NCBI GenBank assembly: GCA_037355855.1
Contig: CM074759.1
Span: 2,976,001 to 3,040,000, forward strand
From: Pseudo-nitzschia pungens
Lineage: Eukaryota; Bacillariophyta; Bacillariophyceae; Bacillariales; Bacillariaceae
Length of the DNA stretch: 64,000 nucleotides
Direction of reading: 5' to 3'
This document shows positions 1 to 64,000 of the stretch, in pieces. The position numbers and the translations under genes were made by a program. Every line of letters starts with the position of its first letter. The first letter of the stretch is position 1. The notes under the pieces are model-generated. The model worked only from the letters and a program-made list of their open reading frames with translations. It ran no database searches and was not told the origin of the DNA.

Positions 1-1517
1 GTTCATTTTCCCCTTTTTGCCTGCCAGCTTGTTGAGGGGGGCCAGGATGTGGGAGCGGCGCTTCCACATATCCCTGTAAAAGTTTACCATTCCAAGAAAC
101 ATCTTTAGTTGCTTTGTGTTCTTTGGGGCTTCCAAGCGTTTCATCGCCTCCAGTTTCTTTGGCTGGGGTTAAATGCCTTCTGTTGTTAGTAGGAAACCCA
201 GATACTCCACTTCTTTCTGCATGAAAAAGGATTTCCGGAGGTTGGCTTGGAAGTCAGCCTCATCGAGTCTTCGTAGGACTGTATCAATTTTGGTGAAGTG
301 ATCTTGCTCAGATTCCCCCCCTCTTTGGATAATTAGGATGTCATCGATGTAGACAAGAACATAGTCCAGGTCCCCCAGTAGGTTCATCATAACTGACTGG
401 AAGATGTCGGGTGCACATGCGATTCCCATTGCCAATCTTTTGTAGGCATATTTTCCCCATGGTAGAATGGTAGAGCAAATCTTTTGGCTCTCCTTGCAGA
501 TTGGGATGGTGTAGTACCCTTGGGACAGGTCTAGTACCGTAGCGGACTTGAATTTCTGCATTCGCTGGATGGTTTCCCCTATTCGTGGTAGTGGGAATGG
601 TTTCCTTTGAATTGCTGCATTCATTTTTCGAAAATCAGTAAGCACTCGGATGTCCCCAGTTTTCTTGGGTTGGCAGAACGTAGTAGATGCCCATGGTGAG
701 TCATCATCATGGGGGAGTTTCTCCAGGACTCCAATATCACAGAGCCTGTTGATCTCCTTTCGGAGTGCTTGTTCAAAGGCATGGGGTACGGAATAGTACC
801 TCTGCCGGACAGGTTTGACCCCTGGTTGGAGTTCAATAGAGACCGGTTCTATGTTTTTGAGTAGTCCCAGTCCTCCTCCAAATAGAACTTCTTCAATGTT
901 TTCTTCAAGGCTTCTTTGGACGCATCTGTTATTTCCAGGTTGTCGACCATAGCGTCTATGTCTACTTTGGAGTAGTCTGCATCCAAGATTTTGGATTGCC
1001 TTTCCTCCTCTTGTTGGAGGATTGGACTCTGTGTGTTGGCAAAGAATACTGCCTCACATTTGTCCGGGTCAGAGAGCTCCCCCATCCCCTTCATGGGAAT
1101 GGTGTCTCCCTGCCATTTGATCGTGCGGGAACTGTATTTGATATCCAGTCCCAGTTGTGCCATCAGGTCGGATCCTATGATCATGTCATAGGGTACTTCC
1201 TCGTGGTGGTGGTACTCATCGACTTGGAAGGTCCAATTGATGGTCTTGGAATTTGAAAATTCTATAAATCTTAGTCCCACTGAAGCCACAGACTTTGTCT
1301 GAAATTTGCTCCCATAGGTGTTGTAGGTGACAGATCTCTGGTCCTGGTTTGTAAGTTGACTTTGGTTGACAAAATGCCTTAGAATGATGGATTTGGAGCA
1401 GCCGGTGTCCAATAGGCCCCGGAGCATCCTTCCCCTTCCTTTGTGGTTCAGCACCTCCACACAGACGTCTGCAAATCTGTTGATTATGCGTGGTCTGGTA
1501 TGGATGGCGTTGACCAT
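1..1517 (-). pseudogene. A0 pol fragment (protease and reverse transcriptase, broken)
   Basis: The N-terminus (1517 down to about 860) is a retropepsin region with an LLDTGCSKSIIL active-site block. The reverse transcriptase follows at about 850-169, with a VYIDDILII catalytic box. Compared with A1, about 7 bp are missing near 880, which shifts the frame between protease and RT. A CAA to TAA change near 169 puts a stop after FLLTTEGI. RNase H and integrase lie beyond the left edge. The pol start codon directly follows the gag TGA, as in the other Gypsy-A copies. Not functional. Confidence 0.85.
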
Positions 1518-2175
1518 TCAGTTGTGGGATCCCTTCTTCTTGAAGGTTTTTCTGTACTTCCTTCTGTACTCCCTTAGGTCCTGCTCGCCGATGGAGATAG
1601 ATATCGTCGTCAGAGACCCTGGTTTCTGCTTGGGTGGTTGCCAGTACATAGGAATACTCATGGTTGGAGAGTTTCCTTCCCCAGTGGGGTTTGGAGTTTT
1701 GCTCACTGCCTGAGGCTTCTTTTGCCACAAAATGCTCCTTGAGCAGGTTGATGGTTTCCCGGTCAAACTTTCCCTTCTTGGAGGGGCCACCGGTGAGTTT
1801 CCAGCACTTGCCAGCGTGGGTCTTGCCACAGATTTTGCATAGTTGCTTGTTGTTGTCCATTGGGCGCTTCTTTTTGCCAGGAGACTTTCCGTTTCCTCCC
1901 CCAGAAGTGGCCTTGGCACTCTTCTTGGCGCCACCATTCTGTTTTTCCAGTTTGGTGATGCGCTTTTGTAGTTCCTCCTCCTTTCGGATGGTAGGTTCCA
2001 AGTTTTCTAACTTGTCAATGGTGGTGTCAAAGGAAAGGGAATATAGATCCCACCCTAGGTGTTCCAATTTATCCCTTTGGGCGTGGGTCACGTTGGAGTC
2101 CAGGATTTCCTTCATTTCAGCTTCAGTGAAGCTGGAAGGTGTCATTCCGGCCTCTGCGCCACTTTCCCGGAGGCA
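1518..2175 (-). pseudogene. A0 gag C-terminal part
   Basis: This is the C-terminal half of a Gypsy-A gag (nucleocapsid side). It has a short zinc knuckle, CKICGKTHAGKC, and the downstream block NLLKEHFVAKE. A frameshift near 1590 moves the end of the protein out of frame, while the correct frame still ends in KKGSHN before TGA. The upstream end at 2175 is not a natural boundary: it is one copy of the 18-bp target duplication made by the short LINE. Confidence 0.82.
2158..2175. repeat. Target duplication of short LINE, left copy
   Basis: The 18 bp GCCACTTTCCCGGAGGCA recurs with one mismatch at 4139-4156 and corresponds to one uninterrupted stretch of gag in A1 (around 17355). Confidence 0.85.
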
Positions 2176-2459
2176 TAATAATAATATGCTTATTTAAGTA
2201 GGAAAATCCACCGAAGGTGGTTAAAAGCTACTCAGTCTGTAACCAGACTTTATCGTTGCCTCAATCGAAGAGAGGTTAGGCCCCAAGTTGTAGAACGACG
2301 CGTTGCCTCAATCAAAGAGAGTTTATGCTCCAAGTTGTAAAAATGACGATTTTGCAAACAAACCTTGGAAACAATCAGGGAAAAAACGAACCAGTCCAGA
2401 GCACAACAGACACTGCTGTTGCAACGCGTACAGGAGACGGGGTAACAAGAACGTGAAAG

Positions 2460-2660
2460 GGAAAGACACAAGCAAAACTGTCCTTTGAATGCTGCTGTAC
2501 AGCATCAGTAATGCTAGGAGTGGTCAGCTGACACAAGCAAAACTGCTCTCTGTATGCTGGATTGCAGCATCAGTAGTGCAAGTGGTCAGCCGACGCAAGC
2601 AGAACTGGTCTCTGCATACTGTATTGCAGCATCAGTAATGCAGTAGTCAGCCCCAAACAC
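2460..2660. repeat. Tandem repeat inside short LINE, about 70-bp period
   Basis: About three imperfect units contain 'cagcatcagtaatgc' followed by 'gtcagc..acacaagcaaaact'. They lie between the 3'-end block and the 5'-leader block of the deletion derivative. No coding potential is apparent. Confidence 0.6.
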
Positions 2661-2899
2661 ATTCCTTACCAAAAGAACACAAGCAAAATTTCCCAGGTAA
2701 TGCTTGTATTCGTATTCGAAATATTCGAAATCGAAACACTTAGAGGCAGTGGAGCCTACTACGAAATTCGGAACAGCTGTCCTCCTGTTAGAACTTTGTA
2801 GTAGCTTGGAAGCAGGACTCTAAGTGAACACTTAACGACCATCAGGGCTGTAGGCTTGAAAACAGGTGGCAGCTGTACTGTGAACTGGAAGGGTATAAG

Positions 2900-3600
2900 T
2901 AGGTGGTAGGGCTTGGGTCAGAAAAACAGTAGGTCCATAATCGAAAACACTTATGGTCCAGCAGGGCAGTAGGCTTGAAAACAGATAACAGTTGAAGTGT
3001 GCACCTGAGAGGATTATGTAGGTAGGAGAGCCTTAAGCAAGCTGTACTTAGCGGCTTTGGGGCTTGGGTCAAAAAAACAGTAGGACCATAAGCGAAACAC
3101 TTATGGTCCAGCAGGGCAGTAGGCTTGAAAACAGATAACAGTTGAAGTGTGCACCTGAGAGGATTATGTAGGTAGGAGAGCCTTAAGCAAGCTGTACTTA
3201 GCGGCTGTTGGGCTTGGGTCAGGAAATAGAAGGACGTTAAGCGAAAACACTTATGGTCCATCAGGGCAGTAGACTTGAAAGCAGATGACAGTTGAAGAAT
3301 GCATCTGAGAGGTATATGTAGGTAGGAGAGACTTAAGCAAACTGTACTTGGCGGCTTTGGGGCTTGGGTCAGGAAATAGTGGGACCTTAAGCGAAAACAC
3401 TTATGGTCCAGCAGGGCAGTAGACTTGAAAACAGATGACAATTATACTGTACACCTGAGAGGGTTATGTAGGTGGTGGAGCCTTAAGCAAACTGTACTTA
3501 GCGGCTTTGGGGCTTGGGTCAAAAAAACAGTAGGACCATAAGCAAAACACATATGGTCCAGCAGGGCAATGGACTTGAAAACTGATGACAGCTGGAATTT
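2900..3600. repeat. Tandem ~150-bp monomers in short-LINE leader
   Basis: The block 'cttatggtccagcaggg' recurs about every 150 bp (near 2950, 3101, 3250, 3400 and 3552) within larger similar units. The reverse complement resembles the plus-strand leader repeats of the long LINE (about 4640-5950). These look like 5' UTR monomers. The open frame across 2842-3441 is a by-product of the repetition. Confidence 0.75.
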
Positions 3601-4138
3601 CTTGTAGAAATATTCCTACAGTGGAAGGGGCTGTTCGTGAACTTCACCTTGAAAAGACTTAGGGGACATAGCAAGGAACCTTGAAGAATGTAGAACATTA
3701 AGTGATACTCACTTAAGCAGCTTGGAATCAGTGTAGAACATTAAGTATAAGATATACTTAAGGGCCTTTGGGGGAGCTAGTTGGAAACAGATCGAACCAG
3801 AAATACATCGAAAATTATTGGTGAATTGCTGTAGAATCTGTACTGGAATTGTGCTGTAGAAAATTATGTGTCGGTTTTGGTGCTGCTGCTGCTGCTGTTG
3901 CTGTTGCCGATCGATCGTCCGTCGAGTGGTGAATAGGCAACCAACTCAACCAAACAAAGCATTGAGCAACTGAACAAATAGCAGAATCAAAGAGGCAAGG
4001 TCGCTGTTAGTATGTGTAGGTCCTGAGGTTGTGATTGGGGGTGTAAAAGGGAGCAAGATAACGCATGGTAAAGTTGTGTAGAAATCTACGTATTTTTAGT
4101 ACTGGAACATCGGACAAAATGCGCGATGCGCAAATTGT

Positions 4139-4234
4139 GCCACTTTCCCAGAGGCATTCTGGTAGGTAGCTCTGTAGTTTGGCCATTCGGTTGGCCCAGG
4201 AGTGAATGCCGTGTTTCATGTTGATGCGGGCGTT
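4139..4234 (-). pseudogene. A0 gag middle fragment between two LINEs
   Basis: These 96 bp align with A1 gag around 17355-17440 and encode the block LQSYLPECLW in the minus direction. The fragment begins with the right target duplication of the short LINE (4139-4156) and ends with the left target duplication of the long LINE (4216-4234). It proves that both LINEs entered the same gag gene about 60-80 bp apart. Confidence 0.85.
4216..4234. repeat. Target duplication of long LINE, left copy
   Basis: The 19 bp TCATGTTGATGCGGGCGTT is repeated exactly at 22132-22150, immediately after the (ATT)n tail. The sequence is Gypsy-A gag. Confidence 0.88.
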
Positions 4235-4639
4235 ACAATTTTCGCATCGCGCATTTTGTCCGACGTTCCGATGTTCCAGTACTTAAAACAAGTAGATTTC
4301 TACACAACTTTCCCCTTTGATATCTCACTCACTTCTAAAGCTCCTACAACAAAACCAAGCACTACACCTATTAACAGAGACCTCCCCTATCTGATTCTGC
4401 TGTTTGTTTGGCTGCTCCTTGCTCCCTTTGGTTGCTTTGGTTGCTTGTTTCCGTGTCGGTCGGTCGATCGGCAGCAACAAGCTTCGGCAAGCGAAAACAA
4501 GGACACATAATTTCCTACAGTGGTTCCAGTACTAATTCTACAGCTGATTCTGTTTCGCTTCCGAGCTCGGTTTGTTTTTCGATCTGTTTTCAAGCTACCT
4601 TATTATTTAAAGCTATACAGTCTTTCAAGCCCCTTAAGT

Positions 4640-5950
4640 GATACCCACTTAACGTTCTACATTCTTCAAGGTCGAACCCACTTAACGTTCTACATTCTTC
4701 AAGATCGAACCCACTTAACGTTCTACATTCTTCAAGATCGAACACATATACACCCCCCTTCTAGAAGGTTCCTCCGCGCTGATCCCTAAGTATTTGCAAG
4801 TTCGCGCGAGCATATCTTCCAGTTCCCTTCCTATTTTCAAGTCAATAGACCCCCTGCTCTTTTAAGTGTCTATCACTTAAGCACTACCCTGTTTCCTAGC
4901 CAAGCCCCCCAGTCCCTAAGTGTTTTCGCTTAAGGCTCCCCCTACTACATCTGTTTCCAAGCCAAGACCAACCGATCCCTAAGTACCTCCTACTTAGTGC
5001 ACTCTTGTTTCCAAGACTACAGCTACTACCGCCCCTTGTTTTCAAGACTACAATTCCCCTGGTCCCTAAGTGTTTGCGAGCTCCCTGATCCCTAAGTGTT
5101 TTCGCTATTAAGCAACCCCAAATTGAACTTCAAGTTTGATACTGTTTTCAAGATACAAGCCTCCCCTGGTCCCTAGGTGTTTGGAGTACAGCCCCTGTTT
5201 TCAAGCAAGCAGCTTCCCTGGTCCCTAAGTGTTCGTGAGTTCCCTGATCCCTAAGTGTTTTCGCTATTAAGCAACCCCAACTTGAACTTCAAGTTCGACA
5301 CTGTTTTCAGGACACAAGCCTCCCCCTGGTCCCTAGGTGATTCTACTACAGCCCCTGTTTTCAAGCAAGCAGCTTCCCTGGTCCCTAAGTGTTCGCGAGT
5401 TCCCTGCTCCCTAAGTGTTTTCGCTATTAAGGAACCCTAACTTGAACTTCAAGTTCGACACTGTTTTCAAGACACAAGCCTCCCCCTTGTCCCTAGGTGT
5501 TTCTACTAAAGCCCCTGTTTTCAAGCAAGCAGCTCTCCTGGTCCCTAAGTATCTCGCTCAAGGTACCTGTTTTCAAGCCAATTGCCCCTGAATACTGTTT
5601 CCATTTCCCCCCTCTACGTAAATTCTACAGGGCCAAAAGTGGTACTTCTATCCATTTGCCCGCAACTCCAGACAGAACTACCAGAATTTTCCGTGTAGAA
5701 TTCTACAGCAGCTCTGCTCCGCTTACGGTCCCTGTTTTCAAGCCAATTGCCCCTGGTTACTGTTTCCACTTATAAGTACTCGCGAGTTTGAACTTCAAGT
5801 TCCCTCCTGAGACTTTTAAGTGTACCCTGCCATTGACATTTCCGGTCCCTAAGTGTTCCTACTAAAGCCCCTGCTTTCCAGCAAGCAGCTTCCCTGGTCC
5901 CTAAGTGTCTCGCTCAAGGTCCTTGTTTTCAAGCCAGTCATCTGCTCCCT
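4640..5950. repeat. LINE leader repeats, 32-bp and ~160-bp units
   Basis: Three 32-bp units around 4650-4745 share 'acttaacgttctacattctt'. Longer units of about 160 bp follow, carrying 'tccctaagtgttttcgct', 'acttcaagttcgacactg' and 'ccctaggtg' near 5171, 5331 and 5491. They lie in the 5' leader of the long LINE and are the reverse-complement relatives of 2840-3990. Short open frames here are repetitive and not convincing genes. Confidence 0.7.
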
Positions 5951-6059
5951 GGTGCTTAAGTATACCACTTGGACTCATTCCAGTTTCTACACGATTTGCA
6001 GTGGTCTACTGAAGTTTCTAAATTCTGTACCCCCAGAGCACCTCTGTGGGTTTCGAACG

Positions 6060-8150
6060 TGACTCTTCTGGTAGTGCTCCAGTCTTTTCTTTTGGTTCCC
6101 CTGGAGCTTTTCCTTGTTCAGACCAACACTGGCCCTGTTGTTACTGCTGTACCCTGTTTCCCAGCATACATCCTATCACCTGGCTTCTCTCCAACCACGC
6201 GTCGGTTCTGTTGTTGCTTTTGCATCCAGCTGGTGCTTCTATTTCCCCGGCATTTGTCATCATCAAGCATTTCTGTACCCAAGTGGCGTTCTGTTGTTGC
6301 TTCTGCATACAACTGGTGCGTCTACTGCCCCGGCTTTTGCTCTCACCTGGCATCTCTACATCCAACGCGGCGTTTCTGTTGTTGCTTCTGCACTCCACTG
6401 GAGGTTTTCTGTTGTTTTCTGATTTCAACTGGTGCTTCTACTGCCCCGGCATTTGCCATCACCTGGCACTTCTACATACAAGCGGCGTGTCTGTTGTTGC
6501 TCCTGCACCCAGCTGGTTGCTTTTCTGCTGTAGATTTTCTGCATCCAAGTGGCGTCTCTGTTGTTACTTCTGCACGCAACCGGTGTTTCTACTGCCCCGG
6601 CTTTTGCTATCACCTGGCACCTATCCATCCAAAGCGGCGTTTCCTTCCCCGGCATTTGTCATCACCTGGCACTTCTCCATCCAAGCGGCGTGTCTGTTGT
6701 CGCTCCTGCACCCCGTTGGTTGCTTTTCTGCTGTGGCTTTTCAGCATCCAAGTGGCGTCTCTGTTGTTACTTCTGCACAAAACCGGTGTTTCTACTGCCC
6801 CGGCTTTTGCTATCACCTGGCACCTCTACATTCAAAGCGGCGTTTCTGTGATTGCTTCTGCACTCCACTGGAGGTTTTCTGCTGTTGTTTCTGCTTCCAA
6901 CCGGTGCTTTTACTGCCCCGGCCTTTGCCCTCAACCGGTGCTTCACCTGCTCCGGCCTTTGTCATCACCTGGCACTTGCACATCCAAGAGGCGTGTCTGC
7001 TGTTGGTCCAACACTCAATTGCTTGCTTTTCCGTTGTTGCTCTGCCCTCAACCGGTGCTTCTCCTGCCCCGGCCTTCGCCCTCAACCGGTGCTTCCCCTG
7101 CTTCGGCCTTTGTCATCACCTGGCACTTGCACATCCAAGAGGCGTGTCTGCTGTTGGTCCAACACCCAATTGCCTGCTTTTCAGTTGTTGCTTTGCCCTC
7201 ACCCGGTGCTTCTCCTGCCACGGCCTTTGTCTTCAACCGGTGCTTCTCCTGCCCCGGCCTTTGTTAACACCGGGTCCTTCTCCATTCAAGCGCGGCGTTT
7301 CAGTTGGTGCTCCCTCACTCCACTGGAGGTTTTCTGCTGTTGATTGCCCTCCACCGGTGCTTCTCCTGCCCCGGCCTTTGCCCTCAACCGGTGCTTCACC
7401 TGCTCCGGCCTTTGTCATCACCTGGCACTTGCACATCCAAGAGGCGTGTCTGCTGTTGGTCCAACACCCAATTGCCTGCTTTTCCGTTGTTGCTTTGATC
7501 TCAACCGGTGCTTCTCCTGCCCCGGCCTTTGTCATCAACCGGTGCTTCTCCTGCCCCGGCCTTTGTACTCAACCGGTGCTTCTCCATTCAAGCGCGGCGT
7601 TTCAGTTGGTGCTCCTGCACTCCACTGGAGGTTTTCTGCTGTTGATTTGCCCTCAACCGGTGCTTCTCCTGCCCCGGCCTTTGTCATCAACCGGTGCTTC
7701 TCCTGCCCCGGCCTTTGTCATCACCTGGCACTTGCACATCCAAGAGGCGTGTCTGCTGTTGGTCCAGCACCCAATTGCTTGCTTTTCAGCTGTTGTTTGC
7801 CCTCAACCGGCGCTTCTCCTGCCCCGGCCTTTGTCATCAACCGGTGCTTCTCCTGCCCCGGCCTTTGTCATCAACCGGTGCTTCTCCTGCCCCGGCCTTT
7901 GCCATCACCTGGCACTTGCACATCCAAGAGGCGTGTCTGCTGTTGGTCCAGCACCCAATTGTTTGCTTTTCAGCTGTTGTTTGCCCTCAATCGGTGCTCC
8001 TCCTGCCCCGGCCTTTGTACTCAACCGGTGCTTCTCCATTCAAGCGCGGCGTTTCAGTTGGTTCTCCTGCACTCCACTGGAGGTTTTCTGCTGTTGATTT
8101 GCCCTCCACCGGTGCTTCTCCTGCCCCGGCATTTGTCATCTGCCCTCAGT
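6060..8150. repeat. CT/GC-rich tandem repeats upstream of LINE ORF1
   Basis: A 34-bp unit beginning 'tcaaccggtgcttctcctgc' is repeated head to tail (for example at 7501, 7535 and 7569). It is embedded in a higher-order unit of roughly 120-150 bp carrying 'catccaagaggcgtgtctgc'. The array ends immediately before ORF1. Several long frames (5969-7267, 6046-8097, 7344-8519) run through it only because the unit lacks stops in more than one frame. It is best read as a monomeric 5' UTR, possibly a promoter array as in mouse L1; that role is inference. Confidence 0.75.
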
Positions 8151-8167
8151 GCTCCACTTCTGGTACA

Positions 8168-11100
8168 ATGCCTCCCCCTCCCACTAAGGGGTGGCCCACC
8201 TCCCAAGCAGCTTCCCGGAAGAAAAGATCTTCCACGCCTCCTTCTTCTGCTAGGTCTGCCTCTGGGACTCGGTCTAACAAGCGCCCATTTGTGCAAAAGA
8301 CCCCTCCAAGACATTCTAGTGTCACCTCTGCTCTTACTACTCCCTCTCCTACTCTTGATACCAGATCATCCTCTTCCTCTGCCTCATCAGCCTCTTCATC
8401 CTCTATGCATGGGTCTTCTGTTGATGATATGTCTTCATCTTCTTCTGTGTCCTCATCTGCAGGTGTGCTTTCTGATGTTGATATGCTTGGCACTGAACCT
8501 GCTCCAGGGGATTCCTTGAAGCCTTCTTCTTCTGCAGGTGTGCTCTCTGATGTTGAGATGCTTGGCACTGAATCTGCACCAGGGGAATCTGCACCAGGGG
8601 ACTCTGCACCAGGGGATTCCTTGCAAACTTCTTCTCTGTCAACAGCTTCTCAGCTAGGCTCCCAGGAGTCAGGTCCTCCGCCGTCAGGTACTCTGTCAGG
8701 CTCTCAGTCGTCAGGTACTTTGCTGTCAGACCCCAAGCTGATAAGCTCCCAGTCCTCAGGCTCCCAGCAGCAGGGCTCCCAGCAGCAGGGCTCCCAGCAG
8801 TCAGGACCCCGGCCCCCAGCCTCCCAGCAGCCAGGATCCAACCAGGCAGGCTCCCAGCTGCCAGGCCAACAGACGTCCAGACACACACCAAAGGGTTCTG
8901 GGACCTCAGGCAAGGTCCCTGCTTCATCTATCCTCAAGCAATCTACTCTTGCCTTTTCCTCTGCCCAGAAGTCTGGTCCCTCTCAGCAGCAAGCACGCCA
9001 CTCCCAACGCCAGGAGGCTCTGGCTGCTGCCAACAGGGCTCATTCCGCTTCCTTCTTCTGGTGTTTTTATGGTAAGGGTCCCTGTTCTGGCAAGTCTTCT
9101 ATACCATCTGCAATTCATGCCTTTCGAAAATCTCCAACTGGTAACCGGTTATGGGCTGGGTGTCCAAGCCCTACACACTTTTTCAGCAAGAAGGAGGGTA
9201 AAGACAAAAAATCCATCCATGATATTTGCCGGACTGCCATCCCTCCTGTTTATGCTCAGGTTTTTCCGGACACTCCAGACTGGCGCAATGCTTCTGTAGC
9301 TTCCTTGGCTTCTATTGCCTCTGCTTGCTTTCAAGGCTCTGCCCCAGCCTGGACCAAGCAACCACCTGGCCAGGCTCTGAAGAAATGTCTTATTGGTTTG
9401 GTCAAGATGTCTCCTGAGTGTTTTGATGACCTGTATTGTGAGGGCAACCTTTTGCCTAGCACTGAAGGCAAAGTATGGTGGGCAGCCAATCAGGTGCTTG
9501 GTTCTCATTGGCATTTCAAGAAGCGCCCTCCTACACCTGCGCCACCAGTGGCTGATGATGCTTCCACTTCCAAATCTTCCACTTCCAAATCAGTGTCCTT
9601 TCTTCCTGGTGGTGGTGATGCTACTGTCTTGTCCTCCTCTGCTGGGCATTTCCTCCAACGCCGAGGGGTTTGCTCCAGTGATTCTAGAGCTCCAGTGGAT
9701 GTCACTGCTGGCACCAAGTGTTCTCATAGTTCTTATGTCACCCTGTCCCTTCCAAGGTTGATGTCACAACGCCCTGGGGAACTATATGATGAGCTGCTCA
9801 AGTCTCTCAAGGAAGCTTTGGATCTTCTATGGACTGTTGACAAGCGCCTGGTGTTGTATGTTTTTCCCTCAAGAGCCAGGCTCAACCCCAAGGCCAAGCC
9901 TGTTACCAAGTTTTGGACGACACTTCCTGACAGGAAGACCTTGGAATTGTATGTTGCTCAGCTCTGGCTTCGCAGTAGAACTGCTCCTCATCTACGATTC
10001 TTTGTGGGACACAGTGCTTCCCTGGAGAAACTCTTTTCAGCACAATTGCTCCAGAGGCTCAGAGACCATGACATGGACCTGAAATATGACCACATACAGG
10101 CCCCAGTTATTGTCACCTGTGGCTTTCTCCTTGGATCTTACATGCAGAGTTTTGATCTTGACCACTACAACGAATTGCTTCAGACTCATCCCAGGTTTCA
10201 GGCATGTCCTATTGCTGTTATCAGGAAGAATATCAGCCTTGACAACTCCAGAACTCCTGATCCCAATCCGGTTCTGGCTGCTCATGTTTTATGTGATGCT
10301 ACAAAGCGCGCCCAAACTGTTAAGCTCCTCAAAGCCCAGTTCAACCAGTTGCAAACCTTCAGACATTGCCTCTTTACCTGATGGTAAATTCTACAAGTTT
10401 ATTGAGACAGCTACCAATCCTTCTGACAGACCTCTTCCCCCCTCCAAGCTCAAGACTGTTCGCCAGGCTAAGCACCGCCAAGCCAAATTTATTGAGAGCC
10501 ATGAAACTGCTCCTGTTCTGGGGGTAGTTGATCTTGATCTTCCAGTTGACTTGGGCCAAGGGCTGGGTTTGAAGACACTGCGCAGTGTGCTTCTGGGCAT
10601 CAGAACCCGTGACAATTGGTCATGGCCTCTTTTTCTTTCTGTTGATACCAGTTCATACCGAGGCGAGATCCTTGCTTTGTACAACATCACTACCAAGGCT
10701 GAAGCAATGGCCATGTTGTCTTTCCTGCCTATTTTTCTGGAAGCTCAGTATGGTTCTTGTGTTAGACAATGGTTCTCTTCTGAGTGCTTGACTGAAATGG
10801 AAGCTTACCATTGGGATGCTGCAGTCAATTGTGTTGTGGAAACTGCACCTGCTGCAGATCCAATGCAGGATGACTCTCTTCCCTTTTTTGGTGATGGGGA
10901 TGCACGAGATTGGGAACTTGTTGATGATGACTTGTCAGTTGACCTTGCTCCCGATCTCACTTTTGATCTGGATTTGCACTTTAACCTCCAAGCCCGTGCT
11001 GACAGTGGTGGTGGAGGCTTTGATGACTCTCAATCCATGGATACTTTAGCGACTGGCACTTCCAATCTTACTGCTGTCCAGGCCTCAGCGCCTGCAGGTG

Positions 11101-11435
11101 CTGTTCCTCCTGGCGGTGATCCTCCCCATGTTGCCAAGGCTGATGCCTCCCCTGGTGTCTCTCCTGATGTCCCCCCTGAAGTTCCTGATCCTCCCAATGA
11201 TGCCATGGCTGGTGCCTCCCCTGTGGCCTCTCCTGATGTCTCAACTGCAGTTCCTGCTGCTGGTGGTGGGGAAGATGCAGCCTCTGCATTGAGGCTTGGA
11301 GTTGCTGCAATTGCATTCTCTTCCAGTCATGATGCTAGTGTCAGTGATTTGAGCCATGCCAATGTCTCCACCAAATCAGCTCCGGCAACTCTTCCTTCCG
11401 TGCGACAGACTCGGTTTCCTTCTGATCATGGTTAG
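8168..11435 (+). pseudogene. LINE ORF1, long, Ser/Gln-rich, frameshifted
   Basis: The likely start is ATG 8168 (MPPPPTKGWP), just after the leader repeats. The N-terminal ~250 residues are low complexity, with SSS and SQQQGSQQ runs. A more ordered region begins near 9050 with Cys/His residues (FFWCFYGKGPCSGK). The frame is open to 10381, where translation stops after FRHCLFT. The continuation (PDGKFYKFIETATNP onward) is in another frame to a stop at 11433-11435, so a one-base-type shift lies near 10330-10380. Together this would be about 1090 residues. I do not recognise a known nucleic-acid-binding domain; role as the ORF1 RNP protein is by position only. Confidence 0.65.
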
Positions 11436-13240
11436 CTCTTCTGGTATGGGGTGTGATGGGATGCCTTCCAATCCAAATCCCATCAATGCTTCTCCTGTTT
11501 CTCCCTTTTCCCCCTCCGCCTCTTCCCCTGTCTCTCATTTTGTCCAATTAACTCTTCATGGAGACTCTCTTGCTGCTAAGGATTCTGACAGTTTTGGTCA
11601 TTCCTTCCCTCAAGCTCCATCCTATAACTCCACCATCATCACTTTCCAAAACATTGGACCACAGCGCAGAGCTGCCTTTATGTCCATGTCCAAGCACAAC
11701 TCCCGTCAATTTGTCAAGAGCAATGCCAGTGTGGCTCTTTATGCTGAACATTGTTTGAATGAATCCAAACTCCTGCCCTGTGATCTTTTCAATCGGCGCA
11801 TGAAGAATGTCAGTCCCTCAAGTTTTTCCTATCTTGCTAACAACAAGCATGAAGCTTCTACCTGCTCTTGGCTTCAGCCTGGCGGCACAGGTTTTTCCAT
11901 TGACCAGCTGTTCAGCTCCCACAAGGTTGCACATGGAGCTGATCCATCTGGTCTTGGCAGATGGTCCTTTGTCAAGTTTCAGGGCAGGGATGGCTACAAT
12001 GTCACCATGTTTTCTGCCTACTGCCCAGTTGAAAATGATAGGGATCTTGGCTCAGTCTGGAATCAACAGTACCGATACTTTCAAGCAGCTGAAAATCTTT
12101 TCAGTCCCAATCCATGCATTCTCTTTCACAGGGATTTGACTGCTGCCCTTCAGGTCTGCCTGGGTGCAGGTGATCAAGTCATTGTTGGGATTGACCAGAA
12201 TGCTGATGTTCGAACTGATGGCTTGTCTTTTGAGCTCAAGGCTCTTGGTTTCAGAGAGGCCATTCTTACACTTCATAGTACGTCTTCGCCTCCTGCCACT
12301 CACAACCGCAACACTACCAGAACACCAATTGATGCCATTTGGGTCTCTGAGAATGTTGATGTTCTCAGGGCTGGGTATTGTCCCTTTGGTGGTGCCTATG
12401 GTATGGAATCTGACCACAGAATGCTTTGGATTGAAGTCTGTAATTGCAGCCTCATGGGCAAACATTTGCCACCTCCTGTGAGCTTCTCTCATTCCAAACT
12501 CCAGTCCTCCCACCCTCATCTGCGCCAACGGTATTTCAAGTGTGTCAGGCACAGCTTTCTCCAGGCTGGAGTGTTTTCTCTCCAAGCTAAGCTGGAGCAC
12601 CTCCTGGCTCAGTTTCAGTCTGGGGATATTTCTGTGCGTACTGAGCTCATCACCACATATGAAGTACTCCATGAAACCTCTACCTCTCTCAGGCTCTCTG
12701 TTGAACAAAACCTCTGCCACACTAGAGCTGGTTTGGTTCCATGGTCACCAAAGCTGCAAGTCTATCGTGATACCATTGACTTTTGGCGGCGTGTTGTTAA
12801 GTTGAGACAGGGTGTGTCCACCAGTCATACTGTTTTGAAAAGGTTGGCCTGCAAGCTTTCTCTCTACAAAGGAGAACACAGTGACCTTTCCAGTGCTCTC
12901 CTCCATCTGAAACAAGCTTACAAGCAATACCGGGCAGTGAAGAAATTGGCCCCCTCATGGAGAGACTCCTTCAATCAAGGCCTGGTGGATGCACTTCTTG
13001 CTGAAGGCAAGCCTCACAACCAGCATGCTTCCCAGATTCGTGCCAGGATGCGCAGGGAACGTCTTCAAAGAGAGCTTGGTCTCGCTGCTCGGTCTATTCG
13101 GGGACGTGTCAACAAGTCAGCAGTCTTGCGAGCTATTGCAGTTGGCCATGATGGTGTTGAACAGGTCTTGGAGTCTCAGTCTACTATGGTTCCAGCTATG
13201 GCTGAATCCAATGTCCGGCGTCAACAGCAGTGTATTGGCA
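11428..13240 (+). CDS. LINE ORF2, 5' part: AP-type endonuclease
   Basis: ATG 11428 overlaps the ORF1 stop (ATGGTTAG, 11428-11435), suggesting termination-reinitiation. The first ~330 residues look like an exonuclease-endonuclease-phosphatase domain: TIITFQNIG near the N-terminus, EHCLNE, TGFSIDQL, QVIVGIDQNADV, and a C-terminal MESDHRMLWIEV. The SDH signature and the D-x-N motif are typical of target-nicking LINE endonucleases. The frame stays open to 13240, where Gypsy A1 is inserted; reading then runs 29 bp into its LTR and stops at 13269. The interrupted protein continues in the same frame at 19042. Confidence 0.82.
13236..13240. repeat. 5-bp target duplication TGGCA of A1, left
   Basis: TGGCA precedes the LTR here and follows the other LTR at 19037-19041. 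Removing the element plus one copy restores the ORF2 frame. Confidence 0.9.
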
Positions 13241-13431
13241 TGCCATACCCCGGGTCTACTAGTGATTAGAATAGTAGTGATATGCAAATTGTGAGCTCTA
13301 TCATTTAGTCTATCCGCTATTGGATTCAGCAGTCTCGAAATCGGCGATTCCAGAGACTCGCTAATCGTAATCCAATCCTTATCCTTAATCCAATCACGAA
13401 TGGGTTCGTGACTGTATTCCGGTGCACGGCA
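13241..13431 (-). repeat. A1 3' LTR (191 bp)
   Basis: Begins TGCCATACCCCGGGTC on the plus strand and ends GTGCACGGCA. It matches 18846-19036 except at about 13401 (T versus C). The bases beyond 13431, read on the minus strand, form the short polypurine tract ATGGAGGAGCA. Confidence 0.93.
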
Positions 13432-13449
13432 TGCTCCTCCATGGTACTG

Positions 13450-16400
13450 TTACGATTCAATGCTATTCCTGCAATAATAGGGGTGCACTCTCCTAATGTT
13501 AACCCGGTCGGTTACAAAGGGAGCAGTTTCAATAGTTACAGTTCCATTATCATGGGCCTTGAGCACCTTGTAAGGTCCTTGCCGTGGGAAGGATAGTTTT
13601 GGAATGATGCCCTTCCTTTCCAGGGTGACATAGTCTCCTTCTTTGTAGACATGGGGAATCCTCTTCTGGTTCTCCCTGATGTTGCTCTTGTGGATGCTTT
13701 TCTGCTTCCGTGCTTGGATTGCTTCCCAATCCACTGGGAAGTTCACTGGCATGAACATGTCTCTACCAAACACCAGTTGCGCTGGGGAGTACCCCAGGGT
13801 GGTGTGGATGGCACTTCTGATGGCATATGCTGCCTTGGTGGTGAATTCCTCAAAAGGGTCCTTCTCGTGGAGGTCCCTGTTTTCCAGGTTGAAGGATAAC
13901 AAGCAGTCCTTTAACACCTGGTGGATCCTTTCCAACACTGAGTTGGATTGCGGATTCCATGCCCCACTGGGCTTTCTTTTCATCCCCATGTTCTCGCAGA
14001 GCTCTTGGAACTCTGCTTTGAACTCACTCCCACCATCAAAGCCAATTTCTTTTGGGCGCGGATATCTTGCCAGCCATGTACTGTCCAACAATCGTTGAGT
14101 TTCTGCTGCGTTCGGGGAGTCCTTCAGGTGAGCCAGTTCAAACCATCCGGTCACTGGATCCACCATGGTGAGGACATGGATTTGGTAGTCTTTACCATTT
14201 TTGTTATGAACAGTTGCAGGTCCCCAGAGGTCCACATTGACCCTTTGCCATTTGATGACCTCAGCTGCTTTTTCCGGTAGTAGTCCATACTTCTTCCGGC
14301 CACTCTTTTTAAACATCTGGCACGTGTGACAGTGCTTACAGAGGTCCTGGACGTCCTTTCGTAGGCCTTTCCAGGTGAAGACTGAGCGTATGCTCTGTTC
14401 CATTCTCTTTTCTCCCGGGTGTACCAACATGGTGTGGTACCACTCCATCACTCTTTGTTTGAGCTTGTCGGGAATCAGGATTTTGCCTTCTTTGTGGATG
14501 AGACTGAAACCTTCCACATTTTTGGTGGTTAGGCCTTTGTCTTTTTCCAAAGCATTCATGATTTCCGTGTCCTTCTGTTGGTAGAACTGAATCATGTCCG
14601 GAGCAAGTGGGAATGCACTATTGCCCTGGAATTCTTCCGGTGTTTCTCCAAGTGGGAATAGGAGTTGCCGGAGGTGCGCTTCCTCATCCGCGTAGGTGAG
14701 GGGTTTATTTGGTGGTAGCCATTCCACCATGTCTGCTGGGTCATCTGCGATGTCCAGTCGGGACAACGCGTCTGCTGCATCATTTTCTTTGCCAGCCACG
14801 TGTTTGACTATCGGATGGAACTCCTCCATGAGAAGTCGCCATCGTACCATTCGCTGTGTAGGCATCTGCTGGTATAGCAGGTTCAGATGGTCCGTGTGAA
14901 TGGTTACATCTTGTCCTCGTAGGATTCCTTCAAACGCTTTTAAGCCTTCCACTATACCAAGGAGTTCTTTTTCCCCGACAGTGTAGTTGAGCTGCGCTGA
15001 GTTCAGTTTCCTTGTGTAGAAACCAAGGGGTTTGCCATCTTGGCATACGGTTGCGCCGAGCTGCCTGTCGCTGGCGTCTGAGTAGAGATGAAATGGTTTC
15101 GTAAAATCCGGGAATGCGAGTTTCGCTTCGTCGGCGAGCATCCTCTTCGCCTCCATGAAAGCTTTCTGCTCTGCTGGTCCCCAGTACCAGTTCATTTTGC
15201 CCTTCTTTCCTGCGAGCTTGTTGAGGGGAGCAAGGATGTGGGAGCGGCGCTTCCACATGTCCCTGTAAAAATTGACCATCCCAAGGAACATCTTGAGTTG
15301 CTTGGTGTTCTTGGGGGCCTCCAGGCGCTTCATCGCCTCCAGCTTCTTTGGCTGGGGTTGAATGCCCTCTGTTGTTAAGAGGAATCCCAGATATTCCACT
15401 TCTTTTTGCATGAAGAAGGATTTTCTTAGGTTGGCTCGAAAGCCCGCGTCATCCAGTCTCTGTAGGACTGTATCGATTTTGTCGAGGTGATCCTGTTCAG
15501 ACTCCCCCTCGCGTTGGATGAGTAAGATGTCGTCGATGTAGACGAGGACATAGTCCAGGTCGCCGAGTAGGTTCATCATGACGGACTGGAAGATATCCGG
15601 TGCGCATGCGATCCCCATAGCCAATCGCTTGTAGGCATACTTCCCCCATGGTAGGATTGTGGAGCAGATTTTCTGGCTCTCCTTGCAGATGGGTATGGTG
15701 TAATAGCCTTGAGAGAGGTCCAGAGCTGTCGCAGATTTGAATTTCTGCAGACGTTGGATTGTTTCCCCTATTCGTGGTAGTGGGAACGGCTTCCTTTGAA
15801 TGGCTGCATTCATTTTACGGAAGTCCGTGAGCACGCGAATGTCTCCTGTCTTTTTGGGTTGACAAAAGGTGGGAGATGCCCATGGTGAGTCATCATCATG
15901 TGGAAGTTTCTCCAGGACTCCGATATCACAGAGTCTGTTGATTTCCTTCCGGAGTGCTTGTTCAAAGGCATGGGGTACGGAGTAGTACCTCTGCCGGACC
16001 GGTTTAACGCCTGGTTGGAGTTCGATAGATACCGGTTCAATGTTCTTGAGCAGTCCCAGACCCCCTCCGAAGAGTGTAGGGAACTTCTTCAATGTGTTCT
16101 TCAAGGCTCCCTTAGACGCGTCTGTGATATCCAGGTCATTGACCATGGAGTCTATATCTACTTTGGAGTAGTCTGCGTCCAGAATTTTGGCTTGCCTTTC
16201 CTCCTCCTGTTGGAGGATTGGACTTTGGGTGTTGGCAAAGAATACTGCCTCACATTTGTCCGGGTCGGAGAGCTCCCCCATTCCCTTCATGGGGATGGAG
16301 TCACCCTGCCATGTGATTGTCTGGGAGCTGTATTTGATATCCAGTCCCATTTGTGCCATCAGGTCGGATCCTATGATCATGTCATAGGGCACCTCCTCGT

Positions 16401-16713
16401 GGTGATGGTACTCATCCACTTGGAAGGTCCATTTAATGGTCTTTGAGTTTGAGAATTCTATCAGCCTTAGTCCCACTGAAGCCGCAGACTTTGTTCGAAA
16501 TTTGCCCCCATAGGTATTATAGGTAACAGATCGTTGGTCCCGGTTCGTAAGTTGACTTCGGTCGACAAAGTGTTTTAGGATTATGGACTTGGAGCATCCT
16601 GAGTCCAGAAGGCCCCGGAGCATCCTCCCCCTTCCCTTGTGGTCCAACACCTCCACACAGACATCTGCAAATCGGTTGATTATGCGTGGTCCGGTGTGGA
16701 TGGTGTCGGCCAT
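13450..16713 (-). CDS. A1 pol polyprotein, intact (protease-RT-RNase H-integrase)
   Basis: This 1087-residue polyprotein carries, in order: an aspartic protease with LLDSGCSKSIIL (about residues 35-50); reverse transcriptase with VYIDDILLI; RNase H with HLYSDASDRQLGA and THTDHLNLLY-like blocks; an integrase zinc finger ending HCHTCQMFKKSG; an integrase core with VNVDLWGP, GFDGGSEF and VLERIH supplying D, D and E; and a C-terminal GPY/F-type module (RQGPYKVL). The domain order RT-RH-INT is diagnostic of Ty3/Gypsy. Its ATG immediately follows the gag TGA in the same frame. All catalytic residues I can check are present, so it is likely the most active pol in the window. Confidence 0.93.
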   Translation of the reverse strand: MADTIHTGPRIINRFADVCVEVLDHKGRGRMLRGLLDSGCSKSIILKHFVDRSQLTNRDQRSVTYNTYGGKFRTKSAASVGLRLIEFSNSKTIKWTFQVDEYHHHEEVPYDMIIGSDLMAQMGLDIKYSSQTITWQGDSIPMKGMGELSDPDKCEAVFFANTQSPILQQEEERQAKILDADYSKVDIDSMVNDLDITDASKGALKNTLKKFPTLFGGGLGLLKNIEPVSIELQPGVKPVRQRYYSVPHAFEQALRKEINRLCDIGVLEKLPHDDDSPWASPTFCQPKKTGDIRVLTDFRKMNAAIQRKPFPLPRIGETIQRLQKFKSATALDLSQGYYTIPICKESQKICSTILPWGKYAYKRLAMGIACAPDIFQSVMMNLLGDLDYVLVYIDDILLIQREGESEQDHLDKIDTVLQRLDDAGFRANLRKSFFMQKEVEYLGFLLTTEGIQPQPKKLEAMKRLEAPKNTKQLKMFLGMVNFYRDMWKRRSHILAPLNKLAGKKGKMNWYWGPAEQKAFMEAKRMLADEAKLAFPDFTKPFHLYSDASDRQLGATVCQDGKPLGFYTRKLNSAQLNYTVGEKELLGIVEGLKAFEGILRGQDVTIHTDHLNLLYQQMPTQRMVRWRLLMEEFHPIVKHVAGKENDAADALSRLDIADDPADMVEWLPPNKPLTYADEEAHLRQLLFPLGETPEEFQGNSAFPLAPDMIQFYQQKDTEIMNALEKDKGLTTKNVEGFSLIHKEGKILIPDKLKQRVMEWYHTMLVHPGEKRMEQSIRSVFTWKGLRKDVQDLCKHCHTCQMFKKSGRKKYGLLPEKAAEVIKWQRVNVDLWGPATVHNKNGKDYQIHVLTMVDPVTGWFELAHLKDSPNAAETQRLLDSTWLARYPRPKEIGFDGGSEFKAEFQELCENMGMKRKPSGAWNPQSNSVLERIHQVLKDCLLSFNLENRDLHEKDPFEEFTTKAAYAIRSAIHTTLGYSPAQLVFGRDMFMPVNFPVDWEAIQARKQKSIHKSNIRENQKRIPHVYKEGDYVTLERKGIIPKLSFPRQGPYKVLKAHDNGTVTIETAPFVTDRVNIRRVHPYYCRNSIES

Positions 16714-18112
16714 TCATTTGTGGGATCCTTTCTTCTTGAAGGTTTTTCTGTATTTTCTCCGGTACTCCTTGAGGTCCCTGTCGGAGATATCAATCTCGTC
16801 GTCAGAGACTTCATGATCAGCTTGGGCCGTGGCCAGTACATAGGAGTACTCGTGGTTGGAGAGGTTCCTTCCCCAGTGGGGTTTGGGTTGTTGCTCGTTG
16901 TCCGAGTCTTCTTTTGCCACAAAATGCTCCTTGAGCAGATTGATGGTTTCCCGGTCGAATTTCCCCTTCTTGGGTGGTCCTCCGGTTAGTTTCCAGCATT
17001 TGCCGGCGTGGGTCTTGCCACAGATTTTGCAAAGTTGCTTATTGTTGTCCATTGGGCGCTTCTTTTTGTTGGGAGACTTGCTGTTTCCTCCCCCAGAAGT
17101 GGCCTTGGAGTTCTTCTTGGTGCCACCGTTTTGTTTTTCCAGTTCGGTGATCCGTTTGCGAAGTTCTTCTTCGTTTCGGATGGTGGTTTCCAAGTTTTTG
17201 AGTTTGTCGATCGTGGTGTTGAAGGAATGGGCAAAGACATCCCATCCAATGTGTTCCAGTTTGTCCCTCTGGGTGTGGGTCATGCTGGTGTCCAGGATTT
17301 CCTTCATCTCGTCGTGAGTGAAGCTGGAAGGTGCCATTCCTGTGGCGGCGCCACTTTCCCAGAGACATTCTGGTAGATAGCTTTGTAGTTCGGCCATTCG
17401 GTTGGCCCAGGCTCGGATGCCGTGTTTCATGTCGACTCGCATCCCCCGCATAAAGCGGCGGAGGAGGATGTACGAGCGTTTCCCGTTCATGTCATTGCCA
17501 AAGACTTTCAGTTTGAGGGCGTACATGCATTCCTCGATGACATCCTTCTTGTACTCCTCTGATTTGTAGTACTTTGTGAGGGTATCGGGTACCTTCTTTT
17601 TGGGGATTGGAGCGCCGAGTTCCTCGGGCTCCGTTTCCTCGTCCGATTTTGCCGTGGCAGTCGGTTTGTCGGTCTTTTGGGTGGAGTTCCCTTCGACTGG
17701 CTCCTTGGTTCGTGCCAGCGGGAGCTTCTGTGGTTAGGTCGGTTGTTTCGACCTTTTGGATCCGTTTTTGGACCAGTTTGTTGTTGTGTGTCTTGTGACC
17801 TGGTTCGGCATAGTAGGACCGGCCTAGAGTCATTTGGACGATAGAGAGTGCCTCGTTGGAGAGGACCCTCTGGAGGACGTCCAGTTTCTGGTCTCCTTGG
17901 AGTTTGTCATTGCCAGCAATTTTCTGGTCAAAGTCTCTTTTCCAGATGATAAAGAGTTCCGGTCTTTCAGTGCCGGTGAGTACCTTCAGATAGTCACTGA
18001 AGGCTACCCCTCCTTTTTCTGAGTCGATACTCATTTTCACGGTGGTGGCATCTTCCGGCCAGTCCTCTCGTGTAAAGGTGAAGGGTTTCTGTTTAGTTCC
18101 TTTAGACGCCAT
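16714..18112 (-). CDS. A1 gag, one apparent frameshift
   Basis: The N-terminal frame starts at 18112 (MASKGTKQKPFTFTRED) and runs correctly to about 17700. There an extra base near 'acgaaccaagg' diverts it into a spurious tail ending at 17492. The proper frame continues through DVIEECMYALKLKVFGNDM to a stop at 16714. The protein has a capsid-like region (PELFIIWKRDFDQKI), a coiled-coil-prone stretch and a zinc knuckle, CKICGKTHAGKC, with spacing C-x2-C-x3-H-x3-C. The stop is TGA followed directly by the pol ATG in the same frame. Confidence 0.85.
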
Positions 18113-18831
18113 GGTTAATCAGTTTCTTTTTATTTACTTTAGTTTAGTTACAGTATTTCTGTAAGTTGTTATTTGGGGTGGAAATGAGCAAAAAGTGGTT
18201 GTTTCAGTTTGCTCCAGTTTCCTCTTTGTCTGCACGATATCCCGTGTTGTAACTGATTTTGCTTTAGGCTTGTCCAGTGGTGGGAGTTGTTTCTCTCTTT
18301 AGTTCCCGGGAATCCTGTGGTTCTCCGGAGTTGTTTCTGTTTTTATTTCGTGGGATTCGATTCCCGTGGTTCTCCGGCGTTGCTTCCCTATTAAGCAATC
18401 ACCGGGCCGGTCCCACTTCCTGTCTCCCGTGGGATTTAGTGGTGTTTAGGTATTCATTATATACCTTTCCGGATATCCGTATACTTCGGTTTTGGTTGGC
18501 ATCCCCTATTCGGTCTGTCCATCCACTCAGTGTTGGTCCAATTAGTCCACTCACTGGATTATGTGTCACTTTTTCGACACTCATTATTTTCGATTATTTC
18601 TTTTATTGTCGACCATGGTCCTGTTTAGGTCCTTAGGTGTCTCTGTTGCTGCTGTTGCTCCCTTCTTTGGGCGCCAACAGTTGCTGGGGTCGGTCTTCCT
18701 TGTGCTGCAGACACTGGATATCCTTCTCCCTGTTTTTGCTTCTCTGCGCCTCCATTTTCCGGCAGTCTTTCGGTCTCGTCGGTCCCTAGGCCGATCGGTT
18801 CCTTTCTGCTCATGGTCGTCAGCGCTCAGCT
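18113..18831 (-). other. A1 5' untranslated leader
   Basis: About 720 bp between the 5' LTR and gag. It is rich in short T/C runs on the plus strand and has no convincing gene. Copies A2 and A3 have matching leaders. Packaging and primer functions would be expected here for the family, but no motif can be assigned. Confidence 0.6.
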
Positions 18832-18845
18832 TGATTTTAAAATCA
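18832..18845. promoter_or_regulatory. Perfect palindrome at the primer-binding position of A1
   Basis: TGATTTTAAAATCA lies directly inside the 5' LTR, where a tRNA primer site starting TGG would normally be. The same 14 bp is found at 45981-45994 (A2) and 60298-60311 (A3). Function unknown. Confidence 0.6.
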
Positions 18846-19036
18846 TGCCATACCCCGGGTCTACTAGTGATTAGAATAGTAGTGATATGCAAATTGTGAG
18901 CTCTATCATTTAGTCTATCCGCTATTGGATTCAGCAGTCTCGAAATCGGCGATTCCAGAGACTCGCTAATCGTAATCCAATCCTTATCCTTAATCCAATC
19001 ACGAACGGGTTCGTGACTGTATTCCGGTGCACGGCA
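18846..19036 (-). repeat. A1 5' LTR (191 bp)
   Basis: Same sequence as 13241-13431 with one difference by eye. It is followed by duplication TGGCA at 19037-19041. Confidence 0.93.
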
Positions 19037-19041
19037 TGGCA

Positions 19042-20520
19042 CTCCTTCCATGACTCCCTCCTTCATTGAGGATTTTGGCTACCTAGGCACAGCACATGCT
19101 TCTGCTCAAGTTCTTGATGGCACATATAATCCTCCTCCTGCCACTGACAAATACCTTTCTGAATTTCTTTCCTGTCTCAAAGTCCCTGACTCTATTCTGA
19201 GTTTGCCCCCCTTTGACTATTCAGTGTGTCCAGCTGACAATGCTGCTGCCTGGAAACGCCAGAGGGAACGCACAGCAAGTGAACCTTCTTGTTTGAGTTT
19301 TGCCCACCACAAGGCATTTGCCCTGGATCCCCAGCTGAACAAGTTTGACACTCTCCTGAGATCCGTCCCTTTGATTGTTGGCTTCTCTCCTTCTGCTTGG
19401 CAGGTCATCACTGATGTTGAGATCTTCAAGAAACCTGGTGAATATAGAGTGGATAAGATGAGACTCATCCAGTTGATGTCTCCTGAGTTCCAAATCAACA
19501 ACAAGATGATTGGCAGACGAATTCTTGCCCATGCTGAACGTGCCAATGCCGTGGCTGTTGATCAACATGGAAGCAGGAAACACCACAAGGCAATCAACAC
19601 CTGCCTGAACAAGAAGCTCATATGTGATGTGTTGCGGCAGAAGCGCAGATCCGGTGCTGTTGCTATGAATGATGCCAAGGGCTGCTATGATAGGATCTCT
19701 CATCCGATTGCAGGTCTCACTCTCCAGAGCTTTGGGGTTCCTGCACATGTGTGTGAGGTTCTTCTGTCTACTTTGCAACTTGCCAAGCACCACATCAAAA
19801 CTGGTTTTGGTCGGTCAGGTCCTGTGTATGGTGATGAATCTGTTCCTCTCAGTGGTTGTGGCCAAGGCAATGGTATTGGTCCAACTCTTTGGGCTTTGGT
19901 GTCAACAATTGTCTTCCGAATGATGCAACAGGCTGGGCATGGTGTCCATCTTATCACTTCTTTGTCACTGCACCTGGTTTCTCTTGTGGGTTTTGCCTTT
20001 GTGGATGACACAGATTTGTTTTGTGCTGGCTCTGATTCCTCCACATCTGGTGAGGAATTAGCTGTTGACTTTCAGGAAGCTCTTGACCGCTGGGCTGGTG
20101 GGATTATTGCCACTGGAGGTGCTATTGAACCTGCCAAATCCTTCTGTTATTTGATTGATTTCAAATGGAATGGGTCTGGTTGGGACTATCGCTCAATTGC
20201 TGACATGCCCGGTGACTTCTCAGTTGCTGACAAAAATGGCAATCGAGCTACCCTGGATCGGTTTGAAGTTGACCATGCTGACAAGACCCTTGGGGTTTTT
20301 ATCTCCATGGATGGCAATGAGGAAGCACAGATTGCTCACATGAAGTCACAGTCTCAGTCTTTTGGCTCTCAACTCAGGGCTTCCAAGTGTGAGAAGCGCG
20401 CATCCCTCTACACCTTCAAGTATTCTTTCATGGAGAGTGGTACTGCCAGTGCTGTATGTGATGGTTCATTTGATCCGGACCTTCTCAGAGGAACTTCTGC
20501 TTTCATTTTGTCACCCAATA
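19042..20520 (+). CDS. LINE ORF2, middle part: reverse transcriptase
   Basis: This continues the ORF2 frame after Gypsy A1. Reverse-transcriptase landmarks are QHGSRKHHKAIN, AMNDAKGCYDRIS with the first catalytic Asp, SGCGQGNGIGPTLWALVS, and FAFVDDTDLFCAGS with the paired catalytic aspartates. The pattern is that of a non-LTR retrotransposon RT lacking RNase H in this segment. The reading frame is open until 20520, where a 287-bp insert changes it and a stop follows at 20564. Without both inserts ORF2 would be continuous. Confidence 0.85.
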
Positions 20521-20807
20521 CTTTGGTTTTGTCTTCTGTTCCTGTTTCTCATCCTGTCATATAACTTTTGATACTGGATCTTATCCCAATATCCACATTC
20601 CCATCTCACTTTCTCTCAAGTCCCTATTTTGTGGGACTTGTATGTCTTTTTCCCTGCTTGATGTTCAAGGTTTGTTTGAAAATTTGTCGTTCTGCCACTT
20701 GGGGTCCTGACTCTTCGATGGAGGCGACGTTAAAGTCTGGTTACAGACTGAGTAATTTAGTTTCACCTTTGGTGATTAAAGTTATTTAAATACGTATATT
20801 ATTATTG
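20521..20807 (+). mobile_element. 287-bp copy of the LINE 3' end inserted in its own ORF2
   Basis: This is nearly identical to 21839-22127, the 3' end of the same element, and ends in the same ATT repeat. Removing 20521-20807 rejoins ORF2 in frame (FILSPN then HRASAHHYPRL). No clear target duplication is visible. It could be an independent, severely 5'-truncated LINE insertion or a template-jump product. Confidence 0.8.
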
Positions 20808-21823
20808 TCCATAGAGCTTCTGCCCATCACTATCCCAGACTTGTGTTTGAGCCTTGGGCATTTTCTCTCAATGGATGCAAGTGTTCAAGGTTTGATCAAA
20901 ATGCTTTGCATGTTGCCATTTCTGGTCCTCCTCTTCTTCAATATTGGCAGACCCACCATGATATCCCCATTCCACAACCTGTTTTGAGTTCCATCCATTG
21001 GTGTGCCCATCTGTCTGCCTTCAAGCGTCTATCTCCTGGCATGCAAAGGTGGTTTGTCAAGTTTGCTTCTGGATGCATTGGTGTTGGCAACCAACTCCTT
21101 CACTACCAGTATCAGGATCACTCCAGGTGTCCCTTGTGTGATGCAGACAACGAGAAGGTTTCTCATGTGCTCTCCTGCAAGGATACTGGGGCTGTCAGGC
21201 ATAGTGTGTCTGCCTTCACGGGACCACTGCAGAAGAGGCTTGAAGTTGAACAAACTGATCCATCATTGGTTGCTGCCATTGTGGATCTTCTCACCAGAGT
21301 TCGGAAGGGCCAGAGAATTTATCCATCATCCTACTCACTTGCAATTGCGTCTGCTGTCAGGGCACAGAGGACTATTGTTTGGCACAACTGGCTTCTGGGT
21401 AGGTGGTCTCCTCGCTGGTATCAAATCCAGGCTGACTACTACTCCCACATTGGAAGCAAGCGCTCTCCCAGACGTTGGGCTACAGCTATCATCCATCAGT
21501 TCTTTCTTACCTCCTGGGATCTTTGGACTTATAGGAATGAACGACTCCATGGTCCTGGGGGTACCCTTGATGCTGAACAACACCAATCTCTTGATGCTTC
21601 CATTACCTCTGAATTGGCCATTGGTGCAGCTGGTGCACTCCCCCAGTCACACTCCCTTTTACAAACCCCTTTCCAAGTCCTACAAGGTTACACCCTGACT
21701 GCCAAGAGGCAGTGGCTTGCAACCATCCACCTTGCCAGGAAGCAGTATGCAGCACCTGTCCAACCTGTGCAGCCATACCAACGAGAGGCTGCTCTCTTAA
21801 GAGCCTGGCTTACTGGACCTTAG
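20808..21823 (+). CDS. LINE ORF2, C-terminal part with Cys/His motif
   Basis: This is the C-terminal segment of ORF2, in frame with 19042-20520 once the 287-bp insert is ignored. It contains CPLCDADNEKVSHVLSCKD (C-x2-C-x7-H-x4-C), a zinc-binding motif common near the end of LINE ORF2 proteins. A basic, Trp-rich region follows (SAVRAQRTIVWHNWLLGRW). The stop is TAG at 21821-21823. Confidence 0.8.
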
Positions 21824-22131
21824 GGTGCTTCCACTTTGTACTTTGGTTCTGTCTTCTGTTCCTGTTTCTCATCCTGTCATATAACTTTTGATACTGGATC
21901 TTATCCCAATATCCACATTCCCATCTCACTTTCTCTCAAGTCCCTATTTTGTGGGACTTGTATGTCTTTTTCCCTGCTTGATGTTCAAGGTTTGTTTGAA
22001 AATTTGTCGTTCTGCCACTTGGGGTCCTGACTCTTCGATGGAGGCGACGTTAAAGTCTGGTTACAGACTGAGTAATTTAGTTTCACCTTTGGTGATTAAA
22101 GTTATTTAAATACGTATATTATTATTATTAT
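21824..22131 (+). other. LINE 3' UTR and (ATT)n tail
   Basis: About 300 bp with a hairpin-prone segment: 'gtctggttacagac' near 22053, and 'caccttt..ggtg' near 22084. It ends in five ATT units before the target duplication. The same 3' end recurs at 20521-20807, at 2176-2370 (minus) and at 39802-40220 (minus), so it is probably the RT recognition end. Confidence 0.75.
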
Positions 22132-22707
22132 TCATGTTGATGCGGGCGTTCCAAATGAACCGGCGGAGGTTGATGTATGCTCTCTTTCCAGTAATGTCAT
22201 TGCCAAAGATTTTGAGCTTGAGGGCATGTATGCATTCCTCAATGACATCTTTCTTGTGCTCCTCTGTTTGGTAGTACTGAATGAGGGCGTTTGGTACCCT
22301 TTTCTTGGGGATTGGAGTTCCAAGTTCTTCGGGCTCTGTTTCCTTGTCCGACGTTGCCGTGGCGGTCGGTTTGGTTTTCTTGGCTTGGGTGGTTTTGTCC
22401 TTCGGCGCCTCCTTGGTTGTATCAGAGGGAGGTTCTTTCGTTGTTGATTCAGTCTTGCCGATTTCCTGGATCCTCTTGTGGACCAATTTGTTGTTGTGTA
22501 TCTTGTGTCCCGGCTCAGCGTAGTAGGACCGGCCTAAGGTCATCTGGACAATGGACAGTGGACAGTGCCTCATTGGAGAGAATTCTCTGGAGGACATCTA
22601 GTTTCTGGTCTCCTTGGAGTTTGTCATTGCCAGCAATCTTCTGGTCAAAGTCTCTCTTCCAGATAATGAAGAGTTCTGGTCTTTCGGTTGTATTCCGGTG
22701 CACGGCA
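22132..22707 (-). pseudogene. A0 gag N-terminal part and LTR remnant
   Basis: Minus-strand gag sequence collinear with A1 17440-17975, encoding DVIEECIHALKLKIFGNDI and WKRDFDQKIAGNDKL. The gag start, the leader and all but about 20 bp of the 5' LTR are deleted; the LTR tail ends at 22707. A small repeat 'tggacagtggacag' near 22550 adds a frame disturbance. Confidence 0.82.
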
Positions 22708-22841
22708 CTACCTACCATTGGGACCTTCCTCAAATACATCATAGTGCTCGTCACGGCGCATGTGGCAAGTCCACAAGGGGTGGGCGTGGGGGTGCGGGCG
22801 TGTCCCCACCCGCATCCTGCAGTTGCAGTGTCCTGTGTCTT

Positions 22842-23369
22842 TGCCGTGCACTGAACCAATCCTACTAATAAGGATAAGGTTTGGATCAGAGCAAGATCGG
22901 CAATGAGCTGACTCAGCAGGGCTCACTAATCAATCGCTCAGTGCTCCACAAGAGAGCAACTCCAATAACCTTGTGACATATTGAAGTAGGTACCCTACGA
23001 GAGGCTCTAAATGATTATTGAATCCCGCATGTACTTCAGTATCTATGATATTCATGTACATATACTGAATATTCAACGTACAAGAATACACATACAATTC
23101 AAACAAAGATTCCCATGACTCACCGATTATTGATATTATGCCCGACGAACAATTATATCACTGTTCGATCATTCATTCCATACTCAAGAAATCATTCCCA
23201 TCTCGTAAAGTATTCAACCATTCACAATTTATTAATCATACATCTTTAAAACACTCCTATCGCGTTAATCTACCTTAACATGTAACAAACCTCACTAATG
23301 ATCTAATAGCTCACAATTAAATTTGCATATCACTACTATTCTAATCACTAGTAGACCCGGGGTATGGCA
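22842..23369 (+). mobile_element. Solo Gypsy-A-like LTR, interrupted by solo C-type LTR
   Basis: TGCCGTGCACTG...GGGGTATGGCA is a divergent Gypsy-A LTR in plus orientation with no internal sequence beside it. Another LTR occupies 22972-23287 inside it. The A-like LTR is clearly older than those of A1-A3. Confidence 0.78.
22972..23287 (+). mobile_element. Solo C-type LTR (316 bp), duplication AACCT
   Basis: Begins TGTGACATA and ends ACATGTAACA, flanked by AACCT at 22967-22971 and 23288-23292. It shares the core 'ctctaaatgattattgaatc' and 'atctcgtaaagtattcaacc' with the LTRs of C1 and C2. Confidence 0.85.
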
Positions 23370-23472
23370 TCATAGTGCTCGTCACGGCGCATGTGGCAAG
23401 TCCACAAGGGGTGGGCGTGGGGGTGCGGGCGTGTCCCCACCCGCATCCTGCAGTTGCAGCGTCCTGTGTCTT

Positions 23473-23999
23473 TGCCGTGCACTGAACCAATCCTACTAAT
23501 AAGGATAAGGTTTGGATCAGAGCAAGATCGGCAATGAGCTGACTCAGCAGGGCTCACTAATCAATCGCTCAGTGCTCCACAAGAGAGCAACTCCAATAAC
23601 CTTGTGACATATTGAAGTAGGTACCCTACGAGAGGCTCTAAATGATTATTGAATCCCGCATGTACTTCAGTATCTATGATATTCATGTACATATACTGAA
23701 TATTCAACGTACAAGAATACACATACAATTCAAACAAAGATTCCCATGACTCACCGATTATTGATATTATGCCCGACGAACAATTATATCACTGTTCGAT
23801 CATTCATTCCATACTCAAGAAATCATTCCCATCTCGTAAAGTATTCAACCATTCACAATTTATTAATCATACATCTTTAAAACACTCCTATCGCGTTAAT
23901 CTACCTTAACATGTAACAAACCTCACTAATGATCTAATAGCTCACAATTACAATTTGCATATCACTACTGTTCTAATCACTACTAGTAGACCCGGGGTA
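23473..23999 (+). mobile_element. Second copy of the nested solo LTR pair
   Basis: Duplicate of 22842-23365. The inner C-type LTR is at 23603-23918, again with AACCT on both sides. Confidence 0.83.
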
Positions 24000-24304
24000 A
24001 ACCTTATGGCAGTCTTGCCCAACACGATCTAAAGTAACTTTTCGACTCATGATTGAAATATGGTCCGATCCAAAATACGAAATTTAACCGCCGAACTTTG
24101 TAACGATTCATCAAAGTAGTTTTCAAATCTTTTGTCTTCTTATGTTGTGTCAAAAGATTACTTGTACTACGTACTTATTAGTCTACCAGTACCACCCAAT
24201 ACTCTCAAGGTTTTGATTTGCGGTTTTGGTTTTGGGCCGTAGGAAGCGTAGGGAGCTACGTTTTTAGTGCAAGTTACATTTCTCTTGAATAACCTTACCT
24301 TACA
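24000..24304. other. Unannotated spacer
   Basis: About 300 bp between the LTR duplication and the TIR element. I see no open frame of interest, no repeat and no recognisable motif. Confidence 0.5.
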
Positions 24305-24529
24305 GGACCTTCCGGAACTTTAAATATTTTTGCGCAGACTGCACGATTTTAAGTCGACCTGGTCAATGATAATCCCCCTTTTGGAACACAATTTTAGGGG
24401 GATAAACTTGCACTTTTTTTCCGCACTTTTAAAAAAACGTTCTTTTTCAACTCGCATTAAATGTGAGTTTCGTTCAATGGACAGAAAAAGTGCGAGTTTT
24501 CTTTGCAATTTTTTTTTTCGACGAGGGAG

Positions 24530-25035
24530 TCGATTTGCTAATAGAGGCAAAATGATGGAGTTGATTTGTTAAAAGAGGCGCAACGACACGGGAGTCGATT
24601 TGCTAAGAGAGGGGCAACGACGCGGGAGTCGATTTGCTAATAGAGGCAAAATGACGGAGTTGATTTGTTAATAGAGGCGCAACAGCGGAGTCGATTTGTT
24701 AATAGAGGCGCAATGACGCGGGAGTCGATTTGCTAATAGAGGCAAAACGACGGAGTCGATTTGTTGATGGAGTCAATTTGTTAATAGAGGCGCAATGATG
24801 AGTGAGTCAATTTGCTAAGAGAGGCGCAACAGCGGAGTCAATTTGCTAAGAGACGTGCAATGACACGGGAGTCGATTTGCTAAGAGAGGGGCAACGACGC
24901 GGGAGCCGATTTGCTAATAGAGGCAAAATGACGGAGTTGATTTGTTAATAGAGGCAACACGAGGGAGTCGATTTGTTGATAGAGGCACAACGACGAGGGA
25001 GTCAGTCGATTTGCTAAGAGAGGCAATTTGTTAAT
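24530..25035. repeat. Minisatellite, ~33-bp unit around 'gagtcgatttgctaa'
   Basis: About 14 imperfect units of the form 'gggagtcgatttgctaatag' plus 'aggcgcaacgacg', alternating CTAA/GTTAA and CAAAATGACG/CGCAACGACG variants. It lies inside the TIR element. Confidence 0.75.
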
Positions 25036-25064
25036 TATGCTACGAGTTTTTGGTTGAAATTTTT

Positions 25065-25215
25065 CTTGAAAACACTCATTTTTCTACATAAAACTCGCAT
25101 TTTCTACATAAAACTCGCATTTTTCAACGAAAACTCGCATTTTAGTGCTGAAAACTCGCATTTTGTAATGAAAACTCGCATTTTTCTGCTGAAAACTTGC
25201 GTTTATGGCTGTATA
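25065..25215. repeat. Short tandem repeat 'aaaactcgcatttt'
   Basis: At least six units of 'aaaactcgcatttt' separated by short variable linkers. Inverted counterparts ('aaaatgcgag') occur near 25230 and weaker ones near 24460, so the region may fold extensively. Confidence 0.65.
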
Positions 25216-25412
25216 TACGTGTTTTTTTTCTAGAGCAAAAATGCGAGTTTTTTAGTACCATAAAAATCCGTTCTTTTTTCGATCCCAAAAAATGCAAGTT
25301 TCTTTGGGGAGATAATAAATTTGAGGTGATACCCTCAAAATGACTAATTGGAATAAGAAAATCGCGCGGTCTGCGCATCGAAAACTAACTTTGTTCCGGA
25401 AGGTCCAGGTAT

Positions 25413-25711
25413 TGTTGGACTATTGCTCACGAGCGGGCAGACCAGGGGTAAATAGTGCATGGTGGTATGCATACTCATGTTATGTATGTGTTAGAAACAC
25501 ACATCGGGAGTCGGGTGACGTGTCCAACGAGGAAACGCGCTGACCACTCAATCATGATGAGGGATGTCACCGGGTACCAGTTATTACACATCAAGAATGT
25601 GGGGTGATCAGGCACCATGTCACTTACCTCATAATTTATTTACTTGTATCTAACCAATAGGATAATCAACATTCTTTAAGGTTTCGTAGTCATTTGCTAC
25701 TGAATTCAACA
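25413..25711 (+). repeat. Copia 5' LTR (299 bp)
   Basis: TGTTGGACTATTGC...GAATTCAACA, ending TGTTG/CAACA. It differs from the 3' LTR at one position (ACTCATG versus ACCCATG). It holds TAATTTATTTACTTGTA at 25632-25648, the exact complement of the bases just downstream of the LTR. Confidence 0.93.
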
Positions 25712-25728
25712 TACAAGTAAATAAATTA
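25712..25728. promoter_or_regulatory. Possible self-complementary primer site of the Copia element
   Basis: TACAAGTAAATAAATTA directly abuts the 5' LTR, where a tRNA primer site is expected, and does not start TGG. It is the perfect 17-base reverse complement of LTR positions 25632-25648. This could let the RNA prime itself, as known for Tf1; the function is inferred. Confidence 0.5.
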
Positions 25729-25897
25729 CCGGTGGTTGACGCTGTGATTGCCAACCTCAACCAAGGAACCACCAGAGCAGTTCCATCAATGGCACGTCAA
25801 GTCGATACACACACATTCCTCCGTACCACCATCATCATTATCACCAAGAGTTGTCGTAGTCGATTATATCCTCCAACCAGTAACAACCATTAGCAAA

Positions 25898-27610
25898 ATG
25901 GACCAACTTAACACTCCAAACAAAGGGGTAAGCACCACAAGCAACAACCCAGGGAGAACCCGAAGTCGTGGGAAGAAAAACAACAGCAACACCAGCAACC
26001 AGACCAAACGAGAGTTCACCGGCCTAGATCAAGATGAACTCAAGGGAGTCGTGATTGACGGATCCAAATCAGGACAGTATGATAAGCTATTCAAAGCTTT
26101 GAAGATAGCCGCTGGAAAGAAGAACTCAAAGGTGAAGTCAACCCTGATCAACATGAAACAACTAACGGAAAATGACTTCTTACCAGACACTCCAACAGCC
26201 AAAGACTGGACCGTTGTTAACGAGGAAGGTGTGGCGGTAGAGGACCAAGACAAAAAAAGACTCTTACAACAACTTTGGGTGAAGAAAGGAGAGCGTTCAA
26301 CAAAAAAGTTCGACACTTACATGGAGGACCTCAAAGCAATGTTCTCAACCATCAAAGGACAACTAAGCCCAGGTGTAAGGCAGCTGCTCAAGACCAACAA
26401 GACTTGGACAACGATCGAAACAGAACAGGACACCCTCAATCTCCTGGTCATGCTCCGGGAATACTGCTATAGGGACAGCGCCACCAAGGTACACCCAATG
26501 GTGGATGCGGCCAACAAGCTATACAAATTTTTCTCATGCAAGCAGGACAGTAACAAGGAAGCCACAACCTTTACGGAAGAAACCAAGGGACGCTTCGATG
26601 TACTGAAATCAGCAGGAATAACCATCCGTTCGAAGGAAATGATCAAATGGGTCCTCAAGAAAGAGTTCCCCAGAAAAACATACACTGATTATGAGGCGAT
26701 GGGGGAGTCAGACAAACTGAAAGTAGACACAATCATGGAGGAGATGCTCCTATCCATTGTCATTGTAAACGGAAGCAACAACAAATCTCGCCGTAACCTA
26801 TCTGGGGTGCTCAAGGACAACTACAGTCTCGGGAATGATGTGTATCCGACCACATTGCCAAAGGCACTCGAGCTCATGAGCCAATACAAGCCAGCGCGTG
26901 GATTGGGTGGACCAACCGGGAGCCCTAACCAAGGGGGGCACCGGAACAATGCAAGTCACTGCAAGGCCGATAAACCTAGGGACGACGATGGACCCAACGC
27001 AACCACACTTGTTAGTCATGGAGTAGCAGACGCGGGCTCAGGCAACGTCAGCGTGTCCAACGCGCACCAAATTTTAATGGCAGGCCTTGATGATGACAAC
27101 TTTGACGATGACTTGTGCTTCTTCCAAATGTCTGACTTTGACAACAAGACGCCAACCAAGACATGGGAACCCATGATCGAGGAGGTGAGAAACCACAGCA
27201 CTGTTATTGAGTTCGACGAGGGACTCACCATTGCCCGCCACACCAAAAATCCCAGAAGTGTGGAGGCACTCGCCGAAAAGCCCAGGAGTGGGGGAGGACT
27301 CGCCAAAAAGCCCAAGAGTGGAGGCACAGGAAATGTCGGGCCTAAGGAAATTGAAGGGAACACCACAGAACTGCGCATTAGCAACCAAATTGAATATGTG
27401 TTCTCCCAATCCAACGGAACCATTGACCCATATTGGATCCTACTCGACAGCCAGGCCACCTGCAATTGTATAAGCAACCCGCTGCTGCTAAAGGACATTC
27501 GGCCACACCCCGAAGGACGCAAGGTCCGCATCCATTGTAACGCCGGAGTGGTTGTCGTGGACCATGTTGGAAACTTACCTGGCTTTGGAACTGGTATGGT
27601 ACCAACCTGA
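25898..27610 (+). CDS. Copia gag and protease
   Basis: The likely start is ATG 25898 (MDQLNTPNKG); the frame is open upstream to a non-ATG codon at 25748. Residues 20-350 are gag-like (TWTTIETEQDTLNLLVMLREYC). I find no CCHC knuckle. The protease active site appears near 27440 as WILLDSQATCNCISN, a DSQ form instead of the usual DSG/DTG. The frame ends at 27610 after PGFGTGMVPT; homologous reading continues in the next frame (VWYQPDGMANI), so an extra G near 27590 is likely. Confidence 0.8.
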   Translation: MDQLNTPNKGVSTTSNNPGRTRSRGKKNNSNTSNQTKREFTGLDQDELKGVVIDGSKSGQYDKLFKALKIAAGKKNSKVKSTLINMKQLTENDFLPDTPTAKDWTVVNEEGVAVEDQDKKRLLQQLWVKKGERSTKKFDTYMEDLKAMFSTIKGQLSPGVRQLLKTNKTWTTIETEQDTLNLLVMLREYCYRDSATKVHPMVDAANKLYKFFSCKQDSNKEATTFTEETKGRFDVLKSAGITIRSKEMIKWVLKKEFPRKTYTDYEAMGESDKLKVDTIMEEMLLSIVIVNGSNNKSRRNLSGVLKDNYSLGNDVYPTTLPKALELMSQYKPARGLGGPTGSPNQGGHRNNASHCKADKPRDDDGPNATTLVSHGVADAGSGNVSVSNAHQILMAGLDDDNFDDDLCFFQMSDFDNKTPTKTWEPMIEEVRNHSTVIEFDEGLTIARHTKNPRSVEALAEKPRSGGGLAKKPKSGGTGNVGPKEIEGNTTELRISNQIEYVFSQSNGTIDPYWILLDSQATCNCISNPLLLKDIRPHPEGRKVRIHCNAGVVVVDHVGNLPGFGTGMVPT

Positions 27611-28440
27611 CGGGATGGCAAACATCCTGTCTCTCAGCCTTGTGTCTGACATGTACCGAATCACCCTGGACACAGCGGTGAAACAGTCATTCTTTGTACA
27701 TAAGCTGGACGGCACAACACGACGTTTTGACCGGGCAGCAAGTGGACTCTACTACTGCAACATAAGAGACACCAATGAAACCATCCTTGCCATCACATCA
27801 GTGGAGGGACAGAAGAAGCTGTATTCGGACTTGGATGTCCGCAGAGCCACCAAGGCGCGCAAGCTACAGGACACGTTGGGGTTTCCAAGCATGAAGGACT
27901 TCTTGCGAATCATCGACAACAATCTGCTGCTTAACTGCCCAGTAACCAGACGGGACGTGTCCATGGCCAAAGATATCTTTGGGCCGAATGCAAATGTAAT
28001 CAAAGGGAAAGCAGCGAGAACGCAACCAAAACATGTTCGGGAGGATATAGATCCGGTGCCACCCGAAATCCTGTCACAATATGGAAAGGTTCACCTAGCC
28101 ATCGATATATTTACCGTAAATGGAATCAAGTTCTTTCGGAGTGTGTCGCGGCATCTGTATTTCCGTACGGTCTGCCTGATTGAAGATGCAACACGGTCAA
28201 CCCTTGAGCGCACAATTGGCAGCATCCTTGGAATCTACGCCGGCAGGGGGTTCGCGGTCACAACGGTGTCCGGGGACAATGAATTCAACTGCATCACGGA
28301 CTACCTTCTGCGTCAAAATCCACCAATCAGCTTTGATGGGGTAGCAAAAACCAGCACGAGCCATTTGTGGAAAGAGACAACTGTACCTGTAAGGAGCGTG
28401 TCCGGTGTATGTTCGCATCCGTACCATTCCGATGACTCCC
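27590..28440 (+). pseudogene. Copia integrase segment
   Basis: This frame gives VWYQPDGMANILSLSL, then the integrase core with KVHLAIDIFTVNGIKF and VSGDNEFNCITDY supplying two catalytic aspartates. A frame change near 28345 ('gcaaaaaccagcacg') leads to PFVERDNCTCKERVRCM, and a TGA near 28430 interrupts VPFR-LPRRVTIDM. The remainder continues at 28460. The integrase is therefore broken by one shift and one nonsense codon. Confidence 0.75.
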
Positions 28441-28459
28441 ACGCCGGGTCACGATAGAC

Positions 28460-29188
28460 ATGGTAGCTGGGAGCGTGTTCTGGCTGAACAATTGGTGCAA
28501 CAGAATAGGAGTGTCAGCGACAATATCCCCAAGACAGTTAATGACCGGGGTCCTATTGGACATGAGTAAGCACTGCAGATTTCAATTTGGAGACTACGTT
28601 CTTGCCCACGAGGAAACCAGCGACAATACGATGAACCCACGGGCAAGAGACTGTATTTACCTGCAGCCAACCAGTGAACGGAGTGGCGCCATGTATCTAT
28701 TCGATCTGAACACTGGATGCCGAATCCGAAGGAGGTCAGCAACAGGAGCACATATGACAGACACAGTGATCTCACGCATGGAGGCAATCGCCGCCGAGCA
28801 GGCGGCGCCAATTGGAGTTACCTTTGGGGATCAGGAAGGACGCACAACCATCCTCGGCCTTGACACTGAGTCTATTGGCTCTGACAATGGAGCCTCTGAC
28901 CACTCGTTCCATCCCGATGACTCTTCCATCGATACCAATGGGGATGTCGGGAATGTCGAACAAGAGGAACTCGACAGTCTCAAGGCCGAAGCACAGGAAG
29001 CCGTGGCCGAGAACCCTGCAAACAACAACAACCCCATTGCCCATGATGGAGATGCCATGGACTTGGACGCCGACCAAGCACTTCCGGAGGACCCTGTAGT
29101 TAACGTTCCATATCCTGTTAGTGAGGATGAGCTGGAAGATTATGAGGAAGACCATCTGGAGGCGGCGAGCTCTGGGACCGAAGGATAG
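28460..29188 (+). pseudogene. Copia integrase C-terminus and acidic linker
   Basis: Begins MVAGSVFWLNNW and continues with SPRQLMTGV, the Copia integrase C-terminal region. A long acidic linker follows with DSLKAEAQEAVAENP and DELEDYEEDHLEA. It is interrupted at 29188; a frame change near 29170 joins it to the reverse-transcriptase frame. Confidence 0.75.
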
Positions 29189-31385
29189 CGCCGACAGCGA
29201 GTCCGTTGAGCCGGCCGAGCGCAACGGCGCGCCCAAGTCCTGCGTCGATTTAGACGACAATGCTGATGGGTGGACAACCGGCAACAACAATGCTGATGGA
29301 TCCCATAACACAGAGGAGCCAGATGACGTGAACAGCGAGGCAGCCGACGACGAGGCAAGCGTTGACAGCGAACGCGATAGCGGCAACAACAATAGCAAAG
29401 AGACCGACAACAGCAACCAGGACTACAACAGTGAGCCAACTCGCATGGTGTTGCGCCCAAGAGTGGTTCAGGGACACAACAAATACGGAGCCAGTGATGG
29501 ATACGAACCAGGTGTCCACCATCGGGCACTGGTGTCGGTTCACACCAACCCCTTTACCGGTGGGCTGAAGCGAGCGGTGGGCAAGATAGAAAAGGACCAC
29601 GAACAATTCGTGTTCATCTCCAATGCCATCGCCTCGTACAACAACATCGATGCCTCACTGGTTACCAAACAATATGGAATCAAGGTGGGGCTCAAACTCT
29701 TTGGAACGGCAGGAGTGGAAGCAGTTCTCACTGAGCTGCAGCAGCTGCACGACAGAAAAGTGGTACATCCCGTTGGGATAAAGGACATGACTCGTGAGGA
29801 GATTAAGCAGGCTCTCCCATATCTGATGTTCCTCAAACGTAAGCGCTGTGGAAAAATCAAGGCCAGGGGATGTGCAGATGGGAGAACACAGAGAGACTTC
29901 ATATTGAGGGAGGACACATACTCCCCCACCGTTTCCCTTCACGGGCTAATGCTAACCTGCCTTATCGACGCCATCGAGGGCAGGGACGTAGCAACAGCAG
30001 ACATCCCCGGCGCCTTCTTGCAGACTCCGATGCCGGGGGGAGAAATAGTACACATCAGGTTTGATGGGCCCATGGCAGGACTGCTAGCAAGGATTGACCC
30101 CAACACTTACAAGAAATATGTACTGGAGGGGAAATTTGGGAAGCGTCTCTATGCGCAGGCTGATAAGGCCATATACGGGACGCTGCGAGCTGCTCTCCTA
30201 TTTTGGGAGCGGTTGTCGGGACAGCTAACTGAGTGGGGATTTGAGATAAATCCTTACGACAAGTGCACTGCAAACAAAATGATAAATGGAGTGCAGTGCA
30301 CCATTGTGTGGCATGTCGATGACTTGAAAATTTCACATGCAGACCCAACAGTGGTGACCGGTGTGCTTGAGGATTTAAACAGAGTGTTTGGGATTGAATC
30401 TCCACTGATGGTGACCAGGGGGAAGATCCATGACTACATTGGAATGACAATCAACTACAGTGAAGCCGGAAAGGTAAAGTTCAGTATGTTCGACTACCTG
30501 GAAGGGATCATTGGGGAGCTACCAGACGACCTCCGAGAGACCCAGATTATCCCAACCCCAGCATCAGATCATCTATTCAGGGTCAACCCAGAAGGGGAAA
30601 AGCTGTCAGCAAGAGATGCTGAGACATTCCACAAGCACGTGGCGCAGCTATTGTTTGCAAGCAAGAGGGCACGACCGGACATCCAAACAGCAATAGCATT
30701 CCTCTGTACACGAGTTGCAAGTCCGGATATGGACGACTGGAAGAAGCTCAAGCGAGTGCTTGCATATGTACGGGATACAGTGTTCTTGCCACTTGTTTTG
30801 GGATGGGACAGCACAGGGCATGCACACTGGTATGTGGACGCGTCGTTTGCAGTCCATTCAGACATGAAGAGTCATACTGGGGGTGTGCTAACGTTCGGCC
30901 AAGGGGCTGTACTTGCCATATCCACCAAGCAGAAACTGAACACCAAGAGCTCCACTGAAGCAGAGCTAGTGGGTGTTGACGACACCCTGCCATACAACTT
31001 GTGGTGTTATTATTTCTTGGAGTGGCAGGGGTACGCAAGTCGGGTGGACAAGTGTGGAGCTACAGACAGGACAAGCACACTTGGGAAGAACAACATCCTC
31101 CACCAGGACAACACGAGCGCGATGAAGCTAGAGATGAATGGAAAGGCATCAAGCACAAAACATATGAGACACATTAACATTCGGTACTTCCTTATTACTG
31201 ACCGGGTGGAGAGTGGAGAAGTGTCAATTCAATATTGCCCAACTGGGGACATGATTGCCGACTATTTCACCAAGCCACTACAGGGGTCACAGTTCCGGAG
31301 GTTTCGAAACCTCATCATGGGTGTTAGTGAACCCGAGTATACCCAATATTGTGAGCAATACGCCACCCAGAAGACTGGTAATTAA
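29170..31385 (+). CDS. Copia reverse transcriptase and RNase H
   Basis: After a low-complexity Asn/Asp-rich linker, the RT shows KARGCADGRTQR, ATADIPGAFLQTPM and VWHVDDLKISH. The paired catalytic Asp are present, with His where Tyr/Phe is usual. RNase H follows with HWYVDASFAVHSDMKSHTGG, TKSSTEAELVGVDD and HINIRYFLITD. The frame is open to a TAA at 31383-31385, just before the purine run and 3' LTR. This segment is intact over about 730 residues. Confidence 0.88.
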
Positions 31386-31429
31386 GATTGCTCTTTAGTG
31401 GACTAAACACACCAAGAACAACAGGAGTG

Positions 31430-31728
31430 TGTTGGACTATTGCTCACGAGCGGGCAGACCAGGGGTAAATAGTGCATGGTGGTATGCATACCCATGTTAT
31501 GTATGTGTTAGAAACACACATCGGGAGTCGGGTGACGTGTCCAACGAGGAAACGCGCTGACCACTCAATCATGATGAGGGATGTCACCGGGTACCAGTTA
31601 TTACACATCAAGAATGTGGGGTGATCAGGCACCATGTCACTTACCTCATAATTTATTTACTTGTATCTAACCAATAGGATAATCAACATTCTTTAAGGTT
31701 TCGTAGTCATTTGCTACTGAATTCAACA
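31430..31728 (+). repeat. Copia 3' LTR (299 bp)
   Basis: Matches the 5' LTR except for one base; followed by GGTAT at 31729-31733. The LTR is in sense orientation 153 bp upstream of the prolyl-tRNA synthetase start, so its promoter could read toward the gene. Confidence 0.93.
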
Positions 31729-31733
31729 GGTAT

Positions 31734-31881
31734 TGGAAGTTTTTTTTTCCTCTCAAAACAACATACGTAAGTTACCGTATCGTACGGTACAAGATCTTGG
31801 CGTCTCTCATCTCGGTCTCGAAACTCTCATACCGGTTCGAAAGTCTGTATCGGCAATCATCGAACAAGTTGAAAGATAGTC
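31734..31881 (+). promoter_or_regulatory. Promoter / 5' UTR of the prolyl-tRNA synthetase
   Basis: The only 148 bp between the Copia target duplication and the start codon. It contains a T-run (31740-31750) and a palindromic 'taccgtatcgtacggta'. No TATA box is evident. An in-frame TGA lies 12 bases before ATG 31882, which supports that start. Confidence 0.45.
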
Positions 31882-35071
<3,190 letters not shown>

Positions 35072-36039
35072 TTTCTACATAAAACACCTTCAAAAACGCA
35101 CCAAACTTTTGCTACAGCGGGAACTAGTCAGTTTTCTCTTGCAGTTGCAACTGTCATCCTTCAGCATTTGGTTTGAAAAAAGTGGTGCGTTGACGTTCTT
35201 TTTTTCTTTGTCACGTGAACATGCTGTCATTCCATTTTATGGTTGCCTGTAGAAAATGTACCAATGTCTGCACTTACCAAAAAGGATCAATTTTTTGGAA
35301 TTTGGCAACAAAACAGCTAACTAAGAGAGGCCAAAGTACTGGATGTATGTCACTGATTTCAACAGGGGTTGTTGCTAAAAGTCAGTTTATAGTGTTAATG
35401 AATGAGTTGTAACTTGCGTTGAGGAAGTTTCTGTTGCTGGGGGGAGGTATTTGGTCAGATAGTAAGGCAACACGCTATCACTAAAATGTGATCCACTGTA
35501 GTTTTTGATGGGTACTGTGTTGATACCCATACATAATACAACTAAAAGCATGAGTTCTAGAAAACATGTAGAAATGTTACAGGGGCAATTGGCACGTTCA
35601 AAGGAGCTTATTCTCACACTCATGTACCACATGATGTGTAGGACTTCAAAAATATTTCGCCAAGTCGTCACAATACTGCCCAGGTACTGGTATGTACAGA
35701 TAGTAGTAGAACTGCAGGTACAGGTAGTAATAGACCAAGAAAACAATGAACGTACCTTAGCAGCAACAACAGGGGTACTTCCCCTAGCCAACAAAACAAA
35801 CAGCAATGATCAAGGCAATGGCTTCGGACCTGGATATGACACAAGCTTACTAGTACTAGTAATGAAATACCCTGTGTACTGTCCTGATAGACAGCATGTA
35901 TCTCCAGATGTGATTGCTAGATATAGGTAGCAGAGCTCATGTTTGTTTAGATGTTCTCATGGAGCTAGTAGTACAGTAAAAATACATGAAATCCTGCTAG
36001 TAATACTACTAGTAGTAACATGCATACCACCATTGGCAT
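35072..36039. other. Intergenic, no feature recognised
   Basis: About 970 bp downstream of the synthetase. Open frames on both strands (for example 35387-35806 minus) are short, low in similarity to anything I know and lack domain signatures. A poly(A) signal could not be fixed. Confidence 0.5.
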
Positions 36040-36044
36040 CATGC

Positions 36045-36826
36045 TGTAACACTCTAGGGTAGAAATTAGATGGAGTGGTACGCGATAGATGTATTTTAAA
36101 GATGAAAGGTTAATAAATTCTTGGTGTGATTAAAGAAATTGTGATTAAAGAAATTGTGAATGGTTGAATACTTTACGAGATGGGACTGATTTCTTGAGTA
36201 TAGAATGAATGAGCAATCGAAGATTATCAGCAAGTCATAAGACTCTTGATATTTATCTTGATACTTGAATATCCAATCAGTATTGAACTGTATGTGTATA
36301 TATACTGAACATACATACATGAATACCACATATATTGGAGTACATGCGGGATTCAATAATCATTTAGAGACTTTCGTAGGATCGTAACATTAACATGTTA
36401 CATAGTTCTCCAATGATTAAGTGAAGTTCGTATGTGGTGCAATACAATATCGATGGAAATGAGATATGCTTGTTCGGAGAACCGGTTGAAGATGTTATGG
36501 TCTAGAGTAGAAATTTCGGAGTGGTATGAAAAATTGTGACTACTACGTAATCGTTAACTCTTTTGAGAGAGTATTTCAGTTTTCGTGTGAACGTTTGAAT
36601 ATACACGAGCGTGCCTTGCTACTATTATTTGAATATTGGCACACATGCATTGCTCGGCTGTCCGGCTTACAGTTTGAATTCAATTCAAACACCGGTCAGT
36701 ATGCAGCGCCGGGGGGCTTGCATGTGGGATTCGGTTAATTATTTAATCGTGACTGCTAGCTACGCTAGCCCGTCACACAGTAATCATTTAGAGACTTTCG
36801 TAGGATTGTAACGTTAACATGTTACA
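36045..36826 (-). mobile_element. Miniature LTR element (TRIM-like), duplication CATGC
   Basis: Two LTR-like ends (36045-36402, and about 36493-36826) enclose only about 90 bp, flanked by CATGC at 36040-36044 and 36827-36831. The left LTR and the internal piece ('gttcggagaaccggttgaag') match the 3' end of element C2 in reverse complement. The right LTR is a mosaic: its middle resembles the Gypsy-B LTR ('catgtgggattcggttaatt') and its end resembles C-type LTRs. No coding capacity. Confidence 0.75.
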
Positions 36827-36985
36827 CATGCCCACACTAGTACAGTGCTATACTACTACTAATAATAAGAGATTATTATTGGTATATCTAAACAGTATCT
36901 GACACCTCTCTTAACAATGTGCGTGCAGTTTTAATCCTTATGCAGTTTTAATCCTTACGATCCCTTTCTCTGACACACTATTGTA
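36780..36985. repeat. Segmental repeat, first copy
   Basis: About 200 bp from 'taatcatttagagactttcg' to 'ctttctctgacacac' recur at 37368-37560 with small differences. The unit spans the right end of the miniature LTR element and its flank, so it is a local duplication, not a transposition. Confidence 0.75.
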
Positions 36986-37074
36986 AGTGCTAATCCACGC
37001 GTCGAACCCAGCGAAACCCTTCTACGTTATTCGCTGCTCGCTTCTCGCTGCTTGCTGCTCCCCTGTATATTGAC

Positions 37075-37370
37075 GCTTGCTGCATATCAAGTGTTTTTGT
37101 TGTAGATTGACGCGTTGCTGCTGCTGTCCCCTGTATTATCGACGCGTTGCTGCTGCTGTCCCTGTATTATCGACGCGTTGCTGCTTGCTGTCCCCCCTGT
37201 ATTATCAACGCGTTGCTTGCTGCTTGCTGCTTGCTGTCCCCCCTGTATTATCGACGCGTTGCTTGCTGCTTGCTGTCCCCCCTGTATTATTGACGTGTTG
37301 GTTGCTGTTTGCTGCTTGCTGTCCCCCCTGTATTATCGACGCGTTGGTTGCTGCTTGCTGCTGCTTAATC
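37075..37370. repeat. Minisatellite 'gctgtcccccctgtattatc', first block
   Basis: Units of roughly 30-50 bp combine 'ttgctgcttgct', 'gtcccccctgtattatcga' and 'cgcg'. The protein-like frames (LLLAVPPVLSTRC repeats) exist only because the repeat lacks stops. Confidence 0.8.
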
Positions 37371-37560
37371 ATTTAGAGACTTTCGTAGGATTGTAACGTT
37401 AACATGTTACACATGCCCACACTAGTACAGTGCTATACTAATAATAATAATAAGAGATTATTATTGGTATATCTAAACAGTATCTGACACCTCTCTTAAC
37501 GATTCGCGTGCACTTTTAATCGTTACGATCCCTTTCTCTGACACAATATCGTAAGTGCTT
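37368..37560. repeat. Segmental repeat, second copy
   Basis: Matches 36780-36985, including the LTR end 'taacatgttaca' and the CATGC flank. It sits after the first minisatellite block. Confidence 0.75.
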
Positions 37561-37729
37561 GAGAATAATTATTAACCAATCAAATTCAACCATAATATGC
37601 GCGATCGCACGCCCTCGAGGTGCTTATGAGAAGAATACTTTCAAAGAAACAAACTTTCTGACACAGAAACAAACTCTTTATGTATTAAGAAACAAACAAC
37701 TCTCTATGTAGTAAGAAACAAACACTGTT

Positions 37730-39420
37730 TAAAAAGAAACGACGACGACGACAACAACAACAACCACAACAAGTACAGCAGCTAAAGACACCCATTACCC
37801 TCAACAAAAACACTCCCCTTTGTCTCCAGCAAGCAAACCTCCAACAAACAAGAAGGGAAACGCAAAAAAACGCCGCAACGGAACGCAGCACCGTAACGCA
37901 GCACCGTAACGCCGCAACGAAACGCCGCAACGAAACGCCGCAACGAAACGAAAGAGACAAAACAAAAGAGACAAAACACACACTACTAGTACTATGTAAC
38001 TTGTAAGAAACATGCAAATCGTCATCTACTAATTGTTTGTGGAACGTTCAACGTTAAAGTGTTTGAAGAATTTGGTTGTTGTTTTTGTCTTGCATGACCT
38101 GCTGTTGTTGTCGTGGTCTTGCAAACCGCGGATTCCGTGTCTGTGGACGAAACGATTTAGCCTTCTGGAGATGGATGTGGATGCGTCACCTCTGCGCAAG
38201 GGTGTCTCTTTACAGTACATAATCCAAGCGTTGGACCTTGCAAAACCCTGTCCCCCTTGTATATCAACGCATTGCTGCTTGCTGTTTGCTGTCTATCGAC
38301 ACTTTGCTGTTGCTTGCTGTCCCCTGTATATCGACCATCAAAGTGTTTGAAGTACTGTATATCGACGTGTTGCTGCTGCTTGCTACTCCCTGTATTATCG
38401 ACGCTGCTGCTTGCTGTCCCCCCTGTACTATCAATGCGTTGCTGGTGTTTGTTGCTCCTCCCCTGTATTATCGACGCTTTGCTGCTATTTGCTGCTTGCT
38501 ATTCCCCCCCTTACTGTATCGCCTTTATCTTGGCTGCGCTGGGGTATCTCTCTACAGTACATAATCCACGCGTCAAACCCAGCAAAACTCCTGTAGGTTA
38601 TTCGCTGCTGCTTGCTGTCCCCCCTGTATTATCGACGCTATGTTGCTGCTCTTTGCTGTATCGATTTTATCTTGGCTGCGCTAGGGTATCTCTCTACAGT
38701 TCAATAACAACGTGTCGGACCTAGCAAAACCCCATATGTTATTCGCCCCTCGCTGTTTGCTGTCCCCTGTTATTCGCTGCTTGCTGCTCCCATGTATACT
38801 TTCGCTGCGTTGCTGCTTGATGTCCCCCCTGTAATATCGACGCGTTGGTTGCTGCTTGCTGCTTGTTGTCCCCCCTGTATTATCGACGCGTTGCTGCTTG
38901 CTGCCCCCCCCCCTGTATTATTGACGCGTTGCTTGCTGCTTGCTGTCCCCCCATGTATTATCGACGCATTGCTTGCTGCTTGCTGTCCCCCCTGTATTAT
39001 CGAAGCGTTGCTGCTTGCTGCTGCTTGCTGTCCCCCCTGTATTATTGACGCGTTGCTGCTTGCTGTCCCCCCTGTATTATCGACGCGTTGGTTGCTGTTT
39101 GCTGCTTGCTGTCCCCCCTGTATTATTGACGCGTTGCTTGCTGCTTGCTGTCCCCCCTGTATTATCGACGCGTTGCTTGCTGTTTGCTGCTTGCTGTCCC
39201 CCCTGTATTATTGACGCGTTGCTTGCTGCTTGCTGTCCCCCCAACGTCGATTGATAGAAGCAGCAGCAGCAGGAAGGTTGATCCTGTTTTGGATGTTTGC
39301 TTGCTGGAGACAAAGGGGAGTGTTTTTGTTGAGGGTAATGGGTGTTTTTAGCTGCTGTACTTGTTGTGGTTGTTGTTGTTGTTGTTGTTGTCGTCGTTTC
39401 GAAATTTAAATTTATGTGTT
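37730..39420. mobile_element. Inverted-repeat region enclosing the minisatellite
   Basis: An arm at about 37740-37850 (GAC/AAC repeats, 'cccattaccctcaac', 'cctttgtctccagcaagcaa') is repeated in reverse complement at about 39290-39405. The arms enclose about 1.4 kb that is mostly minisatellite. This is foldback- or MITE-like architecture, but outer ends and a target duplication were not found. Confidence 0.5.
38240..39245. repeat. Minisatellite, second and third blocks
   Basis: The same unit as at 37075-37370 continues in about 25 irregular copies (densest 38815-39245), interrupted near 38530-38620 and 38660-38790 by a unit with 'ggtatctctctacagt'. All long frames here are repeat artefacts. 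Confidence 0.8.
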
Positions 39421-39801
39421 TGTTCTTTTTGTTGCTTCGAAGTTTATGTGTTTGCTATTTTTGTTGCTGTTTGCCCACCCCCCCCGGTGGAGTTGTAGTA
39501 CCGTACAAACAGTGTTTGTTTCTAGAGTGAATAGTTTGTTTCTTGTGTGTCCTAACTCTGAACTCGCGCATGCCCTTGGTTCTTCTTCTTGTCTCTTATC
39601 AAAACACTAAGATTACTTCTTACGAAATAAGAAGTCCCTATTAACTCGTACTAATTATACGCTGATACAGTAATCAATAAGTGTACTTATTAATTGAAGG
39701 AGTATTGATCAGATATTATTAAATACTGCTTTTGTAAAGCGCGCACGCGCATGTATCTGACACAGCACGAAAGTATCTGACCCACGAACGTTTTTTGGTA
39801 A
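39421..39801. other. Unannotated AT-rich spacer
   Basis: Downstream of the inverted-repeat arm; includes 'tatctgacaca' and 'tatctgaccca' motifs also seen near 36890 and 37480. No gene recognised. Confidence 0.45.
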
Positions 39802-40220
39802 ATATTATGTATTTAAATAACTTTAATCACCAAAGGTGAAACTAAATTACTCAGTCTGTAACCAGACTTTAATGTCGCCTCCATCAGAGAGTCAGGACCC
39901 CAAGTGGCAGAACGACAAATTTTCAAACAAACCTTGAACATCAAGCAGGGAAAAAGACAAACAAGTCCCACAAAATAGGGACTTGAGAGAAAGGGAGATG
40001 GGATGATATTGGGATTCAAACCAGTATCAAAAGGGATGGGACAGGATAAGAAGCAGGAACAGAAGACAAAACCAAGGTACAAAGTGTAATCAACCCTGAG
40101 GTCCAATAAGCCAGGCTCTGAGGAGAGCAGCCTCTCGTTGGAATGGCTGCACTGGTTGGACAGGCGCTGCATACTGCTTCCTGGCAAGGTGGATGGTTGC
40201 AAGCCACTGCCTCTTGGCAG
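39802..40220 (-). mobile_element. 5'-truncated LINE 3' end
   Basis: Reverse complement of the long-LINE 3' end. It carries the last ~90 bp of ORF2 (the GCCAAGAGGCAGTGGC side) at the right and the 3' UTR with 'agtctggttacagactgag' at the left. It is cut off at 40220, where 'tacagtgctatactac' starts, a phrase also present near 36838 and 37425. Dead on arrival. Confidence 0.82.
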
Positions 40221-40332
40221 TACAGTGCTATACTACAGGGCAATAAGATGCTGTCACAAATAATACAGAGCTGAGCTCCCACTTCTTTAATTCTTATCTC
40301 CTTTAAATTAAGCACCCTATCATGCCCTCTCT
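40221..40332. repeat. Dispersed repeat flanking A2
   Basis: About 70 bp, 'agctgagctcccac' through 'caccctatcatgccctctc', match 62727-62800 in reverse complement. No coding potential. Confidence 0.5.
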
Positions 40333-40337
40333 ATACT

Positions 40338-40522
40338 TGCCATACCCCGGGTCTACTAGTGAATAAAGTAGTGATATGCAAATTGTGAGCCCTATTGGTT
40401 AGTCTATTTGCTACAGTTCTAAGAGCCCTCCGAATCAGCGATTCTGTCGGCTCGCTGATTCTTTTATCCTTATCCTTAATCCAGTCCCGAGTGGACTCGT
40501 GACTGTATTTTGGTGCACGGCA
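40338..40522 (-). repeat. A2 3' LTR (185 bp)
   Basis: TGCCATACCCC...GTGCACGGCA. The adjacent minus-strand purine tract is ATGGAGGAGTA. Confidence 0.92.
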
Positions 40523-40540
40523 TACTCCTCCATGGTACTG

Positions 40541-43500
40541 TTACGATTTAATAGGATCCCTGCAATAATAGGGGTGTACTCTCCTAATGTTAACCCGATC
40601 GGTTACAAAGGGAGCAGTTTCAATAGTTACAGTTCCATTGTTATGGGCCTTGATCACCTTGTAAGGTCCTTGTCGTGGGAAGGATAGTTTCGGAACAATG
40701 CCCTTCCTTTCCAGGGTGACATAGTCTCCTTCCTTGTAGACATGGGGAATCCTCTTCTGATTCTCCCGGATATTACTCTTGTGGATACTCTTTTGTTTCC
40801 TTGCTTGGATTGCTTCCCAATCCACTGGAAAGTTCACAGGCATGAACATATCCCGTCCGAACACCAGTTGTGCTGGGGAATACCCCAGAGTTGTATGGAT
40901 GGCGCTTCGGATAGCATAGGCCGCCTTGGTAGTGAACTCCTCAAAGGGGTCCTTCTCGTGGAGGTCTCTTTGTTCCAGGTTAAAGGACAATAGGCAGTCC
41001 TTTAACACCTGGTGGATTCTCTCCAGCACTGAGTTGGATTGTGGGTTCCAGGCGCCACTGGGTTTTCTTTTCATCCCCATGTTGTCACAGAGCTCTTGGA
41101 ACTCTGCTTTGAACTCACTTCCACCATCGAATCCGATTTCTTTTGGTCGAGGATATCTTGCTAGCCAGGTACTATCCAACAATCGTTGAGTTTCTGCTGC
41201 ATTTGGCGAGTCCTTCAGGTGAGCCAGTTCAAACCATCCGGTCACTGGGTCCACCATGGTGAGGACATGGATGTGGTAGTCTTTACCATTTTTGTTGTGG
41301 ACAGTTGCAGGTCCCCAGAGGTCCACATTGACCCTCTGCCATTTGGTGACTTCCACTGCTTTCTCCGGTAGTAGTCCATACTTCTTCCGGCCACTCTTTT
41401 TGAACATCTGGCACGTGTGACAGTGTTTACAGAGATCCTGAACGTCCTTTCGTAGGCCTTTCCAGGTGAACACCAAGCGTATGCTCTGTTCCATTCTCTT
41501 TTCTCCGGGATGGACCAACATGCTGTGGTACCATTCCATGACTCTGTCCTTGAGTTTGTCGGGAATCAGAATCTTTCCTTCTTTGTGGATTAGGTTGTAA
41601 CCTTCCACCATTTTGGTGGTTAGTCGATTGTCTTTTTCCAGAGCACTCATGATTCCTGTGTCCTTTTGTTGGTAGAACTGAATCATGTCCGGGGCAAGTG
41701 GGAATGCACTATTGCCCTGGAATTCTTCCGGCGCTTCTCCAAGCGGGAATAGGAGTTGCCGGAGGTGCTCTTCCTCATCCGCGTAGGTGAGGGGCTTATT
41801 TGGTGGTAGCCATTCCACCGTATCTGCTGGGTCATCCGTAATATCCAGTCGTGATAGTGCATCTGCTGCATCGTTGTCTTTGCCAGCCACATGCTTGACT
41901 ACCGGGTGGAACTCCTCCATGAGGAGTCTCCACCGGACCATCCTTTGGGTGGGCATCTGCTGATAGAGCAGGTTAAGGTGGTCTGTGTGAATAATCACAT
42001 CTTGTCCTCGTAGGATTCCTTCGAATGCCTTCAGGCCTTCTACTATGCCCAGGAGTTCTTTTTCTCCAACAGTGTAGTTGAGCTGCGCCGAGTTCAGCTT
42101 CCGGGTGTAGAAACCAAGGGGCTTGCCATCTTGGCATACAGTTGCTCCCAGTTGCCTATCGCTGGCGTCTGAGTAGAGATGAAATGGTTTCGTAAAGTCC
42201 GGGAATGCAAGCGTAGCTTCATCTGCGAGCATCCTCTTCGCCTCCATGAAAGCTTTCTGCTCTGCTGGACCCCAATACCAGTTCATTTTGCCCTTCTTCC
42301 CTGCTAGTTTGTTCAGAGGGGCCAGGATGTGGGAGCGGCGCTTCCACATGTCCCTGTAAAAGTTTACCATTCCAAGAAACATCTTGAGTTGCTTGGTGTT
42401 CTTGGGGGCTTCTAGCCGCTGCATCGCCTCCAGTTTCTTTGGCTGGGGCTGAATGCCTTCTGTTGTTAACAGAAATCCCAGATATTCCACTTCTTTTTGC
42501 ATGAAAAAGGATTTTCTGAGGTTGGCTTGGAAGCCAGCATCGTCCAGTCTCTGTAGAACTGTATCTATTTTGCTGAGGTGATCCTGTTCGGATTCCCCTT
42601 CTCGCTGGATGATGAGAATATCATCAATATAGACCAGCACATAGTCCAGGTCACCGAGTAGGTTCATCATGACGGATTGGAAGATATCCGGTGCGCATGC
42701 GATTCCCATTGCCAGTCTCTTGTAGGCATACTTCCCCCATGGTAAAATGGTAGAGCAAATCTTTTGGCTCTCCTTGCAAATGGGGATGGTATAGTATCCT
42801 TGGGACAAGTCCAGTGCCGTAGCTGATTTGAACTTTTGTAGTCTCTGGATTGTTTCCCCTATTCGTGGTAGTGGGAACGGTTTTCGTTGGATGGCTGCGT
42901 TCATCTTCCGAAAGTCAGTTAGGACGCGAATGTCCCCTGTCTTCTTCGGTTGGCAAAACGTGGGAGATGCCCATGGTGAATCATCATCATGGGGGAGTTT
43001 TTCCAGCACCCCGATGTCACAGAGCCTGGTGATCTCCTTTCGTAAGGCTTGTTCAAAGGCATGGGGTACAGAATAGTACCGCTGCCGGACCAGGTTTGAC
43101 CCCTGGTTGAAGTTCAATGGACACCGGTTTTATATTTTTCAGAAGACCCAATCCTCCTCCAAAGAGTGTTGGAAATTTCTTTAGTGTTTTCTTCAAGGCT
43201 TCCTTGGACGCGTTTGTAATCTCCAGGTCATTGACCATAGCGTCTATATCGACTTTGGAGTAGTCTGCATCCAGAATTTTGGCTTGCCTTTCTTCCTCCT
43301 GTTGGAGGATTGGACTCTGTGTGTTGGCAAAGAATACTGCCTCACATTTGTCCGGGTTCGAGAGCTCCCCCATTCCCTTCATGGGGATGGAGTCGCCCTG
43401 CCATTCAATTGTTCGGGAGCTGTATTTTATATCCAGTCCGAGTTGTGCCATTAGATCGGATCCTATGATCATGTCATAGGGCACTTCCTCATGGTGGTGA

Positions 43501-43808
43501 TATTCATCCACTTGGAAGGTCCATTTGATGGTCTTGGAGTTTGAAAATTCTATCAGCCTTAGTCCCACTGAAGCCGCAGACTTGGTTCTGAACTTGCCCC
43601 CATATGTGTTGTAGGTGACAGATCTTCGGTCTCGGTTCGTTAGTTGACTTCGGTCGACAAAGTGCCTTAGTATGATGGATTTGGAGCACCCGGAGTCGAG
43701 TAGGCCCCGGAGCATCCTCCCCCTTCCCTTGTGGTCCAATACCTCCACACAGACGTCTGCGAATCGGTTGATTACTCGCGGTCCGGTGTGGATGGTATCA
43801 GAAGCCAT
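40541..43808 (-). pseudogene. A2 pol, one frameshift between protease and RT
   Basis: The protease part (43808 down to about 43090) has LLDSGCSKSIIL. An extra A near 43087 ('ggaccaggtttgacc' where A1 has 'ggaccggttt') shifts the frame. The rest, RT (VYIDDILII), RNase H (HLYSDASDRQLGA) and integrase (VDLWGP, GFDGGSEF, VLERIH), is open to 40541. All catalytic motifs are retained, so a single-base error or mutation is the only lesion seen. Confidence 0.88.
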
Positions 43809-45249
43809 TCAGTTGTGGGATCCTTTCTTTTTAAAGGTCTTTCTGTACTTTCTTCTGTACTCTTTGAGTTCCCGTTCGGAGATGTCGATCTCGTCATCGG
43901 AGACTTCGTGGTCAGCTTGGGCCGTGGCCAGTACATAAGAGTACTCGTGGTTCGATAGGTTCCTTCCCCAGTGGGGTTTGGAGTGTTGCTCAGTGTCTGA
44001 GTCTTGTTCTTTTGCCACAAAGTGCTCCTTGAGCAGGTTGATGGTTTCCCGGTCGAACTTCCCCTTCTTGTGGGGACCACCGGTTAGTTTCCAGCATTTG
44101 CCGGCATGGACCTTGCCACAGGTCTTGCATAGCTGTTTGTTGCTGTTGTCCACAGGGCGCTTCTTTTTGCCAGGGGATTTCCCGTGGTGGGTTCCTCCCC
44201 CAGATGCGGCCTTGGGGGTCTTCTTGGTGACACCGGTCTGCTTTTCGAGGTCGGTGATGCGTTGTTGCATTACTGTTTCCTTCCGGATGGTGATTTCCAG
44301 GTTTTCGAGCTTGTCGATAGTGGTGTTAAAGGAGTGGGTGTAGAGGTCCCAACTGATGTGCTCCAGCTTCTCGCGTTGGGAGTGGGTCATGTTGGAATCC
44401 AAGATTTCCTTCATTTCTCCTTGGGTGAAACTTCTTGGTGTTTCCATTTGGTCACTGCCACATTCCCAGAGGCATTCTGGGAGGTAGCTTTGGAGTTCGG
44501 CCATTCGATTGGCCCAGGCTCTAATGCCATGTTTGAGGTCCACGCGCATGCCTCGCATGAATCGGCGGAGGACGATATACTGAGCGCTTGCCGTGTTGGT
44601 CATTGCCAAAGATTTTGAGCTTGAGGGCATGCATGCATTCCTCGATGACATCCTTTCTGTACTCCTGGGATTGGTAGTACTGGGTGAGGGCGCTTGCGAC
44701 CTTTTTCTTTGGGATTGGAGACTCGAGGTTGTCGGTCTCCGATTCTTTGTCCGATCTCGCCGTGGCTGTGTCGGTTTTGTCGGCGTTTGGAGATTTCTCC
44801 TTTGCCGTCTCCTTGGAGGCTCCCTTGGGAGTTTCGGTGGCGTCTTGCCCCATTGATAGCAGGATGTTTGCTTGGTCCCTTTGCGCGATCTCTTGGATCT
44901 TGTTCTGTACGTGTCTGGTGTGATGGACCTTGTGGGTTGGTTCGGCCAAGTAGGTCCGAGCGAGCGTTCGCTGGACAAGTCCGAGTGCCTCAGTAGAGAG
45001 AATTCTCTGTAGAACCTCCAATTTCTGGTCTCCGTGGAGTTTGTCATTGCCAGCAATTTTCTGGTCAAAGTCTCTCTTCCAGATAAGGAAGAGTTCTGGT
45101 CTTTCAGTACCATTGAGAACCTTCAGGTAGTCGCTGAATGCGATTCCACCTTGTTCGCTGTCTACATTCATCTTTACGGTGGTGGCGTCTTCCGGCCAGT
45201 CCTCCCGTGTGATGTTGAAAGGTTTCAGTTTGGTTCCTTTGGTCGCCAT
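43809..45249 (-). pseudogene. A2 gag, one frameshift
   Basis: The start is ATG 45249 (MATKGTKLKPFNITRED). The frame is correct to about 44590 (LKIFGNDQHGK), then shifts; the C-terminal half (RRFMRGMRVDLKHGIR onward) ends at 43809 with TGA directly before the pol ATG. The zinc knuckle CKTCGKVHAGKC has the same short spacing as in the other copies. Confidence 0.85.
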
Positions 45250-45994
45250 GGTGGTTTAATCAGTTGTTTATTAAGTTACTTTAGTTACACTATTTCTGTT
45301 ATTTCACTGCTTGTGGTGAGACTGAGCAAAAAGTGATTGCTCAGTTCCTCCAGTTTTTCTTGCTGGATTTTCATTGCTCTCGTGATAACTCGTGTTGTAA
45401 CTGATTCTCCCCCTGGTTTGTCCAGTGGTGGGAGTTGTTTCTCTCTTTAGTTCCCGGGAATCCTGTGGTTCTCCGGAGTTGTTTCTGTTTTTATTTCGTG
45501 GGATTCGATTCCCGTGGTTCTCCGGCTTTGCTTCCCTATTAAGCAATCACCGGGCCGGTCCCACTTCCCGTTTCCCGTGGGATTGGTGGTGTTTAGGTAT
45601 TCATTATATACCTTTCCGGATATCCGTATACTTCGGTTTTGGTTGGCATCCCCTATTCGGTCTGTCCATCCACTCAGTGTTGGTCCAATTAGTCCACTCA
45701 CTGGATTATGTGTCACTTTTTCAGTGTGTGTTTTCGAATTTTTCGATTACATGCTGTTGTCGACCATGGTCCTGTTCAGGTACTTAGGTGTCTCTGTTGC
45801 TGCTGTTGCTCCCTTCTTTGGGCGCCAACAGTTGCTGGGGTCGGTCTTCCTTGTGCTGCAGACACTGGATATCCTTCTCCCTGTTTTGCTTCTCTGCGCC
45901 TCCATTTTTGGCAGTCTTTCGGTCCCGTCGGCGCCTTGGTCGATCGGTACCTTTCTGCTCATGGTCATCAGCGCTCAGCTTGATTTTAAAATCA

Positions 45995-46179
45995 TGCCAT
46001 ACCCCGGGTCTACTAGTGAATAAAGTAGTGATATGCAAATTGTGAGCCCTATTGGTTAGTCTATTTGCTACAGTTCTAAGAGCCCTCCGAATCAGCGATT
46101 CTGTCGGCTCGCTGATTCTTTTGTCCTTATCCTTAATCCAGTCCCGAGTGGACTCGTGACTGTATTTTGGTGCACGGCA
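45995..46179 (-). repeat. A2 5' LTR (185 bp)
   Basis: Same as 40338-40522 except one base (CTTTTG versus CTTTTA). Followed by ATACT. Confidence 0.92.
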
Positions 46180-46184
46180 ATACT

Positions 46185-46695
46185 GATACTATTGTACCTC
46201 TCATGCCTTGGGTCAGGTGTACCCTTAGGTGTCCCCAGTAGGAAGGGTACGGCACGTACCCTTGGGGGGTACGGGGGGGCGTGCATGAATTCCAGTACTC
46301 ATGCCACGTAAAAAAGAAGATCTAATCAAATAGTATCTAATTTACATACAATTCTACGTCGGTGATTGTACTCGTAAAGCTTACTCGTAATAAGGTTACA
46401 ATGCACGCCACTCACTTGCATGGTACCGTACAAGAAGGTACACCACTTACTTTTGTCTACCATTTCTACGTACTGTACTCTCAATTAATACTGTAGTAAT
46501 TATGTGCCATTTTTATTCACTTATTTACGTACCCATACAGAAAAAACGATCCAGGGTACTTGTACCCTTGTACCCCGAACGAACAAACAGAAAAATTGAT
46601 CATTAACAACCTACTAGTTAGACATGAAATAAGCTATTCTAATCAAATGGAAGCCTTCCAGGACTTTGGAAAAGACTATCGCACTCCGTCCTGAG
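46185..46695. other. Unannotated, GTACCC-rich
   Basis: Several 'gtaccc' and 'gggtac' motifs at 46195-46290 and 46540-46580. Nothing coding recognised. Confidence 0.45.
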
Positions 46696-46914
46696 AACAA
46701 AGAGAACCCCTGTTCTTTTGGCAGGCTCTTGGCTCATTGTACTTTAGTCCAAATAACAACCTTTTCTGGAAAAAGGAAGATCACCCATTGGATGAGAGAT
46801 TGTTTGCTGGAAAGATATTGTTTGACTTGGCCCCCAAACATATACGTCTTGAAAGCAATAAATCTGCATCCAGTGCTGGTAGGATTTCAACAGGCCCAAG
46901 TTCTTTGTTTTTGT
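46696..46914 (+). pseudogene. Coding-like remnant of unknown identity
   Basis: One plus-strand frame encodes a plausible globular stretch (WQALGSLYFSPNNN, WKKEDHPLDERLFAGKIL, FDLAPKHIRL) and ends at a TGA just before Gypsy-B. A TGA also closes it upstream. The amino-acid composition looks protein-like, not repetitive. I do not recognise it; it could be a host-gene exon cut by Gypsy-B. Confidence 0.35.
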
Positions 46915-46925
46915 GACGTAGGAGT

Positions 46926-47232
46926 TGTAACACTCTAAAGTAGAAATTCAGAGTAGTATGAATAATTGTGTGTTATTTCACTTTACGAGATGGGATTCAA
47001 AATAAAGAGAGGAAATAATGAGTGATGATGTCATCGCGATCTCTTTATATAATCTACATCCCTGTATATAACATATATTTTGTATGTAACCTTAATCGTA
47101 CGATCGCTCTCTTCTGCATGCCTGTTCATACATACTGGACATTCCTGTATGGATATCTCTATATTCGATTCCCATGTGGGATTCGGTTAATTATTAATTT
47201 GTCACACTACTAGCCTACGCTAGCATGTTACA
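46926..47232 (-). repeat. Gypsy-B 3' LTR
   Basis: Begins TGTAACACTCTAAAG and ends CTAGCATGTTACA on the plus strand. Differs from the other LTR at 'attcctg' versus 'atccatg' and 'aatttg' versus 'aattcg'. Confidence 0.9.
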
Positions 47233-47262
47233 TAGTACCTCATGATTGAACGAATCCCACAG

Positions 47263-47959
47263 TTAAGCCGTCCAGTGATCCATGGAGCAATCTGAGTCAT
47301 TTGATTGCCTTAATTCGATATCTGCAGATTCATTTGACGTAGACTCTGATTGATTCGATTGAGTTGATTGGTGCTCCCGATAAGGTGTAATCTTTTGGAT
47401 GTTCACTGTTTCAGCCACAGAGGGAGCTTTCTGCAGTTTAACAGTTCCATTATCATTGACTTGACTGATCACAAAGGGACCGGTCTTTCAAGGTTGTAAC
47501 TTATCGGGGTCCAGCTCGTGCATCCATACCTTATAATTAACTTGGAAGGTATGATTGATTCTTTTGGCATTATCTATGAGTAGGTTCCTGTTAATTCCTT
47601 GTTGTCGGAGTTGCTGCAGAGCTAACAGGTTAGAGGTCAGTGGCAGATCAATCAGCATGTCTCTGTTGAATACCAGGGCCCCTGGAGATGCTTGTAAGGC
47701 CGCATTGACTGCACACCTGGAGGCATGCATGCAGGTCACAAGTGCATTGTCCATGAGTTGGCTAGCTCTGGTATTTGCTTGTGGGGGATTAACATGTACC
47801 AGGACTCGTAGAATATCAGCAACTGTGTGATGGACTCGTTTACAGATGGCATTGGACTGGGGATTCTTCACTGTTGTCAGAATAGATTGGGTTCCATACT
47901 GCTTGAGGGTAGTTTGAAACTCAGCTCCTAGGAATTCTCCACCATTGTCATGGACACAC
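47263..47959 (-). pseudogene. Gypsy-B integrase, second half
   Basis: Reads VHDNGGEFLGAEFQTTLKQY, then NPQSNAICKRVHHTV. The position of the catalytic Glu after NAIC is Lys here, so the DDE triad is broken. The core runs to KVWMHELDPDKLQP, where a TGA at about 47488 interrupts; a GPY/F-like module (TGPFVISQVNDNGTVKL) follows to 47263. It joins the first half (50610 onward) across element C1. Confidence 0.8.
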
Positions 47960-48886
47960 CTGATTGTTACACGTTAAGGTAGAAATACACGATAAAGTAT
48001 TATTTTAAAGATGAAAGGTTAATAAATTGTGTTACCAAAGAGAATGGTTGAATGCTTTATGAGATGGGAATGATTCCTTGAGTATGGGATGAATGAACGA
48101 TCGAACAATAATAATGTTCGTTGGGCATAATGTCATATTATCAATAATCTGACAGTCATGGGAATCTTTGTTTGAATTGTATGTGTATTCTTGTACGTTG
48201 AATATTCAGTATAGGCATAAAAACACCTCCTGTTGTAATAGGAGTTAGTAGGTAGGTGAAAAGCCGAGCGTTGGATGTTTGCTTGCCGTGTCTGCGATTT
48301 GTTGAAGCAGAGAAGGGATGCATTGTTAGTGTTGAATTGATGTTAAAAGCGGTTGCGATTTGCCGTATACTTTGCCAGTCTTTATTTGGGTGTGTTCGCA
48401 GCAGTCTTCTGGAGTTCCGAATTTTGTAACTCCAGGGCACCTCTGTGGGTTTTGAATATGAGGTTTGTGGGATTGCTTCCATATTTTTTTGGAGCTTCCT
48501 GTGGACTATTGGTTTGTCTGGAACAAGGTTGGTCTTGTTGTTGCTGCTGTACCCTTATCGATTATTGATCGATTATGTTGTTTTGCGTCTGTACCCTTGC
48601 AAGTTGATCTGCGTCCAGATCTCTTTGCTTTATCCTTATTAGTTTATCGGTTGATTGTTGCCATCATGTTGGATCAGACTGAGCGCAATTTTTATTTAGT
48701 TCGAACATTTTGTTTGCAACAGGGCTCATCTCTGTAGGTTCCTTCCCCTTCTTCAGGAATTCTCCTCCATGCGTCATCCCAGACAGCAGTGCTGTACTGG
48801 CAATCAGGGCCAGTGGCGCTGAAGGCACGGTGCGGTGGATATCGTGATCCTGGATACGTGATCCTTTTGTGTGTGGTTTGGTTTGG

Positions 48887-49946
48887 CTATGGTTGCCAAG
48901 TAAGACTGCCATCAAAGTGTCTTTCGACGCATCCTCCATGTTCCATGCAATAGGATTCTATTGCTTGCCAGATATGGGCTTGGAAGGATTTGTTGGTGGA
49001 AGCAGCAGTGCTGCCATTTTCATTGCTAGGAGCCGAAGCAGTGCTGTTGTTGCTGCTATTGCTCTTATTTCTTTTGGAATATTTATTTCTTGGGCATTCA
49101 GACCAATCATGATCATGGCCTGTAATTCTGCAAGGATTATTGTACTTGCGCTTGCTAGTATGATTAGTGCTGTTGCTTGTTTCTTCGTCTTCATCTTCAG
49201 CAGATTCAGCGTTGCTGTCACTGTCTGAATTAGAGCTGCTGTTGCTTTCAGCGTTCGAATCAGAGCTGGTGTTGACTCTGTTAACATCAGAATCATATGG
49301 ATCGTCGATGGATTGCTTGCTGAGTCTGTCCAGAGAGTTCATATGATCGATTATAAACTGGATAGTGGTTTGTGGTCAAATCCCTCTGTGGATTCTTTAG
49401 TAGTCTTCAATCCATTTGTGTGGGAAGCTGTGGAGCAAGATTGTCATCTGTTGTAGATGGTTTAGATCAGCAGCATAGCCTTGTAGCTTTGCAGTGTATT
49501 TAAAGAGCTGTTCCATGGTCTTTGCAAGAGATGTCCACTGATTTCTTCAGCGTTCAAAGGTATGTATGCATTGTATCCTTGGCGTCTTCAGCGCTGTAGT
49601 ATTGTTTGATGAAAGCTGCGAATGCTCTGTTGTAACCATTTCTTGTAGTGGGATAGTCACGTTGGCTTCTTGTTAAGGCTCTCCACTTGGTTTGGGCATC
49701 AACGCAAAGGCATCAACCAAAATACTTGATGTAGTTATTTGTTGATAGATCAAGATCTTCTGCTGCATTTTGGAAGGCTTCTTCGGTGTGTAGGAGTTCT
49801 TCTAAATCAACGTTTGTGAATAGAGGGACTTTGACGCTGTCTTCTTGGTCTTAAGCATTGTACACTGTTAGCGTAACAAGCTTGGGATTGGAGCTGTCAA
49901 AGGCTCTCTTGTAAGGGATTGGAGGATCTCTGTAAAGTCCTGCCAT
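48887..49946 (-). pseudogene. C1 gag, decayed
   Basis: The start ATG at 49946 gives MAGLYRDPPI, the same beginning as the Gypsy-B gag. Homology to C2 gag continues with stops and shifts. The C-terminal part (SLDRLSKQSIDDPYDSD, an Asn/Ser-rich stretch, then HDHDWSECPRNKYSKR) is open at 49342-48887. Not functional. Confidence 0.78.
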
Positions 49947-50255
49947 GGTTCTTGATTTGATTCAGAGCGTTCGATCGTATCGATCGATCGGAGATTTGAA
50001 TTGCTTGTGGAGCGTTTGATCGATTTGGTGTTTGATCGATTCGATGTTCGATCGATTCGGTGTTTGATCGATTCGATGTTCGATCGGTTTGTTCGATCGG
50101 TTCATTTGATTGTTTGTAGATTTCGATCAACGTTGTTTCTTTTTGCTTGTCAGGGTATCAATGTATCCCTGTTGTTTAGGATAAAGGTTGTTTTGGATTC
50201 AGTACTGAGTTCCTGTCTGTCTTCTACTCTGAAAGATAAACAGTAGTACTTACTG

Positions 50256-50604
50256 TGTTACACGTTAAGGTAGAAATACACGATAAGAGTATTATTTTAA
50301 AGATGAAAGGTTAATAAATTGTGTTACCAAAGAGAATGGTTGAATGCTTTACAAGATGGGAATGATTCCTTGAGTATGGGATGAATGAACGATCGAACAA
50401 TAATAATGTTCGTTGGGCATAATGTCATAATATCAATAATTGTTTATTCATGGGAATCTTTGTTTGAATTGTATGTGTATTCTTGTACATTGAATATTCA
50501 GTATATGTACATGAATATCATATATATTCTTGTGTATTGGAGCACATGCGGGATTCAATAATCATTTAGAGCCTCTCGTAGGGTACCTACGTCAACATGT
50601 CACA
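50256..50604 (-). repeat. C1 5' LTR (349 bp)
   Basis: TGTTACACGTTAAGG...CAACATGTCACA on the plus strand. Next to it at 50241-50255 is the imperfect palindrome CAGTAGTACTTACTG. Confidence 0.85.
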
Positions 50605-50609
50605 CTGAT

Positions 50610-51559
50610 AGGTCTTGGATACCTTGAGAGCCAGCAGTTCTTGAATTGGTCTGACACATGCTGAGATGACTTGTCTCTGATTCTGATGATTTCCAGGAGG
50701 TTGGTAACCGGATCAATACAGGTCAGGACCTTGAAGTTGTAGTTCTTGCCTTGAGCTGTAATCTTCCATGGGCCTATGAGATCCACATGTACCTCGTTGA
50801 ATGGTGTGAGTGGGGCTTCTTTTAGTGGGAGCTTGCCATATTTGGAGTGCTGGTTCTTATATTTAATGCAATTGTCAGGGCAGATGTAAGTCTTGCAAAG
50901 ATTGGATAGATTGTAATGCAATTGTCGGGGCAAATGTAGGACTTGCATAAATTGGACAGGTTGTCAGCATAGAATCTTGCTGAAATAGTCTGATATAGCC
51001 TGGTGGATCCACAATGGCCCAGCAGGAGATGATACCACTTGATGGTATCATTGGAGAGAGAGCTTGGTATGTAGATACGCCAGTTGTCTGGATTCGTGGG
51101 ACTGGCATAGCAGAGGATGTTGTTGCCTTCTAATTCTTGGTAGAAGAAGGCTTTAGATTGAATCTTGAACTTGATAGTAGGATCTTTCTGCTGATGAGGA
51201 TAGATATTGGAATAGTTCACCGGGCATTCCAGGTCTTGGTTATTTGGTAGGTTGACTAGGCACTCATTGTTCAGCAAACAGGATTGCAGTTCCTGGTCTG
51301 CGTCATTGCACAAGTGATGGAATAGGTTGGGGAACTCTGTTAGAAACAGTTCTTCATCTTGTTTAGGAACTTCAAGCTTCAAGAAATCGATTAAGGTGCC
51401 CTTTTCAAGGGCTTTCTTCCCCACAGTAGGTGGATCCATCAGGGGGAGTCTGGAGAAGGCATCAGCAAGAACATTCTTCTTGCCTTCAACATAGGTGAGA
51501 TTGACACTGAATTCTTCAAGGAATAGTCTCCACCGTAGGACTCGTTGGACTGAGAGGGT
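50610..51559 (-). pseudogene. Gypsy-B RNase H linker and integrase first half
   Basis: Minus-strand frame with an integrase zinc finger (WYHLLLGHCGSTRLYQ, then SNLCKSYICPDNC). A ~66-bp local tandem duplication at about 50878-50950 repeats the SNLCK.YICPDNC block and shifts the frame. The core then reads FNEVHVDLIGPWKI and VLTCIDPVTNLLEI, with the first catalytic Asp. It stops at C1 and resumes at 47959. Confidence 0.78.
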
Positions 51560-52534
51560 TCAGAAGGTAAGGTTCTTATGGTCAGTATATACATTGATGA
51601 CTCCACCGAGGAGCATCTTTCTGTACTCTTTGCAGCAGAGTACTATGGCTAGAAGTTCTTTCTCCGTAGTAGTGTAGTTCTTTTGGGCATCAGATAGTTT
51701 CTTGGACCAATAGGCTATAGGTTTGCCATCTTGTATGATGGCAGCGCCAAGCTGTAGGTCTGAGGCATCAGTGTACAGTTCAAAGGGCTTGTTAAGGTCT
51801 GGATAGGTGTTCAGCGCATCCGCTGCCACCATGGCTTTCATCTCTTGAAAGGCCTTGTCTTGAGCAGGTCCCCAAGTGAAAGCTGAAGGAGCTTTTCTTT
51901 GCTTGCCTTTGATGGCAGCTGGTTGAGAAGTTTTCTTGGGGGTACCAGTGATATTGAAGAGAGGAGCTAGGGCATGGGATCTTCGGGGCCACATGTCTCT
52001 GTAGTATCCTACTGCTGCTAGGAAGGACTTGACTTGGGTCACAGTTCTTGGTCGGTCCATATGTAGGATGGCTTCAATCTTCTTTCTCCATGGCTTAACT
52101 GCTGTAGGTGTCATCCAATAGCCCAGAAAGTCAGTCTCTTGTATAGCCCAATCACACTTGAGTGGGTTGCACTTGAGCCCATTTTGGTTAAGCCTATCTA
52201 GGATCTTGTCGACAGTCTTCATGTGGAGGTCAAAAGAGCCATTGGTCCAGATACCAATATCATCAATATAAACAGTGCAGTCAGTGTCTTGTAGGATATC
52301 TTCCATTAGTTGCTGGGCAACGTCTGGAGAAACCTTGACACCCATTGGTTTTCTTTGGTACTCATAGCAGCCGTATGGAGTGAGTATGGTACATAGTTTC
52401 TTGCTTGCGTCATCCAGTTCAAAACGAGAGTTGTTGTTGTTGTTGTTGTTGTTGTTGTTCGAGCGCTTTTGTTGTTTGTTGTTATTCTTGTTGCTTTTCT
52501 TGTTGGCTTGGCGCTCATGACAGCTCATGTGGTC
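51560..52534 (-). pseudogene. Gypsy-B gag remnant fused to RT and RNase H
   Basis: Reading leftward: gag remnant MSCHERQANKKSNKN, an Asn run coded by an AAC repeat (about 52434-52465), then mid-RT (LDDASKKLCTILTPYGCYEY), VYIDDIGIW with catalytic Asp pair, and RNase H (FELYTDASDLQLGA, VYTDHKNLTF), ending at a stop at 51560. The RT lacks its N-terminal third. On the other side gag continues across A3 into 60506-60661 (TVQFIVDH). Confidence 0.82.
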
Positions 52535-52723
52535 TGCCATACCCCGGGTCTACTAGTGATTAGAATAGTAGTGATATGCAAATTGTGAGCTCTATTGATT
52601 AGTCTATCTGCTACAGCTCTGAGAGCTCTCTGGATCGGCGATTTTGTCGGCTCGCCGATTGTTTTTATCCTTATCCTTAATCCAGTCCCGCGTGTCCTCG
52701 TGACTGTATTCTGGCGCACGGCA
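52535..52723 (-). repeat. A3 3' LTR (189 bp)
   Basis: TGCCATACCCC...GCGCACGGCA, preceded by TGGTC. Minus-strand purine tract next to it: ATGGAGGAGCA. Confidence 0.9.
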
Positions 52724-52751
52724 TGCTCCTCCATGGCACTGTTACATTTGG

Positions 52752-54636
52752 TTACTTCTCCGTTTTAGTGCTATCCCTGCAATAATAGGGATGGACTCTT
52801 CTGATGTTAACCCGGTCGGTTACAAAGGGAGCAGTTTCAATAGTTACAGTTCCATTGTCATGGGCCTTGAGCACCTTGTAAGGTCCTTGTCGTGGGAAGG
52901 ATAGTTTCGGAATAATGCCCTTCCTTTCCAGGGTGACATAGTCTCCTTCCTTATAGACATGGGGGATCCTCTTCCGGTTCTCCCTGATGTTACTCTTGTG
53001 GATACTCTTTTGTTTCCTGGCTTGGATTGTTTCCCAATCCACTGGGAAATTCACAGGCATAAACATGTCCCTTCCAAACACCAACTGTGCCGGGGAGTAT
53101 CCTAGGGTGGTGTGGATGGCACTGCGGATAGCATATGCTGCCTTGGTAGTGAACTCCTCAAAAGGATCCTTCTCGTGGAGATCCCTTTGTTCCAGGTTAA
53201 AGGACAATAGACAATCCTTCAAGACCTGGTGGATTCTTTCCAACACTGAGTTGGATTGTGGGTTCCAAGCGCCACTGGGCTTTCTTTTCATCCCCATGTT
53301 ATCACAGAGCTCCTGGAACTCTGCTTTGAACTCACTCCCGCCATCAAAGCCAATTTCCTTTAGGCGCGGATACTTTGCTAGCCAGGTACTGTCCAACAAT
53401 CGTTGAGTTTCTGCTGCATTTGGGGAGTCCTTCAGGTGAGCCAGTTCAAACCATCCGGTCACTGGGTCCACCATGGTGAGAACATGGATATGGTAGTCTT
53501 TACCATTTTTATTGTGGACAGTTGCAGGTCCCCAGAGGTCCACATTGACCCTCTGCCATGTGGTGACTTCAGCTGCGTTCTCCGGCAGTAGTCCATACTT
53601 CTTCCGGCCACTCTTTTTGAACATCTGGCATGTGTGGCAGTGTTTACAGAGATCCTGGACATCCTTTCTGAGGCCTCTCCAGGTGAACACTGATCGGATG
53701 CTCTGTTCCATTCTCTTTTCTCCAGGATGGACCAGCATGCTGTGGTACCATTCCATAACTCTATCTTTGAGCTTGTCCGGGATCAGAATCTTCCCTTCTC
53801 TGTGGATTAGACTGTAACCTTCCACATTTTTGGTGGTTAGGCGATTGTCTTTTTCCAGGGCACTCATGATTTCCGTGTCCTTCTGTTGGTAGAACTGAAT
53901 CATGTCCGGGGCAAGTGGGAATGCACTATTGCCCTGGAATTCTTCCGGTGCTTCTTCTCCAAGTGGGAATAGTAGCTGTCGGAGGTGCTCTTCCTCATCC
54001 GCGTAGGTGAGGGGCTTATTTGGTGGCAGCCATTCCACTGTATCTGCTGGATCGTCTGTAATGTCCAGACGAGACAGCGCGTCTGCTGCATCGTTGTCCT
54101 TGCCAGCAACGTGCTTGACTTCTGGATGGAACTCCTCCATGAGGAGTCTCCATCGTACCATTCGCTGGGTGGGCATCTGCTGGTACAGCAGGTTAAGATG
54201 GTCCGTGTGAATGATCACATCTTGTCCTCGTAGGATTCCTTCGAATGCCTTTAGGCCTTCTACTATGCCCAGGAGTTCTTTTTCTCCGACAGTGTAGTTG
54301 AGCTGCGCCGAGTTCAGTTTCCGTGTGTAGAATCCAAGGGGCTTGCCATCTTGGCATACAGTTGCTCCCAGTTGCCTATCACTGGCATCTGAGTAGAGAT
54401 GAAATGGTTTTGTAAAGTCTGGGAATGCAAGCTTGGCTTCTTCTGCAAGCATCCTCTTCGCCTCCATGAAAGCTTTCTGCTCTGCTGGACCCCAGTACCA
54501 GTTCATTTTGCCCTTTTTCCCTGCTAGTTTGTTGAGGGGAGCCAGGATGTGGGAGCGGCGTTTCCACATATCCCTGTAGAAATTCACCATCCCAAGAAAC
54601 ATCTTGAGTTGTTTGGTGTTCTTGGGGGCTTCCAGG
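52752..54636 (-). CDS. A3 pol, C-terminal part (late RT, RNase H, integrase)
   Basis: Continues A3 pol beyond the C2 insertion. It begins in LEAPKNTKQLKMFLGM, then RNase H (HLYSDASDRQLGA), the integrase zinc finger (HCHTCQMFKKSG), the DDE core (VDLWGP, GFDGGSEF, VLERIH) and a GPY/F-type module, ending at 52752. All catalytic residues are present. Without C2 the whole A3 pol would be one open frame. Confidence 0.9.
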
Positions 54637-54942
54637 TGTAACATGCTACCGTATGTTACTCTACGAGGGCTCTAAATGATTATTGAATCCCGCATGTACT
54701 CCAATATATATGATATTCATGTATGTATGTTTGGTATATATATACATACAACGGATACTGACAAATATCAAGATAAAATATCAAGAGTCTTACGACTCGC
54801 TGATAATCTTGATCGCTCATTGCTACTCAAGGAATCATTCCCATCTCGTAAAGTATTCAACCATTCACAATTTTATAATTATTCTTTATTAAAATACCTC
54901 TATCGCGTACCACTCCATCTAATTCTACCCTAGAGTGTTACA
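54637..54942 (+). repeat. C2 left LTR (306 bp), sense
   Basis: TGTAACATGCTACCG...CTAGAGTGTTACA. The palindrome CAGTAATTACTG follows directly at 54943-54954, as in Gypsy-B. Confidence 0.88.
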
Positions 54943-55278
54943 CAGTAATTACTGTCCGCTTGAAAGTAGAAGACAAAGACAAGAACTCAGTACTGAATTC
55001 AAAACAACCTTTATCCTAAACAACAGGGATACATTGATACCCTGACAAGCAAAATCCTACAATCAGGACCTTCGGAAGAATCGAAACAACGCCGATCGAA
55101 GTCTACAAATCGATCGAACGCTCCACAAAACAATTCAAACCTCCGATCGATCGCAATCTCCAACCGAATCGATCGAACGAAACGATTGATACCTACGAAA
55201 CGCCGATACGAATCGATCGCACGCTCTACAAAGCAATTCAAATCTCCGATCGATTAATACGATCGAAGCTACGAAACC

Positions 55279-56358
55279 ATGTCAGGATTATACAGAGATC
55301 CTCCAATCCCTTACAAGAGAGCCTTTGACAGCGCAAATCCCAAGCTTGTTACACTAACAGTTTACAACGCTGAAGACCAAGAAGACAGCGTCAAAGTCCC
55401 TCTATTCACCGCCAAAGGAGGCCTAGAAGAACTCCTATATACCGAAGAAGCCTTCCAAAACGCAGCAGAAGATCTCGATATATCAGCAAATAAATATATC
55501 AAATACTTCGGCCGATGTCTCTCTGTCAATGCCCAAACCAAGTGGAGAGCCTTAACAAGAAGCCAACGTGATTATCCAACTACAAGAAATGGATACAACA
55601 GAGCCTTCGCATTCTTCATTAAGCAAGAACACTGCAGCGCTGAAGATGCAAAAGACATCATGCACACTTATCTCCGAAGCTCCGAATGCAAGAAATCCAG
55701 CAAAGTATCATGCAAAGACCATGCATACCGAATGGAACAGCTCTTCAAATACACTGCAAAACTACAAGGCTTTGCTGCTGATCTCAACCAGTTACAACAG
55801 ATGACAATCTTGCTCCACAGCTTTCCAAATGAATGGATTGAAGACTACTGCAGAATCCACAGAGGAATCCGACCACAAACCACTATCCAGTCCATAATCG
55901 ATCATATGAGCTCTTTGGACAGACTCGGCAAACAAAAACAGTCTTCCATCGATAATCCATACGATTCTGATATCAACAGTGTCAGCAATTCCACCAGCAA
56001 TCCAAACGCGGAAAGCAACAGCTCTAATTCAGACAGCAACAGCAACGCTGAATCTGAAGACGAAGACGAAGAAGAATCAAACAATACCAACAACAGCAAA
56101 CGCAAGTACAACAACCCTTGCAGAATTGCAGGACATGACCATGATTGGTCTGAATGTCCAAGAAATAAATATTCCAAAAGACATAAGAGCAATAGCAGCA
56201 ACAACAGTACTGCTTCGGCTCCTAGCAATGACACTGGAAGCACTGCTTCCAATGAATCCTTCCAAGCTTACATCAGACAAGCAATGCAATCCTATTGCAT
56301 GGAGAACGGAGGACGCATCGAAAGAAACTTCGATGGCAGTCCCACGTGGCAACCATAG
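55279..56358 (+). CDS. C2 gag, intact
   Basis: 359 residues beginning MSGLYRDPPIPYKRAFD. The N-terminal two thirds are capsid-like and alpha-helix-prone. An Asn/Ser/Glu-rich acidic linker (residues ~230-275) follows, then a single Cys/His patch, CRIAGHDHDWSEC, and a basic SKRKYN/KYSKRHKS region likely to bind RNA. It shares its start and motifs with Gypsy-B gag (MAGLYRDPPI). It is the only intact gag of this type here. No protease, RT or integrase is encoded in the element. Confidence 0.83.
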   Translation: MSGLYRDPPIPYKRAFDSANPKLVTLTVYNAEDQEDSVKVPLFTAKGGLEELLYTEEAFQNAAEDLDISANKYIKYFGRCLSVNAQTKWRALTRSQRDYPTTRNGYNRAFAFFIKQEHCSAEDAKDIMHTYLRSSECKKSSKVSCKDHAYRMEQLFKYTAKLQGFAADLNQLQQMTILLHSFPNEWIEDYCRIHRGIRPQTTIQSIIDHMSSLDRLGKQKQSSIDNPYDSDINSVSNSTSNPNAESNSSNSDSNSNAESEDEDEEESNNTNNSKRKYNNPCRIAGHDHDWSECPRNKYSKRHKSNSSNNSTASAPSNDTGSTASNESFQAYIRQAMQSYCMENGGRIERNFDGSPTWQP

Positions 56359-57487
56359 CAGCCACTAAAACCAAACAAAAGGATCACGAATCCAGGATCA
56401 TGATATCCACCGCACCGTGCCTTCAGCGCCACTGGCCCTGATTGCCAGTACAGCACTGCTGTCTGGGATGACGCATGGAGGAGAACTCCCCAAGAAAAGA
56501 AGGGAAGGAACCTACAGAGATGAGCCCTGTTGCAAATAAAATGTTCGAACTAAATACAAGTGCTCAAGACCGATCCAGAGTGACGGCAACAATCAACCAC
56601 ATTAAATAAATAAAGATTCATATGGCAAAGAATCACATATAATCGCAATAAAGATCTGGACGCAGATCGGTTCGGACGCGAACCAGTTGCAATGGGTACA
56701 GACGCTAAGAATGCCATGAATCAATCAATCAATCGAATCGACAATCTCGATATCGATAAGGGTACAGACGCAAACAAAATAAAAGGTACAGCAGCAATAA
56801 CAAGGACACGTTTGAACCCAAACAAACAAATAGTCCACAGGGAGCTCCGAAAAACAATCGAGCAATCCCACTAAAATTATATCCTACACCCACTAAGGTG
56901 CTCTGGAGTTACGAAAATTCAAACCTCCAGTAGATGCTGCGAACAATACCCAAAATGAAAGACCGGCAAAGTATCCGGCAACTCGCGAATGAATTAACCG
57001 ATTCCAACCGTAACTAACAATGCGTCCCCTCTCTGCGTTACTATATATCGCAGATACGGCAAGTGACACATCCAACGCTCCGGCTTTTCACCTACCTACA
57101 TTAACTCCCATTACAACAGGAGGTGTTTTTATGCCTATAGAGCAATCGTTCTCAATCATTCGAACTCAGCTCCACTACCCCGAGAGGTACATCACAGTTG
57201 GGGGAGGAAAAGAATTTTCTTCGACTCTTTTTCTATTTTTACCATGTCTTTATGACCCTTCTCAAGAACAAGAAACAAATCTTCGATTTTTTGAGTATCA
57301 CAAAGAACGTTCTTCAATCCCACTTCGATCTACATTACCATATATCTTCAGAATGGTTCGAATGGCATATATCATCATCTTCAACCGGTTCTCCGAACAA
57401 GCATATCTCTTTCCATCGATACTACTCAACTCCGAACCTATTGTATTGAACCACATGCAAACTTCACCTAATCATTGGGGAACTATG
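56359..57487 (+). other. C2 non-coding internal region
   Basis: Conserved with C1 (about 48214-48886 in reverse). It includes a possible remnant of the region after gag (THGGELPKK in one frame), then AT-rich sequence. The last ~340 bp, ending TTGGGGAACTA, match the internal piece of the miniature element at 36403-36492 and look like the normal polypurine end that should precede a sense LTR. Confidence 0.65.
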
Positions 57488-57793
57488 TGTAACACTCTAG
57501 GGTAGAATTAGATGGAGTGGTACGCGATAGAGGTATTTTAATAAAGAATAATTATAAAATTGTGAATGGTTGAATACTTTACGAGATGGGAATGATTCCT
57601 TGAGTAGCAATGAGCGATCAAGATTATCAGCGAGTCGTAAGACTCTTGATATTTTATCTTGATATTTGTCAGTATCCGTTGTATGTGTATATATACCAAA
57701 CATACATACATGAATATCATATATATTGGAGTACATGCGGGATTCAATAATCATTTAGAGCCCTTGTAGAGTAACATACGGTAGCATGTTACA
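57488..57793 (-). repeat. C2 right LTR (306 bp), inverted
   Basis: Reverse complement of 54637-54942 (two differences by eye). Confidence 0.88.
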
Positions 57794-57798
57794 CCAGG

Positions 57799-59189
57799 CA
57801 CTTCATCGCCTCCAGCTTCTTTGGCTGGGGTTGAATGCCCTCGGTTGTTAATAGAAATCCCAGATATTCCACTTCTTTTTGCATGAAAAAGGATTTTCTG
57901 AGGTTGGCTCGGAAGCCAGCGTCATCCAGTCTTTGTAGGACTGTATCGATCTTTTTGAGGTGATCCTGTTCAGATTCACCTTCTCTCTGGATGATTAGAA
58001 TATCATCGATATAGACCAGGACATAGTCCAGATCGCCAAGTAGATTCATCATTACTGATTGGAAGATGTCCGGCGCACAAGCAATCCCCATTGCCAGTCG
58101 CTTGTAGGCATACTTCCCCCATGGTAAAATGGTTGAACAGATTTTCTGGCTCTCCTTGCGGATGGGGATGGTGTAGTATCCCTGGGATAAGTCCAGCGCC
58201 ATAGCTGATTTGAACTTTTGTAGCCTTTGGATTGTTTCCCCTATTCGTGGTAGCGGGAAGGGCTTCCTTTGTATGGCTGCATTCATTTTTCGAAAGTCTG
58301 TAAGGACTCGAATGTCCCCTGTCTTTTTGGGTTGACAAAAGGTAGGGGATGCCCACGGTGAATCATCATCGTGGGGGAGTTTCTCCAGCACTCCAATATC
58401 ACAGAGTCTGTTGATTTCCTTCCATAGTGCTTGTTTGAAGGCATGGGGCACTGAGTAGTACCTTTGCCTGACCGGTTTGACCCCTGGTTGGAGTTCGATG
58501 GACACCGGCTCTATATTTTTGAGTAGTCCCAGACCTCCTCCAAAGAGTGTTGGGAACTTCTTTAGTGTAGTCTTTAAGGCTTCCTTGGACTCGTCTGTGA
58601 TCTCCAGGTCGTTGACCATAGCGTCGATATCTACCTTGGAGTAGTCCACGTCCAGGATTTTGGATTGCCTCTCTTCCTCCTGTTGGAGGATCGGACTTTG
58701 TGTGTTGGCAAAGAATACTGCCTCACATTTGTCCGGGTCAGTAAGCTCCCCCATTCCCTTCATGGGGATGGAGTCACCCTGCCATTCGATTGTTCGGGAG
58801 CTGTATTTTATATCCAGTCCCAGTTGTGCCATCAGGTCGGATCCTATAATCATGTCATAGGGCACCTCCTCATGGTGATGGTATTCATCCACTTGGAAGG
58901 TCCATTTGATGGTCTTGGAATTTGAAAATTCTATCAGTCTTAGTCCCACTGAAGCCGCAGACTTGGTTCGGAACTTGCCTCCGTACGTGTTGTAGGTGAC
59001 AGATCTTTGGTCTCGGTTTGTTAGTTGACTTCGGCCGACAAATTGCCTTAATACGATGGATTTGGAGCAACCAGAGTCTAATAGGCCCCGGAGCATCCTC
59101 CCCCTTCCCTTGTGGTCCAATACCTCCACACAGACGTCTGCAAACCGGTTGATTATGCGGGGTCCAGAGTGGATGGTATCAGGAGCCAT
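57799..59189 (-). CDS. A3 pol, N-terminal part (protease, RT)
   Basis: Starts at ATG 59189 right after the gag TGA. Protease block LLDSGCSKSIVL, then RT with FRKMNAAIQRKPFPL and VYIDDILII. The frame is open up to KKLEAMKC at the C2 insertion, where a stop follows inside the insert. Confidence 0.9.
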
Positions 59190-60032
59190 TCAGTTGTGGG
59201 ATCCTTTGTTCTTAAAGGTCTTTCTGTACTTTCTTCTGTACTCTTTGAGTTCTCGCTCGGAGATATCGATCTCGTCATCAGAGACTTCATGATCGGCTTG
59301 GGCCGTAGCCAGTACATAGGAGTACTCATGGTTTGATAGGTTCCATCCCCAGTGGGGCTTGGGATGTTGCTCATTGTCCGAGTCTTCCTTTGCCACAAAA
59401 TGCTCCTTGAGCAAGTTGATGGTTTCCCGGTCGAATTTCCCCTTCTTGGAGGGTCCTCCGGTTAGTTTCCAGCATTTGCCGGCATGGACCTTGCCACAGG
59501 TCTTGCATAGCTGTTTGTTGCCGTTATCCATAGGGCGCTTCTTTTTGCCAGGGGACTTCCCGTGGTGGGTTCCTCCCCCAGATGTGGCCTTGGGTGTCTT
59601 CTTGGTGCCACCATTCTGTTTTTCCAGGTCGGAGATTCGTTTGCGGAGTTCGTCCTCGCTCCGGATGGTGATTTCCAGGTTTTCGAGTTTGTCGATGGTG
59701 GTGTTGAAGGAGTGGGCATAGACGTCCCATCCGATATGGTCCAGTTTGTCCCTTTGGGAGGAGGTCATGTTGGAATCTAGGATTTCCTTCATGTCCTCTT
59801 CCGTGTAGCTGGACGGAACAGCGCCGGTTGCGGCGCCGCTTTCCCAGAGGCATTCTGGTAGATAGCTCTGTAGTTCGGCTTCCCGTTGTCCCGTGGGATT
59901 AGTGGTGTTCGGGTATTTATTATATACCTTTCCGGATATCCGGATATCACGGTTTTGGTTGGCATACCCTTTTCGGTCTGTCCATCCACTCAGTGTTGGT
60001 CCAATTAGTCCACTCACTGGATTATGTGTCAC
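59190..60032 (-). pseudogene. A3 gag, N-terminal half deleted
   Basis: The C-terminal half of gag (ELQSYLPECLW to KNKGSHN) with the short zinc knuckle CKTCGKVHAGKC. A deletion at about 59880 fuses it in frame to leader sequence, creating a start at 60032 (MTHNPVSGL) that is not natural gag. The TGA-ATG junction with pol is retained. Confidence 0.83.
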
Positions 60033-60311
60033 TTTTTCAGTGTGTATTTTCGAATTTTTTGATTATTTTTGCTGTCAACCATGGTCCTGTTCTGGTCCTT
60101 AGGTGTCCTTGTTGCTGCTGCTGCTCCCTGTATTGGAACTAACAGTTGCTGGGGTCGGTCTTCCTGGTGCTGCAGACACCGGATGTCCTTCTCCCTGTTT
60201 TGCGTCTCCGTGCCTCCATTATTTCCGGCAGTCTTTCGATCTCGTCGGTCCCTTGGCCGATCAATCTCTTTCTGCTCATGGTCATCAGCACTCAGCTTGA
60301 TTTTAAAATCA

Positions 60312-60500
60312 TGCCATACCCCGGGTCTACTAGTGATTAGAATAGTAGTGATATGCAAATTGTGAGCTCTATTGATTAGTCTATCTGCTACAGCTCTGAG
60401 AGCTCTCTCGATCGGCGATTTTGTCGGCTCGCTGATTGTTTTTATCCTTATCCTTAATCCAGTCCCGCGTGTCCTCGTGACTGTATTCTGGCGCACGGCA
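60312..60500 (-). repeat. A3 5' LTR (189 bp)
   Basis: Matches 52535-52723 except two bases; the 14-bp palindrome abuts it at 60298-60311. Followed by TGGTC at 60501-60505. Confidence 0.9.
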
Positions 60501-60505
60501 TGGTC

Positions 60506-61138
60506 CACAATGAACTGGACTGTGGTATCCTCTTGAATGCCACTGTGGATAATCCCGTAGTTCTCAATCCAGGCAGAGGGGAAGGAGTGTAGGAGAATGG
60601 TAAGTTTCTCCACTCTGGAAAGAGGCGCACTGCTTCCCTCTAGTTTCTGGGTGTACTTCATGAGGATAAGGATACGGTCAGCATGTTCCTTGCATGTGAC
60701 TGATGGAGTCTTTCAGCATTCTGAGCTTCGTAGATAGGTGTGCATAATGTCTCTGGCGTCCCTGGCATTGCAGTAGAGCTTGGTGAAATCAATGAATGCT
60801 TGCTTGTATCCTCCAATCTCTTCTTGAGCGTATTGGTATTCGTTGGGGTCCAATGGATCCTTTATCATGTCATTCCACTTGCTTTGGGCGTCGGTGGTGA
60901 GACAGCGACTGAAGTGGGTGAGATAGATGTCAATCGGAAGTCTCAGGAGCTTAGCGGCGTTCGAGAAAGACTCCTCCACAAAGAGCAGTTCTTCAAGGCC
61001 TCCTGTTTCTGTAAACAGGGGGACTTTCATGCTGTCGGTCCTGTCCTCATCGACGTTGTACAGGGTGTAGAGCTTTGGCTTGGTTTGATCAAAAGAGCTC
61101 TTGTACGCGATGGGAGGATCTCTATAGAGGCCTGCCAT
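60506..61138 (-). pseudogene. Gypsy-B gag, N-terminal part
   Basis: Starts at ATG 61138 (MAGLYRDPPIAYKSSFD) and runs to a stop at 60713 after YLRSSEC. Homology resumes at 60661 (MKYTQKLEGSSAPLSRVEK) and continues to the A3 insertion at 60505. C2 gag reads through the same point with CKKSSKVSCKDH, so a shift or stop lies near 60700. The C-terminal portion is on the other side of A3, at 52529. Confidence 0.8.
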
Positions 61139-61252
61139 TGTTGCTTGGTTGTTTGCTGGAGATGAAGGTGCCCCTGTTGTTGAGGCTGTCGATATTTTTG
61201 TGTTGGTGAGAGTTCAGTACTGAATTCTAGTACTGTTCCTACGTGAAGCGGA

Positions 61253-61264
61253 CAGTAATTACTG
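61253..61264. promoter_or_regulatory. Perfect palindrome at the primer-binding position of Gypsy-B
   Basis: CAGTAATTACTG abuts the 5' LTR, where a TGG-type tRNA primer site would be expected. Identical to 54943-54954 in C2. Confidence 0.55.
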
Positions 61265-61571
61265 TGTAACACTCTAAAGTAGAAATTCAGAGTAGTATGA
61301 ATAATTGTGTGTTATTTCACTTTACGAGATGGGATTCAAAATAAAGAGAGGAAATAATGAGTGATGATGTCATCGCGATCTCTTTATATAATCTACATCC
61401 CTGTATATAACATATATTTTGTATGTAACCTTAATCGTACGATCGCTCTCTTCTGCATGCCTGTTCATACATACTGGACATCCATGTATGGATATCTCTA
61501 TATTCGATTCCCATGTGGGATTCGGTTAATTATTAATTCGTCACACTACTAGCCTACGCTAGCATGTTACA
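61265..61571 (-). repeat. Gypsy-B 5' LTR (307 bp)
   Basis: Matches 46926-47232 with three differences by eye, although the two now lie more than 14 kb apart because of nested insertions. Confidence 0.9.
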
Positions 61572-61619
61572 GGAGTAAGAAGACAACGGCAGTGTTATTC
61601 ATTTCCCGCCCTAGGATCG

Positions 61620-61935
61620 ATTCAAAGTCGGTGAGTGATTCCAACCAACTGGGTGTGTTGTTTGTTTCTTGTTTCTTTAAACCCCCAAACCCCTACAATC
61701 CTACGATCTGAGTTGGTGGTTTGTTTCTTTCAACCCCTACGATCCTTCGATCTAAGGGTTCAATCCTTCGATCCAAGCCGGTGTGTGATTCCAAGCTGGT
61801 GGTTTGTTTCTTTCAACCCCTACGATCCTTTGATCCAAGCCGGTGTGTGACTCCAAGCCTGTGGTTTGTTCCTTTCAACCTCTACGATCCTTTGATCCAA
61901 GCATACGATCCTTCGCTCCAAGCTGGTGGTTTGAT
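61620..61935. repeat. Tandem repeat 'ctacgatcctttgatccaag', ~63-bp unit
   Basis: About four or five units combining 'ttcaacccctacgatcc', 'gatccaagccggtgtgtg' and 'ggtggtttgtttctt'. It overlaps the degraded end of the next gene. Confidence 0.7.
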
Positions 61936-62545
61936 TCTTTGTCTACGTCCGAAAACTGTTTGAAAATAGATTGTTGTCCATGCTTCCGGCCTTTTCCTTG
62001 TTTCGATGTTGAATATGCCTAAGGTCATGTTGAGTGGAGTCAGTGATAGTCGTCCATGCGCATCCAAGCTAATTCCATCCATGTAAAAGATGATGGGAAC
62101 AAGGATTTCAGAATTTTCTTCTATGCAGAGGGATCTCCAGGAATCCGACCACCATGATCCGTGGTGCAACTCGGTGATGGGACAAGAATCAGTTCGAACC
62201 GGGAAATGCTCTGGTGACAAGGGGGTGTTGCTGTTGGGGAATGACAAATTTTCTTCCAACATTAAATCTGGGTTCGACAGAAGGGAATACAAAGCATCCA
62301 AAAAAGGACGGACATATATTTGAGCAGGTTTGTTGTCAGGAAGCCAATTCACAATTTTGGGCTCAAATTTCGGTTCTGACGATATGCCAAGATTTTTTTT
62401 TATTTCTTGAAAAATGGCATCACGTTTTCTTGTTGGTGTAACATTGAAATCGAAACCGGGAAGATTGTTGCTGTCTTTCGCCCAATTGAAAATGGTTTGA
62501 TAAGTGGAAAGATACGTTGATATTGCTCGTCAGCAACCTTCGTAG
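61882..62545 (-). pseudogene. Transposon-related gene fragment (Plavaka/CACTA-like?)
   Basis: An open minus-strand frame runs from about 62545 through NWAKDSNNLPGFDFNV, NWLPDNKPAQIYVRPFLDAL and ELHHGSWWSDSW to VPIIFYMDGISLD and SLTPLNMTLGIFN. I associate this last block with proteins of CACTA-like (Plavaka-type) transposons common in algae and fungi; this is recollection, not a search. It degrades after AWTTIYF into the tandem repeat. It may be the 3' part of the gene whose 5' part lies at 63376-64000. Confidence 0.5.
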
Positions 62546-63375
62546 AACTTGTCGTAGATAAATCGTCTCGTACTGCGTACTGAAAAATAAGGGAAAGCCT
62601 GAACAATAATAACACGTATATCCCTGGCAAATGGTGAGACTACAGTGGATACTGTTCAAGCTCTATTGCATACACTTATTTACTACAAGGTACTTCCCTA
62701 GAGGTACATCGGAATCGATCGAAAGGGGAGGGCATGATAGGTGTTTAATTTAGAGTGAAATATAAAGAGTGAATAAAGGGAGCTGAGCGCAGCTCAGCTC
62801 TGTATCGTATCGTGACAGCGTTCGATAACTCGTATAATAACAGAGCTCTGTAGCTCTGGTACTGTATTCTACGGAGTAGCATATCGGAGTATCGATTAAT
62901 TAGATCGAATCGTGTCATGTGCTAGCTCACTTACGCTAGCACGTTGGATAACTGTTTGGGCCGGGTATCCGGTCATGGTACATATTATACACCAATGACC
63001 CGACCCTGGCGGTAGCATAGTATCTTAGCATGATATCATGGTAGGTTAGCATCTTTCAGTATCTCGTAGCATTAGCAACCCTAACCCTGTAGCATTTAGC
63101 TACACCATGACAGGTGCTTTACTCGGGGTACGTACGATTGGTACAAATCGTACGCGACGGCCCTAGTAACTTCTGCTAGCATCCATACTAAACAGGATAT
63201 AGGTCTGCTGCTAAGCCTGTTGCTAAGCCTGTTGCTAAGCCTGTTGCTAAGCCTGTATGCTACCAATTAGCACACAGCTCAACACTCAGCTCAGCACTCA
63301 GCTCAGCACCTGTTAGTCAGCTAGTACTGGAGGCTGCTGCCTGTAGCCCCAGTACACTCTCCTACACAGGAGCCT
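62546..63375. other. Insertion-like spacer with short repeats
   Basis: Separates two collinear fragments of the minus-strand gene. It contains hairpin-prone 'agctgagcgcagctcagct' (62792), four 'gttgctaagcct' units (63198-63245) and 'actcagctcagc' units (63283-63308). About 70 bp at 62727-62800 match 40240-40320 inverted. It could be an intron, a non-autonomous insertion, or both. Confidence 0.45.
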
Positions 63376-64000
63376 TTAGCACAGATCATAGCACCCACCT
63401 TGAATATCTTCATAAAGAGGTAGCTTGTGCTGTGATATAATGTTGAGGAGGTTGATTTCGGCAATAAGTTCCGGACGGGATGGGAACAGAGTGCAATTCC
63501 GGAATGTTTCCTCTCTTTCGTTTATGGAAATGGTGGTGCTTTTCATGATTTCGGAATCAGATATTTCGGTGTCGGAACTGGCATCAAAATGGTCCGAGGC
63601 ATCAACATCGGAATCGATTGCATTCATTTGTTCCTCGTTTTCAGCCATATGCGATTCGATTGCCTGTCTGTCCATGGGTGGGATCAATACATTGGCGATC
63701 ACTTGAGGATTGAGTGAGGTATGGATAGAAGTTGTTGCGGCGGTGTCATTTGGGGCAAGGGAGGGGGGGATTTGTGGTCCATTCTGTGTCATTGTCAGTC
63801 CATACTGTGATGGTGTGTGTCGGACCAAAGGGAGGGTGACTTCTTGTTTCACAGAAGAAATAAAATCCATAAGATTGTTTGCACGATAATAAGTTTGGCA
63901 ATCACTGTTGGAATAGAGATGCCTGGAGAGGCCTTGAGATACGTATCGGTAGGTGTGAAAGTTGCTCGATTCTTGTTTGTATCCCTTGAAGGATTGCTGT
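63376..64000 (-). CDS. 5' part of the transposon-related gene, runs off the window
   Basis: The minus-strand frame continues from beyond 64000 through MDFISSVKQEVTL and an Asp/Ser-rich acidic stretch (DSDVDASDHFDASSDTE) to NIISQHKLPLYEDIQ. A GT-like donor (CAAG/GTGGGT) lies at about 63402, so the frame's last residues before the stop are probably intronic. The order and strand agree with the fragment at 61882-62545. Function not established. Confidence 0.45.
   Translation of the reverse strand, partial: QQSFKGYKQESSNFHTYRYVSQGLSRHLYSNSDCQTYYRANNLMDFISSVKQEVTLPLVRHTPSQYGLTMTQNGPQIPPSLAPNDTAATTSIHTSLNPQVIANVLIPPMDRQAIESHMAENEEQMNAIDSDVDASDHFDASSDTEISDSEIMKSTTISINEREETFRNCTLFPSRPELIAEINLLNIISQHKLPLYEDIQGGCYDLC

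What the first reader, a model, noticed from the sequence alone, without database searches (positions are those of the whole stretch)
54637..57793. LTR retrotransposon with inverted LTRs but a clean 5-bp target duplication (C2)
The two 306-bp LTRs of C2 are inverted relative to each other, with two differences by eye, yet CCAGG flanks both sides and A3 pol is otherwise uninterrupted. Both outer ends are therefore U3-type (TGTAACATG...). Established retroviral-type integration joins one U3 end and one U5 end. The internal end TTGGGGAACTA, which should meet a sense LTR as at 36402/36403, instead meets the U5 end of the flipped LTR. Possible origins are integration of a rearranged or autointegrated cDNA, an integrase that accepts two U3 ends, or a later LTR inversion. 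The element then has the shape of a gag-carrying TIR element.
Basis: partly seen in the sequence, partly recalled or inferred. Interest (0 to 1): 0.88.

Follow-up and report, generated by a model that had tools for sequence, protein, structure and literature searches.

The report
Diatom retrotransposon with one flipped LTR
A gag-only diatom retrotransposon sits cleanly in the genome although one of its two end repeats is flipped; it looks like a one-off product, probably of DNA that rearranged before it inserted, and it may record a way of inserting that is normally a dead end.

Summary
A 3,157-bp gag-only element (54637-57793) has 306-bp LTRs in inverted orientation, differing at 2 of 306 positions, with CCAGG on both sides. 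In 14 of 14 other copies of the interrupted Ty3/gypsy pol, CCAGG occurs once, uninterrupted. Searches for three LTR-end types found this junction nowhere else. Of 30 related loci, 20 have direct LTRs, 9 no scorable pair, and only this one is inverted. The two LTRs are each other's closest kin among those compared, which fits one cDNA or a later flip of the element's own LTR rather than a nested insertion from another known copy. Best explanation: the cDNA integrated into itself at CTATG on the internal/3'LTR border; the inverted 2-LTR circle, with a near-palindromic U3:U3 junction, was recut by integrase and inserted with two U3 ends. The steps are inferred, and an in-place flip of the 3' LTR is the main rival. 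The element should be unable to replicate further. It is a singular aberrant product, a new variant of a known kind, not a new class. Long reads are needed to exclude misassembly.

The parts
54632..54636 (.). left copy of the target duplication, CCAGG
   Evidence: sequence; single CCAGG in 14 of 14 held relatives of the target
54637..54942 (+). 5' LTR, sense, TGTAACATGC...GAGTGTTACA, 306 bp
   Evidence: T at LTR position 107, where the flipped LTR and 6 of 9 other LTRs compared have C and 3 have T
54943..54962 (+). leader start / presumed primer-binding region CAGTAATTACTGTCCGCTTG; begins with a perfect 12-bp palindrome; no TGG in the first 48 nt
   Evidence: same motif after the LTR of the interrupted gypsy; a 20-base junction pattern with up to 1 mismatch occurs at 590 places
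55279..56358 (+). gag ORF, 359 aa, open, MSGLYRDPP...; no pol domain found in this element
   Evidence: Pfam on the two other frames over 150 aa lying in the element on the + strand: 0 families; 14 homologues, the named ones looked at from Pseudo-nitzschia; 46% identity over 263 aa to the gag of the interrupted gypsy
57477..57485 (+). 3' end of internal region, GGGGAACTA, polypurine-tract-like
   Evidence: meets a sense LTR in the relatives where visible
57486..57487 (+). extra dinucleotide TG at the inner junction
   Evidence: of 17 places matching the junction pattern only this one has the internal 3' end upstream
57488..57793 (-). flipped 3' LTR; U5 end inside, U3 end outside; 306 bp
   Evidence: A at LTR position 29, where the 5' LTR and 8 of 9 other LTRs have G and the ninth is not covered
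57794..57798 (.). right copy of the target duplication, CCAGG
57789..59189 (-). N-terminal side of the interrupted Ty3/gypsy pol reading frame (RVT_1); stop-to-stop coordinates, so the first 10 bases lie in the LTR end and CCAGG
52752..54671 (-). C-terminal side of the interrupted pol reading frame (RNase H, Integrase_H2C2, rve); stop-to-stop coordinates, running 35 bases into the LTR

Best explanation
C2 is a non-autonomous, gag-carrying Ty3/gypsy-type element, mobilised by enzymes of an A3-like gypsy (inferred), that inserted as an already rearranged cDNA. Proposed steps: (1) a normal LTR-internal-LTR cDNA was made; (2) its two integrase-processed ends attacked its own internal/3'LTR border at CTATG, a concerted autointegration that flips the short 3' LTR segment and closes an inverted 2-LTR circle; (3) this leaves GGGGAACTATG joined to the flipped U5 end (the observed extra TG) and a nearly palindromic U3:U3 junction, GCATGTTACA-TAG-TGTAACATGC; (4) integrase cut this junction 3' of both CA dinucleotides, giving a linear molecule with two U3 ends; (5) it was inserted in concert into CCAGG in a gypsy pol, with the usual 5-bp duplication. 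Shown: structure, target duplication, empty site, extra TG, closeness of the two LTRs, uniqueness within the searches made. Inferred: steps 1-5.
For: Full-length flipped LTR with a clean 5-bp duplication. In a script that slid the 5-bp target window over 12 positions around the border, exactly one (CTATG) reproduces the observed inner junction. The two LTRs differ at 2 positions; the nearest of nine other LTRs compared differs from each by 6 substitutions and one 11-bp indel, and a 63-base stretch of the LTR with up to 3 mismatches occurs at 4 places only: these two LTRs and the C6 pair. That fits two ends of one cDNA. Known chemistry: autointegration can yield inverted 2-LTR circles (PMC4751563, passages, which cites Shoemaker 1980 and Garfinkel 2006, not read); HIV-1 integrase cuts the palindromic 2-LTR junction (PMC1905944, abstract); relinearised 2-LTR circles are reported to integrate (PMC4372172, abstract and section 10). 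Only autointegrations near the border leave a symmetric U3:U3 junction, so survivors should look like this (inference).
Against: One copy, no replicate. The CTATG match is a compatibility only: each short offset has a window that fits. The TG has other possible sources: the CA next to the 5' LTR (an unprocessed U5 end) or a staggered break. The circle junction of step 3 no longer exists and cannot be checked. The HIV work concerns U5:U3 junctions, not U3:U3, in another virus family; the yeast eccDNA paper itself found no inverted 2-LTR circle among its reads and only one mosaic read fitting autointegration. I found no report of U3/U3 integration by a diatom gypsy (held library, searches). LTR kinship does not separate this route from an in-place flip.
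Confidence: 0.4

Rival explanations
1. In-place flip of the 3' LTR after a normal insertion: template switching or break repair, helped by the LTR's own short terminal inverted repeat (TGTAACA/TGTTACA), turned the LTR around.
For: Explains the closeness of the two LTRs and the intact CCAGG. The LTR ends match as inverted repeats (7 contiguous bp, 10 of the first 12), giving a 7-bp homology at the outer junction.
Against: Homology-guided flipping predicts GGGGAACTATGTAACACTC without the extra TG; to get TG the inner switch must use about 1 bp of homology, or a 2-nt staggered break exactly at the LTR start. The borders then coincide with the LTR ends without an enzymatic reason.
Confidence: 0.25
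2. Aberrant reverse transcription or end joining: a cDNA ending at the polypurine tract was joined to an unprocessed U5 end carrying the CA that lies between LTR and leader, then inserted with two U3 ends.
For: The CA following the 5' LTR is seen in most scored relatives and reads TG in reverse, exactly the extra dinucleotide; the outer right end is then a natural U3 end.
Against: Needs a free cDNA lacking its 3' LTR and a second LTR end; the primer and hence the true unprocessed U5 end are unknown (no TGG in the first 48 nt, no complement of 8 nt or more in the LTR).
Confidence: 0.13
3. Nested insertion: a second element entered the internal/3'LTR border in opposite orientation, shrank to a solo LTR, and the resulting palindrome lost the original 3' LTR by slippage between two TGTTACA repeats.
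For: Every step is ordinary (recalled) and it yields the exact product, extra TG and CCAGG included (inference).
Against: The flipped LTR should then match some other element, but its closest kin found is the 5' LTR of the same element. Needs the element's own daughter or a lost sibling as donor, and three events. Limit: LTR pieces at the edges of L031 (80 bp, 98.75%) and L033/L034 (33 bp, 100%) could not be compared in full; the 63-base stretch does not occur there within 3 mismatches.
Confidence: 0.1
4. Assembly error that turned the LTR round.
For: LTRs are repeats; the assembly method and the reads of G000 are unknown to me.
Against: No gap; the two LTRs are not letter-for-letter copies; a matching target duplication and a 2-nt insertion are not what a flipped repeat node should produce; not a fold-back, since the right flank continues the pol.
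Confidence: 0.07

Closest known systems
Inverted 2-LTR circles from autointegration (retroviruses, Ty1; PMC4751563, passages)
   Same: LTRs in opposite orientation, formed by integrase attack on the element's own DNA
   Different: those are circular, unintegrated forms; C2 is integrated with a 5-bp host duplication
TR-GAG / gag-only non-autonomous LTR elements (name recalled, from no call)
   Same: LTRs, an intact gag, no pol, a probable gypsy helper with shared end signals
   Different: 20 of 30 related loci here have direct LTRs and none other is seen inverted (9 unscorable); C2 has one flipped LTR
DIRS-1-like tyrosine-recombinase elements (PMC5633606, passages)
   Same: gag-like ORF between inverted LTRs
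   Different: no tyrosine recombinase found; an internal complementary region was not looked for; C2 has a 5-bp target duplication, as DDE integrases make (recalled)
Diatom Ty3/gypsy elements, GyDi (PMC2806351, passages: gypsy RT sequences of P. multiseries and P. multistriata cluster with GyDi)
   Same: probable kinship of the interrupted helper gypsy, by host group
   Different: no phylogeny made here; no inverted-LTR copy seen in the passages read
Mu killer, maize (PMC3440606, start of abstract in a listing)
   Same: inverted arrangement of transposon parts that could give hairpin RNA
   Different: no small-RNA evidence here; resemblance of shape only

Membership tests
LTR retrotransposon, Ty3/gypsy-type, non-autonomous | two LTRs with TG...CA ends flanking the internal region | tested here: met
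   306-bp LTRs, TG...CA
LTR retrotransposon, Ty3/gypsy-type, non-autonomous | LTRs in direct orientation | tested here: not met
   inverted, so it is filed as a rearranged derivative, not a regular member; its relatives: 20 direct, 9 unscorable, 1 (itself) inverted of 30 loci
LTR retrotransposon, Ty3/gypsy-type, non-autonomous | short target duplication typical of the family (5 bp) | tested here: met
   CCAGG. Of 20 direct-LTR relatives 17 have matching 5 bp (15 listed as matching or shown with L039 and L040 included as 16, plus L027 by reading), 1 does not (L036), 2 not scored (L038, L054); L033 and L034 may be one duplicated locus
LTR retrotransposon, Ty3/gypsy-type, non-autonomous | kinship of gag with a gypsy element | tested here: met
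   46% over 263 aa, E 5e-71, to the reading frame on the 5' side of the interrupted gypsy; its pol domains are RVT_1, RNase H, Integrase_H2C2, rve, the last just under the Pfam cutoff
LTR retrotransposon, Ty3/gypsy-type, non-autonomous | tRNA-type primer-binding site | tested here: inconclusive
   no TGG in the first 48 nt and no complement of 8 nt or more in the LTR; tRNAs were not searched
DIRS-like element | tyrosine recombinase; no target duplication (recalled) | tested here: not met
   no such domain by Pfam in the gag frame or two further + strand frames; 5-bp duplication present
Self-mobile TIR element | several copies with the same inverted ends | tested here: not met
   no second copy of the junction in the searches made
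Product of U3/U3 integration of a relinearised inverted circle | intermediate circle with U3:U3 junction | not testable with these tools
   needs unintegrated DNA

The most novel reading that the evidence does not exclude
A retrotransposon integrase recut the U3:U3 palindrome of its own autointegrated, inverted circle and inserted a two-U3-ended molecule in concert: a genomic record of escape from 'suicidal' autointegration. Once in place, the flipped LTR could also drive antisense gag RNA, or a read-through hairpin of up to 306 bp, and so silence its family, in the manner proposed for Mu killer.
Probability: 0.33. Interest if true: 0.65.

Novelty: new variant of a known kind. Interest (0 to 1): 0.48.

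Why it matters
Autointegration is called a suicidal pathway (PMC2644782, start of abstract in a listing). A copy with two U3 outer ends and a perfect 5-bp duplication would suggest that such molecules can sometimes be rescued, and that integrase need not have one U3 and one U5 end. It gives an exact, searchable signature (flipped LTR, 0-5 extra LTR-start bases at the inner junction, clean target duplication) with which other genomes can be screened. If the flip happened in place instead, it is an example of how an LTR pair is turned into an inverted repeat, which may seed silencing loci.

Tried and rejected
Rejected: recombination between two different insertions (target duplication matches and flanks are contiguous); a chance inverted repeat (306 bp, 99%); a replicating lineage of inverted elements. 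For the last: one search gave 17 places, all listed, and reading the 51 bases upstream of each shows the internal 3' end only at C2 (one other, L020, is a 5'LTR/leader junction read in reverse, the remaining 15 have other flanks). One search (junction without TG) gave 263 places, of which only the first, ordered by mismatches, are listed: none with 0 mismatches, two with 1. One of these is the flank of L028; the other, and two further places reading TACTATG, looked like possible flipped junctions of the gypsy type, so I fetched them: all three are 5'LTR/leader junctions. Places beyond the listed ones were not seen. One search (flipped 5' LTR) gave 2 places, both reading as direct junctions. 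One search gave 2 places, C2 and L021, whose upstream bases are unrelated. One search gave 3 places, C2 and two that were not examined further. These patterns cover three LTR-end types within 3 mismatches; more diverged types were not covered.

Led nowhere: a primer for the leader; paper searches. Searches (71 papers, 25 listed; 1; 3; 1; 16, 15 listed; 466, 20 listed) showed no report of an integrated DDE-integrase element with inverted LTRs in what I saw (titles, abstract starts, some passages; held library only, older virology papers mostly not held). Pfam on gag gave only a sub-cutoff match to CBP_CCPA. In one search the top self-match of L039 and L049 is an inverted pair that is not the LTR pair; L039 and L040 were scored direct; L049 and L053 (top match internal) were left unscored with L041, L044, L045, L048, L051, L052 and L055.

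Correction made on checking: I first called both LTR differences private. Position 29 is so among the LTRs that cover it; at position 107 three of nine more distant LTRs share the T.

Full report
What is there. The element spans 54637-57793. Its left LTR (54637-54942) reads TGTAACATGC...GAGTGTTACA on the + strand; its right LTR (57488-57793) is the same sequence on the - strand. They differ at 2 of 306 positions. CCAGG lies directly outside both ends. Between them is a gag ORF (55279-56358, 359 aa). No pol domain was found: Pfam gave no family above cutoff for the gag frame and none for the two other + strand frames of over 150 aa in the element.

Host. The gag has 14 homologues at E <= 0.001. 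Of the names shown, P0001 bears taxid 37318, which is Pseudo-nitzschia pungens, and P0011 the label jgi/Psemu1. G000 has 66.9 Mb in 28 contigs; a published P. pungens assembly has 67.11 Mb (PMC11499653, passages). The host is thus very likely a Pseudo-nitzschia, perhaps P. pungens; this is an inference.

Target and empty site. The element interrupts a Ty3/gypsy pol on the - strand between RT and RNase H. In 14 of 14 other held copies of this pol (L057-L070) the left and right flanks meet with a 5-bp overlap, CCAGG occurring once. Insert plus one CCAGG is 3,162 bp, a multiple of three, and both halves lie in the same frame. A single insertion with a 5-bp duplication is the plain reading.

The inner junction. 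In 18 of 20 direct-LTR relatives the 3' junction is visible and reads ACTA followed by the start of a sense LTR. Here GGGGAACTA is followed by TG and then by TGTAACACTC, the U5 end in reverse. A simple flip would lack the TG. If a processed U5 end was transferred into the border with a 5-bp stagger, the window CTATG gives the observed sequence, the only one of 12 window positions tried that does. This is a compatibility, not a strong test, since each short offset has one such window. The same TG could also be the CA that follows the 5' LTR, read in reverse.

Kinship of the two LTRs. Against nine other LTRs of the genome, the flipped LTR has A at position 29 where eight have G (one does not cover it), and the 5' LTR has T at position 107 where six have C and three more distant ones T. 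The closest of the nine (the C6 pair) differ from each C2 LTR by 6 substitutions and one 11-bp indel. A 63-base stretch with up to 3 mismatches occurs at four places: these two and the C6 pair. As far as seen, the two LTRs are each other's nearest kin, as expected if both stem from one cDNA or if the 3' LTR turned over in place. An LTR brought by a different known copy is unlikely.

How usual is it? The 30 best related loci (L026-L055; one search scored 40 of 832 first-look candidates) were scored: 20 direct, 1 inverted (this one), 9 without a scorable pair. Of the 20 direct pairs, 17 have matching 5-bp flanks, 1 does not (L036) and 2 were not scored. Pattern searches for inverted junctions of three LTR-end types found only this locus (with checks; limits in Tried and rejected). 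For scale, a 3' internal-end pattern occurs at 194 places and an LTR/leader-junction pattern at 590.

Helper. The LTR pair around the interrupted gypsy (46926-61571, GGAGT on both sides) has closely similar end sequences; its leader begins with the same CAGTAATTACTGTCCGCTT, its 3' internal end is ACTA, and its gag is 46% identical over 263 aa. Such an element is the natural source of integrase and reverse transcriptase for C2. This is inferred from shared signals, not shown.

Mechanism. Four routes give the observed sequence. Autointegration at the border, followed by recutting of the inverted circle and U3/U3 insertion, explains the full-length flip, the extra TG, the LTR closeness and the clean duplication with integrase chemistry alone; parts have precedents (PMC4751563 passages, PMC1905944 abstract, PMC4372172 abstract and section 10), but not for a U3:U3 junction, and PMC4751563 itself saw no inverted circle in its yeast reads. 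The route also accounts for the location, because only hits near the border produce a junction that integrase could recut (inference). An in-place flip needs fewer events but predicts no TG if guided by the terminal inverted repeats. An unprocessed-U5 joining explains TG but needs odd cDNA pieces. A nested insertion with palindrome deletion fits the bases but conflicts with LTR kinship. I put the first at 0.4, and rearrangement before integration by either cDNA route at a little over 0.5.

Consequences. With a flipped 3' LTR the transcript lacks a sense R at its 3' end, so the first strand transfer should fail (general knowledge of reverse transcription). The copy is then a dead end, in line with its being alone. 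The flipped LTR could promote antisense transcription, and a read-through transcript could pair over up to 306 bp (predicted duplex energy -546 kcal/mol for the two whole LTRs); no RNA data were available.

Verdict. A real, clean and rare structure. A lasting novel mechanism is not supported; an integrated rearranged cDNA is the best of several explanations, and it is testable.

Noticed in passing
54943-54954; also 61253-61264: The leader after the LTR starts with a perfect 12-bp palindrome CAGTAATTACTG and has no TGG in its first 48 nt, so the primer for reverse transcription does not look like an ordinary tRNA 3' end; the LTR/leader-junction pattern occurs at 590 places. A dimerisation or unusual priming site is possible.
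   Followed up: partly
46926-61571: The 14.6-kb gypsy between 99% identical LTRs with GGAGT flanks seems composite: repeats 7,777 bp apart (52535-52735 and 60312-60512) and a second RT/RNase H piece at 51560-52549 suggest two gypsy copies within one LTR pair.
   Followed up: partly
47996-50505: A second gag-type element with direct LTR pieces (95%) lies in the same gypsy on the - strand (L054).
   Followed up: no
36045-36826: Shortened element on the - strand, flanked by CATGC on both sides, with one whole LTR (36045-36402) and a truncated second LTR end after about 380 bp of other sequence.
   Followed up: no
L033 and L034 (G000:C9:3332321-3337807 and 3405702-3411188): Two loci 73 kb apart with the same element and, as far as shown, the same flanks: a segmental or assembly duplication.
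   Followed up: no
L038 (G000:C2:4684069-4689529): Three LTRs in a row with a shortened internal piece between the first two: a tandem-type rearrangement.
   Followed up: no
C2 element versus G000:C6:4201320-4204408: LTRs are about 95% identical but internal regions only 81%, so LTRs and internal regions may have been exchanged between lineages.
   Followed up: no
L027 (G000:C2:2143978-2149270): The two LTRs are 100% identical over 287 bp but their starts differ, with ATGAG on both outer sides: another oddly rearranged or converted LTR pair.
   Followed up: no
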